Of a stretch of DNA of 64,000 nt, positions 1 through 64,000 are shown one piece after another. The translations under genes were made by a program, and so were the position numbers. Source of the stretch: Thalassospiraceae bacterium LMO-JJ14 (GTDB lineage Bacteria > Pseudomonadota > Alphaproteobacteria > Rhodospirillales > Casp-alpha2); the NCBI GenBank assembly GCA_021555105.2, contig CP134604.1, positions 1,240,001 to 1,304,000 on the forward strand, read 5' to 3'. The notes below the pieces were generated by a model. That model worked only from the letters and a program-made list of their open reading frames with translations, had not been told where the DNA came from and did not search any database. Position 1 is the first letter of the stretch; each line of letters begins with the position of its first letter.

Positions 1-161
1 GGACGCCTCGCAATCGCGTCGCGCACGCATCCACCGACATAGCGGACATCCGCGCCGCCGGCGGAGAGGGCATTCATCACGCTGAGGGTATTCGGATCTG
101 TAAGCCAGGGTTCCGGGTTCAACTTGCCGGTCGGATCTCGCGTGGCATTCAGCGAGATCAC
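1..161 (-). CDS. CCA tRNA nucleotidyltransferase / poly(A) polymerase family, N-terminal fragment
   Basis: The first 53 codons of a class II nucleotidyltransferase run off the left edge of the window on the minus strand. The readable protein contains RYVGGCVRDAIARR, which matches the N-terminal G-G-x-V-R-D nucleotide-binding signature of the CCA-adding enzyme/poly(A) polymerase head domain. The start is inferred as GTG at 161-159, because it forms a GTGA overlap with the TGA stop of the DUF6111 gene at 160-158. That translational coupling agrees with the same-strand NUDIX and DUF6111 genes upstream. The family adds or repairs the 3' CCA of tRNA. The substrate-defining part lies outside the window, so CCA-adding versus poly(A) activity cannot be decided. 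Confidence 0.75.
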   Translation of the reverse strand, partial: MISLNATRDPTGKLNPEPWLTDPNTLSVMNALSAGGADVRYVGGCVRDAIARR

Positions 162-451
162 TGCCCGGGCACTTTCTCATAGCGCGGCGGCAGTATTTTG
201 CCGTCTTCATATCGGGGCGCAATATAGCGGCCGGAATCGGGGTCTTCGCCGCCTGTCAGCGCCAAGGTGATCAACGATGCCGCGAGCAGGATGAACCCGG
301 CGATAATCGACCAGAAAATCGGCCCTTTCTGCAGGCTCGGCTCCTCGCCGCCGGTCTTGCGCGCCTGAGCACGGGCATACGCATTCCATGCCAGGTACAT
401 CAGAAACGGCAACAAAAGCGGTAAAACGTACGTGATTACAAGCCGTCCCAT
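158..451 (-). CDS. DUF6111 family small membrane protein
   Basis: A 97-residue protein with two predicted transmembrane segments, about residues 5-23 (VITYVLPLLLPFLMYLAW) and 46-66 (FWSIIAGFILLAASLITLAL). A short polar loop separates them, and the tail is proline- and charge-rich (GRYIAPRYEDGKILPPRYE). This architecture matches the alphaproteobacterial DUF6111 family, which has no known function. The gene lies 3 bp after the NUDIX gene and overlaps the next nucleotidyltransferase by 4 bp, so it is probably the middle gene of a cotranscribed set. The family assignment is from recall of the family's typical start and neighbours, not from a search. Confidence 0.7.
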   Translation of the reverse strand: MGRLVITYVLPLLLPFLMYLAWNAYARAQARKTGGEEPSLQKGPIFWSIIAGFILLAASLITLALTGGEDPDSGRYIAPRYEDGKILPPRYEKVPGQ

Positions 452-454
452 ATG

Positions 455-1069
455 TTATTCTGCCTCGCCGATCAAAACGTCATAAAGATTGCGGATCATA
501 CCTGCCGTTGCTCCCCAAATATAATAGTCGCCATAAGGCATGGCATAGAATTCCCGCTTCAATCCCTTGTATACACGTGAATCGCGACGGTGGTTCGCGG
601 CATCAAGCAGGAAAGAAAGCGGCACTTCGAACACTTCCGCGACCTCGAATTCATCGGGGTTCACAGTGTATTCCGGATGGACTAGACCGACCACCGGCGT
701 TACCGAAAATCCGGTGCGGGTGATGTATTGATCGAGCCTGCCGACGACACTGATATGCTTGCGGTCGAGCCCGACCTCTTCTTCGGCTTCGCGGAGTGCC
801 GCTTCTTCGGGGGATCCGTCTTCAGGTTCGATGTGGCCGCCCGGAAAACTGATTTGCCCGGGGTGATGGTCGAGATGATCCGTGCGCTGGGTCAGCATCA
901 TCGTCAGCCCCCCGTCACGTTCCACCAACGGTACCAGAACCGCAGCCTCGCGGAGTTCCGTCCCCGGAATCATACCGGGATTGAGATCGTGGTCGCCACG
1001 CGATGATGAGCGTACGCCGAACGTCTCGAATGACTGCTCCAGACGCTCGATGATGATTGAACGTTTCAT
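455..1069 (-). CDS. NUDIX hydrolase, CoA pyrophosphatase type
   Basis: This 204-residue protein carries a NUDIX box, GHIEPEDGSPEEAALREAEE then EVGL, around residues 77-100. It fits the G-x5-E-x7-R-E-x2-E-E-x-G pattern that binds the catalytic metal. Upstream, LTQRTDHLDHHPGQISFPGG matches the CoA-specific subfamily (NudL/YeaB), which has an LLT(K/R)R and PGQ(I/V)(S/A)FPGG signature. The expected reaction is hydrolysis of CoA or acyl-CoA to 3',5'-ADP and (acyl-)phosphopantetheine in the cytosol. The ATG at 1069 overlaps the DUF1285 stop by 4 bp, indicating translational coupling. Substrate preference within the family is inferred from the motif only. Confidence 0.88.
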   Translation of the reverse strand: MKRSIIIERLEQSFETFGVRSSSRGDHDLNPGMIPGTELREAAVLVPLVERDGGLTMMLTQRTDHLDHHPGQISFPGGHIEPEDGSPEEAALREAEEEVGLDRKHISVVGRLDQYITRTGFSVTPVVGLVHPEYTVNPDEFEVAEVFEVPLSFLLDAANHRRDSRVYKGLKREFYAMPYGDYYIWGATAGMIRNLYDVLIGEAE

Positions 1070-1656
1070 GCGTCCTCCGGCACCGGTCCCAGTACAAAAG
1101 TCGCGCCGGCGCTCTTGATGATCAGCATATCTTGTCCGTCCATTTCTGCCACAACTGCATTTTCCACCAATTGATAGAATACCGCACGATTGATTCGCGC
1201 CTCCGTGCCGTCTTCAGCAAGTTGAATATAGGGTCTGGGTTCGTCCGTTTCAGGGTCTATGTCGACGCGAATCGGGTGTCCGGCATCCGCGGTAACCCAT
1301 TTGTCGACATTTGTCCGGAATTTCAGGGACTTCACGTGTTTGTCATTTGTCTCAATCAATTCGACAGCCAAAAATGGTGCATCATCGACCTTGATCCGCG
1401 CCATTTCTGCGGGCGTAATAAGCCAATAGTCTCCGGCTTTGTCGCGGCGCACCACGGTCGAGAAGAGTTTGACCAGTTTTTGGCGGTTTATGGGCGTTCC
1501 GTGATAAAACCAAGTGCCGTCTGCGCTGATACGCATATCGATATCGCCGCAGACAATCTGGCCCGGACGGGGTGTATACCCCTTGGGCGGCGGACATGGC
1601 GAACCCGGCGTTTTCGCAAAAGTAATATTTTCGACCTTTTCCGGCGTATCGATCAT
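1066..1656 (-). CDS. DUF1285 domain-containing protein
   Basis: A 196-residue soluble protein with the DUF1285 pattern: a central stretch ISADGTWFYHGTPINRQKLV followed by LFSTVVRRDKAGDYWLITPA, then RIKVDDAPFLAVE. This matches a conserved proteobacterial family of unknown biochemical role. It is the first gene of the minus-strand set DUF1285-NUDIX-DUF6111-CCA transferase and overlaps NUDIX by 4 bp. It starts 40 bp from the divergent MoxR gene, so both promoters must lie in that gap or just inside the coding regions. An AAGGAAG ribosome binding site precedes the ATG at 1656. Confidence 0.85.
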   Translation of the reverse strand: MIDTPEKVENITFAKTPGSPCPPPKGYTPRPGQIVCGDIDMRISADGTWFYHGTPINRQKLVKLFSTVVRRDKAGDYWLITPAEMARIKVDDAPFLAVELIETNDKHVKSLKFRTNVDKWVTADAGHPIRVDIDPETDEPRPYIQLAEDGTEARINRAVFYQLVENAVVAEMDGQDMLIIKSAGATFVLGPVPEDA

Positions 1657-1696
1657 CCGTTACGCTTCCTTGTAATCATCTACAGGAGGTTTCGAC

Positions 1697-2725
1697 GTGA
1701 CAACGACGACCACCCCACAAGATAAAGATAGCCTGAACGGCGTCGAGCGCCATAGCGCAGTTGCCGAGGTCGAGGCTTTGGCGGAACGGATTACCGCTGC
1801 ACGTGCCGCCGTGGGCCAAGCCATTTTCGGTCAGGAAGACGTGGTTGAGGAAAGTCTGGTCACTCTGCTGGCCGGCGGACACATCTTGCTTATCGGTGTC
1901 CCCGGGCTTGGCAAGACCCGGCTGGTCGAAACACTGGGTACGGTCTTCGGCCTTGATGACAAGCGCGTACAGTTCACGCCGGACCTGATGCCGGCGGATA
2001 TCCTGGGCTCCGAAGTTCTCGAAGAAGCCGACAGTGGCCGCCGCTCGTTCCGGTTCATCAAGGGGCCTGTGTTTACACAGTTGCTGATGGCCGATGAAAT
2101 CAACCGCGCCAGCCCACGAACGCAATCCGCCCTGCTGCAGGCGATGCAGGAAAAGCGGGTTTCCGTGGCCGGCCATTATCACGATCTTCCGCGTCCGTTC
2201 CATGTTCTGGCGACGCAGAACCCGCTGGAGCAGGAAGGAACATATCCGCTGCCCGAAGCGCAGCTCGACCGCTTCTTCATGCAGGTGAACGTTGAATATC
2301 CTGATTTGGACGCGGAACGGGATATCCTGATCCGGACGACCGGGAATGAAGATGTAAAGCCGGGCCAGGTCATGGACCCGGAAAGCCTGATGGCGGCGCA
2401 GCGTTTGGTGCGCTCGATCCCGGTCGGGGAATCTGTCTCGGAAGCCATCCTGACACTGGTCCGTGCAGGTCGCCCGGAAACCTCGGATCTGGCGCTGGTG
2501 CAGGCCAATGTGTCCTGGGGACCGGGGCCGCGCGCGTCGCAGGCGCTGATGCTCGGCGTCAGGGCCCGTGCCGTGATCGATGGCCGGATGTCCCCCAGCA
2601 TCGACGACGTTCTGGCCCTTGCGGGACCGATCCTGCGACACAGGATGGCGTTGACGTTTGCCGCCCGCGCCGAAGGCATAACGTTAGAGGAAATCGTCGG
2701 CGCCCTATGTGAGAGAATCGGCTGA
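1697..2725 (+). CDS. MoxR-family AAA+ ATPase
   Basis: This 342-residue AAA+ ATPase has Walker A GVPGLGKT at about residues 67-74 and Walker B LLMADEINRA at about 130. The following Sensor region reads FHVLATQNPLEQEGTYPLPE, and a C-terminal lid domain completes it. This is the MoxR/RavA branch, which assists assembly or metal insertion of partner proteins with VWA domains. The start is GTG at 1697, set by a strong AGGAGG at 1684-1689 with 7-nt spacing. It heads a tight plus-strand operon with DUF58, BatA/DUF4159 and a second large membrane protein, the usual MoxR partners. The client protein is unknown. Confidence 0.93.
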   Translation: MTTTTTPQDKDSLNGVERHSAVAEVEALAERITAARAAVGQAIFGQEDVVEESLVTLLAGGHILLIGVPGLGKTRLVETLGTVFGLDDKRVQFTPDLMPADILGSEVLEEADSGRRSFRFIKGPVFTQLLMADEINRASPRTQSALLQAMQEKRVSVAGHYHDLPRPFHVLATQNPLEQEGTYPLPEAQLDRFFMQVNVEYPDLDAERDILIRTTGNEDVKPGQVMDPESLMAAQRLVRSIPVGESVSEAILTLVRAGRPETSDLALVQANVSWGPGPRASQALMLGVRARAVIDGRMSPSIDDVLALAGPILRHRMALTFAARAEGITLEEIVGALCERIG

Positions 2726-2736
2726 GGTAGTAAAGC

Positions 2737-3618
2737 ATGGCCGAGCGCGTAAAGCGTTCCCACCACAATGCAGAAGCGTTAGCCGCCGGGTTGCCGCCGT
2801 TGATGGTCGCTGCCGAAAGGGTTGCGTCGACCGTGTCACAGGGTGTGCATGGCCGCCGGCGTGTCGGTCAGGGCGAAACATTCTGGCAGTTCCGCCGGTA
2901 TCAGGCCGGTGACAGCGTTCAGCACATCGACTGGCGTCAGTCGGCGAAGAACGATCCGGTTTTTATCCGCGAAACCGAGTGGGAAGCGGCGCAAAGCGTT
3001 TGGCTTTGGCGCGATGGTTCGCCGTCTATGTCGTTTTCTTCGGGGGATGAATTCGTCTCCAAACAGGAACGCGCCGAGCTTTTGATGATGGCGCTTGCCT
3101 CTCTGCTGATCAGAGGGGGCGAGCATGTTGCATTGCTTGGCACCGGCACGCCGCCCGCCTCCGGACGACATGTGCTGACCAGACTGTGGAACGAAATTGA
3201 AGGCGGTTATGCGTCGTCCGGCAGCCTGCCGGCATTCGAGATGCTGCCAAGGCACGGTCGTGTCGTGATGTTCAGTGACTTCCTTTCTCCCCTCGATGAT
3301 GTGCGGATGGCGATCAATGCCTTTGCGCATCATGGTCTCAAGGGGCATTTGATTCAGATCGTCGATCCGGCGGAAGAAACGTTCCCCTATGACGGCCGTA
3401 TCCAGTTCGAAGGCCCGGAAGGCGAAGGAAACGCCGTGATCGGCAATGTGGAATCCATTGCAGGGACATATCAGAACGCTTTCAAAGCACACTTGTCTGG
3501 CGTCCAGACAACCGCCCGCGCAGCGGGATGGGGATATACCCGTCATCGCACGGACCAGGCGCCGGAAATCGCCTTGATGTCACTTTATGTCGCACTTAGC
3601 GACCAGGGCAGGCATTGA
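2737..3618 (+). CDS. DUF58 domain-containing protein
   Basis: A 293-residue soluble protein with the DUF58 core, RRYQAGDSVQHIDWRQSAKN at about residues 55-74. It is followed by a VWA-like fold with DGSPSM in the place of the metal-binding D-x-S-x-S loop, and a later segment GRVVMFSDFLSPLDDV. DUF58 proteins are standard partners of MoxR ATPases. The gene starts 11 nt after moxR and its TGA overlaps the next ATG by one base (TGATG), so it is translationally coupled. A role as an adaptor between the ATPase and the membrane VWA-like proteins is the usual inference for the family, not something seen here. Confidence 0.92.
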   Translation: MAERVKRSHHNAEALAAGLPPLMVAAERVASTVSQGVHGRRRVGQGETFWQFRRYQAGDSVQHIDWRQSAKNDPVFIRETEWEAAQSVWLWRDGSPSMSFSSGDEFVSKQERAELLMMALASLLIRGGEHVALLGTGTPPASGRHVLTRLWNEIEGGYASSGSLPAFEMLPRHGRVVMFSDFLSPLDDVRMAINAFAHHGLKGHLIQIVDPAEETFPYDGRIQFEGPEGEGNAVIGNVESIAGTYQNAFKAHLSGVQTTARAAGWGYTRHRTDQAPEIALMSLYVALSDQGRH

Positions 3619-6335
3619 TGTTTTCGTTGGGCCCCCTGGCATTTGCACAACCCTGGGCGCTGGTTGCGCTTTTGGCGCTGCCGGCGATCTGGTGGTTGCT
3701 GCGTCTGACACCGCCGTTACCCAAGCGCATCGTTTTCCCGCCGATCCGGCTGCTGTTCGGGATTGTCACCGAGCGCGAAACCTCGGCCCGCACGCCTTGG
3801 TGGCTTTTGGTGCTGCGTTTGCTGCTGGCGTCATTGATCATTCTTGCCGCATCAAGGCCGCTGTGGAACGCAGAAGCCGAAATCGGTGGTGGCGGTCCGG
3901 TGCTTCTGGTCGTCGATAACGGTTGGGCGTCGGCCGGCCGATGGGATGTACGCCGCGACGTTGCGGTGGCCATGACCGACCGGGCGGTTCGGGCCGGACG
4001 GCAGGTTATTCTGTTGACGACGGCCCCGCCGGCGGATGGCAGTGCCATCACGGTCGCCGCGCTGGCGCCGGGCGATGCCCGCGGTGAGGTTTCGAAACTG
4101 ATCCCGGAGCCATGGCCGACGGACCGCGGTCAGGCGGCACAGGCCGTAGCCGATTGGACGGAGGGCTTCGGCGGCATTGCCGATGTGCGCTGGCTGTCGG
4201 ATGGCTTGGATGGACCGGGTGCGGATGTGCTTTCAGAACGTTTGCGGGCTTTGGGCCCGGTCACGATCTACGGCGCGGGGGACGTCCCTGTCACCGTATT
4301 GCGTCCGCCGTCCTCAACACCGGAAGGCTTGAACGTGCACCTGGAACGTTCCATGCCGCAGTTGCAGCCGGTCAGCGTTGAAGTGCGGGGCATGGATCGG
4401 GATGGCCGTGTGCAGGCTGTTGCGACGGCGGAATTCGCCGCCGACGATACCGAGACCGATGCCGTGCTTGGTGGCCCGGTGGAGATTCTTAACCGCATTG
4501 AACGGGTGCAGATCGAAAGCGGTGCGCATGCGGGCGCTGTCGTGCTGCTTGATCTGCGCTGGCGCCGCCGTCCGGTCGGGGTCGCTGATGTTGATGGTGC
4601 GGCGGCCGTTCAGCCACTGCTCAGCAGTACGTATTATGTCGAACGCGCCCTTGAGGGCACGACGACGATTCAACGTGGTCCGCTGGATACGCTTTTCGCC
4701 CAGCCGATGTCCGTGCTGATCGTCCCGGACGGCCTGGAATTTTCCGCAGACCAGGTTGCCGTGATTGAGGACTGGGTTTCCAAAGGCGGCATTCTGGTTC
4801 GCTTCGCCGGTCCCGCTCTGGCACGGCGTACCGGCGACATCGTTCCGGGTGCCGGCGGAGAGCCGTTGCTGCCCATCGTGCTGCGCGGGGGCGATCGGAT
4901 CATCGGCGGGGCCATGTCATGGCGTCAGCCCATGGGCTTGATGCCGTTTCCCGAACATTCGCCGTTTGCCGGGCTGGCCGTGCCAAGGGATGTGCGCATC
5001 AACCGTCAGGTGCTGGCGCAACCGGCCCCGGATCTGGCGCAAAAAACATGGGCCAGACTGAGCGACGGTACGCCGCTTGTCACCGCCGATCAGCGCGACC
5101 AGGGCTGGATCGTCCTGTTCCACACGGCGCCGAATACGTCGTGGTCGACATTGCCGATCAGTGGCGTCTTCGTTGAAATGATGCAGCGTCTGACGGCCTT
5201 GGGACGGGGGGTGAAGAATGCCGGTGAAACGCCGCCGTTGCCGCCGTATCGGATTATGGATGCATTCGGCCAGTTGTCGGCACCCGCCGCGAACGTGCAG
5301 CCGATCGATGCCGCCGCCGTAGATAGCGAACTTGTCTCGGAACAGCATCCGCCAGGCATTTACGGCGCAGAGGATTTTCGCCGCGCCTTCAACCTGACCA
5401 CGTCGTTGCCGCCCCTGAAGACGCTGCCCGTCCCGTCCGACTGGACGCGCGCGGTTTATGAAAAGCCTGTTGAGCGTGATTTAACCGGGTGGTTGTTCCT
5501 TGCGGCGTTGGTGCTGTTCCTGATCGATATGACGGCCGGTCTTTGGGTGCGGGCGGGCGGCCGGTCCGTACGGCCCGCGGCGAGCGCGGCTGCACTGGCG
5601 TTGTTTTTCATCACAAGCGCGGCTCCGGCTATAGCAAACGAGAAATTTGCTCTCGAAAGCAGTCTCGAAACACGGCTGGCTTATCTTGAAACCGGCAATG
5701 CGCGTGTCGATGCGACCAGCGCAAGCGGCCTGACGGGGCTGACCACGATGCTGGCCCGGCGGACAGCCGCTGAGCTCGGCCTGCCGCAGGGGGTTGAGCC
5801 CGGCGTTGACGAATTGGCTTTCTTCCCGCTGATCTACTGGCCTGTGACGCCGGACCACGAGCTTGATGACGTTTCGGCGCTGGCGGTGAAGGAATACCTC
5901 AAGAACGGCGGGACGATCCTTTTCGATACGCAGGACCGGGGCGGCGGGGCGCAGGCCCAGGCTTTGCGGGATCTGGCGGTAAGGCTCGATCTGCCGCCGC
6001 TGGTCCCTGTCGAGGCCGGTCACGTTCTGACCCGCTCATTCTATCTGATGAACGATTTCCCGGGCCGCTATGCAGGCGCGTCGATCTGGGTCGAGCGGGC
6101 CGGCGAGCGGGTTAACGACGGTGTCTCGCCGATTGTCGCCGGATCAAACGACTGGGCTTCGGCGTGGGCTATGGATGAAGCGCAGCGGCCGATGTATCCG
6201 GTGGTGCCGGGCGGCGAACGGCAGCGCGAAATGGCGTTCCGCTTCGGGATAAATCTCGTCATGTATGTGCTGACAGGCAACTACAAGGCCGATCAGGTCC
6301 ACCTGCCGGCGATCATGAAAAGGCTCGGCCAATGA
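3618..6335 (+). CDS. BatA-like N-terminus plus DUF4159 membrane protein
   Basis: A 905-residue protein. The N-terminus (about residues 1-80) has the BatA/aerotolerance regulator pattern: FAQPWALVALLALPAIWWLL, then PPLPKRIVFPPIRLL and a second membrane helix. A large periplasmic region follows, including GATase-like segments such as PMSVLIVPDGLEF and VIEDWVSKGGILVRF. A membrane helix (LTGWLFLAALVLFLIDM) lies near residue 620, and the C-terminal part (about 680-905) is the DUF4159 domain with FFPLIYWPVTP and YLKNGGTILFDTQDRGG. ATG 3618 is chosen over TTG 3615 because it forms the TGATG junction. The family is found with MoxR/DUF58 and its function is not established. It overlaps the next gene by 4 bp. 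Confidence 0.88.
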   Translation: MFSLGPLAFAQPWALVALLALPAIWWLLRLTPPLPKRIVFPPIRLLFGIVTERETSARTPWWLLVLRLLLASLIILAASRPLWNAEAEIGGGGPVLLVVDNGWASAGRWDVRRDVAVAMTDRAVRAGRQVILLTTAPPADGSAITVAALAPGDARGEVSKLIPEPWPTDRGQAAQAVADWTEGFGGIADVRWLSDGLDGPGADVLSERLRALGPVTIYGAGDVPVTVLRPPSSTPEGLNVHLERSMPQLQPVSVEVRGMDRDGRVQAVATAEFAADDTETDAVLGGPVEILNRIERVQIESGAHAGAVVLLDLRWRRRPVGVADVDGAAAVQPLLSSTYYVERALEGTTTIQRGPLDTLFAQPMSVLIVPDGLEFSADQVAVIEDWVSKGGILVRFAGPALARRTGDIVPGAGGEPLLPIVLRGGDRIIGGAMSWRQPMGLMPFPEHSPFAGLAVPRDVRINRQVLAQPAPDLAQKTWARLSDGTPLVTADQRDQGWIVLFHTAPNTSWSTLPISGVFVEMMQRLTALGRGVKNAGETPPLPPYRIMDAFGQLSAPAANVQPIDAAAVDSELVSEQHPPGIYGAEDFRRAFNLTTSLPPLKTLPVPSDWTRAVYEKPVERDLTGWLFLAALVLFLIDMTAGLWVRAGGRSVRPAASAAALALFFITSAAPAIANEKFALESSLETRLAYLETGNARVDATSASGLTGLTTMLARRTAAELGLPQGVEPGVDELAFFPLIYWPVTPDHELDDVSALAVKEYLKNGGTILFDTQDRGGGAQAQALRDLAVRLDLPPLVPVEAGHVLTRSFYLMNDFPGRYAGASIWVERAGERVNDGVSPIVAGSNDWASAWAMDEAQRPMYPVVPGGERQREMAFRFGINLVMYVLTGNYKADQVHLPAIMKRLGQ

Positions 6336-8422
6336 CGGCGGAAATTCTCTGGACCCCGGCGCTGCCGACCGGCGTGATTGCCGTTCTGGCGGCCCTAGGC
6401 GCTACGCTATTGCTGGTGCAGCTCTTGCGGGCCGGCCGGCGTGGCGTCATCGCCCGGGCCTGCCTGCTGGCGGCGCTTGTGCTGGCGTTGCTGGAGCCGC
6501 GTGTCAGTGTCGAAGAACGCGCACCCGAGAACGACATTGCCATCGTGCTTGTCGACGAAACCACCAGCCAGCGGATCGGCGAGCGGCGAAAGCGCAGCGA
6601 GGATGCGGCGTCGAATATCGCCAGCGACCTGGAGGCGATGCCCGGCATGGAGGTCCGGACCGTTACCGTTCGCGACGGGGACGGGCATGGCACCCGTGAT
6701 GGATCAAGACTTGTCGGTGCGCTCGTCGATGCGCTGGGGGATCTACCGCGGTCGCGCTTTGCCGGCGCAGTGATGATTACGGACGGGCAGATTCACGATA
6801 CGGAACTCGCCGCCGGCGGCGGCGTTGCCGGACCGGTGCATGTGCTGATCAGTGGCGAGCGCGATGAAATGGACCGTCGTCTGGTGATCGCCGACGCGCC
6901 CGGTTACGGCATTGTCGGCAACGAAGTCAGTGTGCGCTACCAGATTGAGGACAGGGTCACCGGTGACGGCAGCTTCGGCACCGGGCTTGTCGATGTGACG
7001 GTGCATGTCGATGGCGTGGCGCGCGAGACATTGAAACTGCCCGCCAACACCGATCATGAATTCAAGCTGACGCTGGAACATGCCGGTCCGACCTTTATCG
7101 AGATCGAAGCAAAGGCCGCCGAGGGCGAGCTTTCCGCAGTCAATAACCGCGCCGTTGTTTCCGTGAACGGTGTGCGTGACCGGCTCAGGGTGCTGTTGGT
7201 TTCCGGTCAGCCGCATGCGGGTGAACGCACGTGGCGCAATCTTTTGAAATCCGATCCTTCCGTCGATCTAGTACACTTCACGATTTTGCGCCCGCCGGAA
7301 AAGAACGATTTCACCCCCTTGAACGAAATTTCGCTGATTGCCTTTCCGGTACGTGAGTTGTTCGAGGAAAAAATTGACGAGTTCGACCTGATCGTCCTCG
7401 ACCGGTATATCGTTCGCGATGTTTTGCCGCCGTTGTACTTCCGCAATATCTCCAGGTACGTGCGTGACGGCGGTGCGGTGCTACTTTCCGTCGGGCCCGA
7501 GTACGGCGGGCTCAGGTCACTGGCGCGGACCCCGCTTGCAGATATTTTGCCGGGCGAGCCGACGGGCCAGATATTCGAAAAACGCTTCAAGCCGCGCATA
7601 TCCGAGCTGGGTCATCGTCACCCCGTGACCAGTGCATTGCCAGGCGCCGTGGTGCCCGGCCGCGACGACCTGGAACCGAGTTGGGGCGCATGGTTCCGCC
7701 AGATCGGTGTTACCAGCGGGGTCGCGCCGTCGTTGATGCAGGGCGCCGACGGCAATCCGCTGCTGCTGATGGAGCGTGTCGACGAGGGGCGTGTGGCGTT
7801 GCTTGCCAGCGATCAGATATGGCTTTGGGCGCGTGGTTTCGACAACGGCGGCCCGCAGGCCGAACTGATGCGCCGTATTGCGCATTGGCTGATGAAGGAA
7901 CCGGAACTGGACGAGGAAGGCCTGTTCGCATCGGTTGAAAACGGCGAGCTTCGGATCGAGCGCCGGAGTCTCAGCGCGGCCCCGGCCGAGGTCAGTGTCG
8001 AAAGCCCGAGCGGCGAAAAAATGACGGTCAAGCTTGAGCAGCAGGCTTCGGGCAAGTCCACGGCACGGGTCCCGGTCGAGGAAGTGGGGCTGTATCGCGT
8101 CGGTGACGATACGCATGTCGCCCTGGCCCCGGCGGGGGCGCTGAACCCGCTGGAACTTGCCGATCTTCGTGCCACGGAAGGACCGGCGAAGACGATCGCC
8201 GATGCCGCCAACGGCGGGGTGCGCTGGCTGATCGACGGATTGCCGAGCCTGCGCGGCGTGCAGGCCGAGCGCCAGACACACGGTTCGGGTTGGCTTGGCT
8301 TCGTCAGGAACGAGGCCTTCACCGTCACCGGCGTCACCAGCGTGCCGCTGGCGCCGTGGTGGCTGGTGATTGCGCTCGGCATCGGCCTCGCCAGTCTGGC
8401 GTGGTGGCGCGAGGGGCGTTAG
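6332..8422 (+). CDS. Large membrane protein with VWA/glutamine-amidotransferase-like fold, MoxR operon partner
   Basis: A 696-residue protein with two N-terminal membrane helices (GVIAVLAALGATLLLVQLL, then RACLLAALVLALLEP) and one C-terminal helix (APWWLVIALGIGLASLAWW). The periplasmic part has a VWA-like start (IAIVLVDETTSQRIGERR, and VMITDGQIHDTE at about residue 150) and a class I GATase-like stretch (LRVLLVSGQPHAGERTWRN at about 285, and FDLIVLDRY). It completes the MoxR operon, starting by an ATGA overlap. No catalytic triad is obvious, so the fold is probably used for binding. Its stop overlaps the stop of the convergent LysR gene by 4 bp, leaving no room for an intergenic terminator. 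Confidence 0.72.
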   Translation: MTAEILWTPALPTGVIAVLAALGATLLLVQLLRAGRRGVIARACLLAALVLALLEPRVSVEERAPENDIAIVLVDETTSQRIGERRKRSEDAASNIASDLEAMPGMEVRTVTVRDGDGHGTRDGSRLVGALVDALGDLPRSRFAGAVMITDGQIHDTELAAGGGVAGPVHVLISGERDEMDRRLVIADAPGYGIVGNEVSVRYQIEDRVTGDGSFGTGLVDVTVHVDGVARETLKLPANTDHEFKLTLEHAGPTFIEIEAKAAEGELSAVNNRAVVSVNGVRDRLRVLLVSGQPHAGERTWRNLLKSDPSVDLVHFTILRPPEKNDFTPLNEISLIAFPVRELFEEKIDEFDLIVLDRYIVRDVLPPLYFRNISRYVRDGGAVLLSVGPEYGGLRSLARTPLADILPGEPTGQIFEKRFKPRISELGHRHPVTSALPGAVVPGRDDLEPSWGAWFRQIGVTSGVAPSLMQGADGNPLLLMERVDEGRVALLASDQIWLWARGFDNGGPQAELMRRIAHWLMKEPELDEEGLFASVENGELRIERRSLSAAPAEVSVESPSGEKMTVKLEQQASGKSTARVPVEEVGLYRVGDDTHVALAPAGALNPLELADLRATEGPAKTIADAANGGVRWLIDGLPSLRGVQAERQTHGSGWLGFVRNEAFTVTGVTSVPLAPWWLVIALGIGLASLAWWREGR

Positions 8423-9354
8423 GCGGAAATTTCCGGCGTGATTATCCCGTCCCAATAAGGATTGTCCCCAAAGCGCGCTGCCAGAAAATCGACGAAGGCA
8501 CGCACGCGCGCCGACAGGTGGCGGCGGTGCGGATACACCGCATAGACCGATATCGGGTCGTCCTCATATTCGCCAAGCGCGATTTCAAGCTCACCGTCGC
8601 GGACTTCACCGCAGCAAAAGAACGTCGGCGCCAGGGCAATCCCCAGGCCGCATTTCGCCGCATTCAGCAAGACCTCGCCGTTGTTGGCGCGAAGCCGCCC
8701 CGAGACGGTGACGGCGATTCGGCCTTCCGGCCCCTTGAAGGTCCATGTATCGGGTTCGCTCAGGTAATCGTAGATCAGGGCTTCATGATTTCTGAGTTCG
8801 CTCGGATGCGTGGGCCGCCCCATACGGTCCCAGTACGCGGGGCTGGCCAGCAGAACACGGTGACAAGGGGCGAGGCGGCGGGCGATCAGGCTCGAATCCG
8901 GCAACCGGGCAATGCGGATGGCGACATCGAACCCGTCTTCGACGACATCGATCTGGCGGTCGTTGAGGACAAGATCGATTTCGATCTCGGGATATTGATA
9001 CATGAAATCCGCAATCGCCGGACCGAGATGCAGCGTGCCGAACGACATCGGGGCATTCACGCGCAGCACGCCGCGGGGTGCGCTACCGGTGTTGTCCAGG
9101 GCATCCAGGGCTTCACGTGCTTCATCGAGGATGCGGCGGCAATGCTCATAGAAAGCACGGCCTTCATCGGTCAGGGAAAGCCGGCGCGTCGTGCGGTTCA
9201 GCAAACGGACACCAAGCCGGTCCTCAAGCTTCTGCAGTTGCGTGCTGACCGAAGCCTTGGAAGCGCGAAGCTGCTTTGCCGCCGCCGTGAAGCTGCCGGC
9301 ATCGACCACGGCGGTAAAAACGGTCATGCCTTCAAGCGGGTCTGAAACGGCCAT
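8419..9354 (-). CDS. LysR-family transcriptional regulator
   Basis: A 311-residue LysR regulator. The winged helix-turn-helix occupies residues about 8-66 (TVFTAVVDAGSFTAAAKQLR, then ASKASVSTQLQKLEDRLGVR). A substrate-binding effector domain follows from about 95 to 300 (LRVNAPMSFGTLHLGPAIAD). It resembles the CrgA/DmlR-like branch, in which effector domains start with this L-R-V-N/S-A-P sequence. It is divergent from the azoR-pirin pair. A perfect 9-bp inverted repeat lies 11 bp upstream of its ATG, so it very probably controls its own gene and the oxidoreductase pair. The inducer is unknown; quinones or electrophiles are plausible given AzoR. Confidence 0.92.
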   Translation of the reverse strand: MAVSDPLEGMTVFTAVVDAGSFTAAAKQLRASKASVSTQLQKLEDRLGVRLLNRTTRRLSLTDEGRAFYEHCRRILDEAREALDALDNTGSAPRGVLRVNAPMSFGTLHLGPAIADFMYQYPEIEIDLVLNDRQIDVVEDGFDVAIRIARLPDSSLIARRLAPCHRVLLASPAYWDRMGRPTHPSELRNHEALIYDYLSEPDTWTFKGPEGRIAVTVSGRLRANNGEVLLNAAKCGLGIALAPTFFCCGEVRDGELEIALGEYEDDPISVYAVYPHRRHLSARVRAFVDFLAARFGDNPYWDGIITPEISA

Positions 9355-9364
9355 GATGTGCCCT

Positions 9365-9386
9365 ATTGTTCATAATAATGAACAAT
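9365..9386. promoter_or_regulatory. Probable LysR operator: perfect 9-bp inverted repeat
   Basis: In the AT-rich gap between the divergent lysR (ATG at 9354) and azoR (ATG at 9490), ATTGTTCAT at 9365-9373 and ATGAACAAT at 9378-9386 are exact inverted copies around a 4-nt spacer AATA. The site contains T-N11-A spacing typical of LysR recognition sequences. It lies 11 bp from the lysR start, where binding would repress lysR, and about 104 bp before azoR, where it could activate. A second AT-rich stretch with ATATTCATATATTG follows at 9387-9400. The palindrome is read directly from the sequence; its use by this regulator is inferred. Confidence 0.6.
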
Positions 9387-9489
9387 ATATTCATATATTG
9401 ACCAATTGTCTCGTTTAATCGACGCGCTTATCTTCCCTCCAACGCCACGGGAAAGCCCGATGGCCATCACACAAGAGAGGACGAAAAAA

Positions 9490-10122
9490 ATGAAAACATT
9501 GCTCGTTATGGATACCAGCCCGCGTCAGGACGCCGCATCACGGCAGTTGACCAACCGGTTCATTGATAAAATGAACGCCAGCTTTCCGGATGCCCGGATC
9601 ATCCACCGAGACATCGGCGCCAACCCGCCCGTGCACATCGACGATGAACTGATCGACGCGCTCCGGCGTGAACCGGAAACGCTGAGCGCACGCCAGCAGG
9701 CCGCGCGTGCCGCATCTGATCAGATGATTGCCGAGATGCGGGATGCGGACGCCATCGTCATCGGTGCGCCGATGCACAACTTCACCATCACCGGTGCGCT
9801 GAGAACCTGGATCGACCACATTGCACGGCCGGGCAAGACGTTCGGATACGATCCGGATACCGGCCCCAAAGGGCTTCTGGACGACAAGCCGGTGTTCGTG
9901 CTGTCGACGCGCGGCGGCAAATACGGCGACGGCGACCCGGAAAACCCGAATCCCGCCGATTTCCAGAGTGGCTATCTGCGTCATATCCTCGGCTTCATCG
10001 GTATTGAAGACGTCCGCATCATTGCCGCCAACGGCATGGATATGGGGCCGGAACCCCGCGCCGAGGGCCTTGCAGAAGCCAGCAATAAAATCGATGCCGC
10101 AGTCGCGGCGCTTGCGGCCTAG
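9490..10122 (+). CDS. azoR: FMN-dependent NADH-azoreductase
   Basis: A 210-residue flavodoxin-like oxidoreductase of the AzoR family. It starts MKTLLVMDTSPRQDAASRQL, where the S-P-R-x-x-x-S loop binds FMN phosphate. IVIGAPMHNFTITGALRTWI at about residues 90-110 and VFVLSTRGGKYGDG at about 138 are the other FMN-contacting segments. The enzyme reduces quinones and azo compounds using NADH. ATG 9490 is preferred over upstream in-frame starts because homologues begin at MK-x-L and GAGAGGA precedes it at 9475-9481. It is followed after 21 bp by the pirin gene and faces the LysR gene, suggesting a LysR-controlled electrophile or quinone response. Confidence 0.92.
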   Translation: MKTLLVMDTSPRQDAASRQLTNRFIDKMNASFPDARIIHRDIGANPPVHIDDELIDALRREPETLSARQQAARAASDQMIAEMRDADAIVIGAPMHNFTITGALRTWIDHIARPGKTFGYDPDTGPKGLLDDKPVFVLSTRGGKYGDGDPENPNPADFQSGYLRHILGFIGIEDVRIIAANGMDMGPEPRAEGLAEASNKIDAAVAALAA

Positions 10123-10143
10123 GTTTGGAAGAGGAGAATTGAA

Positions 10144-10848
10144 ATGATCGACGTTACGAACTTCGAAGACCTGGGCACCTTCAAAAACGATTGGTTGAAT
10201 GCCCATTACCACTTCAGCTTTGCCGAATATCACGACCCGGCAAAGATGGGGCTGGGACCGCTTAGGGTCTGGAACGACGACACCATCAATCCGCACACGG
10301 GTTTCGATCCGCACGGTCATCGGGATATGGAGATCATCACCTATGTCCGGACCGGTGCGATCTCGCACGAAGACAGTCTCGGCAACAAGGGCCGGACCGA
10401 AGCGGGCGATGTGCAGGTGATGCATGCCGGCACCGGTATCCGTCATGCCGAGATGAACCGCGAGGATGATGAAACCACGCTGTTCCAGATATGGATCCAG
10501 CCGGACAAGGCCGGGCACGAACCGGGCTGGGACGCGCGGCAGTTCCCGAAGGACCCCGTCGCAGGCTCGCTGCCGGCGCTGGCATCGGGTCGTGCGCATC
10601 ACCCGGACGCCATGCGCATCCATCAGGATGCCGCCGTGCATGGCGGGCGTATCCGTGCCGGCGACGCCGTGCACCATGAACTGGGCGAAGGCCGCGCGGC
10701 TTATCTCGTCGTCAGCGAGGGTGCGGTCGAAGTCAACGGCACCTTCGTCGACACCCGCGCCGGGGCGACGATCAAGGACGAGACGACCCTTGAAATCAAA
10801 GCGCTCGAAGACGCGGAAATTGTCCTCGTTGATGTCGCGCTAAGCTGA
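10144..10848 (+). CDS. Pirin family protein (bicupin)
   Basis: A 234-residue pirin. The N-terminal cupin has the metal-binding pattern in HTGFDPHGHRDMEIITYV (about residues 53-70), with two histidines, then HEDSLGNKG and VMHAGTGIRHAE with further histidine and glutamate ligands. A second, degenerate cupin lies at about residues 150-230 (GGRIRAGDAVHHELGEGRAA). Bacterial pirins such as YhhW have quercetinase activity or act as redox sensors. The gene is 21 bp behind azoR with a GAGGAG ribosome binding site at 10131-10136, so the two probably form an operon under the divergent LysR protein. Confidence 0.92.
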   Translation: MIDVTNFEDLGTFKNDWLNAHYHFSFAEYHDPAKMGLGPLRVWNDDTINPHTGFDPHGHRDMEIITYVRTGAISHEDSLGNKGRTEAGDVQVMHAGTGIRHAEMNREDDETTLFQIWIQPDKAGHEPGWDARQFPKDPVAGSLPALASGRAHHPDAMRIHQDAAVHGGRIRAGDAVHHELGEGRAAYLVVSEGAVEVNGTFVDTRAGATIKDETTLEIKALEDAEIVLVDVALS

Positions 10849-10855
10849 CCGGAGG

Positions 10856-11281
10856 TCAGGCCCCGCCGCTTTCGCCGGCGGGTTGGCCATCGTGTGTGTA
10901 TTTGGCGGCGACGGCCTCGATCTCGACGGTCCAGTCCGGATCGGCAAGGCCTGAGACGATCAGCAACGTCGACGCCGTCAGATGCCCGTTCAGATGCCGG
11001 TCGCGGACTTGCCGGTACAGGCCGACATCTTCCGGCCTGGTCAGATAGGCCGTGACCTTGACGATATTGCCGATCCCCATGCCCGCATGTTGAAGCACCG
11101 CGATGATCCGCTGCCAGCAAACGTCCATCTGTTGGGCGCTGTCACCGGCAAGGGCACCGTCGGGGTGGGTGCCGACCTGACCGGATATATGCAGCCACGA
11201 TGTCGCGTCGTCGGCACGGACACCGTGCGTATAGGCGGATGACGGCGGGGCGACGCCCGGCGGATTGTGAATGGATTGCAT
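10856..11281 (-). CDS. RidA family protein (YjgF/YER057c/UK114)
   Basis: A 141-residue protein of the RidA superfamily. SWLHISGQVGTHPDGALAGD at about residues 30-49 matches the conserved substrate-pocket segment, and VKVTAYLTRPEDVGLYRQVR at about 84 and ASTLLIVSGLADPDWTVEIE at about 112 follow the family. The key arginine near position 105 in archetypal RidA (R-P-A-R-S/T) is not seen here; the equivalent region reads HLTASTLLIVSGLADP. It may therefore belong to a Rid subgroup lacking enamine/imine deaminase activity. The gene is convergent with pirin (7 bp apart), and GGGAGA lies upstream of its ATG. Confidence 0.87.
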   Translation of the reverse strand: MQSIHNPPGVAPPSSAYTHGVRADDATSWLHISGQVGTHPDGALAGDSAQQMDVCWQRIIAVLQHAGMGIGNIVKVTAYLTRPEDVGLYRQVRDRHLNGHLTASTLLIVSGLADPDWTVEIEAVAAKYTHDGQPAGESGGA

Positions 11282-11387
11282 ATCGAAGTCTCCCGAAAAG
11301 TCTTGGTGGACAGGCGCGAAAGATACGCGATCATAGTGCCGGAACTGCGGCCCGCTGTCATCGGCCGCGGCAGGGGAGGAGACAAGA

Positions 11388-12368
11388 ATGCCCGAGATCA
11401 GTCTGGCCTGCTGGGATTATGACCGGGCGCTGCCGATACTGGACGGACGCATCGGCGTCGCCGGTTATCGCCTCAAGACCGAGACGGCACCGCCCGGCAA
11501 ACTGTTTCCGCTGGCGGTCGGCGACGCGCCATACGATGTCACGGAGTTGTCGTTTGCCAGTTATGTCATTCAGGTTTCCCGCGGCACCTGCAAGTACATC
11601 GGCATCCCGGTATTTCTGTCCCGAGCCTTCCGGCACGGCGCGATCTATGTCAGATCGGATCGCGGTATCCGCACGCCTGAAGATCTCGAAGGCCGTGTCG
11701 TCGGCGTGCCTGAATATGCGATGACGCTGGCGGTCTGGGTGCGCGGGTTTCTTGTCGACGACTTCGGGGTCGACGTTTCGGCGCTGAAATACCGGACCGG
11801 CGGGCTGAACGAACCGGGCAGGGTTGAGCGGTTGAAGCTCGATCTGCCGGCGGAAATCGATCTGCGGCCGTTGGGGCCTGAGAAAACCCTGAACGAGGCC
11901 CTGCTGGAAGGTGAATTGGACGCGATCATCGCGCCGGCGCCGCCCCGGGCCTTTGCCGATGGAAATCCGCTCGTTCAGCGGCTGATAGATCCTGCTGGCC
12001 CGGCGGAGCGGGCTTACTTCGAACGCACCGGCATCTTTCCAATCATGCACATTCTCGGTGTTCGCAAGGATGTCGCGGAAACATATCCCGACTTGCCGAA
12101 AGCTTTGTTCGATGCTTTCGAAGATGCACGGAAGCTTGCCATGGCGCGGGTCAAAGCAGTTGCCGAAGCCTCAGCCAACCGCGACATGTCGCCCTGGTAT
12201 GCCGAAGCCTATGAACAGGCGGTCGCCACTATGGGCAAGGATTTCTGGACCTATGGTGTGGGCGGCAACGAGGCGGCGCTGGACGCTTTCTGCCGCTATA
12301 TTCACCAGCAGCACCTGAGCGCGCGGCAAACCCCGATCAGGGAACTTTTTCATCCTGAAACCCTGTAA
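11388..12368 (+). CDS. ABC-type substrate-binding protein, 4,5-dihydroxyphthalate decarboxylase-like
   Basis: A 326-residue protein with a type II periplasmic-binding fold. Its opening (SLACWDYDRALPILDGRI), FDVTELSF-like segment PYDVTELSFASYVIQVSRGT and GRVVGVPEYAMTLAVWVRG match proteins annotated as 4,5-dihydroxyphthalate decarboxylase or ABC substrate-binding protein. There is no signal peptide, and no permease or ATPase gene lies nearby, which favours a cytosolic decarboxylase or binding role over transport. The start is secured by GGGGAGGAG just before the ATG at 11388. The substrate cannot be read from the sequence. It is divergent from ridA by 106 bp and followed by a noncoding gap holding the sigma-54 promoter. 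Confidence 0.75.
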   Translation: MPEISLACWDYDRALPILDGRIGVAGYRLKTETAPPGKLFPLAVGDAPYDVTELSFASYVIQVSRGTCKYIGIPVFLSRAFRHGAIYVRSDRGIRTPEDLEGRVVGVPEYAMTLAVWVRGFLVDDFGVDVSALKYRTGGLNEPGRVERLKLDLPAEIDLRPLGPEKTLNEALLEGELDAIIAPAPPRAFADGNPLVQRLIDPAGPAERAYFERTGIFPIMHILGVRKDVAETYPDLPKALFDAFEDARKLAMARVKAVAEASANRDMSPWYAEAYEQAVATMGKDFWTYGVGGNEAALDAFCRYIHQQHLSARQTPIRELFHPETL

Positions 12369-12488
12369 GGCCGGGCATTTTGCCGTTCGGGGGGCAAAAC
12401 CTGCCGTATGCACGTGCGTATTCGACGATATGCGGTAATTATTGCAACAGATTCCAATATAACGCATTGAAATAAAACAAATTATAAA

Positions 12489-12506
12489 TTGGCACGCCCG
12501 TTGCTT
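12489..12506 (+). promoter_or_regulatory. Sigma-54 (RpoN) promoter of flgG
   Basis: TTGGCACGCCCGTTGCTT matches the RpoN consensus TGGCAC-N5-TTGC(A/T) at every conserved position. The GG at 12491-12492 and the GC at 12503-12504 lie 12 bp apart, as -24/-12 elements require. The start site would fall near 12516, about 76 nt before the flgG ATG at 12592. Flagellar hook-basal-body genes of alphaproteobacteria are commonly sigma-54 dependent, which supports the assignment. The 222-bp gap from 12369 to 12591 contains nothing else that I recognise; an enhancer-binding (FlbD/FleQ-type) site was not identified. Confidence 0.85.
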
Positions 12507-12591
12507 ATTAAATCTTGAGAAGATCGCTCAGAAGAGCGGTTCGGGACGAAAAGCACGGCCAAAAAGGTCGGCAGATATAAGGAACGGGATA

Positions 12592-13374
12592 ATGGATGCT
12601 TTACGCATTGGCGCCTCCGGTATGATGGCGCAGCAACGAAACGTCGAGGTTGTCGCCAACAACCTCGCCAATATGAATACAACCGGTTATCAGCGGCGGC
12701 GGACGGAATTCCACGATCTGATCTACAAGAACAGTGCACGGCCGGACGAAGTCGGCTCGCGCGCCGGCGACAAAGTGCCGGGCGGCGTTCAGTCGGGCCT
12801 CGGTGTCGATCTGATGTCTGTCTATCGGGTAACCGAGCAGGGCAGCCTGAAAGCCACGGACAATACCTTGGATCTTGCGATTCAGGGTAAGGGGTATTTT
12901 CAGGTGCAGCTACCGAATGGTGAAACCGCCTATACCCGCGATGGTACGTTCCAGTTGGACAGCGGGGGTCAGATGGTGACGCAGGACGGGTTTCTTGTGC
13001 TGCCGGGTATTTCCGTGCCGGTCGATGCGATTGATGTATCCATCAATGCCGCCGGCGAGGTTCTGGTCAAACAGGACGGTGCGGATTTGCCGAGTAATGT
13101 CGGTGCGATCGAGCTTGCGATCTTTCCGAACGAAGGCGGCCTGCGTGCCGAGGGGAATAACCTGTATACGGAAACGGCAGCTTCTGGGGCGGCGTCGGCC
13201 GTTACCGCGGGTCAAAACGGTTCCGGTGCAGTCCTTCAGGGCTTCATTGAGGTTTCCAACGTGAATGCGGTTGAAGAAATAGCCGAAATGATCCGCGCAC
13301 AACGCGCTTACGACATGAATTCAAAGGTCATCCAGACGGCGGACCAGATGATGGCACCGTCCAGCGGCCGATAA
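12592..13374 (+). CDS. flgG: Flagellar basal-body rod protein FlgG (orphan locus)
   Basis: A 260-residue distal-rod protein. The N-terminal rod signature is MDALRIGASGMMAQQRN, then VVANNLANMNTTGYQRRRTE. A central D1-like segment reads NTLDLAIQGKGYFQVQLPNG, and the C-terminal motif is VNAVEEIAEMIRAQRAYDMN, the helix that packs with the N-terminus in the rod. Length agrees with FlgG (about 260) rather than FlgF (about 245). It stands alone between a sigma-54 promoter and a strong terminator, with no flgF, flgA or flgH beside it. It is therefore either an extra FlgG paralogue or the only copy displaced from the operon. AGGAACGGGATA precedes the ATG. Confidence 0.9.
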   Translation: MDALRIGASGMMAQQRNVEVVANNLANMNTTGYQRRRTEFHDLIYKNSARPDEVGSRAGDKVPGGVQSGLGVDLMSVYRVTEQGSLKATDNTLDLAIQGKGYFQVQLPNGETAYTRDGTFQLDSGGQMVTQDGFLVLPGISVPVDAIDVSINAAGEVLVKQDGADLPSNVGAIELAIFPNEGGLRAEGNNLYTETAASGAASAVTAGQNGSGAVLQGFIEVSNVNAVEEIAEMIRAQRAYDMNSKVIQTADQMMAPSSGR

Positions 13375-13404
13375 AGAATAGGGTTTCTCCACGTCCCACA
13401 AACT

Positions 13405-13434
13405 GGGCCGGCGATTTCGCCGGCCTTTTTCTTT
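13405..13434 (+). terminator. Rho-independent terminator after flgG
   Basis: A perfect 8-bp stem, GGCCGGCG at 13406-13413 paired with CGCCGGCC at 13418-13425, encloses the loop ATTT. It is followed by TTTTTCTTTT. It lies 31 bp after the flgG stop and just before the stop of the convergent dacB gene, closing a single-gene transcription unit. Confidence 0.88.
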
Positions 13435-14850
13435 TCAGTAATTTCTTATCCAGCGTGAGATCAGGGCGGCTTCGAAATTGTCCGAACGGTCTCGCCAGCT
13501 TGTAGAGGCCGACCGTGAGCGGGCTCCGAATCGCGCAGGGTCGTTTTCCAACCGGTCACGCAGCACCGGATCATGAACGAACAAAGCGAAGATCAGGCGT
13601 TTCCCGGACCTGGCATCGAGATATCCGGCAAGCCCTTTGATGTAGCGCATGGTGCCGCTTTTTGCCCAGATGCGCAGTGCGGTGTCCGGATCGCGAAAAC
13701 GGCCACGCAAGGTGTTGCGGGCGCCGCTCGGTGTCAGCAGGCTGTCGAACCGCCAGCCGTCGAAACGGCGTTCAAGCGCGTATTTGAGGATCAGCGTCAT
13801 CTGCCGGGGCGTCACCCGCGAAGCCGTACTGAGACCGGAATGGTTGGCCAGTGCCGTTGCGAACTTTCCGAGCCCCCCGACTTCACCCTCAAGCCAGATG
13901 CCCAGTGTATCCGCGGAGCTTTGCAAGGTTTCCGCACCGCTGCCGAGGGCTCTGGATGCGGCTAGCCCGGCAACTTCGGCGACCATATTGTTGGAATATT
14001 CAAGACCGGCGCGGGCGATTTCGATGAGCGGCTGGCTGCGTATCTGCGCCAGTGAAACGGCACCCGGTGGCGGGGGACCGGCTTCAGGGTCCGGCAATGC
14101 AATCCCTTCAGCCAAGGCAAAGCGGCGCAGCATCAGCGCGGCGAGTTTGCCGGGCGCGCGCACCGGCAGTTCTTCCTGCTCGGGGCCGGTGCCGGCGAAA
14201 GAGGGGACCAATGTCAGTGCTTCGGGGGGCGTCGTGTGGAAGGGTGGATCGGCGGCATCGCCGTTTCGTGTCAGCAGAACCCGGTTGAACTCGATATTCA
14301 GGCCGCCGAGGCCCTGATTATACGCGGCATTCAGGGGTTGTGCCGGTTCAACTTCGGCCAGCACCGGTATGGCGCTGGCATAAAGAAACCGCCCGTCCAG
14401 CCGGGTAATACCGATGTCCTTCATACGGATGGCCAAAGCCCGCAAGTCGCCGGCGGTGAGCAAGGGATCGCCATCGCCGGCAAGAACGAGATCGCCGCTC
14501 AGCACGCCCGCTTTGAGTTTGCCGCGGGCAAGCAGCTGCGTGGTGAAACGGTACGTCGGGCCCAGAATACCGAGCGCCGCGATCATCGTCGGCAGTTTCG
14601 CCGTCGATGCCGGTGGAAAACCTGCATCGGCGTTATGGGCCTCAAGGACCGCGCCGCTCGTGGCATCCATCAGCAAATAACCCCAGGCGGCTTCGCGCAG
14701 ACCCAGCGCCTGAGCGGCCTCGGGTTCGCGCATTTCGGACAAGGTCCGCACAGAAGGCGTCGGTTCTTCCGACATCGGCGGTGGCGGCACTGCACATGAC
14801 CCGAGGAAAGAAAGCGCCAGAAGAACGAGCAGGGATTTCAATGAATACAT
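13435..14850 (-). CDS. dacB: D-alanyl-D-alanine carboxypeptidase/endopeptidase, PBP4 type, lipoprotein
   Basis: A 471-residue class C penicillin-binding protein. The three active-site motifs are visible: SxxK as STAK in FPPASTAKLPTM, SxN as SNN in LEYSNNMVAEVAG, and KTG-type KSG in RIWAKSGTMRYIKG. Between motifs 1 and 2 lies the large insertion typical of PBP4/DacB. The N-terminus (MYSLKSLLVLLALSFLGSC) is a signal peptide with a lipobox ending at cysteine 19, so the protein is probably a lipoprotein, unlike soluble E. coli DacB. The ATG at 14850 is chosen because it begins the signal peptide. It removes terminal D-Ala or cleaves peptide cross-links of peptidoglycan in the periplasm. Confidence 0.9.
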   Translation of the reverse strand: MYSLKSLLVLLALSFLGSCAVPPPPMSEEPTPSVRTLSEMREPEAAQALGLREAAWGYLLMDATSGAVLEAHNADAGFPPASTAKLPTMIAALGILGPTYRFTTQLLARGKLKAGVLSGDLVLAGDGDPLLTAGDLRALAIRMKDIGITRLDGRFLYASAIPVLAEVEPAQPLNAAYNQGLGGLNIEFNRVLLTRNGDAADPPFHTTPPEALTLVPSFAGTGPEQEELPVRAPGKLAALMLRRFALAEGIALPDPEAGPPPPGAVSLAQIRSQPLIEIARAGLEYSNNMVAEVAGLAASRALGSGAETLQSSADTLGIWLEGEVGGLGKFATALANHSGLSTASRVTPRQMTLILKYALERRFDGWRFDSLLTPSGARNTLRGRFRDPDTALRIWAKSGTMRYIKGLAGYLDARSGKRLIFALFVHDPVLRDRLENDPARFGARSRSASTSWRDRSDNFEAALISRWIRNY

Positions 14851-14898
14851 AACGACAATATAGACCGGCGCGCGGCCAGCGGCTACGGTTGGCGAAAC

Positions 14899-16122
14899 AT
14901 GAGCACAGACGCCCAAAATCCCGAGATTTCCAAGAATCTTGCCTTCGCCACCATCACCGGCGTCACCGCCGTACAGGTGATCGCCACGATGGCGATGCTG
15001 ATTCCGGCCGCCGTCGCACCGGAGATCGCCAGGACCCTGGATTTGCCGGTATCCATGATCGGTTTCCAGATTTCACTGGCATATGTGGGCGCAACCCTGA
15101 TGTCGTTGGCCGCTGGGCTGGTGCAGCGCCGTTTGGGCGCGGTCCGGGCGAACCAGGTCGCTGCCTTTGTTATTATGGCATCGCTGTCGGTTATTGCGAT
15201 TCCGCATGTCGCCATGCTTGGTATGGGAACGGTCGGGCTCGGTGTGGCTTACGGATTAACCAACCCGGCGGCAGCGCACTTGATGATGAAGATTGCGTCC
15301 GGTGCCAACCGAAACCTGATTTTTTCCATCAAGCAGACAGGACAGCCGCTTGGCGGTGTCGTCGCCGGGCTGGTTGCGCCGCCGATCGCGGTCGCTTTCG
15401 GCTGGCAGTGGTCGTTGCTGGCGGGGGCCGGTCTTGCATTTGTGGTCATGTTGTCGATTCAGCCGTTACGGACATTGCTGGATGGGGACCGAGACCCCCG
15501 GACAAAATTCCGGGGTGCGGTGTTTCGCGATCTCGGCCTCGTGCTGCGCAATCGGAACCTGCGTTTACTTGCTTTGCTCGGGCTTTGTCTGGCGGCGGTC
15601 CAGCTTGCGCTGATGGGGTTTGCCGTTGCGATGCTGGCGGATGAAATTGAGCTTGATCTGGTAACGGCCGGTGTCGGGTTGGCCGTAATTCAAATCGCCG
15701 GCGTGATCGGCCGGATCGGCTGGGGGGCGGTTGCGGACCGGACGCACAATGCCAGATACACGCTGATTGCGACGCAGCTTCTTTCCATCGTCGCGGCATT
15801 ACTGACGGCCATGCTGGCACCCGGCATGCCGATCTGGGTGATCTTTGCCGTGCTGTTTCTGTTCGGGTTTTCGGCGGTCGGATGGAATGGCGTGTTCATG
15901 GCGGAAGTCGCCCGGATGGCACCGGAGGGCAGGATCGGCAGTGCAACCGGCGGCGTATTGGTGCCGGTTTTTATCGGCGTCATGATCGGCCCGGTCCTGT
16001 TCACCGGCATCCACGAGGTGCTGGGTCTGTATACCGTTTCATTCGCCGCTGTTTCTGTTCTGACGGTGATCGGGATATTACCGATGATGGTGATCGGGCG
16101 CACTGCGCGAAAAATACCCTAA
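14899..16122 (+). CDS. MFS transporter
   Basis: A 407-residue major facilitator with about 12 hydrophobic helices, for example VTAVQVIATMAMLIPAAVAP, GIAVIPHV-type TM4 and the C-terminal VLTVIGILPMMVIG. The loop between TM2 and TM3 has AAGLVQRRLGAVRANQVAAF, a degenerate form of the family's G-x3-D-R/K motif. It resembles the NarK/CynX-like branch. No specific substrate residues are recognisable. It is divergent from dacB by 48 bp and not obviously linked to the following gene. Confidence 0.85.
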   Translation: MSTDAQNPEISKNLAFATITGVTAVQVIATMAMLIPAAVAPEIARTLDLPVSMIGFQISLAYVGATLMSLAAGLVQRRLGAVRANQVAAFVIMASLSVIAIPHVAMLGMGTVGLGVAYGLTNPAAAHLMMKIASGANRNLIFSIKQTGQPLGGVVAGLVAPPIAVAFGWQWSLLAGAGLAFVVMLSIQPLRTLLDGDRDPRTKFRGAVFRDLGLVLRNRNLRLLALLGLCLAAVQLALMGFAVAMLADEIELDLVTAGVGLAVIQIAGVIGRIGWGAVADRTHNARYTLIATQLLSIVAALLTAMLAPGMPIWVIFAVLFLFGFSAVGWNGVFMAEVARMAPEGRIGSATGGVLVPVFIGVMIGPVLFTGIHEVLGLYTVSFAAVSVLTVIGILPMMVIGRTARKIP

Positions 16123-16173
16123 CCCTATACCCAATTCAGCATTTGCCCATTAGTATCGGGTCAGGAGAACGCC

Positions 16174-16539
16174 ATGCCTTATGCTTACCGCGACGAGAAC
16201 GGGAATATCCTTGCCGTATATGAACAGCCCGTCGAGGGCTGTGACGAGGTAGCGCCCGACGATCCGGCATTGAAAGCATTCATTCAAAAGAACCTTCCCA
16301 CGGCTGGCGTTGACGATTGGGTGCAGTCGGATTTGCAACTGGCCCGCGTGCTCGAGGATTTGATCGAAGTGCTGATCGACAAAAAGCTGATCATGTTCTC
16401 CGACTTCCCCGCCGGCGCCCAGAAAAAGCTTTTGGAACGCCGCGGTTTGCGTAAAGAATTCTCGTATGTCGAAGACCTGTTCGTCGGCGGTGAGGATTTC
16501 GAGGATTCAGACGGCAACAACTCCGGCGGACTTTTTTAG
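16174..16539 (+). CDS. Conserved hypothetical protein (family often mislabelled tryptophan synthase subunit beta-like)
   Basis: A 121-residue acidic protein starting MPYAYRDENGNILAVYEQPV, with a central SDLQLARVLEDLIEVLIDKK and AGAQKKLLERRGLRKE. It resembles a small proteobacterial family whose database name 'tryptophan synthase subunit beta-like' is misleading: it has no PLP lysine motif and is less than a third of TrpB length. No catalytic residues are recognisable. The fold is probably helical. AGGAGA precedes the ATG. The gene appears monocistronic, and its function is unknown. Confidence 0.75.
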   Translation: MPYAYRDENGNILAVYEQPVEGCDEVAPDDPALKAFIQKNLPTAGVDDWVQSDLQLARVLEDLIEVLIDKKLIMFSDFPAGAQKKLLERRGLRKEFSYVEDLFVGGEDFEDSDGNNSGGLF

Positions 16540-16549
16540 CCGGTTTCCC

Positions 16550-16789
16550 TCAGACAGACTCGGATAGCTGCGCCGAGTTCGGTTTGCGAACTCGTCCGGG
16601 CCCGGTGCGCTGATATAAATCGGCGATCATGCGGCTTGCAGTTTTTTCGAACACGAACGGCAGCACGGCATGCACCGCGCAGACCGCCGCCGCCAATAAC
16701 ATGGAAGCGGCGAAACCGGATGCCATACCCATATGCTCGAAATAGGATTCGCCGACCGAGTGCGGATGCCGTGTGAAGTGCTCAAGCAT
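16550..16789 (-). CDS. DUF6356 family small membrane protein
   Basis: A 79-residue protein: FTRHPHSVGESYFEHMGMA, then one long hydrophobic region (FAASMLLAAAVCAVHAVLPF), then a conserved-looking TASRMIADLYQRTG tail. The HP-x-S-V-G-E-x-Y-F-E-H-M start is the mark of DUF6356, an uncharacterised alphaproteobacterial family. It is convergent with the preceding gene (10 bp apart) and divergent from the Lrp gene across a 129-bp AT-rich gap. Confidence 0.75.
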   Translation of the reverse strand: MLEHFTRHPHSVGESYFEHMGMASGFAASMLLAAAVCAVHAVLPFVFEKTASRMIADLYQRTGPGRVRKPNSAQLSESV

Positions 16790-16890
16790 GAAAATCTCCG
16801 TATGCCTTAGGTTTTTCTTGAAGAGAATATACGGCGTATTTCCTGAAAGAAGTTTGCTTTTTAACTACAATATGGTCATATTTTTAGAAA

Positions 16891-16915
16891 AATATTCTAA
16901 TATAATAGGAATATT
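16891..16915. promoter_or_regulatory. Inverted repeat in front of the Lrp-family gene
   Basis: AATATTC at 16891-16897 and GAATATT at 16909-16915 are exact inverted copies, with an 11-nt spacer rich in A and T. The repeat ends 3 bp before the ATG of the Lrp-family gene at 16919 and overlaps its probable ribosome binding site AGGA at 16907-16910. Lrp proteins bind AT-rich dyads and usually autoregulate, so this is a candidate autoregulatory operator. Only the repeat itself is observed. Confidence 0.45.
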
Positions 16916-16918
16916 GAA

Positions 16919-17380
16919 ATGGATGGGTTTGATCGTAAAATTCTGGCGGTGCTTCAGGAAGATGCCTCAATGCCGGTCGCTGAAGTCGCCGATGCCATCG
17001 GCCTGTCGACGACCCCATGCTGGCGGCGCATCAAGAATATGGAAGATGCGGGGGTTATCCGGCGCCGGGTTGCGGTCCTCGACCCGGTCAAAATCAATGC
17101 CGGTGTCACGGTTTTCGTTGGCGTGAAAGCCGGGCGGCATGCGGCGGATTGGCTGGACACCTTCGCCAGTGCCGTGCAGGAGATCGACGAGGTGATGGAA
17201 GTCTACCGGCTTTCCGGAGAAATCGATTATCTGCTGAAAATTGTCGTGCCGGACATTGCGGCGTATGACGATGTTTATAAACGCCTGATTGAAAAATCCG
17301 ACTTTGCCGACGTCAGCTCGTTCTTCGCGATGGAGGAGGTCAAGTCGACGACGGCTTTGCCGTTGGGGTATCTGAGCTAG
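16919..17380 (+). CDS. Lrp/AsnC-family transcriptional regulator
   Basis: A 153-residue regulator. The N-terminal helix-turn-helix (residues about 1-60) reads MDGFDRKILAVLQEDASMPV, then LSTTPCWRRIKNMEDAGVIR. The C-terminal RAM/effector domain (about 65-150) contains EVMEVYRLSGEIDYLLKIVV, in which G-x-x-D-Y-L-L is the canonical ligand-domain motif. Proteins of this type sense amino acids and often control transport or catabolic genes. The neighbours give no clear target. A candidate AT-rich operator overlaps the translation start. The stop overlaps the VOC stop on the opposite strand by 4 bp. Confidence 0.93.
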   Translation: MDGFDRKILAVLQEDASMPVAEVADAIGLSTTPCWRRIKNMEDAGVIRRRVAVLDPVKINAGVTVFVGVKAGRHAADWLDTFASAVQEIDEVMEVYRLSGEIDYLLKIVVPDIAAYDDVYKRLIEKSDFADVSSFFAMEEVKSTTALPLGYLS

Positions 17381-17796
17381 TCGCCGTAAGCCGGCCCCTT
17401 GAGTTCAAGCATGTTGCCTTCGGGATCGTCGAGATAGATTGAGGGCCCTTCGCCTTCGGCACCGTTACGGGTTTCAACCGGGCTTGCCGTGATGCCTTCG
17501 GCGGAGAGATACCCGAGAATGGTATCGCTGTCCCATGGATCGATGCGCAGGCAAAGATGGTCCATGTTCAGACCGTCTTTGCCGGGGGCGGCGCCCCCCT
17601 TGCGGCCAAGTTCGCCGTTCACGTCAACCAAATCGATCAGGGTGCGGCCGGCGCGAAGTTGAAACAGCCCAAGGCGCTCAATCGGACGTTCCATGCTGCA
17701 GCCAAGTACGCGCTGATAGAAATCGAGCATCACGGCAATATCGCGTGCCCGGATCACGACATGATCGATGCCCAGTATTTTAAATGGAATAGCCAA
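17377..17796 (-). CDS. VOC family (glyoxalase/dioxygenase-like) protein
   Basis: A protein of about 139 residues with a vicinal-oxygen-chelate fold: ILGIDHVVIRARDIAVMLDF, then FYQRVLGCSMERPIERLGLF, MDHLCLRIDPWD, and near the end GPSIYLDDPEGNMLELKGPA. Histidine in GIDHV, histidine in MDHLCLR and glutamate in MLELKG are the expected metal ligands. The start is uncertain. The in-frame reading extends back inside the HAD gene, but the family alignment begins at about 17790, so I place it at TTG 17796, 4 bp after the HAD stop. The substrate is unknown. It is probably cotranscribed with the HAD gene. Confidence 0.8.
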   Translation of the reverse strand: MAIPFKILGIDHVVIRARDIAVMLDFYQRVLGCSMERPIERLGLFQLRAGRTLIDLVDVNGELGRKGGAAPGKDGLNMDHLCLRIDPWDSDTILGYLSAEGITASPVETRNGAEGEGPSIYLDDPEGNMLELKGPAYGD

Positions 17797-17800
17797 AACC

Positions 17801-18517
17801 CTAGCACCCCATAGCGTCGGCAACCCCTTCGGCGCTGTCGGTGATGATGTCCCAGTCGCTGGTTGCTTCGAAGTCCTTTGACTGATCGACACCGTATTCG
17901 GTCGGCCGGTTTATATAGGCGGTCCGCATGCCTTGTTCGCGTGCGGCTTCAAGGTCGTCGTTATGCGCGGCACCCATCATGACCTCGCCCGGTTCCATGC
18001 CGAGCAGGGCAATCGCGTTCTGGTATACGCGCGGGTCGCGTTTATAGGCCTTGTGCATGTCGCTCGAGAAGACGAAGTCCCAGGGAATGCCGGCACGCTT
18101 GGCCATGCCGGCGAGCAGTGTCAGCGATCCGTTGGAAAGCGGCGCGATGAGGAATTTTTTCTTGAGACGCAGCAGACCCGGAATGCTGTCCGGCCAAGGA
18201 TTGATCCGGTGCCAGGCACGGGTCAGGTGATCGCGCTCCGCTTCGTCGAGCATATCGAGACCGAACTGCGGCAGGATTTCTTCGAGCCTTTCGCGGTGGA
18301 TGACGTCGATCGGTGTCCATTCACGCTCTCCCGAGATGACCGGCTTCATGCCGGGACGGTAGCCGGCGCGCCAGGCGCGGGCGAAAGCATCGCCGTCGAA
18401 TTCCGTTAACCCCTTGTTTCGGGCGACAATTTCGCCCTCTCGTGCAATCGAGGACCGCCAGTCGGAAATGGTGCCGAATGTATCGAATACGATTGCCTTG
18501 ACGTTATTCATGGTCAT
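17801..18517 (-). CDS. HAD hydrolase, haloacid dehalogenase type II
   Basis: A 238-residue HAD-superfamily enzyme. Motif I is IVFDTFGTISDW, with the nucleophile D in the D-x-x-G-T pattern typical of type II 2-haloacid dehalogenases. Motif II is APLSNGSLT, and motif III/IV is AYKRDPRVYQNA, then MGAAHNDDLEAAREQGMRTA. These enzymes hydrolyse L-2-haloacids, although many annotated members have other small substrates. ATG 18517 is set by GGAGGAG eight bases upstream. It is followed by the VOC gene and divergent from the DUF1194 gene, with the two starts only a few tens of bases apart. Confidence 0.88.
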   Translation of the reverse strand: MTMNNVKAIVFDTFGTISDWRSSIAREGEIVARNKGLTEFDGDAFARAWRAGYRPGMKPVISGEREWTPIDVIHRERLEEILPQFGLDMLDEAERDHLTRAWHRINPWPDSIPGLLRLKKKFLIAPLSNGSLTLLAGMAKRAGIPWDFVFSSDMHKAYKRDPRVYQNAIALLGMEPGEVMMGAAHNDDLEAAREQGMRTAYINRPTEYGVDQSKDFEATSDWDIITDSAEGVADAMGC

Positions 18518-18572
18518 GTCGTTGACTCCTCCCATGGATAACTTTCGCCGGTTTCCCCCGACCGATCAAGGC

Positions 18573-19412
18573 ATGGACAGGCCCAGTCCAAAGGCAATTA
18601 GTTTTGTCCGCGCTTTGTCCATGTTTCTGCTGATCATGTTGACGGCCGCGCGCCCGGCGCCAGCCCAGGCGCAGGAAGGTCTGGTGGATCTTGAACTGAT
18701 CATCGCCGTCGACATTTCCGGTTCCGTCGATGATGACGAGGCCTATCTGCAGCGCCAGGGCTATATCAAAGCTTTCCGCGATCCCAAGGTGATTGAGGCA
18801 ATCCAGCGGGGATTCCATGGCGCAATCGCCGTAACGTTCTTTGAATGGGCCGGGGCGCACCATCAGCTGACGCTGGTGGACTGGAGCTATATCAATAGCC
18901 CGCAAAGCGCCAACGATTTTGCCGATGCATTGGCGTTCGAACCGGTCATGGTCAATGTCTGGACGTCGATCAGCGGCGCCATCTCGGCGGGGATCGACCG
19001 GTTCAGCCACAGCCCCTTCAAAGGCAAGCGCAAGGTAATCGATATTTCAGGCGACGGCGCCAATAACGATGGCCCGCCGGTTGTTCTGGCACGCGAACGG
19101 GCTTTGAGAGCAGGTATCACCATAAACGGATTGCCGATCGTCAACGACAAGCCGAGCCGCTATGGACGGCGGCAGATTCCCAACCTTGATTACTATTACA
19201 TCGATTGCGTGATCGGCGGGCCGGGGGCTTTCATCATCGTTGCCAACGGTTTTGAGGATTATGCCCGTGCCGTCCGCCGCAAGCTTATCCTCGAAATTGC
19301 CGGGGCTGTGCCTGCAAAACCCAGGACCACAGGCTTCATTCCGGTGCTCGGCCATGACCGCCCGCCATGCGACGTAGGGGAAAACCTGCGTCAGGATTGG
19401 GACGACTTCTAA
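18573..19412 (+). CDS. DUF1194 domain-containing VWA protein, secreted
   Basis: A protein of about 279 residues with a Sec signal peptide (FVRALSMFLLIMLTAARPAP, then AQAQ). A von Willebrand A-type domain carries a metal-binding MIDAS: DISGSVDDDEA (D-x-S-x-S), threonine in VWTSISGAI, and aspartate in VIDISGDGANNDG. This is the DUF1194 family, of unknown function and presumed periplasmic adhesion or assembly role. The start could be ATG 18573, weakly supported by AAGG, or ATG 18534, which would add 13 residues. Neither has a good ribosome binding site. It is convergent with gcvP, 26 bp apart. Confidence 0.85.
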   Translation: MDRPSPKAISFVRALSMFLLIMLTAARPAPAQAQEGLVDLELIIAVDISGSVDDDEAYLQRQGYIKAFRDPKVIEAIQRGFHGAIAVTFFEWAGAHHQLTLVDWSYINSPQSANDFADALAFEPVMVNVWTSISGAISAGIDRFSHSPFKGKRKVIDISGDGANNDGPPVVLARERALRAGITINGLPIVNDKPSRYGRRQIPNLDYYYIDCVIGGPGAFIIVANGFEDYARAVRRKLILEIAGAVPAKPRTTGFIPVLGHDRPPCDVGENLRQDWDDF

Positions 19413-19438
19413 GCCGTCCCGGATTTCCCGATCTCTTA

Positions 19439-22327
19439 TTATTCCGCAGCTTCCTGATAAGCCTCGATCGCCGGGCAGGTGCAGACCAGGTTTCTGTCGC
19501 CATGCGCGTTATCGATACGCCCGACGCTTGGCCAGTACTTGTCATGACGCAGTCCGGTGGCGGGATAGGCGGCGATTTCACGGGTATAGGCGTGGTTCCA
19601 GTCGTCCGCCATGACGACGTCTGCCGTGTGCGGGGCGTGCACCAGCGGGTTGTCGTCCGCGGGCCATTCCCCGGCTTCGATCCGGTGCGCTTCGGCGGCA
19701 ATCGAAATCATGGCTTCGCAGAACCGGTCCAGTTCCTCGCGCGGCTCTGACTCCGTGGGTTCCATCATTAGTGTGTGCATGACGGGCCATGACATGGTCG
19801 GGCTGTGAAAGCCGTAATCCATCAGGCGTTTGGCGATGTCGTCCACGGTAATGTGTGCGGCGTTCTGAATCGGCCGGGTATCGATGATACACTCGTGTGC
19901 GACCAGCCCGCCCGGACCGGTATAGAGAATCTTGAAGTGATCCTTGAGCCGTGCCGCGACATAGTTCGCATTCAGGATGGCCGCCTGTGTCGCTTTCTTC
20001 AGACCCTGACCGCCCATCATGGCGATATACGCCCACGATATCGGCAGGATGGATGCCGAGCCCCAGGGCGCCGCCGAAATCGCACCGATCCCGTTTTCGG
20101 GACCACTCTCCGGGACCACCGGGTTCCCCGGCAGGAAGGGTGCCAGATGTTCGCCGACGGCAATCGGGCCGACGCCCGGTCCACCGCCGCCATGCGGGAT
20201 GCAGAATGTCTTGTGCAGGTTCATATGCATCACGTCGGGGCCGAAACGTCCCGGACGGCATATGCCGACCATCGCCTGCAGGTTGGCGCCGTCCATGTAA
20301 ACCTGTCCGCCGTTGGTATGAACGATGTCGCAGATGTCCTTGATTCTGGTTTCAAACACACCGTGCGTTGACGGGTAGGTGACCATGAGGGCGGCCAGAT
20401 TGTCGGCATTGGCTTCGGCTTTTTTCTGCAGGTCCTCGACATCGACATTGCCGTGATCGTCGCAGTCGACGACAACGACTTTCATATTCGCCATGACGGC
20501 GCTGGCCGGATTGGTGCCGTGTGCGCTCGACGGGATCAGGCAAATGTTGCGGTGGTCGTCACCGCGTTCATGATGATAGGCGCGTATCGTCAGAAGCCCC
20601 GAGTATTCACCCTGCGAGCCGGCGTTGGGCTGCAACGATACCGCGGCAAACCCGGTGATCTGGCATAGCTTGGCTTCCAGATCCTTAATCATCTCAAGAT
20701 AACCCGAAACCTGATCCAAGGGCTGGAAGGGATGGATCTTGCCGAAGCCCGCCCAGGTGATCGGAATCATCTCGGATGCGGCGTTGAGTTTCATGGTGCA
20801 CGATCCAAGGGGGATCATCGCCCGGTTCAGCGCGAGGTCCTTTTCCTCCAGCGCGCGCAGATAGCGCATCATCGCGGTTTCCGAATGATGTGCATTGAAA
20901 ACGGGATGGGTCAGGATGTCGCTTTCGCGCAACAGCGATTCTGGCAGGCCGTCTTCCGATTCCGCATCCAGCTTGGATATATCCAGGCCATGGTCCTCGC
21001 TGCCGGAAACAATTGCCAGCAATGCGGCGATATCGTCACGGGTCGTCGCTTCGTTCACGGAAACGCCGACGCGGTCCGCATCCATGCGGCGTAAATTAAA
21101 ACCTGCTGCGACGGCACGCTCGTGAATGGCTTCGGCGGCGCCCGGCGTCTTCAGGGTCAGGGTATCGAACCAATTGCCGTTTTCGACCTCGATTCCAAGT
21201 TCTCTGAGACCGGCGGCCAGAATAGACGTCAAACGATGGACGCGGCCGGCAATCCGCTTCAACCCGTCGGGACCGTGATAAACGCAATACATGCTGGCGA
21301 CATTGGCCAGCAGGACCTGGGCGGTGCAGATGTTCGATGTCGCCTTTTCGCGGCGGATATGCTGCTCGCGGGTTTGCAGCGCCATACGAAGCGCCTGTCT
21401 ACCCTGCGCGTCGATGGAAACGCCGATAATGCGGCCCGGTACGGAACGGCGGTATTCCTCGCGCGTCGCCATGAACGCCGCGTGCGGCCCCCCGAACCCG
21501 AGCGGTACACCGAAGCGTTGCGCCGAGCCGACGACGATATCCGCGCCCCATTCGCCGGGCGCTTTCATCATGACCAGCGCCAACGGGTCGCAGGCCACGC
21601 TCAGCAGCGCGCCGGCGTCATGGATCTTGTCGGCCAGGCTTGCGTAATCGTGCACATCGCCATCGACGGTCGGGTACTGCAGGACCACGCCGAAAACCTC
21701 GGCCGGGTCCAGGTCGTTGAACGGATCGCCGGTTTTGACCGTAAAGCCGAGCGGGTGGGCCCGGGTTTCGATGACGGCGATGGTTTGCGGCAGGCAACTG
21801 TCGGCGACAAAGATCGTGTCGCTTTTGCTTTTGCCGGAACGTTTCATCAACGTCATCGCCTCGGCGGCGGCGGTGCCTTCATCAAGCAGCGAAGCATTGG
21901 CGAGGGGCATGCCGGTCAAGTCGATGATCGCCTGCTGGAAGTTCAACAGTGCTTCCAGCCGACCTTGTGAAATTTCTGCCTGATACGGGGTATAGGCGGT
22001 ATACCAGCCTGGATTTTCGATCAGATTGCGAAGGATAACGCTGGGTGTGAGCGTATCGTGATAACCGAGACCGATCATGGATTTCATGATCTTGTTCTTA
22101 TTCGCCATCCGCGCCAGCTCGGCCAGGGCCTCGTCTTCGGTCATCGCCGGTTCGTCGAAGGCTTCTTCTGTACGGATGCCGTCCGGCACGGCCTTGTCGA
22201 CCAGCTCATCAAGGCTCTTCAGGCCCACCACGCCGAGCATTTCATCCAGATCGCTATCCGACGGTCCGATGTGCCGGCGGACAAACGCGTCCTTTTGTTC
22301 GAGGTCGTCGAGGCTGACTCGGCTCAT
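19439..22327 (-). CDS. gcvP: Glycine dehydrogenase (decarboxylating), P-protein
   Basis: A 962-residue P-protein in the single-chain form, with the N- and C-terminal halves that are split in gcvPA/gcvPB organisms. The PLP lysine is K706 in [20 protein letters not shown], and HGTNPASA and SQGEYSGLL segments match the active-site architecture. It decarboxylates glycine and transfers the aminomethyl group to lipoyl-GcvH. The ATG at 22327 overlaps the gcvH stop by 4 bp. It is the last gene of a riboswitch-controlled gcvT-gcvH-gcvP operon, so the P-protein is made only when glycine is high. Confidence 0.97.
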
Positions 22328-22701
22328 TCATCAAGCTCCTTCAGGAATTCCTTGTATGCGGCGGCGTCCATGAATTCGTCGAGTTCGGTCATGTCGGACA
22401 ATTTGATTTTGAACAGCCAGCCGTCACCCTCGGCGTGCTCGTTAACGGTGGTCGGGGCGTCGGCAAGGTCTTCGTTGACCTCGACGATCTCGCCGGAGCA
22501 GGGGGCATAGACTTCGCTCGCCGCTTTGACGGATTCGACGACACAGGCTTCATCTCCCTGATCAAGGGTTGCGCCGACTTCAGGCACTTCGACATAGACC
22601 AGTTCGCCCAGTTGCTCCTGTGCATGGTCGGTAATGCCGACGGTGCCGATTTCGCCATCGATGTCGATCCATTCATGTTCTTTGGTGTACTTCGTCGTCA
22701 T
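22324..22701 (-). CDS. gcvH: Glycine cleavage system H protein
   Basis: A 125-residue lipoyl carrier. The lipoylated lysine is K59 in [16 protein letters not shown], matching the family's E-S-V-K-A. The start [16 protein letters not shown] and the tail [19 protein letters not shown] are typical of GcvH. It shuttles the aminomethyl group between GcvP, GcvT and the L-protein. It lies 41 bp behind gcvT and is translationally coupled to gcvP. The L-protein (lpd) is not in the window, as expected for a shared dehydrogenase. Confidence 0.97.
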
Positions 22702-22742
22702 ATTCTCTCTCCTGCTTGTGCGCGATCCCTGTGTGTCAGGGA

Positions 22743-23858
22743 TTATCCCTTGAAATAACGGTGTGGTTGAAACGGCATTTTAACGACCGTGGCCGGCACC
22801 ATGCTTTTGCGCACGGCAAGCTCAAGTGCGGTCGCGGCGCTGGCGTGATCGGAGGCGACATACCCCATGGCGATCGGGCCGCCGACGCTGGGACCGAACC
22901 CGCCTGACGTTACCGTGCCTATAACATCGGCGCCGGGTGCGTGAATGACGGTTCCGTCGCGGGCCGGGGCGCGGCCTTCGGGCAGAATGCCGACGCGCTT
23001 GCGTTTCGGCCCCTCCGTCAGTTCACCGATGATCCGGCCGGCACCGGGAAAATCAGCGGCTTCACGGCGGCGTTTAGAAATCGTCCAGGCCAGACCGGCC
23101 TCGATCGGCGAGGTTTCTTCATCGAGATCGTTGCCATACAGACAAAGCCCAGCTTCAAGCCGGAGGGTGTCTCGCGCGCCAAGCCCGATCGGCATGACGT
23201 CGTCATGATCGCAAAGCGATTCGGCGATGGCTTCGGCATTCCCGACAGGCATGGAGATTTCATAGCCGTCTTCACCGGTATAACCGGACCGCGTGATATG
23301 GCAGCGGACACCATCGATTTCCGCTTCCAAGGCACTCATGAAGGCCATCTTTGCCGTCGCCGGCACTATGGCGGACATCACGGCGGACGCTTTCGGCCCC
23401 TGGAGGGCGATCAGGGCGCGGTCCTCGAGAATCTCCAGCTCGGCCAACCCTGTGGCCGCGGTGGCAATCAGGGGAAGATCGATGTGTTTACGCGATGCGT
23501 TGACGACGATGAACAGCTTGTCTCCCCAACTGGTGACGATCAGGTCGTCGACAATGCCACCGGCGTCGTTGGTGATCATGGAATAGCGGCCATGTCCGCG
23601 ATGCAGCGCCTGTACGTCGCCGGGCACCAGCTTTTCCAGTGCCTTTGCCGCCTCGGTACCATGCAGCCATGCCTGCCCCATGTGCGAGACATCGAACAGC
23701 CCTGCTTTTTCGCGGGTATGTCTGTGTTCCTCGATGATTCCGGCTGAATACTGGACGGGCATTTCATAACCTGCGAACGGCACCATCTTGGCGCCCATGC
23801 GTCGGTGAAAGTCTGCCAGTGGTACGGTTTTCAGGTCTTGTGCGGTGTTCTGTCCCAC
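22743..23858 (-). CDS. gcvT: Glycine cleavage system T protein (aminomethyltransferase)
   Basis: A 371-residue T-protein with [20 protein letters not shown] and LFDVSHMGQ near the N-terminus. Folate-binding segments include [12 protein letters not shown] and [20 protein letters not shown], containing the conserved R-D-x-x-R-L-E. It releases ammonia and passes the methylene group to tetrahydrofolate. The start is GTG at 23858, with GGGG at 23868-23865 as the ribosome binding site. The aptamers of a tandem glycine riboswitch end about 70 nt upstream, making gcvT the directly controlled first gene of the operon. Confidence 0.96.
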
Positions 23859-23879
23859 AGATGTCCCCTTAAAACAGAT

Positions 23880-23920
23880 GGTCGCTTCCAGCCGACCTGG
23901 GGCAGAATGCCTTTCGGTCG
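23880..23920 (-). promoter_or_regulatory. Candidate riboswitch expression platform with competing helices
   Basis: After the second aptamer, on the minus strand, CGACC at 23920-23916 can pair with GGTCG at 23897-23893. That GGTCG can instead pair with a second CGACC at 23884-23880, which is followed by ATCTGTTTT and then the AAGGGG ribosome binding region of gcvT. The two pairings exclude each other because they share GGTCG. This is the logic of a terminator/antiterminator or ribosome-binding-site switch. The stems are only 5 bp, so the assignment is tentative. Confidence 0.4.
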
Positions 23921-23930
23921 CTCAAAGCGC

Positions 23931-24115
23931 CCCCTCTGTCTCGGAACCTGAAAGTGTCACCCCGCCGATATCGGAGGCAGGGTTTACATCTTCGGTGGGT
24001 GTGGCTGAAACCACATCCGCTTTCCAGAGCCTCAACCCGTTGCGGTCCTTTTGCCTGAGAGATTCCGGGGCGGTTGCTCCTTCGGCGCCGACATCAATGT
24101 GCCGGTCTCTCCCAC
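23931..24115 (-). ncRNA. Tandem glycine riboswitch (two aptamers)
   Basis: On the minus strand, the first aptamer (about 24113-24035) begins GGGAGAGACCGG and has the core GCGCCGAAGGAGCAACC, then AATCTCTCAGGCAAAAGGAC. The second aptamer (about 24030-23931) shows CACCGAAGATGTAAACC, then GGTGACACTTTCAGGTTCCG and AGACAGAGGGG. These are the conserved gcvT-element cores, in the classical two-aptamer arrangement with a short linker. A possible -35 box TTGACC lies at 24177-24172. The region 23859-24195 has no protein gene. Glycine binding normally turns the gcv operon on. Downstream, competing short helices are described in a separate entry. Confidence 0.93.
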
Positions 24116-24195
24116 AACGGTGTGACGAGGATCTCGTCTTCATTCGGGATCATTACAGATGCCGGTGAAACGGTCAACATGACCCGGTGTGTAAC

Positions 24196-24765
24196 TTACT
24201 GCAACCGGTCCTGAATTGCTTTGCGGTTATATTCGACCTGATCCTTGGTCAACTCGAAGCCGCTATAGATCAGATAATAGTTGTTGCGAATTTCCGGCGT
24301 GATCGGAATTTCCACCGTTGTCGGCGGCGGCAGAACGACGAGCTTCGTTCTGTTCCCCTTGAAAGAAACGGTCATTGTCAGGGGTTCACGATAAAGGATG
24401 TTCTTTTTTGGATCGGTGACGATAACGAAATAAGGAAGCGACGCCGTCTGTGTAGCATTGGCCGGGCCCATTTCAGCCGCAATGACAGGCGCGACTTCGA
24501 CGAGCATCTTTCCGGCGTTGGTGTCGTTATCGATATCGGTTATGCAGCCAAGCTGCATTTCGCCGATCTGTGCACGAACCTCAACATCTGTAATGTCACG
24601 GCCGGGGCCGTCGCGGAATTTTGTGATCGTGGCGGCATCTTCAAGAACAAAGTAATCGGGACACTGCAGGACAGTCTTCTTTTCCGTGAACGGAACATTG
24701 ACGTTTTCACATGCGACAAGCGTGATTGCCGCCAGGACCGCGAATATTCCGGGATAAAGGCGCAT
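24196..24765 (-). CDS. Hypothetical lipoprotein
   Basis: A 189-residue protein that I do not recognise. MRLYPGIFAVLAAITLVAC is a lipoprotein signal peptide with the lipobox LVAC, cysteine 19 being the predicted lipidated residue. The mature part is beta-rich and has no membrane segment; it includes IGEMQLGCITDIDNDTNAGK and a proline run VVLPPPTTVEIP. ATG 24765 is chosen because it begins the signal peptide. The gene follows the CDGSH gene by 2 bp on the same strand and precedes the gcv riboswitch. Similar alphaproteobacterial lipoproteins are annotated as hypothetical. Envelope location is inferred from the lipobox. Confidence 0.75.
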   Translation of the reverse strand: MRLYPGIFAVLAAITLVACENVNVPFTEKKTVLQCPDYFVLEDAATITKFRDGPGRDITDVEVRAQIGEMQLGCITDIDNDTNAGKMLVEVAPVIAAEMGPANATQTASLPYFVIVTDPKKNILYREPLTMTVSFKGNRTKLVVLPPPTTVEIPITPEIRNNYYLIYSGFELTKDQVEYNRKAIQDRLQ

Positions 24766-24767
24766 TG

Positions 24768-25007
24768 TCACAGGTCCGAATGCGTGCCGTCGCAGAATGG
24801 CTGGTCTGAAGTTTGCTTGCAGCCGCACAAATATGCGGTTTCGCTCTTTTCAGCAGTAAAGACAACAGGCGCCATGCCGACTTCCTTGTGCTTGCCGTCG
24901 CAGAACGGCTGGGTCGAACTTAACCCGCAGGCACACCACGCGTACTTTTTACCTTCGACAAGTTCGACGGCGTAAGGTTCTTTCTGTGCAATCGTCGGGC
25001 CTGCCAT
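24768..25007 (-). CDS. CDGSH iron-sulfur domain-containing protein, double motif
   Basis: A 79-residue protein with two CDGSH-type 2Fe-2S sites: CACGLSSTQPFCDGKH and CGCKQTSDQPFCDGTH. Each fits C-x-C-x2-S/T-x3-P-x-C-D-G-x2-H, providing three cysteines and one histidine. Bacterial double-CDGSH (mitoNEET-like) proteins are small soluble redox or cluster-transfer proteins. The start at 25007 is chosen for its AAAGGA ribosome binding site and the family-typical opening. It lies 2 bp before the lipoprotein gene on the same strand, which suggests cotranscription but not a specific role. Confidence 0.93.
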   Translation of the reverse strand: MAGPTIAQKEPYAVELVEGKKYAWCACGLSSTQPFCDGKHKEVGMAPVVFTAEKSETAYLCGCKQTSDQPFCDGTHSDL

Positions 25008-25101
25008 GGGGTATCCTTTCCTTGTATTGTCAGGCGGAAATGTAAAGGACGCTTGGCTGGGCGACAAGCAATGGTCTCTTCAACGCCCGAAGCCCTGGTA
25101 C

Positions 25102-26883
25102 TCAAGGGGCACTTGGCGCACGCCCCCGGCCCGGATCGACAAGGCTGATCAGGGTGGCGGCGAGCTTGGCGAGGGTCCGCGAGCGGCTCCAGGCGTTGTC
25201 GATATGCCGCGCAATTGCAATGCCATGCCCAAAAGCGCCCCATGCAGCATCATTCTCACCGTTGATGGCGTGACCTTCCGCGATATCCGCGAACATCCAT
25301 ACCCGGCTCAAATCTCCGGGAATATCGTCGGTTGCCGCCTGCGCCAAAGACTCGGTGTTCGACCAGGCATCATCGCCTACGGCTTGCTGACGGGCGGCGA
25401 TCAGCCAAAGCGTATGCGCCTTGAGCCGGCGGTCATCGATTAATTCAGCGGCTTCGACGGCGCGTTTTGCCGCTGTCCTGAATGCCGCCATGCTGTTCTC
25501 ACCGGTATCAGCCTTGTCGCCGTGGATTTGCGTCAGGGCAAGGGAGATGCGGCTGATGGCGAATGATCTCGCATATGGCCGGTCAATCCGGTCAATTGCC
25601 GCGAAAGCAAGCTCCAGTGTCGTGTCGGCATCATCAATACGTCCGGCATGTGCCTGCGCCAGTGCAATCCGGCCCAGCAGGATGGCCCGATAACGGACGT
25701 TCTCTATGCCGGAAGCCGTTGCCAGGGCGGCAACTGCATCGCCGGCCCGGGCCTGTGCCTCGGCGGCGGACATCAGGACGGGGATCTTGTCCGACGGGCT
25801 TGATACGGCATCCAGCATCTCAAGGGCACGCGCGGTTTCTTCCATGTCGGCCAATGCCGATGCAACGTATCGGATACCGGCGCTTTTGGAACTGTCGCGC
25901 GGCAGTGCGCGGGCATCCTGTTCGGCGATTTGCAGTTCGATCTCGGCCAGATCGCGGGCGTCGGCTTGGGCATAGATAACGGCGGCGCGGGCTCTGAAGG
26001 CGATTTGTTTCAACTTGTCGCCGACGTCATCGATATCGGACAGCAGTCTTTCCAGGGTTTTTTGCGCATCGCCCTTGTCGCCGCGGCGAACCTGAATTTC
26101 GGCGATGGCGGCAAGGGCATCGGCCTGTTTTTCACGGTCGGGAATGATTCCCGCGGCGGCCAGCGCATCGTCTGCCCGCCCCGTCGCGGCCTGGGCCTCG
26201 GCTATGTCGCGAAGGGCCACCATGACAAGTCGCGGGTCCTTGATCCGGGCCGCAGTCTCCATCGCCTTTTCACCCAGTCCGGCACGCGCCTCGGCGATCA
26301 GGATTTCCCCGAGGGCCCAGTCGCGAAGCTCCGCTTTGGCAATGGCTTTCGCACTCTCAAGCGCTTCGGCGAGCAGGCACAGCGTCGTCGGGCTTTTGAA
26401 ACAGGCGGATGCATCGCGAGTCGGGTCGGCGGTCTCGCCGGTGTTATCGGTTTTCATCAGGTCGCGGGTGGCCGGATGGTTCATCAGTTTTGAGCGGGCA
26501 TCCTTGATGCTTTGCGAACGGGCATCCTCGAGCTGACGCATCAGTTTGCGCACACCGACGGCGTATTCCAGTTTGCCGATCAAATCCATGGTGATGCGGC
26601 CAGACGGATCGATTCCGTTGGCGCGCTGGTAAATGCGAATGGCGGCGCGGGTCGATTTGTCGAGAACGCCGTCTTCCGGCCCAAGGTACAGGCCCAGCTT
26701 GGACAAAGCCTGCTGGGCGCGGCGAACCATCGGGCTGGGCTGTGTGCGCGAAGCTGCGGCAGGCTGTTCGTCCAGCGGCGGCAGGGAAGCCCGCGCAGGG
26801 ATGCCGGGCAAGGCAAAAAGGCCCGCGCACAGCGCAAGGACGGCCGCATATCGCGCCTTCAAGATATATCCGGTGCGTCTCAT
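25102..26883 (-). CDS. Peptidoglycan-binding domain protein with helical (TPR-like) repeats, exported
   Basis: A protein of about 593 residues with a signal peptide (AVLALCAGLFALPGIPARA). A PG_binding_1 domain at about residues 50-105 (VRRAQQALSKLGLYLGPEDG, then VLDKSTRAAIRIYQRANGID) follows. About 400 residues of alanine-rich helical repeats come next, in which units such as ADALAAIAEIQVRRGDKGDA recur. These resemble TPR/Sel1-like scaffolds. ATG 26883 is preferred over the upstream in-frame start at 26961 because it opens directly on the signal peptide. It probably binds peptidoglycan in the periplasm and presents a protein-interaction surface. No enzymatic motif is visible. Confidence 0.8.
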   Translation of the reverse strand: MRRTGYILKARYAAVLALCAGLFALPGIPARASLPPLDEQPAAASRTQPSPMVRRAQQALSKLGLYLGPEDGVLDKSTRAAIRIYQRANGIDPSGRITMDLIGKLEYAVGVRKLMRQLEDARSQSIKDARSKLMNHPATRDLMKTDNTGETADPTRDASACFKSPTTLCLLAEALESAKAIAKAELRDWALGEILIAEARAGLGEKAMETAARIKDPRLVMVALRDIAEAQAATGRADDALAAAGIIPDREKQADALAAIAEIQVRRGDKGDAQKTLERLLSDIDDVGDKLKQIAFRARAAVIYAQADARDLAEIELQIAEQDARALPRDSSKSAGIRYVASALADMEETARALEMLDAVSSPSDKIPVLMSAAEAQARAGDAVAALATASGIENVRYRAILLGRIALAQAHAGRIDDADTTLELAFAAIDRIDRPYARSFAISRISLALTQIHGDKADTGENSMAAFRTAAKRAVEAAELIDDRRLKAHTLWLIAARQQAVGDDAWSNTESLAQAATDDIPGDLSRVWMFADIAEGHAINGENDAAWGAFGHGIAIARHIDNAWSRSRTLAKLAATLISLVDPGRGRAPSAP

Positions 26884-27008
26884 TCGTTCCGGTCGCTTTC
26901 CAGCTACGATCCAGTTGCCGGTTAAATTATAGCCGATTTTCTGTTTCAATGCCGCGCTCATTCAGATGCGCACTTGGCGTCGGGGTATCTACCCCTTAAA
27001 ACGCCCGG

Positions 27009-27971
27009 ATGGCGGTTTACACGGAAATTGATGACGATGCACTGATAGACTTCATTGCCGGTTACGACATCGGCGAGGTGCTGTCGTGCAAGGGTATTGC
27101 CGAAGGCATTGAAAACTCCAATTTCATCGTTACCACGACGACGGGTCCCTATATCCTGACGCTCTATGAAAAGCGTGTTCAGATTGAGGATTTACCGTTC
27201 TTTCTGGGGCTGATGGACCACGCGGCGGCGCATGGCATTCCATGTCCGGTGCCGCTGCGGACGAAGGCCGGCGAAACGCTTCGCGAACTTTCCGAACGAC
27301 CCGCGGCGGTCGTCAGTTTTCTCGCCGGTATGTGGCCGAGGCGGCCGACGGTGGAACATTGCCGCCAGGTCGGCGAAGCGCTGGCGCTTTTTCATCTGGC
27401 GACGGAAGGCTTTCCCCTGAAACGGGCCAATGCGCTGGGTACGGATTCCTGGGCGGGACTTCTGAAATCGTCGGGTGACGGTGCCGACAGCGTCAAAAAA
27501 GGCCTGAGCGACATGCTTTCAGGGACGCTGAAGGAGCTCACGGCGGAGTGGCCGGATGACCTGCCGAAGGGTGTCATCCACGCAGATCTTTTTCCGGATA
27601 ATGTCTTTTTTCGCCAGGACCACCTTTCAGGCATGATCGATTTCTATTTCGCCTGCAACGATCAGTTTGCCTATGACATTGCGATCTGCCTGAACGCCTG
27701 GTGCTTTGAGCCGGACCTGAGTTTCAATGTGACCAAGGCACGAAGGCTTCTGCGCGGCTATCAGGATGTGCGTCCGCTGACCCGCGCCGAAATCGACGCC
27801 ATGCCGCTGCTGGCACAGGGCGCGGCGATGCGGTTCTTGCTGACGCGGCTTTATGACTGGCTGCATACCCCTGAAGACGCGTTCGTGACACCGAAAAGCC
27901 CGATGGAATACATCAGGAAGCTCGAATTTCATCGGCGTGTAAAAGGACCGGAATCCTATGGCATCGACTGA
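27009..27971 (+). CDS. thrB: Homoserine kinase, type II (ThrB)
   Basis: A 320-residue aminoglycoside-phosphotransferase-fold kinase. [20 protein letters not shown] is the family N-terminal signature. The catalytic loop is [13 protein letters not shown] (H-x-D-x4-N), followed by the metal-binding [20 protein letters not shown]. It phosphorylates L-homoserine for threonine synthesis and replaces the unrelated GHMP-type ThrB, as is common in alphaproteobacteria. It overlaps rnhA by 14 bp, a conserved alphaproteobacterial pairing. Threonine synthase, the next enzyme, is encoded about 8 kb away at 36133-37542. Confidence 0.93.
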
Positions 27972-28419
27972 GCCGGACGAAAATACGATCGAGATATTCA
28001 CCGATGGTGCGTGTTCCGGGAATCCCGGTCCCGGAGGCTGGGGTGCTATCCTGCGCTGGAAAGGTCATGAGAAGGAGCTTTGCGGCGGCGAAGCGGAAAC
28101 CACCAACAACCGCATGGAACTGATGGCGGCGATTCGCGCCCTTGAGAGCCTCAAGCGGGATGCCAGGGTCAATATCTATACGGACAGCACCTATGTTCGT
28201 GACGGGATTACGTCATGGATACATGGGTGGAAGCGAAACGGCTGGAAAACAGCCGCCAAGAAACCGGTGAAGAACGAGGATTTGTGGCGCCGTCTGGACG
28301 AGGCAATCCGTAGTCATGATGTCGAGTGGCATTGGGTCAAGGGTCATGCAGGGCACCCAGAGAATGAACGCGCCGACGAGTTGGCGCGCCAGGGCATATC
28401 CGAAACCGCCGGCCGTTAG
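27958..28419 (+). CDS. rnhA: Ribonuclease HI
   Basis: A 153-residue RNase HI. The catalytic acidic residues are visible: D16 in [20 protein letters not shown] in [17 protein letters not shown] in [14 protein letters not shown], and D in [12 protein letters not shown] near the C-terminus. The basic handle region is [20 protein letters not shown]. It degrades RNA in RNA-DNA hybrids. Its ATG lies inside the end of thrB (14-bp overlap), preceded by GGACCGGAA, so translation is probably coupled. Confidence 0.96.
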
Positions 28420-28437
28420 GTTTTCCGGAATTCACAT

Positions 28438-28475
28438 AAAAAAAGGACACAGCCTTATGGGAGGCTGTGTCCTTT
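28438..28475 (-). terminator. Strong minus-strand terminator
   Basis: A perfect 13-bp stem, AAAGGACACAGCC at 28442-28454 paired with GGCTGTGTCCTTT at 28463-28475, encloses an 8-nt loop. On the minus strand it is followed by a U-rich tail from the A run at 28438-28444. There is no T run on the plus-strand side, so the element serves a minus-strand transcript. It lies about 68 bp beyond the stop of the 56-residue gene at 28543-28713, supporting that this small gene is transcribed. It may also block readthrough at the end of rnhA. Confidence 0.85.
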
Positions 28476-28542
28476 CAGGTATCCCGCGTACAGGCTTCGC
28501 AAGGGAGGTCGCGATGCATACGGGAGATTACAGGGTCGCAAA

Positions 28543-28713
28543 TCAGGCGTGTCCGAGGCTCCAGCGCATCCGCTGTGCAGCGTTCGTTGCGTTACCGCCA
28601 GCGGCATTGTACTCGCGGCCTTTGACTTCGGAGCCGACCGGGTCGCCCCAACGGTCACGGGTGGCGGATTGACCGGGGAACCAGTTGGCGAATTTCTTGC
28701 TGTTATTGAACAT
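28543..28713 (-). CDS. Small hypothetical protein, 56 residues
   Basis: A 56-residue reading frame starting MFNNSKKFANWFPGQSATRD and ending in AAQRMRWSLGHA. It is basic, rich in asparagine, glycine and alanine, with no membrane segment. Support comes from a good ribosome binding site (GAGGA, 7 nt before the ATG at 28713) and from a strong terminator on the same strand just downstream. I do not recognise the family. An in-frame extension to 28794 exists but has no ribosome binding site. Coding status is likely but not proven. Confidence 0.6.
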   Translation of the reverse strand: MFNNSKKFANWFPGQSATRDRWGDPVGSEVKGREYNAAGGNATNAAQRMRWSLGHA

Positions 28714-28814
28714 GTGCTTATCCTCATGCCTTGCCCAACCAAATCGGGCTGTAACTTTCTGAAACCATATGTACGCTTGACCTTGTTGGGGCACAAAGGA
28801 TAGTTTTTCATTCT

Positions 28815-28849
28815 ATGCATGAGTATTTATTCATGTATAATTCATGCAT
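28815..28849. promoter_or_regulatory. Repeated inverted ATGCATGA elements upstream of LysR-type gene
   Basis: ATGCATGA at 28815-28822 and its exact inverse TCATGCAT at 28842-28849 lie 19 bp apart, with a further half-site TTCATGTATAA between them (28830-28840). They are in the divergent gap between the small minus-strand gene and the LysR-family regulator at 28870, whose ATG is 20 bp away. Multiple dyads at this position fit LysR autoregulation. The repeats are observed; the binding protein is inferred. Confidence 0.45.
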
Positions 28850-28869
28850 GATTGCTGATTGGACTTGAA

Positions 28870-29832
28870 ATGGCGCATCTTCCGCCGATTGCCGCGCTTC
28901 GTTCCCTGGCTTGTGCCGCCCGGCATTTAAGCTTCACCAAGGCCGCTGAAGAGTTGAACGTGACGCAGAGCGCCGTCAGCCATCAGATACGTCATATCGA
29001 GGAATTGTGGGATATCCAGCTCTTCGAACGCAGGCCCCGTCAACTGCTGCTGACACCGGCAGGGGAGCAGTTGGCAGGAATCGTCAACGACTTCATCGAC
29101 GAGCTTGGCAAGGCGCTGGATGAGTTGAAGGCGGAAGAAGGTCATACCGCGTTGCGGGTCGAGATGCTGCCCTCGCTGGCCGTGAAGTGGCTGGTGCCGC
29201 GGTTGCAGTATTTCAGGGCCGAGCACCCCGAGGTCGATGTCTGGCTGTCGACGCGCCAGGATATTCGCCCGGCAATGAGCAGTACCCTTGATGCTGTGAT
29301 CACGTTGGGCGACGGACAGTATCCGGGTTTCGCTTCGTGGGAGTTAATGCGCGATTATGTGATCCCTGTGGCAAGGCCACGGCTGCTTGAAGAATACGGC
29401 ATGCCGGAAACGCCGGCGGATCTGTGCATGTTGCCGCTTTTGCTCAGGCACTCGGGTGTTCTGTCCCCCGGTTGGGAATACTGGTTCGATTACGCCGGCG
29501 TCCCGCCGGAGGTCTATCAGTCGGCGTTACGGGAAGGGACCCGTTTCCCCGACACCAACATGGCTATTCAGGCCGCGTTCGAAGGGCAGGGCGTGGCGCT
29601 GGCGCGTAGCGCGCACGTATGGGAAGACCTGGAGACCGGGCGATTGGTCAGGCTGTTCGATATCCATTGCCCGTCGGACGTGTCGGTTTATTTCGTGTGC
29701 CGGAACGATCAGGCCGAAAGACCGGCGCTGATCGCGTTTCGCGACTGGCTGCTTCGCGAAGCCAAGCAGTCCCAGGCGGCATTCGATGCGGCGGAAAAGG
29801 ATTTGCCGAAGGGCAAGGCGGAAAAGCGTTAG
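28870..29832 (+). CDS. LysR-family regulator, GcvA/AmpR-like
   Basis: A 320-residue LysR regulator. The helix-turn-helix (residues about 5-63) reads PIAALRSLACAARHLSFTKA, then LNVTQSAVSHQIRHIEELWD. The V-T-Q-S-A-V-S-H-Q-I pattern with an L-F-E-R-R-P-R wing is characteristic of the GcvA/AmpR branch. The effector domain spans about 95-300. ATG 28870 is the family-typical start (MAHLPPIAALRSL). GcvA regulates the glycine cleavage operon in enterobacteria, but here gcv is 5 kb away and carries a riboswitch, so that target is not implied. Dyads upstream suggest autoregulation. Confidence 0.9.
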   Translation: MAHLPPIAALRSLACAARHLSFTKAAEELNVTQSAVSHQIRHIEELWDIQLFERRPRQLLLTPAGEQLAGIVNDFIDELGKALDELKAEEGHTALRVEMLPSLAVKWLVPRLQYFRAEHPEVDVWLSTRQDIRPAMSSTLDAVITLGDGQYPGFASWELMRDYVIPVARPRLLEEYGMPETPADLCMLPLLLRHSGVLSPGWEYWFDYAGVPPEVYQSALREGTRFPDTNMAIQAAFEGQGVALARSAHVWEDLETGRLVRLFDIHCPSDVSVYFVCRNDQAERPALIAFRDWLLREAKQSQAAFDAAEKDLPKGKAEKR

Positions 29833-29900
29833 GCCAGGGTATAAAGAGGGCCTGGGAAATTGAGGGCGCCACCTGGCGGCAGCGCCCACAAATCCGGAAC

Positions 29901-30380
29901 TTAAAGTTCGCTCAGCATCGTTTCGGCGCTGGTTTTCTCGAACACACCTTCATCAATGTGCAGTGATTCTACCGTGCCATCGTTCACGACCATGGAGAAA
30001 CGCTGACAGCGGACACCGAGGCCGCGCGCCGTCAGGTCAAGCTCGAGGCCGGTGGCCTTGGCGAAATTGGCGGAGCCGTCAGCCAGCATGGTCACGGCGT
30101 CGCCGACATTCTGGTCCTTGCCCCAGGCGCCCATAACGAACGGATCGTTTACCGATACGCAGGCAATCGCATCGATTCCCTTGGCTTTCAGGGCGTCAGC
30201 GTTGGCAACGAAGCCCGGCAGGTGCTTGGCGGAGCAGGTCGGCGTAAAGGCGCCGGGGACGCCGAAAACAGCGACTTTCTTGCCGGCGAAGAAATCATCG
30301 GTCTGAACGGCATCGGGGCCGTCTCCGGTCATGACGTTGAGCGTGACGCTCGGAATTTTGTCTCCCACCTTGATGGTCAT
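29901..30380 (-). CDS. Peroxiredoxin (Prx5 family)
   Basis: A 159-residue atypical peroxiredoxin. The peroxidatic cysteine is C49 in FGVPGAFTPTCSAKHLPGF, where P-x3-T-x2-C is the family's active site. DAIACVSVNDPFVMGAWGKD contains a second conserved region, and GVRCQRFSMVVNDGTVESLH another. Prx5-type enzymes reduce hydrogen peroxide and alkyl hydroperoxides using glutaredoxin or thioredoxin. The start ATG 30380 is preceded by GGGAGAGA. The gene stands alone, between the convergent LysR gene and the DsbD-like gene. Confidence 0.95.
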   Translation of the reverse strand: MTIKVGDKIPSVTLNVMTGDGPDAVQTDDFFAGKKVAVFGVPGAFTPTCSAKHLPGFVANADALKAKGIDAIACVSVNDPFVMGAWGKDQNVGDAVTMLADGSANFAKATGLELDLTARGLGVRCQRFSMVVNDGTVESLHIDEGVFEKTSAETMLSEL

Positions 30381-30503
30381 AGTGTCTCTCCCGCAGGTCG
30401 TTGTTTAAAAATATGGTTCTGCCGGCACGTGCGGCGTGCCCCACAGATAGGGTTATTGGCCGGTAATGCAAAGGATTTTTCGCGTTAACATAAACGTTAA
30501 CGG

Positions 30504-32672
30504 CTATTTCAGGCTGTCTGCCAGCCGCTCCGGCGCGGCGCTTCTGAAGCCTGCCATAACGTTTTCCTCGCCCAGCAGTTCCGGTAGCGCAATTCCGTTC
30601 GGCGCGGCAGCACCGTAGACGGCATTGAAGGGGATACCGTATCGCCCGAACGATGCCAGATAAGCGGCGATGTCGGGGTCGGGTCGGGTCCAGTCCGCCT
30701 GCATGGCAATCACGTCCGGGCTGTTGAGCAATTCCAGAATCCGGCCTTGTTCAAGAACGAACCGTTTGTTGACCTGACATGTTATGCACCAGTCGGCGGT
30801 GACATCGACGAAGACAATCATCCCTTTCCCGGTCAGGCGATCGATGGCAGCGGGGTTGAATTTTTGCCATTTGATTTTGCTGACACCGGGCGTGGTTGTA
30901 TCGAGCGGACCGTTAATATCGCCGATTTGCGCCGTCGTGATCGCGGCAAAAGTCGCAAGAACGAGGGCGAAAGGTGTCGCTTTCCTGATTTCAGGCACGG
31001 TGTGCATGACCGGTCCAAGCCAGAGCCCAGACAGGATCAGCAGCGCCCCCGTCAGAATTGCGGCGAAAAGACCGGCGGCGCCTGCAAGGACGCTAAGCAA
31101 CCACAAGGCTGTGGCGGCGAGCGCCAGGCCCAGGACGAATTTCAGCCGCACCATCCAGGGGCCGGGTTTCGGCATGAACGTTACAAGCCGCGGCAATGCT
31201 GCAATTAATAAATAAGGGGCGGAAAGGCCGAGCCCGAGCACGGCGAATACGGCGATAATGTCGCTCGGTCCCCGGGCCAGGGCAAAACCGATGGCGGTGC
31301 CCAAAAACGGTGCCGAGCATGGCGTCGCCAGCAAGGTCGCGAAAATACCCTGAAGAAAATGTCCGAAAATGCCGCTGCGCGCACCGGTGCCTTGCCCGAC
31401 ATTGGCTATGGCGCCGGGAAGACGGAATTCGAAAAATCCCCACATGTTACAGGCGAAAAGCGTGACCAGAAACGCCATGATGATCAGGAACCAGGGTTGC
31501 TGGAACTGAATCCCCCAGCCGATGGTGGCCCCCACCGATTTCAGCGCAATCAATCCCGATGCCAGGACAAGAAAGGCAAACACGATGCCGCTGGCGGAGG
31601 CCAGAAAACTGAGCCGTACCGTGCCGGGCGCAGACCCGCCATGTTTGACGACGCTCAGGAACTTCAGTGACAGCACCGGCAAGACGCAGGGCATCAGGTT
31701 AAGGATCAGGCCGCCGAGAAGCGCAAATAGCAAGATCACGGGCAGGGTATAGGCATCAGGCGCCATCGGCGCCGACGCCAGAAGATCGGGGGCGTAAGGC
31801 TTGGGTGCGGCGAGGGAAACATCCGCTTCCATGGACCGGCCGCCATCAAGGAGTGTCAGCGTAAATGTGCTTCCGCTCAGGTTTGCGGCGGCTTCCTTCG
31901 GCGTGCCGGCATAGCCCGACACCGGAACGCGTAACACGGCTTGCCGGTTGCCGTTATCGATGTGCACTGCAGGTGCGCCGTATCCAAAGCCGACGGGGCC
32001 TTCGAGAAACAGGTCCGGCCCCTTGAAGGGGATTTGCGAGGATGCACGCGCAACGACGTAAAGGCCTTTATCGGATGCTTCTGTCCATGCCGCCTCTATG
32101 TTTAGGCGCGCAGCGTCACCCGAACGGGGTACACGGGAATCGTATTGGCCGATGATATGCGCCATCGCGGTGGGTGCACCGTCACCGGCGGGCAACGTCA
32201 TTGTCAACTGCGCATCATAGGGGATGCAGATTTCCTTGCAGGTGAGATACCGGACTGCGGTCTTGATTTCAGCGGGCTCAGCCGGGTTCGGGGCCTCGAT
32301 ATTGAAAGGCAGGACGACGGCGTTCTCATAGCCGAGCGTTTCCAGGCCAAGCACGGAAAACCTTTCCGGGACCGGCCACCGTATTGCGCCGATCTCTGCA
32401 TTCGAAGTGGTCTTGAAATCGGGCTGCGGCGGAAAACCGGCATCGCCGGGAGAGCGCCAGTAAACCTTCCAGCCGGGTTTCATGCGAAACTGCAACCCGG
32501 CCAGTACCTTGCCGTCCGTACCGAGACCGTCGCGCGCCGCGATCAGCCGGACGGCGGACTGCTCTTCCTCTGCCCAGTCCGAACTGGCGATGCCGGCCAA
32601 AGCCAACCCGGCCGGGGCCGTTACGGCCACTGTCAGGGCAAACACAAGAATGAGCAGAATGCGGTTCATCAT
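30504..32672 (-). CDS. DsbD/ScsB-like thiol:disulfide interchange protein
   Basis: A 722-residue membrane reductase in three parts. After a signal peptide (LILVFALTVAVTAPAGLALA) comes a periplasmic DsbD-alpha/ScsB-type domain (about 30-280; cysteine pair in YLTCKEICIPYD). Next are about eight transmembrane helices (about 310-590) with the conserved LNLMPCVLPVLSLKFLS and TPCSAPFLGTAIGFALARGP cysteines. The C-terminal thioredoxin domain has CITC in VTADWCITCQVNKRFVLE. It carries electrons from cytosolic thioredoxin to periplasmic partners, and the ScsB-like N-terminus suggests copper-stress or peroxide-related clients. The start may be 32672 or the next ATG codon at 32669. Confidence 0.9.
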   Translation of the reverse strand: MMNRILLILVFALTVAVTAPAGLALAGIASSDWAEEEQSAVRLIAARDGLGTDGKVLAGLQFRMKPGWKVYWRSPGDAGFPPQPDFKTTSNAEIGAIRWPVPERFSVLGLETLGYENAVVLPFNIEAPNPAEPAEIKTAVRYLTCKEICIPYDAQLTMTLPAGDGAPTAMAHIIGQYDSRVPRSGDAARLNIEAAWTEASDKGLYVVARASSQIPFKGPDLFLEGPVGFGYGAPAVHIDNGNRQAVLRVPVSGYAGTPKEAAANLSGSTFTLTLLDGGRSMEADVSLAAPKPYAPDLLASAPMAPDAYTLPVILLFALLGGLILNLMPCVLPVLSLKFLSVVKHGGSAPGTVRLSFLASASGIVFAFLVLASGLIALKSVGATIGWGIQFQQPWFLIIMAFLVTLFACNMWGFFEFRLPGAIANVGQGTGARSGIFGHFLQGIFATLLATPCSAPFLGTAIGFALARGPSDIIAVFAVLGLGLSAPYLLIAALPRLVTFMPKPGPWMVRLKFVLGLALAATALWLLSVLAGAAGLFAAILTGALLILSGLWLGPVMHTVPEIRKATPFALVLATFAAITTAQIGDINGPLDTTTPGVSKIKWQKFNPAAIDRLTGKGMIVFVDVTADWCITCQVNKRFVLEQGRILELLNSPDVIAMQADWTRPDPDIAAYLASFGRYGIPFNAVYGAAAPNGIALPELLGEENVMAGFRSAAPERLADSLK

Positions 32673-32794
32673 CGTCCAGTCACATTTCTCCGGATGTCTA
32701 TATGATTCGCCATACTCTTGGCGTCAACACAAGGGCGAAGGTCGATCTCACACATTGTTGAATGGGCTTGAGATGCATAAACTGCAGCGTGTTT

Positions 32795-32822
32795 TTGCCA
32801 GCCGCATCCAATGTGTCATAAT
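32795..32822 (+). promoter_or_regulatory. Candidate sigma-70 promoter for yqgE
   Basis: TTGCCA at 32795-32800 and CATAAT at 32817-32822, separated by 16 bp, resemble -35 and -10 boxes (4/6 and 5/6 matches). The predicted start near 32829 leaves a leader of about 60 nt before the yqgE GTG at 32889. The rest of the 216-bp gap (32673-32888) shows nothing else that I recognise. Confidence 0.35.
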
Positions 32823-32888
32823 GACGCCGCAATCGCTGCACAAACTGTTTCAAATCTGACGAATGCCCGCGAACGGACGGAGATGTGC

Positions 32889-33476
32889 GTGAGAGGTTTT
32901 TTAAAAGAGGGTTCCAGCGAAGACAGCTACCTGACAGGCAGGTTTCTTGTAGCCATGCCCGGGATGCAGGATGATCGCTTTCAGCAAACCCTGATTTATA
33001 TGTGCGCGCACGGCCCCGAAGGGGCGATGGGTCTTGTCGTCAACAAACCGATGGACTCCATCAGCTTTCCGGACCTGCTGAGCCAGCTGGATATCTCCAT
33101 GCCGCCGGCGGGTGAGGGGATCGAGGTTCTATTCGGCGGCCCCGTCGAAACCGGTCGTGGTTTTGTTCTGCATTCCCCCGATTACATGCATGACGCGACC
33201 ATGGTTGTGGATGACGAAGTCGCGTTGACCGCAACGGTGGATGTGCTGCGCGCCATCGCCGATGGCTCGGGGCCAAGGCAGCGCCTGCTGGCGCTTGGCT
33301 ATGCCGGCTGGGAGAGCGGGCAGCTGGATGAAGAAATCAAGGCCAACGGCTGGCTCAGCGTTGATGCCGATCCGCAACTGCTTTTCGATTCCGACATCGG
33401 CTCCAAATGGGAACGCGCCATGGGTAAACTCGGCATCGATCCGCTGATGCTGTCCGATCGGGCCGGGCATGCCTAA
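32889..33476 (+). CDS. YqgE/AlgH family protein
   Basis: A protein of about 195 residues with the UPF0301 pattern: [20 protein letters not shown], then [37 protein letters not shown], and [20 protein letters not shown]. The family is widespread in proteobacteria and its molecular role is unresolved; AlgH was linked to alginate regulation in Pseudomonas. I place the start at GTG 32889 because GGAG at 32879-32882 gives proper 6-nt spacing; the ATG at 32883 directly abuts it. The stop overlaps the next gene by 8 bp. Confidence 0.92.
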
Positions 33477-33783
33477 GTCACGGCGTCCCGGTGGACGGGG
33501 TCATGGGAGCGGAAAGCCAAAAACAGCGGGGAAAGCCGATCCGGATGCCTTCATGCGCGAGCTTATCCAGCGCATGGATGCATGCGATACCGCCGAAAAA
33601 CTCAATGACGAGGTTCTGATGCCCTTCGTACTGGCGCTCGAGAAAGTGTGCGGTGCGCGTGGGTATGTCATGAACATCTATGGGGAAACGGCGAATATCG
33701 TTTTTTCCGGCAATGAAGAGGATGCGGAAGCGATTTACCAGATCGTCGAAGCCTACATGGATGATCAGCAGGACGACGACTGA
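33469..33783 (+). CDS. Hypothetical protein, coupled to yqgE
   Basis: A 104-residue protein that I do not recognise. A basic, glycine-rich N-terminus ([19 protein letters not shown]) precedes a helical domain with [20 protein letters not shown] and a beta-like segment [20 protein letters not shown]. It ends in an acidic tail ([10 protein letters not shown]). The bipolar charge distribution suggests a nucleic-acid- or protein-binding adaptor, but that is a guess. It overlaps yqgE by 8 bp and lies 14 bp before the HpcH-type gene, so the three are probably cotranscribed. Confidence 0.65.
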
Positions 33784-33797
33784 TCGGCCGCCCGAAC

Positions 33798-34673
33798 ATG
33801 ACCGCATCGAAACCGCAATTTGATCACAACCTGACGACATGGCTGTTCGTGACATCGATCGACGTTGATCAGATCAAAGCCGCCGCCGATGCCAGACCCG
33901 ATTGCGTGATTGTCGATATGGAGGACTTCACGCCTCAGCATTTACGCGAACAGGGGCGAAAGCGCCTCGCCGGGACCTTGTCGAGCATTGCCGATGCCGG
34001 CGTTATCCCTTGCGTCAGGATAAACCCGACGGGGTCATCCGATCATGCTTCCGACCTTGCGGCCGCCCTTGATGCGGGGGCACGCATCATCGCCCTGCCG
34101 AAAACAAGCACGGCTGCGGAACTGCACGCCCTCAACGATGCGATTGCAATGCACGGCGGCGCGGCGCGCACCAAGCCCCAGTTGCTGCCGAATATCGAAA
34201 CGGCAGAAGGCCTGGTGAATACGTATGCAATTCTCAAGGAAGCACCGCCGTTGATCGGCTGTCTGGTTGCGTCCGAAGATATGACGACAAGCCTTGGCGC
34301 GCCACGTGATAGAAGCGGGACCGCAATCCGCTATGCGCGCGAAAGGTTTTTGCTGGAATGCCGGGCCGCCGGAGTCGCACCGGTCGATTGCCCCTATACC
34401 TGGGCCGACCATGAAGGTCTTGTCGAAGAGACGGAATCCGCCAAGGCGCTCGGCTATCATGCGAAATCGGCGGCACGCGCCGATCAGATTGCCGTGATTC
34501 GTGAAATTCTCGAACCGAGCGAAATGGAAATTGCGCATGCGCGCCTGTTGATGGAAACCTTCGAGGCCGCCGAGCGTGAAGGCCGCGACCGGGTCGAGGT
34601 GAATGGACAGATCGCCGAGCGGCCGTCGTACCTCAATGCCAAGGCGCTGCTGGAAAGGGTGAGCGCGCGTTAG
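33798..34673 (+). CDS. HpcH/HpaI aldolase/citrate lyase family (CitE-like) protein
   Basis: A 291-residue TIM-barrel protein of the CitE-like group. CVIVDMEDFTPQHLREQGRK carries the metal-binding acidic motif (DLEDAV-like). VIPCVRINPTGSSDHASDLA holds the R-x-N segment, and ARIIALPKTSTAAELHALND and PQLLPNIETAEGLVNTYAIL contain the conserved lysine and I-E-T-A-x-G-L-V glutamate. Members cleave or form C-C bonds of acyl-CoA such as malyl-CoA or citramalyl-CoA. The exact substrate is not readable. It follows the small hypothetical gene closely and is convergent with the DUF3553 gene. Confidence 0.85.
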   Translation: MTASKPQFDHNLTTWLFVTSIDVDQIKAAADARPDCVIVDMEDFTPQHLREQGRKRLAGTLSSIADAGVIPCVRINPTGSSDHASDLAAALDAGARIIALPKTSTAAELHALNDAIAMHGGAARTKPQLLPNIETAEGLVNTYAILKEAPPLIGCLVASEDMTTSLGAPRDRSGTAIRYARERFLLECRAAGVAPVDCPYTWADHEGLVEETESAKALGYHAKSAARADQIAVIREILEPSEMEIAHARLLMETFEAAEREGRDRVEVNGQIAERPSYLNAKALLERVSAR

Positions 34674-34677
34674 GGTT

Positions 34678-34875
34678 TCAAGCCCTGTCGTTCGGATCGA
34701 CGACCGCCAGTTCAATGACCGAGCCGTCGACGATCAGCTTGCCCGCATTTTCGAAATTCACCGTGATCCTGTCGCCGACGACGGTTTGAACCCGGCCAAG
34801 CCCAAGCTCAGGCGCTTTCGGGTGACGAACGAACGAGCCTTGTGAAATCAGGAAATTGCCGGGATGCAGCGCCAT
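34678..34875 (-). CDS. DUF3553 domain-containing protein
   Basis: A protein of about 65 residues with GSFVRHPKAPELGLGRVQTV, then VGDRITVNFENAGK. This fits DUF3553, a short beta-rich (SH3/Tudor-like) module. The same fold appears as a C-terminal domain in some UvrD/CarD-type proteins, where it contacts RNA polymerase or DNA. ATG 34875 is chosen because it matches the family start; a TTG at 34917 would extend it into the M16 gene. The start is overlapped by or adjacent to the M16 stop at 34880, indicating cotranscription. Confidence 0.8.
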   Translation of the reverse strand: MALHPGNFLISQGSFVRHPKAPELGLGRVQTVVGDRITVNFENAGKLIVDGSVIELAVVDPNDRA

Positions 34876-34879
34876 TACG

Positions 34880-36136
34880 TCAGTTGAATCGGGCGCTGAG
34901 GCTGTCAGCGGATTCAAGACCCTTCACCGGGCCGATGGCGGAGACACTGGGCACACCCCGGAACAGCCGTTCGGCAACAGCGCGCACGGCGTCATCATCG
35001 ACGGCGTCGATCTTGGCGACGATTTCTTCCGGCGGGATCGGACGGTCAAACAGCATGAGATGGCGGGCCATCTGTTCGGTTCTGGACGATGTGCTCTCAC
35101 GGGCCATGAGGATGCTGGCCTTGAGCTGGGCGCGGGCGCGCTGGGTTTCCTCGGCTGTCAGCGTCTTGGCGACCTTGTGCGCTTCATCGACGAGCAGCGG
35201 GATCAGGTCGCCCAGATGTTCCGCGCCGGTGCCGGCGTATATGCCAAAAATGCCACTGTCTTCGTAGCACGACAGGAATGAATAGATGGAATACGCAAGG
35301 CCGCGTTCCTCGCGCACTTCCTGAAACAGGCGCGACGACATGCCGCCGCCGAACACGGTGGATAATACCGACGCGGCATAGAAATCGTCATCCTTGTAGC
35401 CGACACCATCGAGACCGAGGACGATGTGCACCTGTTCCAGATCGCGGTCGAGGCGAATGTCGCCACCCTTGTAGCGCGCTGTTTCGCGACCATTTGCCTT
35501 TAGCTGGGGCAGCGGCGCGAAGGTTTCCGAAATCAGCTCGACCAAATGATCGTGATCGACCTTGCCGGCGGCGCAGAACAGGCTCTGCGGTGCGGTATAG
35601 CTCTGGCTGCGGTATCCGTCCACGTCGCTGCGATCGAGCGAGCGGATGATTTCCTCGGTGCCGAGCACCGGGCGGCCGATGGCCTGTTCAGGGTAGGCGG
35701 CCTCCTGAAACAGATCGAAGACAATGTCGTCGGGGGTGTCGTGGGACTGGTGGATTTCCTGACAGATGACGGATTTTTCGCGCTCCAGTTCCTGCGCGTC
35801 CATGGTGGCGTGCATGACGATGTCGGAAACCAGATCGACGGCGAGATCGATGTCGTCTTTCAGGACTTTCGCGTAATAGGCCGTGTTTTCACGGGACGTA
35901 TAGGCATTCAGATGGCCGCCGACGGCTTCGATCTCTTCCGCGATCTGCCGTGCGGTCCGCCGTTCCGTGCCCTTGAAGACCATATGCTCAAGCAGATGAG
36001 AAATGCCGTTGACCTCGGCCGCTTCATCGCGGGCGCCGATCCCGACCCATGTGCCGAGCGTAACCGTCTCGACGTTCTGCATGCTGTCGGTGGCGACGCG
36101 CATGCCGTTGTCGAGTGTCGTGACGCGAACGCTCAT
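34880..36136 (-). CDS. M16 family zinc peptidase (processing-peptidase type)
   Basis: A 418-residue insulinase/pitrilysin-family protease. The inverted zinc motif H-x-x-E-H is H47-L-L-E-H51 in ISHLLEHMVFKGTERRT, with the third ligand probably in the E-x6-E stretch ELEREKSVICQEIHQSHDTP. The tail domain includes GLAYSIYSFLSCYEDSGIFG. This is the bacterial relative of mitochondrial processing peptidase beta. Its substrates are unknown. ATG 36136 overlaps the threonine synthase stop by 4 bp; thrC-M16 is a recurrent alphaproteobacterial pair. Confidence 0.94.
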   Translation of the reverse strand: MSVRVTTLDNGMRVATDSMQNVETVTLGTWVGIGARDEAAEVNGISHLLEHMVFKGTERRTARQIAEEIEAVGGHLNAYTSRENTAYYAKVLKDDIDLAVDLVSDIVMHATMDAQELEREKSVICQEIHQSHDTPDDIVFDLFQEAAYPEQAIGRPVLGTEEIIRSLDRSDVDGYRSQSYTAPQSLFCAAGKVDHDHLVELISETFAPLPQLKANGRETARYKGGDIRLDRDLEQVHIVLGLDGVGYKDDDFYAASVLSTVFGGGMSSRLFQEVREERGLAYSIYSFLSCYEDSGIFGIYAGTGAEHLGDLIPLLVDEAHKVAKTLTAEETQRARAQLKASILMARESTSSRTEQMARHLMLFDRPIPPEEIVAKIDAVDDDAVRAVAERLFRGVPSVSAIGPVKGLESADSLSARFN

Positions 36137-37542
36137 GAGACCTCCGCCGGTGTGCCGAGGGTGTCGTTCACCAGTTGCTCGATGACCTCAAGGCTGTTGT
36201 CGATCAGCTCGGCGCGTTCTTCGCGTTCATACAGATCGGCCATGCGTTCCGGCAACGGCGGACGGACTCCGGTGGCCGCCTCGACGGCGTCGGGGAACTT
36301 GGCCGGATGCGCCGTCGACAGAACCACCATCGGCGTGCCGTCCTTGTCTTGCCTGGCGCGTGCCGCGGCAAGGCCAACCGCCGTATGCGGATCGATCAGC
36401 ATGCCGTTTTCCTGATACAGGGCGCGGATCGTTTCCGTTGTCTGTTTGTCGTCGAAACGGGCCGCCGAGAATTTTTCGCGCACCGCGTTCAGCATGCCCT
36501 GATCGACGCGGAAGCTGCCTTCAGACCTGAAGGTCGTCAGGGTGCTTTCGACCTTGGCCCCGTCCCGGCCCATCATGTCGAACAGCAGACGCTCGAAGTT
36601 GGATGAAATCTGAATGTCCATGCTGGGGCTGAGCGTCGGCACCACGGCATCGGTGCGCATTTCGCCGCTTTCGAAAAAGCGCGCCAGAATATCGTTGGCG
36701 TTGGCGGCGACGATGAATTTCTTTACCGGCACACCCATTTTCATGGCAGCGTATCCGGCGAATACGTTTCCGAAGTTGCCTGTGGGAACGGTGAAGGAGA
36801 CTTCACGATCCGGCGCACCCAGATGCAGCGCCGCATGAACGTAATAGACGATCTGCGCCATGACGCGCGCCCAGTTGATGGAGTTCACGGCGGACAGATG
36901 ATGACGGTCGCGGAAGGGCGTGTCGTTGAACATCGCCTTCACCAGGTCCTGGCAATCGTCGAAAGTGCCGTGCACGGACACGTTGTGAACATTGTCGGCC
37001 AGTACGGTCGTCATCTGGCGGCGCTGGACTTCGGAAACCCGGCCTTCGGGAAACAGCATGAAGATATCCAGGGAATCCTTGCCCTTGCAGGCCTCGATGG
37101 CGGCGGATCCAGTATCGCCCGATGTCGCGCCGACTATGGTGACCCGTTCACCGCGTGCCCGCAGCACATGATCGAACAGACCGCCCAGCATCTGCATGGC
37201 GACATCCTTGAACGCCAGCGTCGGACCATGGAACAGTTCCATCAGGTGAATGTCATCGCCGATGCTGACCAGCGGCGCAACCTCGCCGCCGTCGAATACC
37301 GAATAAGCCTTGGTGATGATGGCCATCAGCGCATCGTCATCGATACAACCGCCGACGAACGGCTTGATCACCCGCAAAGCAAGTTCATTGTAGCTGAGCG
37401 ATTTCATCGCCCTGAGATCGTCGGCGCTGAACCGCGGCCACTCCGCAGGAACATATAATCCGCCGTCACGGGCAAGGCCGCTCAACAGAACATCGTCGAA
37501 AGCAAGCTCCGGCGCACGCCCACGGGTCGAAATATAACGCAC
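36133..37542 (-). CDS. thrC: Threonine synthase
   Basis: A 469-residue PLP enzyme converting O-phosphohomoserine to threonine. RYISTRGRAPELAFDDVLLS and LARDGGLYVPAEWP open the family domain, LFHGPTLAFKDVAMQMLGGL holds the PLP lysine, and TIVGATSGDTGSAAIEACKG is the phosphate-binding loop. PTGNFGNVFAGYAAMKMGVP is also diagnostic. The GTG start at 37542 is set by GGGAGG six bases upstream; the longer frame up to 37635 lacks a ribosome binding site. It works downstream of ThrB (27009-27971). Confidence 0.96.
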   Translation of the reverse strand: MRYISTRGRAPELAFDDVLLSGLARDGGLYVPAEWPRFSADDLRAMKSLSYNELALRVIKPFVGGCIDDDALMAIITKAYSVFDGGEVAPLVSIGDDIHLMELFHGPTLAFKDVAMQMLGGLFDHVLRARGERVTIVGATSGDTGSAAIEACKGKDSLDIFMLFPEGRVSEVQRRQMTTVLADNVHNVSVHGTFDDCQDLVKAMFNDTPFRDRHHLSAVNSINWARVMAQIVYYVHAALHLGAPDREVSFTVPTGNFGNVFAGYAAMKMGVPVKKFIVAANANDILARFFESGEMRTDAVVPTLSPSMDIQISSNFERLLFDMMGRDGAKVESTLTTFRSEGSFRVDQGMLNAVREKFSAARFDDKQTTETIRALYQENGMLIDPHTAVGLAAARARQDKDGTPMVVLSTAHPAKFPDAVEAATGVRPPLPERMADLYEREERAELIDNSLEVIEQLVNDTLGTPAEVS

Positions 37543-37707
37543 TGAAAACCTCCCTCTCGGGGCGCTAACGTAGGCGCCCCCGGCAATTTTGCTAAACCTA
37601 TCCATCGAAGCGCGGTGAAACAAGGACGACGGCATGCTTGTTGATTGTTGATGTCAAAATCGCACTCGGGCATGATTTAACCGGTTTCTTTGAGGGAGGA
37701 CCGTCCA

Positions 37708-38670
37708 GTGAACATCAAGCCCCTGAAATTCCTGCTCGGTTCGGTTTGTCTTCTTGTTCTTTCGGAGACGTCCGGCGTGCAAGCCGCCGACAAGGTGGTG
37801 ATCGGGACAGGGGGTAAGACGGGGATCTATTACGCAACCGGACAGGTGCTCTGCGATCTTTTAAAGACCAAAGGGTTCGACTGCGATGCGCCGCCGAGCG
37901 GCGGCTCGGTCGCCAACCTGAATGCGCTCAAGGCCGGTGAAATCAGTTTGGCGATGGCGCAGTCAGACTGGCAATTCCACGCCCAGCACGGTTCCAGCAA
38001 ATGGGAAGGTAACAAGATCGACAACCTGCGGGCCGTCTTTTCGGTTTATGCAGAGCCGATGCAGGTGGTCGTCAACCGCGATGCCAAGATCAAAAACTGG
38101 TATGCCCTGAAGGGGCACAGCATCAACATCGGCAATCCCGGCGCCGGGCATCGCGAAACGATGGAAGAAATGCTCGATGCGCAGCGCTGGAAGCTCGATA
38201 CCTTCAGTGCCGTCAGCGAACTGCCGTCGTCCGAGCAGGTCGATGCCTTCTGCGCCGGTAAATTCGAAGCTTTCGTCTATGCCGTCGGGATTCCGAACGC
38301 CGCCATGCAGCGTGCCGTCGGTGAATGCAACGGGATGCTGATCGAGCCGCACAACACGATCATTCGCAAGTTGGCGACGGCAGCCCGGCCTTATTATTCG
38401 AAAGTAAAAATCTCCGCAAAGACGTATTGGGACGGTCAGAAAAAAGTCGACACCTTCGGTGTCATGGCGACGCTGGTGACGACGGCAAATGCTGATCCGT
38501 CGATTGTCGATGCGCTTATTAAAGCCGTGTTCGAGGATTTCGAGGGCTTTAAATCCAGACATCCCGCCTATGCCAATGCGACGCCGGAAGTAATGGTCAG
38601 TGACGGGCTGAGCGCACCGCTGCATGATGCGGCGAAGGCGTATTATATGTCCAAAGGCTGGATCAAGTAA
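37708..38670 (+). CDS. TAXI family TRAP transporter solute-binding protein
   Basis: A 320-residue periplasmic binding protein. The signal peptide is KFLLGSVCLLVLSETSGVQA. DKVVIGTGGKTGIYYATGQV and LKAGEISLAMAQSDWQFHA match the TRAP-associated extracytoplasmic immunogenic (TAXI) family. GTG 37708 is fixed by GGGAGGA seven bases before it. TAXI proteins bind glutamate or other dicarboxylates, but no TRAP membrane subunit is encoded nearby, so this is an orphan binding protein whose partner must lie elsewhere. It is convergent with the M32 gene. Confidence 0.92.
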   Translation: MNIKPLKFLLGSVCLLVLSETSGVQAADKVVIGTGGKTGIYYATGQVLCDLLKTKGFDCDAPPSGGSVANLNALKAGEISLAMAQSDWQFHAQHGSSKWEGNKIDNLRAVFSVYAEPMQVVVNRDAKIKNWYALKGHSINIGNPGAGHRETMEEMLDAQRWKLDTFSAVSELPSSEQVDAFCAGKFEAFVYAVGIPNAAMQRAVGECNGMLIEPHNTIIRKLATAARPYYSKVKISAKTYWDGQKKVDTFGVMATLVTTANADPSIVDALIKAVFEDFEGFKSRHPAYANATPEVMVSDGLSAPLHDAAKAYYMSKGWIK

Positions 38671-38672
38671 GC

Positions 38673-40184
38673 TCAGGCGGGCAGGTAGCGCGCCTTCATG
38701 TGTGCCTTGAACGGGGCAGCCTGCAACGGTCGGCCAGTGGCCCGGCGCAACAGTTCAGGACCTGACAGCAAACGGCCGTTGGCATGGATGTTTTCACGCA
38801 GCCAACTTAACAGCACCGAGAAATCACCCTTGGCAATATCACCGGGAATGCCGGGATGCGCGGCACATGCGGCCTGATATACCTGGGCCGCTGTCATTGC
38901 GCCCAGTGTATATGTCGGGAAATAGCCGAGCGCGCCATCATACCAGTGAATGTCCTGCAGGCAGCCCTGGGCGTCGTTCTCAACCTCGATACCGACCAAG
39001 CCCTTGAAGGCGGTGTTCCAGGCGTCAGGTATGTCGCGTACGGCGAGCTTGCCGGCGATGATGTCTTTTTCCAGCCGATAGCGGACGATCACGTGCAGCG
39101 GGTAGGTTACTTCGTCGGCGTCGACGCGAATGTAACTGCGCTCGACCTTGTGATAGAGCTTGAGAATGTTTGCCGCATCCCATGCCGGACCGCTGCCGTT
39201 GAAGGTCTCGCGGATCAGCGGCAACGCGAATTCCAGGAACTCGGGCGAGCGGCAGACCTGCATTTCCATCAACAGCGACTGGCTTTCATGGATCGACATG
39301 CCAAGCGCGGAGCCCACGGGCTGCAACCGCCATTTTTTCGGCAGGCCCTGCTCGTAAAGGGCATGGCCGGTTTCGTGCAACACGCCCATCAGCGCAGAGG
39401 TAAAATCGCTCTCGTCATAGCGGGTCGTGATGCGAACGTCATCTGGAATGCCGCCACAGAACGGGTGATGGCTGACATCAAGGCGGCCGCGGTCGAAATC
39501 GAAGCCCAGCACGTCCATGAACTTCATGCCGAGCTGGCGCTGGGTTTCCTCGGGGAACGGCCCTGCCGGCATGATCGCCGGTGCGGTTGCGGCCTGATGC
39601 GTCAGAACGTCATCCAGGAAACCCGGCAGGAACGCCGCGAGATCGTCGAGCACGGGGTCAATGTCGGCGGCCCGTCCGCCGGGTTCGTAGGAATCCAGCA
39701 AAGCGTCATAGGGGTCGAGGCCGAAGACCTCGCCGATTCGTTGTGCTTCCTCGCGGACGAGATCGACCAGCATACCCAGAGGTTCCGCGACAATGCTGAA
39801 ATCGTTCTCTGCACGGGCACGCCGCCAGGCCTGCTCACAGGTGCTCGACGTCCTTGAAAGTTGCGTGACAAAGCTTTCATCGAGCGCTGAAGCACGCTGG
39901 TGACGGCGTTCGATCTCGTGCAGGTTCGCGGCCTGCCATGCATCGAGCATGGCGGCATCATTCTTTGCCGCATCGATCAATCCGGCGGTCTCTGCACTGA
40001 CGAGGAGCCCATGCGAGATGGCCTTTAACTCGGCCAGTTGTTCCGAGCGCGCATCGGCACCGCCCGTCGGCATGACAGCGGCATAATCCCAGTGCAGCAT
40101 GGCTTCGGCTTCACCGAGCAGGGCAATGCGGCGAAAGCGGGCTTCCAGTTGTTCGTATGGGCCGGAGAGGGACGCGTCTGGCAT
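38673..40184 (-). CDS. Carboxypeptidase M32 (thermostable carboxypeptidase 1 type)
   Basis: A 503-residue M32 metallocarboxypeptidase. The zinc motif is VLHETGHALYEQGLP (H-E-x-x-H), the downstream glutamate is in GMSIHESQSLLMEMQVCRS, and DVRITTRYDESDFTSALMGV and GALGYFPTYTLGAM are the other M32 signatures. It removes C-terminal residues from peptides in the cytosol. The gene lies 15 bp behind ctaB on the same strand, a linkage that probably has no functional meaning. Confidence 0.95.
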   Translation of the reverse strand: MPDASLSGPYEQLEARFRRIALLGEAEAMLHWDYAAVMPTGGADARSEQLAELKAISHGLLVSAETAGLIDAAKNDAAMLDAWQAANLHEIERRHQRASALDESFVTQLSRTSSTCEQAWRRARAENDFSIVAEPLGMLVDLVREEAQRIGEVFGLDPYDALLDSYEPGGRAADIDPVLDDLAAFLPGFLDDVLTHQAATAPAIMPAGPFPEETQRQLGMKFMDVLGFDFDRGRLDVSHHPFCGGIPDDVRITTRYDESDFTSALMGVLHETGHALYEQGLPKKWRLQPVGSALGMSIHESQSLLMEMQVCRSPEFLEFALPLIRETFNGSGPAWDAANILKLYHKVERSYIRVDADEVTYPLHVIVRYRLEKDIIAGKLAVRDIPDAWNTAFKGLVGIEVENDAQGCLQDIHWYDGALGYFPTYTLGAMTAAQVYQAACAAHPGIPGDIAKGDFSVLLSWLRENIHANGRLLSGPELLRRATGRPLQAAPFKAHMKARYLPA

Positions 40185-40199
40185 TGTCTGAGCGGCGGC

Positions 40200-41141
40200 C
40201 TAGACGACCGGGATAAACAGCAGCCGGTCCGCGATCATCGCCAGGAAAATCATGAACAGATAGAGGATCGAGAACAGGAACAAAGGCTTGGCCGGTTCCG
40301 TGCCTTCGACTTTCCAAAGACGCCAAGTGCGCTGCCAGAACATCACGCCCAGCACGGCGGCGGTGATTAGATACAGCCAGCCGGAAACGCCCAGGAAGCT
40401 TGGCGCCAAGGTGGCGGCGATCATCAGGACGGTATAAATCAGCATCTGGCGCTTGGTTTCGCGCTCGCCGGCGACAACGGGCATCATCGGCACGCCGGCG
40501 GCGGCGTAATCGCCGGTCCGGAACAATGCCAGCGCCCAGGAATGCGGCGGCGTCCAGAGGAAAATAATCATGAACAGAGCAATCGCGCCCGGATCGATCG
40601 TGCCGGTGACCGAGGCCCAGCCGACCAGCGGCGGAAATGCGCCGGCAGCGCCGCCGATGACGATGTTCTGCGGTGTGCGGCGTTTCAACCAGGCGGTATA
40701 GATAAAGACATAATAAAAGATCGTCATCGCCAGCAGGCCGCCGGCGACCGAACTGACATGGACAGTCATCATGACGATGGAGCCGATGGCCAGAAATACG
40801 CCATAAACCAACGCCAGTTTCGGATCCATCCGCCCGGCCGGGATCGGTCGATCCATCGTGCGGCGCATGATGCGGTCGATATCGCGGTCGTACCACATAT
40901 TGATGGCGCCTGCCGCGCCCGCGCCGATGGCAATGCAGAGAACGGAAATCAGGCCGGTCTTGGCATCCGCGCCACCCGGCGCCATGAGGATGCCGACAAG
41001 CGCCGTAAACACGACCAAGGACATAATCTTCGGTTTCAGAAGGACGGCAAAATCGTTGATCCGGAACCGCGGTTCGTGCGGTTCCGTTGCCGTTGTCTCC
41101 AGATTTTGCAGTGTCACGTTGCTGCGACCGCTATCGCTCAT
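40200..41141 (-). CDS. ctaB: Protoheme IX farnesyltransferase (heme O synthase)
   Basis: A 313-residue polytopic prenyltransferase (about 8-9 helices). The two aspartate-rich motifs are NMWYDRDIDRIMRRTMDRPI (N-x-x-x-D-x-x-x-D) and the later YDRD-like cytoplasmic loop near TGDYAAAGVPMMPVVAGERE. KPKIMSLVVFTALVGILMAP is the family N-terminus. It converts heme B to heme O for the aa3 oxidase encoded in the divergent operon. ATG 41141 is preferred over upstream starts because it opens the family alignment and follows GGACAAGTA. It lies downstream of the COX1-like gene. Confidence 0.95.
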   Translation of the reverse strand: MSDSGRSNVTLQNLETTATEPHEPRFRINDFAVLLKPKIMSLVVFTALVGILMAPGGADAKTGLISVLCIAIGAGAAGAINMWYDRDIDRIMRRTMDRPIPAGRMDPKLALVYGVFLAIGSIVMMTVHVSSVAGGLLAMTIFYYVFIYTAWLKRRTPQNIVIGGAAGAFPPLVGWASVTGTIDPGAIALFMIIFLWTPPHSWALALFRTGDYAAAGVPMMPVVAGERETKRQMLIYTVLMIAATLAPSFLGVSGWLYLITAAVLGVMFWQRTWRLWKVEGTEPAKPLFLFSILYLFMIFLAMIADRLLFIPVV

Positions 41142-41223
41142 TACTTGTCCGCCTGCTGGCTCTGTCCGCAAGTGACGGGTTATAGAAGATTGTCCCGCCA
41201 ACATCCAGACTTTCCGAAATATC

Positions 41224-42627
41224 CTATGGTGCGCGTGCCAGAACCCGCTTCGCGGCGATCCAGATAAACATGATGCCGCCGATAACCGCGATGACGCCGC
41301 CGATACCTATGCCGACATGGCCGATCCAGTTGCCGATGACATCCATGCCGGGGGCCGTGTCGGAAACCTTGCGCGGTGCGCCGTACCCGCCGGCGATAAA
41401 AAGGCCCAGACTATGCAGAAGCTGACCAAGGCCATACAGCCAGAACGATGCCCGGATGGTCTTCCATCGCAAAAGTCCCCGCTCCAGCAAAGGCAGGACA
41501 AACAGGATGATCAGGCCCATGGCGGCCACGTTTACGCCGCCGATGACGCCATGATAATGAGCGGGCGTGCGAGTATCGGTGCCGTCGACAAAGATGCCGA
41601 GGACGCCGCCGGCAAAGAAAACGACCAGTGACAGCGCCAGCGCAAGGCGAGCGGTCCGCCGGGCGTCGCCTTCGGGTTTCGGTGCGCGGAGCAGGTTAAC
41701 CCCGGCGATCAGGCCGACGAAGATCGGCACCGGGGCCAGTGCATACTGATAATGCGTGAACAGCACGCGTTCCTCGGCGGAAAACGGCGCTTCGATGAAC
41801 ATCAGTGCGAATCCGCCAAGGGCGAGCACGGCATTGAACCCGAACGCTCCCATCACGAGCCTTGGCGTCACGGGGGGACGGCCAAGGGCACGACCGCCCA
41901 GCAAAACCCAGCCGGCAATCATCAGGCTGGTGTTGAAGAACTGCAGAATGTGACCACCGGCCCAGAACAGGTCCTCATTCTCGGCGGCGATGGCCGGCAT
42001 GATACCAAGGCGGTTCCATGAAACGGCGAATGCGGCAACGGCGAGCAGCGCAATGACGGCACAACTGAGCCCGGCGGCGCCGATCGGTTCAAGCGGACCG
42101 CTGCGCATGAGCGCATTTGCAATGATGCGTACCGCCGCGAGCGTGATCGCAAAGGCGACCATCAAAAGACCGATATAATAAACGGGATCGATAATTGCCG
42201 GCACGTAGTTGTTCAGGGACGGCTGTCCGCGGTCCATCAACGCAGGCACCGCCAGCATGACGAAAGCGATGGTCATCGCCGCCAATGCCGATGCACCGAG
42301 GCTGCGAAGTTTCGGCGCGCTGTCCGATAACCGGTATGCGCCGATCAGCATCAGAATAATGCCGATCGCGAGATACCAGACGACGAAAGAGAAGACGACA
42401 TGGATGATCAGGCTTTTTTCATAAAAAGCCACCGGCCATGGAAACAGTGTGTCAGCACCGGGAATGCGTGAAATCGCCAACAGCAGCGCATAAATCCCGG
42501 CGATGGCAAGGGCGCCCAGCGCGAGCACCGTCCAGCGCCTGAGCTCGCGTGAAGCAGCGGCGGACGAGAGCGCGGGCCTGAAGCCTTCGACAGGGTCCCA
42601 ACGCTGTTCCTGAGTGGGCTGAAACAC
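41224..42627 (-). CDS. Heme-copper oxidase subunit I-like membrane protein
   Basis: A 467-residue protein with about 12 transmembrane helices. Histidines fall where a COX1 fold places its ligands: H76 in KSLIIHVVFSFVVWYLAIG (TM2), H in LFWAGGHILQFFNTSLM (TM6-like), HYH in TPAHYHGVIGGVNVAAMG, and H in LYGLGQLLHSLGLFIAGGYG. The sequence is far from the canonical CoxA at 44509, and I would annotate it as a cbb3/COX1-like homologue of unknown activity. It is between DUF420 and ctaB. The start is GTG 42627, preceded by GGAGG seven bases upstream. Confidence 0.7.
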   Translation of the reverse strand: MFQPTQEQRWDPVEGFRPALSSAAASRELRRWTVLALGALAIAGIYALLLAISRIPGADTLFPWPVAFYEKSLIIHVVFSFVVWYLAIGIILMLIGAYRLSDSAPKLRSLGASALAAMTIAFVMLAVPALMDRGQPSLNNYVPAIIDPVYYIGLLMVAFAITLAAVRIIANALMRSGPLEPIGAAGLSCAVIALLAVAAFAVSWNRLGIMPAIAAENEDLFWAGGHILQFFNTSLMIAGWVLLGGRALGRPPVTPRLVMGAFGFNAVLALGGFALMFIEAPFSAEERVLFTHYQYALAPVPIFVGLIAGVNLLRAPKPEGDARRTARLALALSLVVFFAGGVLGIFVDGTDTRTPAHYHGVIGGVNVAAMGLIILFVLPLLERGLLRWKTIRASFWLYGLGQLLHSLGLFIAGGYGAPRKVSDTAPGMDVIGNWIGHVGIGIGGVIAVIGGIMFIWIAAKRVLARAP

Positions 42628-42630
42628 GGC

Positions 42631-43062
42631 TCAGCCTCCTTGATACGGATACATGTGGACCGCCATGACATAGACGACGACACCGGAAATACCGACGTAC
42701 ATCCAAAGTGGCCAGGTAATGCGGGCAATCTTTTTATGTTGATCGAAACGTTCGCGCAGGGCGCGGATCGCCGTGATCGGGACCAGCGGTACGATGGCTA
42801 TGGCGCCTAGCACATGCACGAATAAAATCGTGAAATAGACATAGCGTACAGCACCTTCGCCGCCGAATTGAGCAAAGCCGGCGTTGAGTTTGTAAATAAC
42901 GTATGAAACCAGAAATACAGCCGATGAAGCCAGCGCCGAAATCATCATGGCGCGGTGCTTACCCCGCTCGCCGGACTTGATGAAGTAGTACCCGAGTGAG
43001 AGAAAAACCACGGAAATGCCGTTGAACAGGGCATTCGTATGGACCAGTTGATCGAAATCCAT
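42631..43062 (-). CDS. DUF420 domain-containing membrane protein
   Basis: A 143-residue protein with four transmembrane helices: ALFNGISVVFLSLGYYFIK, MMISALASSAVFLVSYVIYK, YFTILFVHVLGAIAIVPLVP and WPLWMYVGISGVVVYVMAVH. This is DUF420, a family often linked to cytochrome oxidase genes (CtaM-like in Firmicutes, where it aids maturation of the oxidase). Its gene is 3 bp before the COX1-like gene and 21 bp after the 49-residue peptide gene, all on the minus strand. A role in oxidase assembly is inferred. Confidence 0.88.
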   Translation of the reverse strand: MDFDQLVHTNALFNGISVVFLSLGYYFIKSGERGKHRAMMISALASSAVFLVSYVIYKLNAGFAQFGGEGAVRYVYFTILFVHVLGAIAIVPLVPITAIRALRERFDQHKKIARITWPLWMYVGISGVVVYVMAVHMYPYQGG

Positions 43063-43083
43063 GATGCGGCAGTTCCCGGCGCT

Positions 43084-43233
43084 TTATTGCAGTGGATTGT
43101 CCGTCAGGCGCAGGAAAATGCTTGCGTACATGGCCAATGCGGCAGTCGCCAGAACAATCGCCAGTATCACGTTTCTCATTTTGCGATTCGATGCCGGTAT
43201 TGTGTCGCCGTTTGCTTGTGTTTGCTCGCTCAT
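43084..43233 (-). CDS. Small single-span membrane protein, cytochrome oxidase locus
   Basis: A 49-residue frame, too short for most gene callers. It starts MSEQTQANGDTIPASNRKM, has one hydrophobic helix (VILAIVLATAALAMYASIF) and ends LRLTDNPLQ. The basic residues before the helix and the short polar tail are consistent with an N-in single-pass protein. GGAAAG precedes the ATG at 43233. It heads the minus-strand group with DUF420, the COX1-like protein and ctaB, so it may be a small oxidase subunit or assembly factor. I do not recognise the family. Confidence 0.65.
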   Translation of the reverse strand: MSEQTQANGDTIPASNRKMRNVILAIVLATAALAMYASIFLRLTDNPLQ

Positions 43234-43597
43234 GGATTCGCTTTCCGTTTACGTCTGGTTGCATCTTCAGCGGGCTTGCGGGAAGCCACGCCTTCACTTG
43301 CCGTGGATTTAGGCGCTCACGTCCCGAAATGCACGGACTTTGTATGCCATATTTCCACGCTATGAATGGGGTTTTCCCATCTAACCTCTTGTCATCCAAC
43401 ACTATCATGCCCAAAATCAACGTGAGAAAAATGTAAAAATATAAGCATGGATTGCGATTGGCGGCTTGCTCCTTTGCGGTCTCGGCTTTAAAAACACGTT
43501 CTGAAACTTCGTGTCTGGTGTTTTGTCCGTCACGGCGTATCGGCAATGACAATTTAAAGGCGGTCTATAGTAGGCGGCCAGCAATCAGGTGAGACGA
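43234..43597. other. Divergent intergenic region between the ctaB group and coxB
   Basis: This 364-bp stretch separates the 49-residue peptide gene (minus) from coxB (plus) and must hold promoters for both oxidase transcripts. It becomes AT-rich around 43420-43450 and 43545-43570; TATAGT at 43566-43571 is a possible -10 box for coxB. I see no convincing inverted repeat, FNR-type site or additional conserved reading frame. Frames present here on the minus strand look like chance openings. Confidence 0.5.
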
Positions 43598-44473
43598 ATG
43601 CTAAACAAGCTCAAGATTTTCGTACCCGCGCTTGTCGGCGTGTTGATGGCCATGGGCCCGGCGCTGGCCGGCCCGAATGGTGAAGTGCGCTCGGCGCCTT
43701 GGCAAATGTGGTTGCAGGAACCTGCCTCGCCGACAGCAGACCGCATCGTTGCCTTCAATGCGCAGTTGTTGGTGATCGAAACCCTTATCGTGATCTTCGT
43801 TCTGGGGTTGATGGCTTATATCGCCTTTCGCTTCAGCGCCAAGAAAAATCCGGTGCCGTCAAAAACCACACATCACACGGGTCTGGAAGTCGCCTGGACG
43901 ATCATTCCGATTTTCATTCTGGTCGGCATTGCCGTCCCGTCACTGAAACATCTGTATTTCGCGGACCGTACCCACGATGCGGAAATGACGCTGAAGGTTA
44001 CAGGCAATCAGTGGTACTGGAATTATGCTTATCCCGACAACGGCGACTTTACCTTTGACAGCATCATCGTTCCGAAGGATGAACTGAAGGAAGGCCAGCC
44101 CCGGCTTTTGACCGTCGACAACAAGGTTGTGCTCCCGGTCGAAACCAACATTCGTATTTTGCTGACGTCTGCGGACGTTATTCATAACTGGGCGATCCCG
44201 TCGCTGTCGGTCAAGATCGACACCATGCCGGGCCGTATCAACGAAACCTGGACCCGGATTCATGAAAAGTACGTCGGCAAGACGCTGTACGGCATGTGTT
44301 CCGAGCTTTGCGGCGTCAACCACGGTTTCATGCCGATCGCCATTCAGGCGGTATCGAAGGAAGATTTCGCCAAGTGGGTCAAGGAAGCCCAGGAAAAATT
44401 CGCATCGGATGACACCAAAACGGATGGCACGGTTCGGCTGGCAGCAGCCGGTGTACCGGCTATCACCCGTTGA
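43598..44473 (+). CDS. coxB: Cytochrome c oxidase subunit II
   Basis: A 291-residue subunit II. After a signal-like N-terminus (FVPALVGVLMAMGPALAG), two membrane helices (AFNAQLLVIETLIVIFVLGL and EVAWTIIPIFILVGIAVPS) precede the CuA domain. The CuA ligands are in VIHNWAIPSLSVKIDTMPG and MCSELCGVNHGFMPI (C-x3-C-x3-H-x2-M). GNQWYWNYAYPDNGDF is the aromatic electron-entry patch. ATG 43598, not the GTG at 43589, follows AGGTGA. It receives electrons from cytochrome c for the aa3 oxidase. Confidence 0.97.
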   Translation: MLNKLKIFVPALVGVLMAMGPALAGPNGEVRSAPWQMWLQEPASPTADRIVAFNAQLLVIETLIVIFVLGLMAYIAFRFSAKKNPVPSKTTHHTGLEVAWTIIPIFILVGIAVPSLKHLYFADRTHDAEMTLKVTGNQWYWNYAYPDNGDFTFDSIIVPKDELKEGQPRLLTVDNKVVLPVETNIRILLTSADVIHNWAIPSLSVKIDTMPGRINETWTRIHEKYVGKTLYGMCSELCGVNHGFMPIAIQAVSKEDFAKWVKEAQEKFASDDTKTDGTVRLAAAGVPAITR

Positions 44474-44508
44474 TCATCCGCACAGATATTTGAGGAGAGG
44501 GACGTAAC

Positions 44509-46128
44509 ATGGCGAACGCAGCTGACGCCCATCACGACGAACACGGTCACGACGACCACTATCCGAGCTTTTTCTCACGCTGGTTCTGCTCGACGAACCA
44601 CAAGGACATTGGCACGGTCTATCTTTATGTTTCGATGGTTGCCGCCATTATCGGCGGTGGCATGTCCTGGTACATCCGCCTGGAACTGGCCGAACCCGGC
44701 ATTCAATACATCGAAGATTTCCAGTTCTATAACGTGCTGTTGACCGCGCACGGATTCCTCATGGTGTTCTTCGTCGTCATGCCGGCAATGATCGGCGGCT
44801 TCGGCAACTGGTTCGTGCCGCTTATGATCGGTGCGCCGGACATGGCGTTCCCGCGTATGAACAACATCAGCCTGTGGCTGCTGATCGTAGCACTGGCGAT
44901 GCTGGTAATTTCGGCATTCGTGGCAAGCGGTGTCGGGACTGGCTGGACGGTGTATCCGCCGCTTTCAAGTAACGTCTACCATCCGGGCGCAGCCGTCGAT
45001 TTCGGCATTCTGTCCCTGCACCTTGCAGGCGCCTCGTCGATTTTGGGGGCGATCAACTTTATCGTGACCATTTTCAACATGCGTGCGCCGGGCATGACCA
45101 TTCACAAGATGCCGCTGTTCGTATGGTCTATACTGGTGACGGCGTTCCTGCTTCTGCTGGCGCTGCCGGTTCTTGCCGGCGCGCTGACCATGCTGCTGAC
45201 GGACCGTAACTTCGGCACGCATTTCTTCGATCCCGCCGGTGGCGGCGACCCGATCCTGTGGCAGCACCTGTTCTGGTTCTTCGGCCACCCGGAAGTTTAC
45301 ATTATTATCCTGCCGGCGTTCGGTATCATCTCGCAGATCGTGTCCACGTTCTCCAAGAAGCCGGTGTTCGGCTATCTCGGGATGGCGTACGCGATGGCGG
45401 CGATCGGTGTTGTCGGCTTCGTCGTGTGGGCACACCACATGTACACCGTCGGTCTCGACGTCGATACCCGGGCTTACTTCACCGCCGCGACGATGGTCAT
45501 TGCCGTGCCGACAGGGGTTAAGATCTTCTCCTGGCTGGCGACAATGTGGGGTGGGTCCATCGAGTTCAAAACGCCGATGCTGTATGCCTTCGGCTTCATT
45601 TTCCTGTTCGTTGTGGGTGGGGTCACGGGTGTGACGCTGGCCAACTCGTCGGCGGACCTGGTGTTCCACGATACTTATTTCGTGGTCGCCCACTTCCATT
45701 ATGTGATGGCGATCGCGGCGATCTTTGCGATGTTTGCCGGCTGGTATTACTGGATCGGTAAAATGTCCGGCAAGCAATACAGCGAAGGCTGGGGCAAGGT
45801 TCAGTTCTGGATTTTCTTCGTCGGTGTGAACTTGCTGTTCTTCCCGCAGCACTTTGCGGGGCTGGCCGGCATGCCGCGCCGTATTCCGGATTATCCGGAT
45901 GCCTATGCGGGTTGGAACTACCTGAGTTCCGTCGGCGCCCTGATCACCGCGATCGGCACATTGCTGTTCTTCGTGATCCTGTTCAGGACCTATGCATCCG
46001 GCGCGAAAGCCGAGCAGAATCCATGGGGCGTGGGTGCAACCACGCTGGAATGGCACGTGCCTTCCCCGGCGCCGTTCCACACCTTCGAGGACCAGCCGGA
46101 CATGTCCGGTAAGGCACCGGCCGAATAA
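44509..46128 (+). CDS. coxA: Cytochrome c oxidase subunit I (aa3 type)
   Basis: A 539-residue subunit I with 12 helices. Heme a ligand: [20 protein letters not shown]. CuB and the cross-linked Tyr: [20 protein letters not shown]; CuB histidines: [20 protein letters not shown]. Heme a/a3 ligands: [40 protein letters not shown] contains the D-channel asparagine. It is a type A oxidase, reducing oxygen and pumping protons. The ATG at 44509 follows TTGAGGAGAGG, 35 bp after coxB. Confidence 0.98.
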
Positions 46129-46149
46129 GCCGGCCTGCGGAGCGAAACG

Positions 46150-46737
46150 ATGGCGAACGCCAAACGCAAGAATGCCCGGACGGCGGTGATATTATTCTCC
46201 GTCGCTGCCGGCATGCTTGGACTGGCGTTCGCGTCGGTGCCGCTTTACCGCCTTTTCTGTCAGGTGACGGGATTGGGCGGCACGCCGGGCGTTCAGGCGA
46301 ACGCACCGGAAACGGCGACCGACATCGATTTCACGGTTCGTTTCGATGCCAATACCAATTCCGGCCTGGGATGGCGCTTCAAGCCCGTACAGCATGAAAT
46401 AAAGCTGAAGCTTGGCGAAGAACGTTTGGCGTTTTTCCAGGCGACCAACCTGACGGACAAGACAATGACCGGCACGGCGACGTTCAATGTGACGCCGCTC
46501 AAGGCCGGACAGTATTTCGTCAAAATCGACTGCTTCTGTTTCACCGAACAGGTGTTGAAGCCGGGGGAAACCGCAGAGATGCCGGTATCTTTCTATGTCG
46601 ATCCGGCGATCTATGACGACGTAAATACCCGTGACGTGAAGACGATTACGCTTTCCTATACCTTCTATGAGCAAACTGATGCTGAAAGTAAGGTTTCGGA
46701 AGTGCGGCAACCGTTGAAAGCTGCGGAGAAGGGCTGA
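46150..46737 (+). CDS. ctaG: Cytochrome c oxidase assembly protein CtaG/Cox11
   Basis: A 195-residue Cox11-type copper chaperone. One N-terminal anchor helix (VILFSVAAGMLGLAFASVPL, then YRLFCQVTGLGGTPG) holds a periplasmic immunoglobulin-like domain. The copper cysteines are in VKIDCFCFTEQVLKPGET, with the family's K-x-x-C-F-C-F. It delivers copper to the CuB site of subunit I. It sits between coxA and coxC, 21 bp after coxA, in the usual alphaproteobacterial order. Confidence 0.96.
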   Translation: MANAKRKNARTAVILFSVAAGMLGLAFASVPLYRLFCQVTGLGGTPGVQANAPETATDIDFTVRFDANTNSGLGWRFKPVQHEIKLKLGEERLAFFQATNLTDKTMTGTATFNVTPLKAGQYFVKIDCFCFTEQVLKPGETAEMPVSFYVDPAIYDDVNTRDVKTITLSYTFYEQTDAESKVSEVRQPLKAAEKG

Positions 46738-46801
46738 CAAGGGCGGTATATCCAATGCCGTCCCTGTCATGAGTAATTAAAACCCGAGGGGGAAAATACC
46801 G

Positions 46802-47617
46802 ATGAGTGGTGCGAAAAGTCATCCCTATCATATAGTCAATCCGAGCCCGTGGCCGTTCGTGGCAAGCATGCTTGCTTTTGCCATGGCGATCTTCGCGATC
46901 ATGTATATGCATGGATCGTCGATGGTCGGCTTGCTGGTCTGCTTCGCGGCGCTGGTGATCGTTGCGGCACTGTGGTGGCGCGATGTCATCGCTGAGGGGC
47001 GTAACGGACATGATCATACCGAGGCTGTCCGCCATGGTTTGCGCATGGGGATGCTGCTATTCATCGTTTCTGAAGTGATGTTCTTCTATGCCTTCTTCTG
47101 GGCATACTTCAACGCATCGATCCCGGCGCTCAGTTTCGTCGCATCGCCGACCTGGCCGCCGGAAGGCATCGAGCCGCTGGCAACGTGGCATCTGCCGTTC
47201 CTGAACACCTTGATCCTGCTGACGTCCGGCGTCACCGTGACCTACGCACACCATGCTATTCGCCTGGGTGACAACAAGCGTGGTGCCACCGGCATCCTGC
47301 TGACGGTTATTCTGGGCGCATTGTTCACGGCCTGTCAGGCCTACGAATACGGCCATGCAACGTTTGGCTTCCAGGACGGCATCTACTCATCGACGTTCTA
47401 TTTGGCAACCGGGTTCCATGGCTTCCATGTTCTGGTCGGAACGATCTTCCTGCTGGTCTGCTATTTCCGCACGCTGAAGGGGCACTTCACACCTGAAGGC
47501 CATATCGGTTTCGAAGCCGCCGCCTGGTACTGGCACTTTGTTGACGTGGTTTGGCTGTTCCTGTTCACCGCCGTCTACTGGTGGGGTTCATTCGGCTATG
47601 TCGCACCCGCGCAATAA
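46802..47617 (+). CDS. coxC: Cytochrome c oxidase subunit III
   Basis: A 271-residue subunit III with seven helices. HPYHIVNPSPWPFVASMLAF is the family start, GMLLFIVSEVMFFYAFFWAY holds the conserved E in the W/E-V-M-F-F motif, and YLATGFHGFHVLVGTIFLLV and AAWYWHFVDVVWLFLFTAVY are also diagnostic. GAGGGGG lies before the ATG. It ends the cox operon; a terminator begins 24 bp after its stop. Genes for SURF1 and DUF983, often found after coxC, are absent here. Confidence 0.97.
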   Translation: MSGAKSHPYHIVNPSPWPFVASMLAFAMAIFAIMYMHGSSMVGLLVCFAALVIVAALWWRDVIAEGRNGHDHTEAVRHGLRMGMLLFIVSEVMFFYAFFWAYFNASIPALSFVASPTWPPEGIEPLATWHLPFLNTLILLTSGVTVTYAHHAIRLGDNKRGATGILLTVILGALFTACQAYEYGHATFGFQDGIYSSTFYLATGFHGFHVLVGTIFLLVCYFRTLKGHFTPEGHIGFEAAAWYWHFVDVVWLFLFTAVYWWGSFGYVAPAQ

Positions 47618-47641
47618 ACGCCGGATATCATGAATGACGAA

Positions 47642-47666
47642 GGCCGGGGTTCGCCCCGGCCTTTTT
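47642..47666 (+). terminator. Terminator of the cox operon
   Basis: An 8-bp stem, GGCCGGGG at 47642-47649 paired with CCCCGGCC at 47654-47661, is closed by the stable TTCG tetraloop. It is followed by TTTTT at 47662-47666. It begins 24 bp after the coxC stop and fixes the operon end. Confidence 0.92.
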
Positions 47667-47696
47667 CTATGCGCCCTGGTTCTAATCGTCCTGGTT

Positions 47697-47918
47697 TTAT
47701 TCATCCTGGCTGTTGCAACATTGATCGCCGGCTTGGATAGGTGGGCAGGGGGTATCGCCATAGGAGCAGAATACGCAGCAATCACCCGGTTTGGGCTTAA
47801 GCACGACGCCGCATTTGCCGCATTCGTGAAAATAGATGCAGGCATCTGTCGGCATACTCAGCGTTTCCTCAAACCCGCATACGGGGCATGTCAGCGCCGA
47901 AGTTAGTTTGACCTGCAC
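47697..47918 (-). CDS. GDCCVxC domain-containing small cysteine-rich protein (Cys form)
   Basis: A 73-residue protein with cysteine clusters: CPVCGFEE, ACIYFHECGKCG, and GDCCVFCSYGDTPCPPIQAG. The last matches the GDCCVxC family, whose members sometimes contain selenocysteine; here the positions are all cysteine. The first two clusters resemble a zinc ribbon. The start is GTG 47918, with AGGAGG at 47929-47924. Its ribosome binding site overlaps the stop of the SLC13 gene, so the two are translationally linked. Metal handling or redox function is possible; no activity is established. Confidence 0.8.
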   Translation of the reverse strand: MQVKLTSALTCPVCGFEETLSMPTDACIYFHECGKCGVVLKPKPGDCCVFCSYGDTPCPPIQAGDQCCNSQDE

Positions 47919-47927
47919 AAACGCCTC

Positions 47928-49334
47928 CTAGAGCAACCCCAGGAACACCCACCACAGATAATTAAGCGGCACCAGCACGATCAGCGAGACGGCCGCCAGC
48001 GCGATGGTCATCCTTGCACCGTCCCGGAGCGAGACACCACCCAATTGCATGGCGACGATCAGCGGCGGCACCTGATAGGGCAAAATCACCGTTGAATACG
48101 CGATCACCTGGCTCATCAGTACGGTTCTGAGCGGTATCCCGGTCAGGTTCGATAATTCGCTGGCCATGGGGCCGACGATGGCGGGCACACTGGGCGCGGT
48201 CGCGACCATGTTGACCACGGTGCCTAGCCCGATAATGGAAAAGAACGACATCAGCGGGGCATCTTTTGACAGCGGGATATGTGCCAGCAGCCAGCCGCCG
48301 ATCCATTCGCCGGCGCCTGTTTCGACCAGAACTGCACCCAGACTAAGGATGCCGGCAACGTAAATGGCGGACGGAAAGTTCACCTTTGTTTTCAGATCGT
48401 CGCCGTTGACGATACCGATGCCGGGCAACATGCAAACGACGGCCGCGGCCATCGCAACCCAAGCCGGGGAGATATGGTGGATGAAGTCGGTGACCCAGAA
48501 ACCGAGAGTCACGGCCAGTATAAGTGCAAGCCGACGGCCCTCCGGGCGAAGCGGCTGGGCGGGTTCAACATCAAATGCAATGTCGCGGCCTGTTTTCGCG
48601 CTCGGAAACAGCATGAACACCAGTGCAACGACCGAAACGGCTTTAATAATACCGTTAACCGGCATGTGCATCAGCATGTATTCGCCGTAGTTGAAGGTCA
48701 TGCCGAACATGTTCTCGGCGACACCGACGAGTACCATATTCGGCACGTTTGCCGGTAGAATAGCACTCGACGGCATCCAACTCGCACAGGCCAGCGTCAT
48801 GACCAGGCCGGTTCGCTCGCGAGAGCCCTGGCCGTATTCCAGCTTGTCGGCAAGGGCAAGGACGATCGGGGCGAGCAGGATAATCCGGCCCATGGTCGAC
48901 GGCATCAGTAACGCCAGCGCGATGGAGACCAGCGCGACACCACAGACGACACGGAAATAACTACCGGCGAATTTGGCGGTGATCGTTGTTGCCAGTCGAG
49001 CGCCAAGACCGGTTTTCTGGACGGCGACCCCGATAATCAGTCCACCGAATACCATCCAGAAGGCTGTTGAATGAAATCCGGAAAACACGACGTCCGCCGG
49101 GGCGGCACCGATGACCATGGCCAACGTGAAGAAGACCAGTGCCGTCAGAAATTCGGGGATCGCAACGGTGGCGTATAATCCGACCGCCAGCAGGCCGAGC
49201 GCCGCTCCCGTAAACGCGCTCTGTGGCACGCCGGCAGGCGGCGGCGTCATAAACAGAAAGACTGCTGCGATGGTTGTCACCAAAGCAAGCAAGTGTGAAG
49301 GCGAGCGGACAATGCCGAAGGGTGCTTGAGACAT
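47928..49334 (-). CDS. SLC13/DASS family anion permease
   Basis: A 468-residue transporter with about 12 helices, for example SHLLALVTTIAAVFLFMT, EFLTALVFFTLAMVIGAAP and GARMTIALAAVSLIVLVPLN. LLMPSTMGRIILLAPIVLAL matches the first S-N-T-type substrate loop in a variant form, and VATAPSVPAIVGPMASELS the second. The family carries dicarboxylates or sulfate with sodium. The specific substrate is uncertain, since the sodium-binding S-N-T motifs are degenerate here. It precedes the GDCCVxC gene by 9 bp on the same strand and is divergent from phaC. Confidence 0.85.
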   Translation of the reverse strand: MSQAPFGIVRSPSHLLALVTTIAAVFLFMTPPPAGVPQSAFTGAALGLLAVGLYATVAIPEFLTALVFFTLAMVIGAAPADVVFSGFHSTAFWMVFGGLIIGVAVQKTGLGARLATTITAKFAGSYFRVVCGVALVSIALALLMPSTMGRIILLAPIVLALADKLEYGQGSRERTGLVMTLACASWMPSSAILPANVPNMVLVGVAENMFGMTFNYGEYMLMHMPVNGIIKAVSVVALVFMLFPSAKTGRDIAFDVEPAQPLRPEGRRLALILAVTLGFWVTDFIHHISPAWVAMAAAVVCMLPGIGIVNGDDLKTKVNFPSAIYVAGILSLGAVLVETGAGEWIGGWLLAHIPLSKDAPLMSFFSIIGLGTVVNMVATAPSVPAIVGPMASELSNLTGIPLRTVLMSQVIAYSTVILPYQVPPLIVAMQLGGVSLRDGARMTIALAAVSLIVLVPLNYLWWVFLGLL

Positions 49335-49426
49335 GGACTTCGTTATAAAGCGCCAAAGGCGGTCGACAACACTTAAATCAATAGCGAAGCTGGGTTATGA
49401 TGGGCCGAACCAGGGGAGACGAAGCC

Positions 49427-51223
49427 ATGGCCGAGGACGGCAATGAAACCAATCAAGTATTCGATGCGGAAAAGCATGCAAAAATTTATGCAGACTTTGC
49501 CGAACGCTCGCAACGCATCGTAAATACCTTTCTCGAGCGTCAGCAATCAGGCGAAAACTACAGCGTTGCCGATCCGGTCGAAATCGGCCGGATGTTCATG
49601 GATGCTTCCATGAAGATGATGTCCAATCCGCAGAAATTCGCTGAATCCCAGGCAAAGTTGATGCAGGGGTATGCGGAAATATGGCAGGCCACGGCCAAAC
49701 GCATGTCCGGCGAAGAAGATGTGAAGCCGGTGATCGAACCGGCCCGCGATGACCGCCGTTTCAAGGACAATGCCTGGTCCGAGGATGCGGTCTTCGATTT
49801 TATCAAGCAATCGTATCTGTTGACGTCGGACTGGCTGCATAATCAGGTCCGCGATGTCGAGGATGTGGACCCGAAAACCCGCGAAAAGTTGCAATTCTAC
49901 ACACGCCAGTTCGTCGATGCGCTTTCGCCGACCAATTTTGCAGCGACCAACCCGAAGGTGTTGAAAGCAGCACAAGAGACGAAGGGCGAGAACCTGATCA
50001 AGGGTCTGGACCAACTGCTCAAGGATATGGAGCGTGGTCAGGGCGAACTGCGCATTTCAATGACCGATGCCGATGCGTTCGAGCTTGGCAAGAACGTCGC
50101 CGTGACTCCGGGCAAGGTTGTTTATCAGAACGATTTGATACAATTGCTGCAGTACGAGCCGACGACGGAAAAAGTCGCAAAGCGGCCGCTGCTGATCGTG
50201 CCGCCCTGGATCAACAAGTATTACATCCTTGATCTGCAACCGAAGAACTCGTTCATAAAATGGGCAACCGACCAGGGGCAGACGGTATTCGTCATCTCGT
50301 GGATCAACCCCGATCAGAAATATGCCGATAAAAGGTTCGAGGATTATATGCTCGAGGGACCTCTGGCGGCGATGGATGCAATCAAAGAGGCAACCGGCGA
50401 GTCCGAGTTGAACCTGATCGGTTATTGCATCGGCGGGACGCTGACGGCCTCGACGCTGGCGTATATGGCCGAGAAAAAGGATAACCGCGTCAAATCGGCG
50501 ACCTTCTTTACGACCATGGTCGATTTCTCGGAACCCGGCGAACTGGGCGTCTTTATCGATGAAGCCCAGCTTAAGCGCCTGGACGAACACATGGAAAAAA
50601 CCGGCTACCTCGATGGACAGTACATGAGCCAGGTCTTCAACATGATGCGGGACAACGATCTGATCTGGTCGTTCGTGGTCAACAACTATCTGCTGGGCCG
50701 CGAGCCGATGGCTTTCGATCTGTTGTACTGGAATTCCGATAACACGCGTATGCCGAAGATGATGCATTCGCTGTATCTCAGGAAAATGTACCTGGAAAAC
50801 AAACTGGTGCAACCGGGCGGCATCACGCTTGACGGAGTGGGGATCGATCTGACGAAGATCAAGGTGCCGGTGTATTGGCTGTCGACCAAGGACGATCACA
50901 TCGCGCCGTGGAAATCGACGTATATGGCGACAAAGCTTTATAAGGGGCCGAAGCGGTTCGTGCTGTCGGCAAGCGGTCATATCGCGGGTGTCATCAATCC
51001 GCCGGCGGCTGACAAATACTGCTACTGGACCAACACCAAGACGCCGGAAGATGCGGATGAATTCTTCGATGGCGCCACCCAGCATGCGGGTTCGTGGTGG
51101 CCGGACTGGCAGAAATGGGTCAAGAAATATGCTGGCGGAACCGTGGCTGCGAGAAAGCCCGGCGACGGCAAGCTCAAGGTGATCGAGGATGCCCCCGGTG
51201 CTTACGCCAAGGTGCGCATCTGA
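49427..51223 (+). CDS. phaC: Class I poly(R)-hydroxyalkanoate synthase
   Basis: A 598-residue PHA synthase. The N-terminal PhaC_N domain (about 90-270) contains NPKVLKAAQETKGENLIKGL. The catalytic alpha/beta-hydrolase has the lipase-like box GYCIGGT with nucleophile C334. The Asp and His partners lie in YWLSTKDDHIAPWKSTYMAT and VLSASGHIAGVINPPAADKY. It polymerises 3-hydroxyacyl-CoA into storage granules. ATG 49427 is chosen, with GGGGAG at a proper distance; an upstream ATG pair at 49397 would add 10 residues. phaA, phaB and phasin genes are not adjacent. Confidence 0.95.
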   Translation: MAEDGNETNQVFDAEKHAKIYADFAERSQRIVNTFLERQQSGENYSVADPVEIGRMFMDASMKMMSNPQKFAESQAKLMQGYAEIWQATAKRMSGEEDVKPVIEPARDDRRFKDNAWSEDAVFDFIKQSYLLTSDWLHNQVRDVEDVDPKTREKLQFYTRQFVDALSPTNFAATNPKVLKAAQETKGENLIKGLDQLLKDMERGQGELRISMTDADAFELGKNVAVTPGKVVYQNDLIQLLQYEPTTEKVAKRPLLIVPPWINKYYILDLQPKNSFIKWATDQGQTVFVISWINPDQKYADKRFEDYMLEGPLAAMDAIKEATGESELNLIGYCIGGTLTASTLAYMAEKKDNRVKSATFFTTMVDFSEPGELGVFIDEAQLKRLDEHMEKTGYLDGQYMSQVFNMMRDNDLIWSFVVNNYLLGREPMAFDLLYWNSDNTRMPKMMHSLYLRKMYLENKLVQPGGITLDGVGIDLTKIKVPVYWLSTKDDHIAPWKSTYMATKLYKGPKRFVLSASGHIAGVINPPAADKYCYWTNTKTPEDADEFFDGATQHAGSWWPDWQKWVKKYAGGTVAARKPGDGKLKVIEDAPGAYAKVRI

Positions 51224-51232
51224 TCCAAAAGG

Positions 51233-51844
51233 CTATCTGCCGAGCAGAAGTGCGGTTTGTGCCTGCAGATTGCGGAATTGCCGCCCCGGCAATGCCGGGT
51301 CCTGACGCACGCCTGCCAGAATGATAGCGCCTTCACCGGCACTGACGAACAGGTCCACCAGATCATCCACATCCACAGCTTTCCGGGGCGGCGCGGCGTC
51401 AAGCGCGGCTTGATAGTAGGGGCGAAGTTTATCTACGGTCTGCTCGATGCTCACGCTGGTGAGGCCGCTGATGGTTGCAGGGTATTCGCTGCGTTGCAGG
51501 GCGACAGAAGCATAAATACACCCCTCAATCACCTCGGGATGCTGGTCCAGAGCATCCGCATAGAGGCCCAGGATGTTCAGCAGTCTTTGCACCGGATCGT
51601 CGCTGAGCCGTTCGGCACGTACGCAGATATCATCAAAAAGGGCGGCTTCGGTTTCAATGAAGCGTGTGACCACAGCTTCGGCGAGGGCGGCCTTGTTCGG
51701 AAAGTGGTGAAAGAACGCCCCCTTGGTGATTCCGGCTTCGGTAATTATGCGGTCAATTGACGCACCGGCAAAGCCGCGCTGCAGGATGATTCCCTGCGCG
51801 GCGTTGAGGATATTTAGGCGGGTGGTGGCTCCGGAACGCGGCAT
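51233..51844 (-). CDS. TetR/AcrR-family transcriptional regulator
   Basis: A 203-residue regulator. The N-terminal helix-turn-helix (residues about 8-55) reads TRLNILNAAQGIILQRGFAG, then ITKGAFFHHFPNKAALAEAV, where the T-K-G-x-F-F-H-H-F recognition helix is typical. The C-terminal ligand domain includes a NemR/AcrR-like pattern (GCIYASVALQRSEYPATISG). It is convergent with phaC and divergent from the DUF1326 operon across 180 bp that include dyads and a CRP-type site. It may control that operon or its own gene. Confidence 0.92.
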   Translation of the reverse strand: MPRSGATTRLNILNAAQGIILQRGFAGASIDRIITEAGITKGAFFHHFPNKAALAEAVVTRFIETEAALFDDICVRAERLSDDPVQRLLNILGLYADALDQHPEVIEGCIYASVALQRSEYPATISGLTSVSIEQTVDKLRPYYQAALDAAPPRKAVDVDDLVDLFVSAGEGAIILAGVRQDPALPGRQFRNLQAQTALLLGR

Positions 51845-51878
51845 ATTTTCAAACCATATAGTATGTATAAACTTTAAG

Positions 51879-51894
51879 TGTGATTTATATCACA
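51879..51894. promoter_or_regulatory. CRP/FNR-family binding site, near-perfect CRP consensus
   Basis: TGTGATTTATATCACA contains exact TGTGA and TCACA half-sites with a 6-bp spacer, the CRP consensus core, and the flanks (AAG before, TCT after) extend the fit. It lies in the 180-bp gap between the divergent tetR (start 51844) and the DUF1326 gene (start 52025). If TACAAT at 51914-51919 is the -10 box, the site centre would be near -40, a class II activator position. If TATAGT at 51949-51954 is used, it would be near -75. The palindrome is certain; the protein is inferred. Confidence 0.6.
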
Positions 51895-52024
51895 TCTAAA
51901 TTATTATTATAAATACAATTATACAGATTTACATAACAGACTAGTTGGTATAGTAACGCGCCCGTCCTGACCGACGCGGGCTGATTAAGTCCGGCCGGAG
52001 GATCAGATCAATAGGAGGGTAACA

Positions 52025-52687
52025 GTGAGTGAATACAAAGATTGGATGTTGCGCGGGCCCAAAATCGGCGGGTGTAGTTGCGATTACGGGTGTCCGTGCG
52101 AGTTTAACGGCCGCCCCACGAACGGCGATTGTGAAGGCATGGAAGCCATGCGGATCGACGAGGGCTATTTTGAAGACGTTCGTTTGGATGGACTTGTCTT
52201 CGCCGTACGGTTCCGTTGGCCTGGTGCCGTTCATGAAGGTGGCGGCACGGCGCAGGCTTTTGTCGATGAACGTGCAACGGAGGCACAAGTCGATGCCTTG
52301 TTCAAAATTCTAAGCGGCGAGGAACAGGAACCGACCACGGTCTTCAATATCTATGGTTCGACGATAGAAACCGAACTCGATCCGGTTTTTACGGCCATTG
52401 AATTCGCGTGCGATATCGAAAACGCAACTGGATCTTTTAGCGTACCTAAGGTTATGGATTTCGAACTCGAGCCGATCAAGAACCCGGTCACCGGGGAAGA
52501 TCACCGTGCGCAGATCAACCTCAAGACATCGTTTGAGTTCAAGGTCGGCGAAATGGCCAGCGCAACGATCAAGTCCCCCGGTCCGGAGATGCCGATGGAT
52601 TGGGAAAAGGTTTACGGTGTGCTGTGCCACGTGACTTACGGTCCGTATGGCATCATCAAGGATCATCTTTTTGAAACAGCGGCGTAA
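52025..52687 (+). CDS. DUF1326 domain-containing protein
   Basis: A 220-residue soluble protein starting with a cysteine-rich segment, KIGGCSCDYGCPCEFNGRPT then NGDC. This is the mark of DUF1326 and a plausible metal-binding site. The remainder is beta-rich (FRWPGAVHEGGGTAQAFVDE, IEFACDIENATGSFSVPKVM). The start is GTG 52025, fixed by AGGAGGG at 52013-52019. It is the first gene of a long plus-strand run and pairs with DUF2182, 11 bp downstream. DUF1326-DUF2182 is a recurrent pair of unknown function, suspected to handle metal. A CRP-type palindrome lies upstream. Confidence 0.9.
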   Translation: MSEYKDWMLRGPKIGGCSCDYGCPCEFNGRPTNGDCEGMEAMRIDEGYFEDVRLDGLVFAVRFRWPGAVHEGGGTAQAFVDERATEAQVDALFKILSGEEQEPTTVFNIYGSTIETELDPVFTAIEFACDIENATGSFSVPKVMDFELEPIKNPVTGEDHRAQINLKTSFEFKVGEMASATIKSPGPEMPMDWEKVYGVLCHVTYGPYGIIKDHLFETAA

Positions 52688-52698
52688 GGCTAAGGCCG

Positions 52699-53484
52699 AT
52701 GCTAGCCGGTTTGTTTTCAAGAATACTGCGTAAGGACCGCCAGATGGCGGTCCTTGTCCTTGCGCCTGTCTGCATCATTGCCTGGACCTATACCGCGCTC
52801 GGTGTCGGCATGAACATGACGGCTATCGACATGACGGGTATGGCCAGCGACATGGCGATGCCGCCGACTGCGTGGACGCCGATGAACAGTGCGCTGATGT
52901 TTGCCATGTGGTGGGTGATGATGGTGGCGATGATGCTGCCTTCAGCGGCGCCCATGCTTTTTCTGTACCAGCGTGTGGTCGCAAGGCGCAACCGTGATCG
53001 CGCGCTGGGTGATATGACGGTATTCGCCCTTGGCTATCTTGTGACCTGGGGCGGTTTCAGCCTCGCTGCGACGGGATTACACGCCGCAGGGGAACTGAGC
53101 GGCTGGGTTAATGGCATGATGGCGTCTTCCTCGCACCTGCTGAATGCCGTGCTCCTGATCGGGGCCGGGGGCTGGCAGTTGACCCCGGTTAAAAATCGTT
53201 GTCTTGAAGCTTGCCGTACCCCCGTGGTGTTCCTTAGCAGAATCTGGCGCCCGGGCGCCGGGGGGGCGTTTCGGATGGGCATTGTGCATGGGGTGTTCTG
53301 TGTCGGTTGTTGCTGGGCGATGATGCTTCTGCTGTTCGTCGGCGGGGTAATGAACCTTTACTGGATCGGCGGCCTTGCGCTGTTTGCATTGGCAGAGAAA
53401 CTCACGCCAGGTTGGCCCTTGTTCGACCGGTTGACAGGCGGTGCGCTGATCCTTTCTGGGATGGCCGTACTGGTTCTTGGATAG
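52699..53484 (+). CDS. DUF2182 domain-containing membrane protein
   Basis: A 261-residue protein with about six helices. It has the characteristic methionine-rich M-W-x-V-M-M-V-A-M-M-L-P motif as FAMWWVMMVAMMLPSAAPML, preceded by a histidine-free Met-rich loop. The C-terminal GIVHGVFCVGCCWAMMLLLF holds the second family motif, with cysteines and methionines. These suggest metal (copper-type) binding in the membrane. It follows DUF1326 by 11 bp. The opening LAPVCIIAWTYTALGVGMNM is a transmembrane helix. No transport mechanism is established. Confidence 0.9.
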   Translation: MLAGLFSRILRKDRQMAVLVLAPVCIIAWTYTALGVGMNMTAIDMTGMASDMAMPPTAWTPMNSALMFAMWWVMMVAMMLPSAAPMLFLYQRVVARRNRDRALGDMTVFALGYLVTWGGFSLAATGLHAAGELSGWVNGMMASSSHLLNAVLLIGAGGWQLTPVKNRCLEACRTPVVFLSRIWRPGAGGAFRMGIVHGVFCVGCCWAMMLLLFVGGVMNLYWIGGLALFALAEKLTPGWPLFDRLTGGALILSGMAVLVLG

Positions 53485-53532
53485 CCACTAACGGATTTGC
53501 CCGCTGGGGGCTTTCCGGGCATAGTTTCGGCC

Positions 53533-55311
53533 ATGGCCGAAGGCAACGTAAACAGTGTGGAATTGAGCAGCGGCGCACGCTTCGGTGTGGCGCCAGGTGA
53601 TGCGCACAGCCATCTGGAACTGTTGGCCGATATGGGCCGCGATTTCGCGACCAGCCTCGATCTGGAAGCAACACTGGCGCGTGCCGTACAACGCATCACG
53701 GACTATGTCGATGCCGAGGCCGGTGCGTTGTTCATGCTGTCCCCGTCTGGGGAAAAACTGCTCTGCGATGCCTGCGTCGGGCCGGTGGAAATCACCGGTC
53801 TGGAGATTGCTGCCGATCAGGGGATCGTCGGGTTCTGCGTGCAGAACGACAGCGGACGCATCGTCCGCGATGTCGCCAAAGATCCCGATTTTAATGCCTC
53901 GGTCGACGACGAAACGGGCTTCAAGACAAAGTCGATCCTGTGCGCGCCGATGAGCGTCAAGGGCGAGCAGATCGGCGCCATCGAGTTGATCAACAAACGC
54001 GGCGGCGACGGCCTTTTTGACGATAATGACCTGCACCTGCTGCAGGCGCTTTCCGTTTCAGCCGGGCTGGCAGTTCTCAACGCCCGTATGGCGGCGGCGC
54101 TGGTCGAACAGGAACGGGTCAAGCGGGAACTCGAACTGGCCGCCGAAATTCAGCGCTCATTGCTGCCGGAAGAAAAAGATTCGGACTTTCCGGTCAAGGG
54201 CATCAATTTGCCGGCCCGTGTCGTTTCCGGCGATTTTTACGATTTTTATCCCCTCGATGACGGGCGGGTCGCGTTCACCCTCGGCGATGTGTCGGGTAAG
54301 GGGATGAACGCAGCGCTGATGATGGCGAAAACCGCAAGCTTGCTTCGTTGTCTCGGAAAATCAATCAAGGAACCGGGCAGGCTCCTGACGCTCGTGAACG
54401 AGGAAATATGCGAAACCGCGACGCGCGGCATGTTCGTGACACTTGTGCATGGCGTTTACGATCCGGACAGCGGTTATGTACGGCTGGCCAATGCCGGGCA
54501 CGAACCGCCGCTGATTTACGGCGCCGACGGCAGTTTTCGCGCCATCGAAGCGGAAGCGCCGCCATTGGGGATATCGCCCGCACTCCTCGACGAGGATGGG
54601 TTTCCCGAAACGGAACTGAACCTGAATGGCGGCCAACTGTTCGTTTTCACCGATGGCGTCACAGAGGGTTATATCGCCGATGGCGTCGAGCTTGGCGCGG
54701 ATGGCCTGAAAGAACTCATTGCCAATGCCGGCACGGGCGGCGTGCAGGGTATTTTGAACCAGGTACGTGAAAAGATCGGCGGGACAGGTGAAGCGCTCCG
54801 TGACGATGTAACTTTGCTCGCTATCGACGATGGCACGGCCAAACATACATCGGGGGTGGCGCTTGGCGCTGCGGAACCCGGTGCTACGGACGCGCCCGGC
54901 GAGAAAATTTTCCAACTCCGTGTCACGGCCAAGGCCAACCGCCTTCGTCTGATCCGCAATGCTGTCCGTGAGACGGCATCGTTCTGCGGATTTTCCGAAG
55001 CCGATACACGCGATATCGTGCTGGCGGTGGATGAAGCCTGCCAAAACGTCATTCGTCATGCCTATGGCCACGAAGGCGAGGGGGATATAGCTATAGAGAT
55101 CCGGCACCGTCCGGATGCGATGGTTCTTTTCCTTCGCGACTTTGCCGATCCGGTGGATATTTCCAAAATCAAGCCGCGCGATCTGGACGATTTGCGTCCG
55201 GGCGGGCTGGGGACGCATCTCATCAGCGAAGTAATGGATGAGGTAGACTTCTTGCCGCCGCCGATAGATGGCGGCAATCTATTGAGAATGGTTAAAAGAA
55301 TCGGGGATTAG
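53533..55311 (+). CDS. GAF-PP2C(SpoIIE)-HATPase protein: fused phosphatase and RsbW-like kinase
   Basis: A 592-residue soluble signalling protein. GAF domain at about residues 30-180 (SLDLEATLARAVQRITDYVD). Helical linker at 190-215 (VKRELELAAEIQRSLLP). PP2C-type SpoIIE phosphatase domain at about 220-425, with metal-binding aspartates in GDFYDFYPLDDG (about 233), GDVSGKGMN (about 251) and FVFTDGVTEGY (about 372). HATPase_c domain of the RsbW/SpoIIAB type at about 460-590, with N-box DEACQNVIRHAYG (about 497) and G-box PGGLGTHLISEVMDEV. Such a protein could both phosphorylate and dephosphorylate a STAS partner, here the gene 6 bp downstream. ATG 53533 matches the family start. Confidence 0.93.
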   Translation: MAEGNVNSVELSSGARFGVAPGDAHSHLELLADMGRDFATSLDLEATLARAVQRITDYVDAEAGALFMLSPSGEKLLCDACVGPVEITGLEIAADQGIVGFCVQNDSGRIVRDVAKDPDFNASVDDETGFKTKSILCAPMSVKGEQIGAIELINKRGGDGLFDDNDLHLLQALSVSAGLAVLNARMAAALVEQERVKRELELAAEIQRSLLPEEKDSDFPVKGINLPARVVSGDFYDFYPLDDGRVAFTLGDVSGKGMNAALMMAKTASLLRCLGKSIKEPGRLLTLVNEEICETATRGMFVTLVHGVYDPDSGYVRLANAGHEPPLIYGADGSFRAIEAEAPPLGISPALLDEDGFPETELNLNGGQLFVFTDGVTEGYIADGVELGADGLKELIANAGTGGVQGILNQVREKIGGTGEALRDDVTLLAIDDGTAKHTSGVALGAAEPGATDAPGEKIFQLRVTAKANRLRLIRNAVRETASFCGFSEADTRDIVLAVDEACQNVIRHAYGHEGEGDIAIEIRHRPDAMVLFLRDFADPVDISKIKPRDLDDLRPGGLGTHLISEVMDEVDFLPPPIDGGNLLRMVKRIGD

Positions 55312-55317
55312 GGACCA

Positions 55318-55650
55318 ATGGAGCATCAATTATCCGAATCCGGCGGCGCGTTAGTCATCGCGTTTGCTGGCGATATCGATCTGCAGACTTCTCCGGATGC
55401 CCGAAAGGCTCTGTTGGCGCTGGTCGGCAAAGGACAACCAATTCTGGTCGACCTGTCGGGTGTCGGTTACATCGACTCATCTGGCGTGGCATCGCTTGTC
55501 GAGTGCCTCCAAAGCGTCAAGAAGTCGGGACAGAAACTGGCCCTCGTGTCGGTCAGCGAAGGGGCGCTTCGGGTGCTGCAACTGGCACGTCTGGACAGGG
55601 TCTTTACGATCTGCGCCAGTGTGGATGAAGGTATTATCGCGGTGGCGTGA
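55318..55650 (+). CDS. STAS domain protein (RsbV-like anti-sigma antagonist or MlaB-like subunit)
   Basis: A 110-residue STAS protein: GDIDLQTSPDARKALLALV, then VDLSGVGYIDSSGVASLVEC, with D53-S54-S55-G56 at the site where SpoIIAA/RsbV is phosphorylated. It is therefore equipped to be phosphorylated by a kinase such as the HATPase domain encoded just upstream. It also precedes mlaE, where the STAS subunit MlaB might be expected, and could bind the MlaF ATPase. The gap to the kinase/phosphatase gene is only 6 bp. Which of the two roles applies is undecided. Confidence 0.93.
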   Translation: MEHQLSESGGALVIAFAGDIDLQTSPDARKALLALVGKGQPILVDLSGVGYIDSSGVASLVECLQSVKKSGQKLALVSVSEGALRVLQLARLDRVFTICASVDEGIIAVA

Positions 55651-55693
55651 AAAATCTTCCCGGTCACGGCCGGGAGAGACGGGGGACGACGAC

Positions 55694-56503
55694 TTGGCGG
55701 GGCAAAAGATTACCGCAGTGGAAAAGATCGAAGGGATCGGCAGGACGGCCGTGGCCTTTGTCGAATCTGTCGGTAACGGCGGCATCCTCGTCGCCGAGAG
55801 CTTTTACTGGCTGCTGTTCGGTGTTCGTGAACGCCAACCGGTTCGCATGGGTGCGGTAATCCAGCAGATGATGGAAATCGGCGTTGCGGCAATACCGATC
55901 ATTCTGATGCTGACCGGCACCATCGGTGTCATGCTCGCCATTCAGGGCATTCATACGCTCAGGATATTCGGCGCTGAAAGCCGGGTGACCATCGGCATTG
56001 CATTTTCCGTGGTGCGCGAATTCGCCCCGCTGATAACCGGCATTCTGGTCGCCGGACGTTCCGGTTCCGCGCTGGCGGCGAGAATCGGGACCATGAAGAT
56101 CAACCAGGAAATCGATGCCCTCAAGGTCATGGGCATTAACCCGACGCGGTTTCTTGTTGTCCCGGCCTTGGTGTCGATGCTGGTCATGGTCCCTGCATTG
56201 ACGCTTCTTGGCAATTTCATGGGACTTTTCGCCGCCGGACTTTATGTAAATGCGGACCTCGGTATTTCGCTCGCGGCCTATGCCCATGACACCATCGATA
56301 TCCTGTCGCTGGACGACCTCGGTCACGGTATCGGTAAGAGCTGTATTTTTGCCGTGCTGATTGCCGTCATCGGTGTCGTCAACGGGGCCGGTGTGCAGGG
56401 CGGTGCCGAAGGGGTGGGCAAGGCAACGACCCGTTCCGTGGTGCAGTCGATTTCGGCGATCATCGTCACCGACATGCTGTTTGCCTTCGTGGCGACGCGG
56501 TAG
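55694..56503 (+). CDS. mlaE: MlaE-family lipid ABC transporter permease
   Basis: A permease of about 269 residues with five hydrophobic segments, starting with an interfacial helix (FVESVGNGGILVAESFYWLL). The conserved core is LTGTIGVMLAIQGIHTLRIF, and the coupling region is GRSGSALAARIGTMKINQEI then DALKVMGINP. This is the MlaE/TrbI family, partner of MCE proteins that move phospholipid between membranes. The start is probably TTG 55694 with GGGGGA seven bases upstream; GTG 55718 is an alternative. It follows the STAS gene by 43 bp and precedes mlaF by 9 bp. Confidence 0.92.
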   Translation: MAGQKITAVEKIEGIGRTAVAFVESVGNGGILVAESFYWLLFGVRERQPVRMGAVIQQMMEIGVAAIPIILMLTGTIGVMLAIQGIHTLRIFGAESRVTIGIAFSVVREFAPLITGILVAGRSGSALAARIGTMKINQEIDALKVMGINPTRFLVVPALVSMLVMVPALTLLGNFMGLFAAGLYVNADLGISLAAYAHDTIDILSLDDLGHGIGKSCIFAVLIAVIGVVNGAGVQGGAEGVGKATTRSVVQSISAIIVTDMLFAFVATR

Positions 56504-56512
56504 GACCGGATC

Positions 56513-57382
56513 ATGCGCAACCCGCAAAGCATCATGGAAGAACGCAAATCCCGCCAGCGTCCGCCGAGCGGACCCGAGGCGGTGATCGAAGTTGAGAATC
56601 TGGTCACGCATTATGGCGAGCGGATGATCCTCAAGGGCGTCAGCATGCAGGTCCTGGAAAACGAGATCATGGTCATCATGGGTGGCTCGGGATCGGGGAA
56701 ATCGACGCTCCTTCGCCATCTGATGGCGCTCGAGGAGAAGACATCAGGCAACATGCGGATTCTCGGCAAGGATATTGACCAGATCACACGGCAGGAATTT
56801 CTCGATGTGCGGAAGAAGCTGGGCGTGGCGTTTCAGTCCGGCGCACTTTTCAGCTCAATGACGGTCGGCGAAAACATCATGCTGCCGCTCTATGAGCACA
56901 CCGATCTGGACGCTCTGACCATGGAAATCATGGCCCGCATGAAGCTGGAGGTGGTCGAACTCTCCGGCTTCGAGAATCTGATGCCGTCCGAGCTGTCCGG
57001 CGGCATGATCAAGCGCGCTGCATTTGCCCGCGCGATCGTCATGGATCCAAAAGTGCTGTTCTGTGACGAGCCGTCGGCCGGGCTCGATCCGGTCGTGGCG
57101 TCGGCGCTGGACGACCTGATCCTCGACATGCGCGACGCCATGGGCATGAGTATCGTCGTCGTAACCCACGAACTGGACAGCGCATTCAAGATTGCGGACC
57201 GCATCACGATCCTCGATCGCGGCGAAATCCTGATGATCGGCACGGTCGAAGAAGTGCTGGCTTCGAAATCCGATCGTGTGCAGGCACTTTTGAACCGCAT
57301 CCCCGAAGAAGACACCATGGACCCGGATGACTACCTCAGCCGCCTTGTCGGCGAGAACAACCCGGGCACGGCGCATTTATGA
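56513..57382 (+). CDS. mlaF: MlaF-family lipid ABC transporter ATP-binding protein
   Basis: A 289-residue ATPase. Walker A is GGSGSGKST (about residue 59), Q-loop AFQSGALFSSMTVGENIM, signature LSGGMIKRAAFARAIVMDP, Walker B and D-loop LFCDEPSAGLDPVVASALDD, and switch histidine VVVTHELD. It powers the MlaE permease. An N-terminal extension of about 25 residues before the ABC core (MRNPQSIMEERKSRQRPPSG) is unusual for MlaF, and the C-terminus is long. In E. coli MlaB (STAS) docks on MlaF. The corresponding surface here may contact the STAS protein encoded two genes upstream. Confidence 0.95.
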   Translation: MRNPQSIMEERKSRQRPPSGPEAVIEVENLVTHYGERMILKGVSMQVLENEIMVIMGGSGSGKSTLLRHLMALEEKTSGNMRILGKDIDQITRQEFLDVRKKLGVAFQSGALFSSMTVGENIMLPLYEHTDLDALTMEIMARMKLEVVELSGFENLMPSELSGGMIKRAAFARAIVMDPKVLFCDEPSAGLDPVVASALDDLILDMRDAMGMSIVVVTHELDSAFKIADRITILDRGEILMIGTVEEVLASKSDRVQALLNRIPEEDTMDPDDYLSRLVGENNPGTAHL

Positions 57383-57392
57383 GGACGGACAC

Positions 57393-58397
57393 GTGAGAAC
57401 AAGCAAGATCAACTACTTCATCGTCGGGCTGTTTGTGATCACCATGATCATAGCGCTGGTCGCGGCGGTCGCTTTGCTGACGGGGCGAACCGGTGCAACG
57501 GACAGCTATCATGCTTATTATTCGAATGTGACCGGGGTTAAATTCGGCACCCAGGTGGTTTACGAAGGCTATCCCATAGGTCAGGTCACCGAGGTGACGC
57601 CGGAAGAAAAAGACGGCCGCATGCGTTTCCGGGTCGATTTTGATGTTGTCGAAGGATGGCGGATTCCGAACGACAGTATTGTCGAAATAGCAGCGCCCGG
57701 TCTGCTGGCCGCCGTTACCCTTGCCGTAGAAGCGGGTAAAAGCACGACCGCGCTTGAACCGGGCGCCGAGGTGAGTGCCGTTGAGCGAGCTGACATGTTT
57801 GCCGCCGTCGCCAATGTCGCAGGGGACTTCGGCGATTTGTCGAACAACTATCTGAAGCCGTTGCTCAGGAACGTCGACAACACGGTGACGCAGATCGGCG
57901 AGTTTCTGCAGGTCGGGGGCGAAGGCCGCATGATTGCCGCCGATGCCCGCGATACCATGGGCATGGCGCGCAACATCATGTCGGACCTCAAGGACCGCAT
58001 ACCATCGATCGCCGAAAAGCTTGAAACGATCCTGACCGACGTCAGTGTCACCAGCAAACGCCTGAATGACATTCTGACGCCGCAGAATCAGCAGAAAATT
58101 CTCGGCATGATCGACAATCTAAATGCGGCGACGCAGAAATTCGATACCGTGCTGATCACCATGAATTCCATCCTCAAGGATATCGACGATCTGGTGCTCG
58201 ATGATGAGGGTGATCTGGCCAAAACCATGAAGGAAAGCCGCTACATCGCCGAGTCGATTGCGCGCAATATCGATGCCATCAATCAGAACATGGATGGTGC
58301 GGCCAGAAACCTGTATGAGTTCAGCCGGCAAATCAGGCAGAACCCGGGATTGTTGCTGGGCGGATCGTCCCCTGAAGACAAAGGAACGGTACAATGA
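57393..58397 (+). CDS. mlaD: MlaD-like MCE-domain protein, long C-terminal helix form
   Basis: A 334-residue protein: one N-terminal anchor (INYFIVGLFVITMIIALVAA), one MCE domain at about residues 35-130 (SYHAYYSNVTGVKFGTQVVY, then EGYPIGQVTEVTP), and then about 200 residues of helix-rich sequence (for example IMSDLKDRIPSIAEKLETIL). This is nearly twice the length of E. coli MlaD (183 residues) and suggests a needle or stalk extension into the periplasm. The start is GTG 57393 with GAGGA seven bases upstream; the longer open frame from 57327 overlaps mlaF. It overlaps the lipoprotein gene by 4 bp. Confidence 0.9.
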   Translation: MRTSKINYFIVGLFVITMIIALVAAVALLTGRTGATDSYHAYYSNVTGVKFGTQVVYEGYPIGQVTEVTPEEKDGRMRFRVDFDVVEGWRIPNDSIVEIAAPGLLAAVTLAVEAGKSTTALEPGAEVSAVERADMFAAVANVAGDFGDLSNNYLKPLLRNVDNTVTQIGEFLQVGGEGRMIAADARDTMGMARNIMSDLKDRIPSIAEKLETILTDVSVTSKRLNDILTPQNQQKILGMIDNLNAATQKFDTVLITMNSILKDIDDLVLDDEGDLAKTMKESRYIAESIARNIDAINQNMDGAARNLYEFSRQIRQNPGLLLGGSSPEDKGTVQ

Positions 58398-59023
58398 TGC
58401 AAGCAAACGTGAAACCGGTCCGAAAAATCATGCCGATGGCGTCGCTGATTTTCGCCGCTGTCCTGCTGGTTGCCGGCTGCGCTTCGCAGCCGCCGGTGCC
58501 GACCGACAAGTATTACCGTCTGCAGGCGGTCCTGGCCGCAGCGCCGGCTTCCACCCCCAGGTTCCAGGGTAATTTCCAGGTTGAACGATTCACCGCCGAT
58601 GGCCTGACGGCGGGGCGGCCGATCGTCTATGTCGAATCCAATGACGGGAACCAGCTTCTTGAATATCACTATCACTTCTGGACACAGCCGCCGACGGTCA
58701 TGTTGCGTGATGAGCTGGTGACGTATCTGCGCGCATCGAAGATTGCCGAGAGTGTTGTGACGCCGGATATGCGCCTGGATCCGCAGTATGTAATGACGGG
58801 GCGTATTCGCAAACTGGAACAGGTGCTCGGCTCGCCGAACCGCACGCGTCTGGAACTGGAAATAGCGTTGCGTCAAACCGACAACAACAAGCTGATGTTC
58901 CTGAAGTCCTATTTACATGAAAGCAACCAGACGTCGCCCGGTGTTTCTTCCGCTGTCGATGCGCTGAACGAGGCCTTGAATATTATCTATTCCGATCTTC
59001 TGGCCGACCTTCGGTCCCTATGA
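58394..59023 (+). CDS. ABC-type transport auxiliary lipoprotein (PqiC/DUF330-like)
   Basis: A 209-residue lipoprotein with signal and lipobox in SLIFAAVLLVAGCASQPPVP. The mature domain shows YYRLQAVLAAAPASTPRFQG and IVYVESNDGNQLLEYHYHFW, matching the ABC-type transport auxiliary lipoprotein family (PqiC/YmbA). Such lipoproteins sit at the outer membrane and receive substrate from MCE tunnels. The operon thus pairs an Mla-type core with a Pqi-type outer-membrane partner, and no mlaC is present. It overlaps mlaD and the methyltransferase by 4 bp each. Confidence 0.9.
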   Translation: MMQANVKPVRKIMPMASLIFAAVLLVAGCASQPPVPTDKYYRLQAVLAAAPASTPRFQGNFQVERFTADGLTAGRPIVYVESNDGNQLLEYHYHFWTQPPTVMLRDELVTYLRASKIAESVVTPDMRLDPQYVMTGRIRKLEQVLGSPNRTRLELEIALRQTDNNKLMFLKSYLHESNQTSPGVSSAVDALNEALNIIYSDLLADLRSL

Positions 59024-60345
59024 GTCAAAACAAACGGCGCCGGTCTGCCCGGCGCGGCAAGCCTGCCCCTAAGCGTCCGGCCGAAACCGTTGTCATTTCA
59101 AAAATCGCCCAGCAGGGCGATGGTGAGGGACAACTGGCCGACGCAACACGCGTGTTCGTGCCGCTGACCTTGCCGGGGGATAAAATCCTTGTGCAGCCGG
59201 GGGCCAAGCGTGGCGATGGCCTTGCCGGGTCCGTGCTGGAATGGATCGAACGGCAACCCCGAAAAGAGCCGATCTGCGACGTCTTCGGCACATGCGGCGG
59301 ATGTCAGCTGCAACATGTTCCGGAAGCGGATTATCGAAACTGGAAGTCGGATGCCGTGCGCACGGCACTGGCACGGCATGGTTTTTCATTCGACATAGAG
59401 CCGTTACGCCAGGTTCCGCTGGATGCCCGAAGGCGGGCAACGCTTTCTCTGGTGATGACCGCCGACGGCCCGGTGCTCGGCTTTAACGGGGCGTATTCCG
59501 ACCGGGTGGTCGGCATGGACGGCTGCCCGTTGCTGGACCCGACCCTTTCGCGCTTATGGGGGCCGGTCAGGGATTTCTGCGTGCAGGTGTTCAAGGCGCC
59601 GATGCGGGCCGATATCCGCATTACCGCCGCAGCACCCGGTTCGATTGAAATCGTCGTTGCTGCGGATCAGGAACTGGACCTGGCGAAACGTGAAGCCATT
59701 GCCGAATTCTCCGAAGCTCATGATATCGCGCGGTTCTGCTGGAAAAATGCAGGCGCTGCGCCGGAACCCGTTGTGCAGCGCCGCCCCGTGCTTCTGTCCA
59801 TTGCCAAGGCGGAGATTGAACTCCCGGTCGGAGGATTTCTGCAGCCTTCGGCTGAGGGTGAAGCAACCCTTCAGGAACTGGTGATGGCGGGTGTGGCGGA
59901 GGCCAGGAAAGTTGCCGATCTGTATTGCGGCATCGGGACTTTCTCGTTCGTGCTGGCAAGTGCCGGCAAGCATGTGCTGGCCATCGACGATAACGCCGGC
60001 CAGATCGCGGCGCTGGATCAGGCAGCGGGCCGGGCCGGGCTCGGCGGACACATCCAAACCGAGGTCCGCGATTTGAAATCGTCACCGTTGGAAGCAGGTG
60101 CGTTTGCGGAAATGGATGCCGTGGTATTCGACCCGCCGCGTGCCGGCGCAAAGTCTCAGGCTGAATGCCTTGCCGATAGCGATGCAGGGACGATTGTCGC
60201 GGTGTCGTGCAATCCGGCGACGCTGGCGCGTGATCTTCGCATCCTCGTCGATGGGGGCTACCGGATCGAAAGCCTGACACCCGTTGACCAGTTCCCGATG
60301 AGCTATCATGTCGAGGCGGTCTGCGTGCTGCGCCGGGCGGGCTGA
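59020..60345 (+). CDS. Class I SAM-dependent 23S rRNA (uracil-5-)-methyltransferase, RlmD/TrmA family
   Basis: A 441-residue enzyme with a TRAM-like N-terminus (VVISKIAQQGDGEGQLADAT) and iron-sulfur cysteines C86, C92 and C95 in ICDVFGTCGGCQLQH, with a fourth in MDGCPLLDP. The SAM fold includes VADLYCGIGTFSFVLASAGK and AVVFDPPRAGAKSQAECLAD. The catalytic nucleophile is C397 in VAVSCNPATLARDLRILVDG. It methylates uracil C5 in rRNA (RlmC/RlmD) or tRNA (TrmA); the specific target cannot be set from sequence. It overlaps the lipoprotein gene by 4 bp, so it ends the transporter operon. Confidence 0.94.
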   Translation: MSQNKRRRSARRGKPAPKRPAETVVISKIAQQGDGEGQLADATRVFVPLTLPGDKILVQPGAKRGDGLAGSVLEWIERQPRKEPICDVFGTCGGCQLQHVPEADYRNWKSDAVRTALARHGFSFDIEPLRQVPLDARRRATLSLVMTADGPVLGFNGAYSDRVVGMDGCPLLDPTLSRLWGPVRDFCVQVFKAPMRADIRITAAAPGSIEIVVAADQELDLAKREAIAEFSEAHDIARFCWKNAGAAPEPVVQRRPVLLSIAKAEIELPVGGFLQPSAEGEATLQELVMAGVAEARKVADLYCGIGTFSFVLASAGKHVLAIDDNAGQIAALDQAAGRAGLGGHIQTEVRDLKSSPLEAGAFAEMDAVVFDPPRAGAKSQAECLADSDAGTIVAVSCNPATLARDLRILVDGGYRIESLTPVDQFPMSYHVEAVCVLRRAG

Positions 60346-60390
60346 GCGGCGCCGCTTCCGATTGATGCCGATGAGTGATAGCCTTTTCCT

Positions 60391-61224
60391 ATGAGAAGAG
60401 AATCCAGCGTCGAAGAAGTGCCGAAGGCTGGCCGCTGCACACAGGCCCAGGGGGAGGTGTTGATCTGTGCCCCGGGCGGGGTGGAAAAACCCCTTCTATG
60501 CGATGCCTCTTTCAGAACCGGGGACAAGGTGCTGGCCGGTGAAAACGCATCGGCGGCTCTCAAATTCACGGACGGCACGATGATCACGCTCGGCCCCGAC
60601 AGTGTGCTCGTCATCGATGCCTTTGCCTATGAAAGCGACACCGAAGAGGACGCGGCGCTGCTGACGGCAGTGATGGGTACCTTCGTCATAGAAACCGGCG
60701 ATCTGGCCATTCAGGCCGATAATTTCACCGTCTCGTTGGGCGACAGCACATGCGGGTTGAGATGTGCGCGGATTGCCGCCCGGGTCGATCCTTTGGGATA
60801 CGACATGGTGACATTGCTGCCGGCACTGCACGGCCCACTGGGCGAAGTGCTGGTGCATAACAAAATCGGCGTGCAGATGCTGAACAGAGTGTGTCAGACA
60901 TTGCGGCTTGGTAGCGGCGAGGCGGACATTCCGGCGCCGTTGACACTGCCTTCGGGTGTCATCCGTGAGACTTATGCCGGCCCTGGTGTTTCGGATGACC
61001 TGTTTCCAGCGGGACAGCCGGATAAGGACGAGGACCTGTCAGAGGAATTTCAGCCGTTTCGCGCGTTGCACGACAGGTTTCTGGAGCGCCAGTTCATGAC
61101 CCGCACGGTCTTTCCGATTGACGGCCCTGTCATGACGGGAGATGGGGATGAAATGCTTGAGGATGCGTTCGAAGGAACCCGCTTCCGGTTGTCCGACCCG
61201 GACCCGGAATCGTCAGGCGGCTGA
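60391..61224 (+). CDS. FecR-domain protein
   Basis: A 277-residue protein. Residues about 35-140 fit a FecR beta domain: LLCDASFRTGDKVLAGENAS, then AALKFTDGTMITLGPDSVLV and AVMGTFVIETGDLAIQADNF. Unlike FecR sensors it has no membrane helix, no signal peptide and no neighbouring sigma or TonB-receptor gene, so it is probably a cytoplasmic or nonclassically exported protein of the broader FecR-fold group. The C-terminal part is acidic (QPDKDEDLSEEF). It is convergent with gapR (3 bp apart). Function unknown. Confidence 0.75.
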   Translation: MRRESSVEEVPKAGRCTQAQGEVLICAPGGVEKPLLCDASFRTGDKVLAGENASAALKFTDGTMITLGPDSVLVIDAFAYESDTEEDAALLTAVMGTFVIETGDLAIQADNFTVSLGDSTCGLRCARIAARVDPLGYDMVTLLPALHGPLGEVLVHNKIGVQMLNRVCQTLRLGSGEADIPAPLTLPSGVIRETYAGPGVSDDLFPAGQPDKDEDLSEEFQPFRALHDRFLERQFMTRTVFPIDGPVMTGDGDEMLEDAFEGTRFRLSDPDPESSGG

Positions 61225-61227
61225 GCC

Positions 61228-61473
61228 TCAGTTCATCTCAAGCGCGCGTTTATAGACGTCGATCAATTCTTCCATCTCGGTGCGGTCGGATGAATCCATT
61301 TTGCGGAGCCTGATAATTTGGCGCAGCACCTTGATGTCGAAGCCCGTGCCTTTGGCTTCGGAATAGATTTCACGAATGTCGCCGGCCAATGCGGCCTTCT
61401 CTTCCTCAAGGCGCTCGATACGATCAACAAAGGACTTCAAGCGCTCGCTCGCGACGCCACCGACATCGGCCAT
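61228..61473 (-). CDS. gapR: GapR family DNA-binding protein (DUF2312)
   Basis: An 81-residue coiled-coil protein: ASERLKSFVDRIERLEEEKA, then ALAGDIREIYSEAKGTGFDI and VLRQIIRLRKMDSSDRTEME. This is the DUF2312/GapR family, in Caulobacter an AT-rich-DNA- and overtwisted-DNA-binding nucleoid protein that stimulates gyrase and topoisomerase IV. The start MADVGGVASERL at 61473 is preferred over ATG 61488 for its family alignment; GGAG lies upstream of it. It is almost universal in alphaproteobacteria, supporting the taxonomic call. Confidence 0.93.
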   Translation of the reverse strand: MADVGGVASERLKSFVDRIERLEEEKAALAGDIREIYSEAKGTGFDIKVLRQIIRLRKMDSSDRTEMEELIDVYKRALEMN

Positions 61474-61578
61474 GATCTTGCTCTCCACTGCATTAGTTGA
61501 CTTTCAGCGCGGCACGTTAGCCTTGCATGGGTGAGCGGGCAAGCCCGCTTGGCGTAAAAAATCTGGGGATATCGGGGA

Positions 61579-62766
61579 TTACTCGGCGGGAGCGGCTTCC
61601 GGTCGCTGGGCGGGTATCAGGATTGCCGTCGCGATGAGAACGATAACCGCAGCGGTGCTCATCACCATGAAAAGGGAATCGAAGCTGCCGCTGGCTTCGT
61701 GCAGGCGACCGGTCATCTGTACGGCGACGGCGCCGATACCCAGGACCAGAACGGATTTGACCGCATAGACGCGTGAGCGGTACTCGGTGCTGATGTAGTG
61801 CGCAACGATCCAGTCGTTGACCGGAATGATGCCGAACGTCGCCAGCATCAACGGCAAGGTCACGGCAAGCGACAGCCAGCCGGCCGCGGTTATCGCCAGT
61901 GTGCACATCACCAGTTGCGCCAGAACCAGGCCGATATAGATGCGCTTGGTCTGATAACGGTCCAGCATTTCACCGACCGCCAGTTGCGCGAACGCAGCGC
62001 AGGCAAAGACCAGTGCGGTGACCAGGCCGATCTCGGACGTTTCAGGGAGAATGGACGACAGCCGTTCATCCATGATTTTCGGCAGGGAGATCGTGGTTGC
62101 CTGAAATATCAGGCCGCCGACCATGGGGGCGATGATGAGAAACAGAAAGACGCGTTTCTGTATGGAAAGCGGGACCTGCGGCGGGGCTTTCTTTTGTTTG
62201 GCGACGTGATCCGCATCGACACCTTTCAGCAAATGCAATCCGTACAACACACCGATGCCGATGGACACGATACCGGGGATGATGAATGCCATGCGCCAGC
62301 CATATATATCGGCAATGGCGCCGGTGGTCAGGGCCGCCAACGCCACGCCCATGTTGCCCCATACGCCGTTTACAGCCAGCGCGCGACCGACGCGCTCGGC
62401 ATCCTCGACCACCAGGGCCAGACCGATCGGGTGATAGATGGCACCGAAAATGCCGACCATCGCCAGACCGATTTCGATCTGCAGCGGATCGGCGGCAAAG
62501 CCCGTCAGGATCGAGGCGGCGCCGATGCCGATGAAGAACACGAACATCATGCCGGTTCTGGACCATTTATCGCCGAGCCAGCCTGCGGGCAGGGATGCCC
62601 CGCCGAAGAAAAAGAAGCTCCACGTCGTCAGCAACAACAGCCGACCATAGGAATCGGCAAACTCGCTCTCCATGGTCAGTACCGCAGTGGTAAAGATCAG
62701 CATGAAAAAATGATCGAGCAGATGCCCGAGATTGAGAAACAGGAAATTCCGTTTTGCGGTTGTCAT
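61579..62766 (-). CDS. MFS transporter
   Basis: A 395-residue major facilitator with 12 helices: FLNLGHLLDHFFMLIFTTAV, then GGASLPAGWLGDKWSRTGMM, which contains the G-x-L-G-D-K-W loop motif between TM2 and TM3. Other helices are MVGIFGAIYHPIGLALVVED and LFMVMSTAAVIVLIATAILI. Histidines in LLDHFF and YHPIGLAL recall sugar or anion MFS subfamilies, but the substrate is unknown. It is 90 bp upstream of gapR on the same strand, which probably has its own promoter. Confidence 0.88.
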   Translation of the reverse strand: MTTAKRNFLFLNLGHLLDHFFMLIFTTAVLTMESEFADSYGRLLLLTTWSFFFFGGASLPAGWLGDKWSRTGMMFVFFIGIGAASILTGFAADPLQIEIGLAMVGIFGAIYHPIGLALVVEDAERVGRALAVNGVWGNMGVALAALTTGAIADIYGWRMAFIIPGIVSIGIGVLYGLHLLKGVDADHVAKQKKAPPQVPLSIQKRVFLFLIIAPMVGGLIFQATTISLPKIMDERLSSILPETSEIGLVTALVFACAAFAQLAVGEMLDRYQTKRIYIGLVLAQLVMCTLAITAAGWLSLAVTLPLMLATFGIIPVNDWIVAHYISTEYRSRVYAVKSVLVLGIGAVAVQMTGRLHEASGSFDSLFMVMSTAAVIVLIATAILIPAQRPEAAPAE

Positions 62767-62895
62767 GACATCAACCTAGCAAAACATGTGGCGGCTGTAT
62801 CACGATGGCAGGACAATAAATATCGCTAAACGGACACATGGAACGACACGCCGTGCCGGCGTGCCGCCAGGAAGAAATGTGAAGGACTCAGACGA

Positions 62896-63060
62896 TCAAC
62901 CGTGTGCCTTTTCTGCCGTCAGGGCATTGGCATAAGCGCGTTCTGCGTACTTAAGCATCCGGTAATCCAAGGTGTTGTCGGTATCCGTGGCGAGGGCAAA
63001 AAGCCGTTCGGCCCAATGTAACTGTTCGCGCACGTAACCGTTCCAAACGATTTTAACCAC
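62896..63060 (-). CDS. Small hypothetical protein, 54 residues
   Basis: A 54-residue protein, probably VKIVWNGYVREQLHWAERLF followed by ALATDTDNTLDYRMLKYAER and AYANALTAEKAHG. It is helical and soluble, without recognisable domains. The start is placed at GTG 63060 because GGGAGA precedes it by 6 nt; a longer frame to 63099 lacks a ribosome binding site. A short GC hairpin (CACGCCG/CGGCGTG at 62847-62863) lies downstream, without a U run. I do not recognise the family. Confidence 0.6.
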   Translation of the reverse strand: MVKIVWNGYVREQLHWAERLFALATDTDNTLDYRMLKYAERAYANALTAEKAHG

Positions 63061-63172
63061 GTTATGTCTCCCTTTCTGGAACGCCGTGGAACGTATCAAA
63101 CGATTGCTACAGTATATATATGCCGAACTGAATTGAGAGAATGATCGGGATCACCACTGTACTCAATTTTAT

Positions 63173-64000
63173 TTAAATTTCCGAAAAATCCCGGGTTTCT
63201 GCGGCTAAATGATCGACAACGTCGATCAGCGCGGTCTCATTATTATTGCCGTTTTGAAGTGAATCTTCATAACACTTCACCTGTCTGTGCGCGCTTGTCC
63301 CTCTTTTGGCGATCTTTTTGAGGTTCATGATCTCGTCCATGCAGCCCAGGGCTTCGGCGTCTTCGTTAACCAAATCGATCAGTTCGTCGATCAGGTCCGC
63401 ACAGGGAACAATCTCGCCACGGCCGAAGTCGACAAGCCCTCCGTCAAGGCCATACCGTTGTGCGCGCCAGCGGTTTTCGGATATCAGCATCATCGCGTAT
63501 TGCCGCCAGCGTTGATTTCTCGTCTTCAGCCGCCACAGCATTCTGAGGATGCAGCAATAAAGGGCGGCGACGGCTGCCGCATCATGAATATATGTGCAGA
63601 TATCGCAGATCCGCATTTCCAGTGTCGGAAAACGGGCGCTCGGACGGATGTCCCACCAAAGCTTGGTTGCATCTTCGATGATGCCGGCGTTGACGAGTGC
63701 GGCGACGTGCCGCTGATACTCGGCATGGCTATCGAAGTCGTTCGGCAGGCCGGTGCGGGGCATTTCGTCCCAAACGCTGAGCCGGTAGGATTTCAGTCCG
63801 GTGTTCTGGCCCTGCCAAAACGGTGACGAGGTGGTCAAAGCCAGAAGGTGCGGCAGGAAATAGCGGACCTGGTTCATCAGATCGATGCGCAGCTCATCGT
63901 CGTCGACTCCGACATGCACATGCATGCCGCAGATCACCAGCCGGCGGACGACAGCCTGCAGATCATTGGCGATGGTGGTGTAGCGTTCCTGCTCCGTGAA
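63173..64000 (-). CDS. YbdK/GCS2-type carboxylate-amine ligase (C-terminal part, N-terminus outside window)
   Basis: The readable 275 codons begin at the right edge in frame (FTEQERYTTIANDLQAVVRR) and run to 63173. ICGMHVHVGVDDDELRIDLM is the family's G-M-H-V-H-V-G active-site strand, with LPHLLALTTSSPFWQGQNTG and WWDIRPSARFPTLEMRICDI as further glutamate-cysteine ligase 2 (GCS2/YbdK) signatures. Members are carboxylate-amine ligases of the GCS superfamily; E. coli YbdK has weak gamma-glutamylcysteine synthetase activity. The N-terminal part is missing, so the true start is not visible. The last 40 residues form a divergent tail. Confidence 0.9.
   Translation of the reverse strand, partial: FTEQERYTTIANDLQAVVRRLVICGMHVHVGVDDDELRIDLMNQVRYFLPHLLALTTSSPFWQGQNTGLKSYRLSVWDEMPRTGLPNDFDSHAEYQRHVAALVNAGIIEDATKLWWDIRPSARFPTLEMRICDICTYIHDAAAVAALYCCILRMLWRLKTRNQRWRQYAMMLISENRWRAQRYGLDGGLVDFGRGEIVPCADLIDELIDLVNEDAEALGCMDEIMNLKKIAKRGTSAHRQVKCYEDSLQNGNNNETALIDVVDHLAAETRDFSEI

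Follow-up and report, generated by a model that had tools for sequence, protein, structure and literature searches.

A candidate partner-switching module encoded with an MCE-type lipid transporter in Thalassospiraceae bacterium LMO-JJ14 and other bacteria

Six genes, all on the forward strand, occupy positions 53533-59023 of the window, by which we mean the whole 64,000-nucleotide stretch of Thalassospiraceae bacterium LMO-JJ14 that was analysed (CP134604.1, positions 1,240,001 to 1,304,000). They encode a GAF-SpoIIE-RsbW-like protein, a free STAS protein and an MCE transporter consisting of MlaE, MlaF, a long MlaD and a PqiC-like protein, with the following features:

53533..55311, + strand: GAF-SpoIIE(PP2C)-HATPase protein P0001, 592 aa (Pfam scan; catalytic residues kept in 72-76 homologues)
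53659..54075, + strand: GAF domain, residues 43-181, with an NK-x6-F-x3-D motif (PF01590, E 4e-15)
54226..54825, + strand: SpoIIE/PP2C phosphatase domain, residues 232-431 (PF07228, E 2.5e-41)
54925..55296, + strand: RsbW/SpoIIAB-like kinase domain (HATPase_c_2), residues 465-588 (PF13581, E 4.3e-25)
55318..55650, + strand: RsbV-like STAS protein, 110 aa, predicted MlaF partner and kinase substrate (TIGR00377, 78.5 bits; PF01740)
55474..55485, + strand: putative phosphosite motif D53-S54-S55-G56 (alignment of STAS homologues and MlaB)
55694..56503, + strand: MlaE-type permease, 269 aa, STAS domain not fused (PF02405, E 2.3e-66)
56513..57382, + strand: MlaF-type ATPase, 289 aa (profile models; best structural matches are Mla ATPases)
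57275..57379, + strand: MlaF C-terminal extension (CTE), handshake-type helix, D-P-D-D-Y274-L-S-R-L278 (comparison of MlaF groups)
57393..58397, + strand: MlaD-type MCE protein, 334 aa, with a long C-terminal region (PF02470, E 2.5e-11)
58394..59023, + strand: PqiC-like outer-membrane lipoprotein (ABC_trans_aux), MpcA-like (PF03886, E 6.5e-08)

An earlier, sequence-only reading had described a 592-residue protein with GAF, SpoIIE and RsbW-like domains lying 6 bp before a STAS gene with the D53-S54-S55-G56 motif, and followed at tight spacing by mlaE, mlaF, a long mlaD and a PqiC-like gene, and this description is borne out in every part. The GAF, SpoIIE (Pfam match at residues 242-431) and HATPase_c_2 domains each exceed their Pfam cut-offs; P0001 stops at 55311 and the STAS gene begins with an ATG at 55318, leaving the 6-bp gap; the motif is present in the 110-aa translation; and the remaining genes follow at 43 bp (STAS-mlaE), 9 bp (mlaE-mlaF) and 10 bp (mlaF-mlaD), with a 4-bp overlap between mlaD and the lipoprotein gene. 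The likeliest start of mlaE, judging by alignment, is TTG 55694. The ATG at 57327 that the ORF caller assigned to mlaD overlaps mlaF, and GTG 57393 is favoured when the protein is aligned with its relatives. With MlaE, MlaF and an MCE-domain protein encoded in one locus (PF02405, MlaF models, PF02470), the transporter is of the MlaFEDB/Mpc type.

The residues on which a phosphatase and a kinase of this kind depend are conserved in P0001. The aspartates of the PP2C metal ligands (D234, D252, D374, D424/D425) are invariant across the homologue alignment, the kinase retains E501 (75/76) and N505 (75/75) of its N-box, D536 (76/76), and G558 and G560 of the GxG at 558-560, and the top structural matches of the kinase domain are RsbW/SpoIIAB. 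Together with the D-S/T-x-G motif of the STAS protein, the elements by which partner switching in RsbUVW/SpoIIA is recognised, the kinase N-box and G boxes and the PP2C ligands, are all intact. The best PDB matches of the GAF domain are cGMP phosphodiesterase GAF domains, and its motif residues are largely kept among homologues (N154 in 69/74, K155 in 65/74, F162 in 66/72, D166 in 69/72); it is probably a sensor of a small ligand of cyclic-nucleotide type. A family search of the genome found no second RsbW-like kinase.

The STAS protein has an anti-anti-sigma-like profile, scoring above the TIGR00377 cut-off, and at 110 aa it is longer than the 97 aa of MlaB. The D-S-S sequence is present in all 75 STAS homologues and DSSG in 74, and S54 aligns with T52 of E. 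coli MlaB, where the motif is V-D51-T52. The protein scores only 25.5 bits against the NCBIfam MlaB model NF033618, for which the cut-off is 90, and is not a member of the curated MlaB family, although it may nevertheless work in an MlaB-like manner. A separate canonical mlaB elsewhere, which had been named beforehand as the finding that would tell against a dual role for this protein, is not present in the genome: searches with PF13466 and PF01740 matched only the operon STAS and a 647-aa frame resembling the tail of a SulP transporter, leaving neither an mlaB nor a further free STAS protein.

Evidence for contact between the STAS protein and the transporter comes from MlaF. In E. coli a C-terminal 'handshake' helix of MlaF docks at MlaB (PMC7367683), and the equivalent CTE helix is kept in 61 of 66 switch-linked MlaF proteins, compared with none of 30 STAS-less paralogues, among them the MlaF of a second, STAS-less MlaE/MlaF pair in this genome, and none of 10 MlaF proteins beside an MlaE-fused STAS domain. 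This count omits one locus (L227), at which the ABC ATPase, with 29% identity, is not the linked MlaF; the helix is shortened in three linked MlaFs (L220, L226, L228). Within the genome, the only MlaF with a CTE of the MlaB-docking type shares an operon with the only free STAS protein. The placement of the STAS protein was modelled with AlphaFold read-through chimeras, in which PAE was estimated from pTM rather than read off directly. The STAS-MlaF chimera gave a pTM of 0.59, with 264 of 652 residues at pLDDT <50, a value which by explicit estimate requires the STAS protein to be placed within ~3-6 A PAE; this indirect readout clearly implies a STAS protein placed on MlaF. The kinase-STAS chimera (pTM 0.70) is only suggestive, and implies a placement on the kinase with moderate clarity. 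Helix and chimera thus offer positive, if indirect, indications that the STAS protein would bind MlaF.

The synteny survey that the sequence-only reading had called for found kinase, STAS and mlaE in this order at 72 loci, with all six genes present at 59. In the record of Magnetospirillum sp. UT-4 (L113), a cultivable relative with the locus, the genes for phosphatase, kinase, STAS and mlaE follow one another. Since these 72 loci contain 69 distinct STAS sequences, the linkage is more than chance. The loci are spread through many families of the order Rhodospirillales, other Alphaproteobacteria and gammaproteobacterial assemblies, and a recent local insertion can be rejected as the source of the linkage because the same gene order occurs in another class at ~40% identity of the phosphatase-kinase. 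In a class-wide sample of 386 genomes, the switch and the transporter tend to occur together (Fisher p ~2e-18, without correction for phylogeny): of the 14 genomes that have this MlaE subfamily, 13 also have a P0001 homologue, compared with 7 of the 372 that lack it. The linkage is near-obligate: 13 of 15 relatives that lack P0001 also lack this MlaE, and the remaining two are incomplete genomes with contigs ending near the 5' genes of the operon. The exceptions run in both directions, since one genome has lost the transporter but retains switch and STAS (G054), another retains them beside a truncated transporter (G055), a third has a related switch amid pilus genes and no MCE gene (G441), and a fourth has the transporter and no local switch (G520). 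Two candidate loci were set aside, one from Clostridia (L116) with a weak match to SpoIIE only, the other (L212) with mlaE but no mlaF within 9 kb, which we take to be a mis-assembly or decay.

The locus combines features seen separately in several characterised systems. Rv1364c of M. tuberculosis has a role in sigma-factor control and is not known to us to be linked with MCE genes in an operon. It resembles P0001 in joining an RsbU-like phosphatase and an RsbW-like kinase in a single chain (PDB 3ke6). HsbR of Pseudomonas and CrsR of Shewanella likewise combine a PP2C domain with an RsbW-like kinase in a single protein and act on STAS targets (HsbA, CrsA), but their input is a response regulator, whereas P0001 has a GAF domain in place of the receiver domain, and what they control is RpoS, FlgM and a diguanylate cyclase rather than a transporter (PMC6482189). 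In SiaABCD of Pseudomonas, a phosphatase-kinase-STAS cycle acts on an enzyme from its own operon and not on a sigma factor; however, that effector is a diguanylate cyclase, and phosphatase and kinase are separate proteins (PMC7647112). On the transporter side, the Brucella abortus MpcEFDA operon also encodes an MlaE-type permease, an MlaF-type ATPase, a long MCE protein and a PqiC-like lipoprotein, and its complex includes a STAS domain, but this is an N-terminal fusion on MpcE, whereas here it is a separate gene beside a 269-aa MlaE, and we came across no description of a kinase or phosphatase accompanying Mpc (PMC12436622). The MlaE-fused STAS domains that we sampled mostly have threonine (D-T-x-G), and the adjoining MlaFs lack the CTE helix. 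E. coli MlaFEDB shares the free STAS protein, MlaB docking on the helical subdomain and CTE of MlaF, and the hydroxyl residue, T52 standing at the position of S54, but MlaB is a minimal STAS protein of 97 aa without a known kinase or phosphatase (PMC7367683, PMC5016091), and the E. coli genes are ordered F-E-D-C-B, with MlaC present and no PqiC-like protein.

In proposing a function for this arrangement, we consider that a partner-switching module with an ABC lipid transporter as its effector is the best explanation, with a probability of roughly three in four. Under this model, unphosphorylated STAS would dock on MlaF in the way that E. coli MlaB does, and the MlaFE(D) complex would then be assembled and active. 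Phosphorylation of Ser54 would fall to the C-terminal HATPase domain of P0001; since this residue is predicted to lie at the centre of the face that contacts MlaF, phosphorylated STAS would leave MlaF and transport would stop. Such a sign is in keeping with the weaker MlaF binding of the phosphomimetic MlaB T52E (PMC7367683); the E. coli work did not settle if and by what means this residue becomes phosphorylated. The central PP2C domain would strip the phosphate and restore transport, and the GAF domain, as a probable cyclic-nucleotide-type sensor, would set the balance between the two activities. The transporter itself would be a trans-envelope, Mpc-like machine of MlaE, MlaF, long MlaD and a PqiC-like outer-membrane anchor. 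That the STAS protein might be both kinase substrate and MlaF partner, and so gate lipid transport, had been put forward from the sequence; the linkage, the lack of an mlaB and of a second kinase, the CTE and the chimera pTM values all speak for it. Binding and phosphorylation, together with the direction of the effect and the nature of the signal, are what we infer. Against the model stand the low MlaB score, the exceptions to the linkage, the three shortened CTEs and the behaviour of MlaB T52A in E. coli, discussed below. The most complete version, in which a cyclic-nucleotide-type GAF signal acts through the phosphatase-kinase and STAS on both the assembly and the activity of a lipid ABC transporter that spans the envelope, making this the first ABC-transporter partner switch and supplying the enzymes missing for an MlaB-type phosphosite, is a tentative proposal to which we give somewhat less than even odds.

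The target of the switch might instead be a sigma factor, a diguanylate cyclase or some other regulator, the position of the switch genes in the operon reflecting co-expression only. The closest characterised fused PP2C-kinases, HsbR and CrsR, interact with RpoS (PMC6482189), HsbA also promotes a diguanylate cyclase (PMC7647112), the STAS profile here is of the anti-anti-sigma kind, and the persistence of the switch after transporter loss in G054 and the related module among the pilus genes of G441 point the same way. We consider this unlikely, however, since the switch is linked to this transporter subfamily in two classes and the two are absent together, the genome's sole free STAS protein shares an operon with its sole MlaF that has a docking helix of this type, and no sigma-factor gene is seen either within the operon or directly next to it.

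RsbW-type kinases bind their STAS partners tightly, and it is conceivable that the kinase mainly sequesters the STAS protein, with phosphate playing a minor part, or that STAS is a constitutive, MlaB-like structural subunit whose stability or stoichiometry the enzymes tune. Assembly in E. coli does require MlaB, without which MlaF fails to join MlaE (PMC5016091). An invariant D-S-S and conserved catalytic residues in both enzymes across 69 distinct STAS sequences nevertheless indicate that turnover matters, and we give this account little credence. It is very improbable that the STAS protein serves the second MlaE/MlaF pair, instead of or besides the adjoining one; that pair has no STAS of its own, but none of the 30 sampled MlaFs of this kind, its own among them, has the docking helix, and genomes without the switch still keep the pair.

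If the partner-switching model is correct, partner switching reaches membrane transport, beyond sigma factors and cyclases, and MCE systems gain a post-translational on/off control. The comparative evidence suggests that a reversible phosphate tag may switch lipid traffic between membranes on and off in many bacteria. Two structural and biochemical studies of E. coli MlaB proposed phosphorylation of T52 as a possible control of lipid transport, with kinase and phosphatase not identified, and one of them treated the regulation of active MlaB as an open question (PMC5016091, PMC7367683). In dozens of lineages the transporter genes are accompanied by those for a dedicated kinase, phosphatase and sensor, and so the idea of MlaB phosphorylation becomes testable with a few purified proteins. 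In E. coli, T52 must do more than carry a phosphate, since the complex assembles with MlaB T52A yet has no ATPase activity (PMC5016091).

The operon lies in a genome assembled as a single contig of 3.89 Mb; among named assemblies, those closest to it belong to Rhodospirillales. The sequence-only reading described its gene content and layout correctly, minor start-codon questions aside, and gaps within the six genes do not exceed 43 bp:

First gene of window 53533-59023, + strand: P0001, a GAF-SpoIIE-HATPase (phosphatase-kinase) protein of 592 aa
Starting 6 bp after P0001, + strand: STAS protein, 110 aa
Thereafter, all + strand: MlaE, MlaF, a long MlaD and a PqiC-like lipoprotein

Directly 5' of the operon (window 52025-53484) are a DUF1326 gene and then a gene for a PpoB2 (copper chaperone) membrane protein, a pair kept only in some close relatives. 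At the other end, the PqiC-like gene overlaps an rlmD-like rRNA/tRNA uracil methyltransferase gene by 4 bp (window 59020-59023), and since the two are adjacent in several relatives as well, the transcript may continue into the latter.

The principal observation is that this phosphatase-kinase switch and this transporter travel together. P0001 has matches (E<=0.001, any domain) in 56 of 61 relatives, with near-full-length orthologues in most, and the order kinase-STAS-MlaE-MlaF-MlaD-PqiC is repeated across the fetched loci. The survey of synteny that had been proposed found kinase, STAS and mlaE in order on one strand at 72 loci (a few being one assembly reached by two routes and counted twice; one, in G055, having a truncated mlaE), with 69 distinct STAS sequences among them. 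All six genes occur in 59 loci and contig ends interrupt several more; flanking genes vary, and so the conserved unit is the six-gene block. Across the class, 386 genomes were sampled; this MlaE subfamily occurs in 14 of them, the source genome not counted, and in 12 of the 14 a P0001 homologue is encoded no more than 2 kb upstream in the same direction; in the other two, the homologue is about 3 kb away in facing orientation (G260) or the MlaE locus is interrupted at a contig start (G354). Co-occurrence is strong (Fisher p ~2e-18, a statistic that ignores relatedness). Among 15 relatives without P0001, 13 also lack the switch-linked MlaE subfamily, most retaining just a second MlaE, ~33% identical; the remaining two are genomes 67-71% complete with contigs ending close upstream, one of which still shows the STAS gene.

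Residues needed for such a switch are retained. Across about 75 sequences, the PP2C metal ligands (D234, D252, D374, D424/D425) and kinase E501, N505, D536 and G box show little or no variation, and the STAS motif reads D-S-S in 75/75 and D-S-S-G in 74/75. Structural matches are RsbW/SpoIIAB for the kinase domain and RsbV/TM1442 for STAS. The proposed phosphosite S54, first Ser of the motif, is equivalent to SpoIIAA S58. Aligned with the E. coli sequence from NC_000913, it falls at MlaB T52; in MlaE proteins with a fused STAS domain, taken from 10 genomes, D-T-x-G predominates at this position. The best structural relatives of the GAF domain, by sequence, are those of cGMP phosphodiesterases, and an NK-x6-F-x3-D motif is conserved, which makes a cyclic nucleotide a reasonable guess for the ligand.

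In E. coli, a C-terminal helix of MlaF (Y261, L265, L266) lies at the MlaF-MlaB interface (PMC7367683). Switch-linked MlaFs have a comparable extension ending in D-x-D/E-x-Y-L-x-R-L, strictly so in 61 of 66, the other five being near-matches (L214, L216) or shortened (L220, L226, L228); the pattern is absent from all 30 STAS-less MlaF paralogues and from all 10 MlaFs beside fused STAS-MlaE. In the MlaE tree these three types cluster by kind, the switch-linked node being weakly supported under the rooting used; the correlation of helix with switch is an association of clades rather than of many independent events.

MlaF and MlaE do not associate without MlaB in E. coli, and MlaB T52A preserves assembly while abolishing ATPase activity (PMC5016091), so the hydroxyl itself matters. 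T52E lowers MlaF binding, and its authors called MlaB phosphorylation an "intriguing possibility" and regarded how active MlaB is controlled as unsettled (PMC7367683). Together with the operon's content, these data suggest a model in which STAS phosphorylated by the kinase would dissociate from MlaF, turning transport off, dephosphorylation by the PP2C domain would turn it back on, and GAF would tune the balance. AlphaFold predictions used read-through chimeras, single chains in place of two-chain complexes. For kinase-STAS from the window, with TAG translated as Q, pLDDT was 92.6 and pTM 0.70, which implies moderate predicted placement of STAS on the kinase. In a chimera of STAS, an unrelated linker and MlaF (L218; pTM 0.59), 264 of the 652 residues were disordered, the STAS and MlaF parts were confident and the C-terminal helix formed; by a simple estimate, 0.59 requires a STAS-MlaF placement error of a few angstroms, against an undocked expectation of ~0.40-0.50.

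Profile searches of the source genome found no mlaB, a separate canonical copy of which had been named as grounds for rejecting the idea. There is one free STAS, the other match lying inside a 647-aa frame for an apparent SulP-type transporter, and one RsbW-like kinase, other HATPase matches being far lower-scoring, histidine-kinase-like and in longer frames. A second MlaE/MlaF pair (L008 5735-7295; genome ~1855734-1857294) adjoins an alr-like gene, with no STAS, mlaD or mlaB alongside and no C-terminal helix on its MlaF. A 692-aa membrane PP2C protein (L009 5929-8007; genome ~628928-631006) has neither STAS nor RsbW-like kinase encoded close by and might also dephosphorylate the operon STAS.

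That the switch acts on something other than the transporter we consider improbable given its linkage, though it has precedents: the fused PP2C-kinase proteins HsbR and CrsR regulate RpoS (PMC6482189), and cyclases can be partner-switch targets (PMC7647112). In its favour, G054 has the switch and no transporter, and pilus-linked switch modules occur in G441 and G260. Comparative evidence favours a STAS switch that would gate the lipid transporter, as originally proposed. Both modules are known, and what is new is that they are joined, the probable effector being an ABC transporter; a literature search of partial coverage found no paper describing an MCE operon with a GAF-PP2C-kinase/STAS switch.

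Several loci depart from the common arrangement. In two other Alphaproteobacteria (L214 3466-5873, L229 3372-5615), STAS, GAF-PP2C and kinase genes sit amid type IV pilus-like genes (pilD, pilT, pilin), facing an MCE operon in L214 and with none in L229; such modules may have targets other than the transporter. Two genomes (L086, L084) retain switch and STAS while the transporter genes are gone or reduced to stubs, possibly through recent decay or retargeting. Conversely, G520 has an MCE operon (L210 1599-3214; MlaE 66% identical, MlaF helix intact) with no adjoining switch or STAS; a free STAS is found on another contig (L239), close to a weak match to P0001. Gammaproteobacterial assemblies (L114, L115) also have the locus; there a gene of its own encodes the kinase, and in L114 (2674-3924) the phosphatase bears HDOD in place of GAF; judged from domain content, sensor input is exchanged across classes while output is constant. 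Finally, STAS genes are duplicated in tandem between kinase and mlaE in L219 (1291-2006) and L225 (3825-4540), both copies being D-S-S-G.
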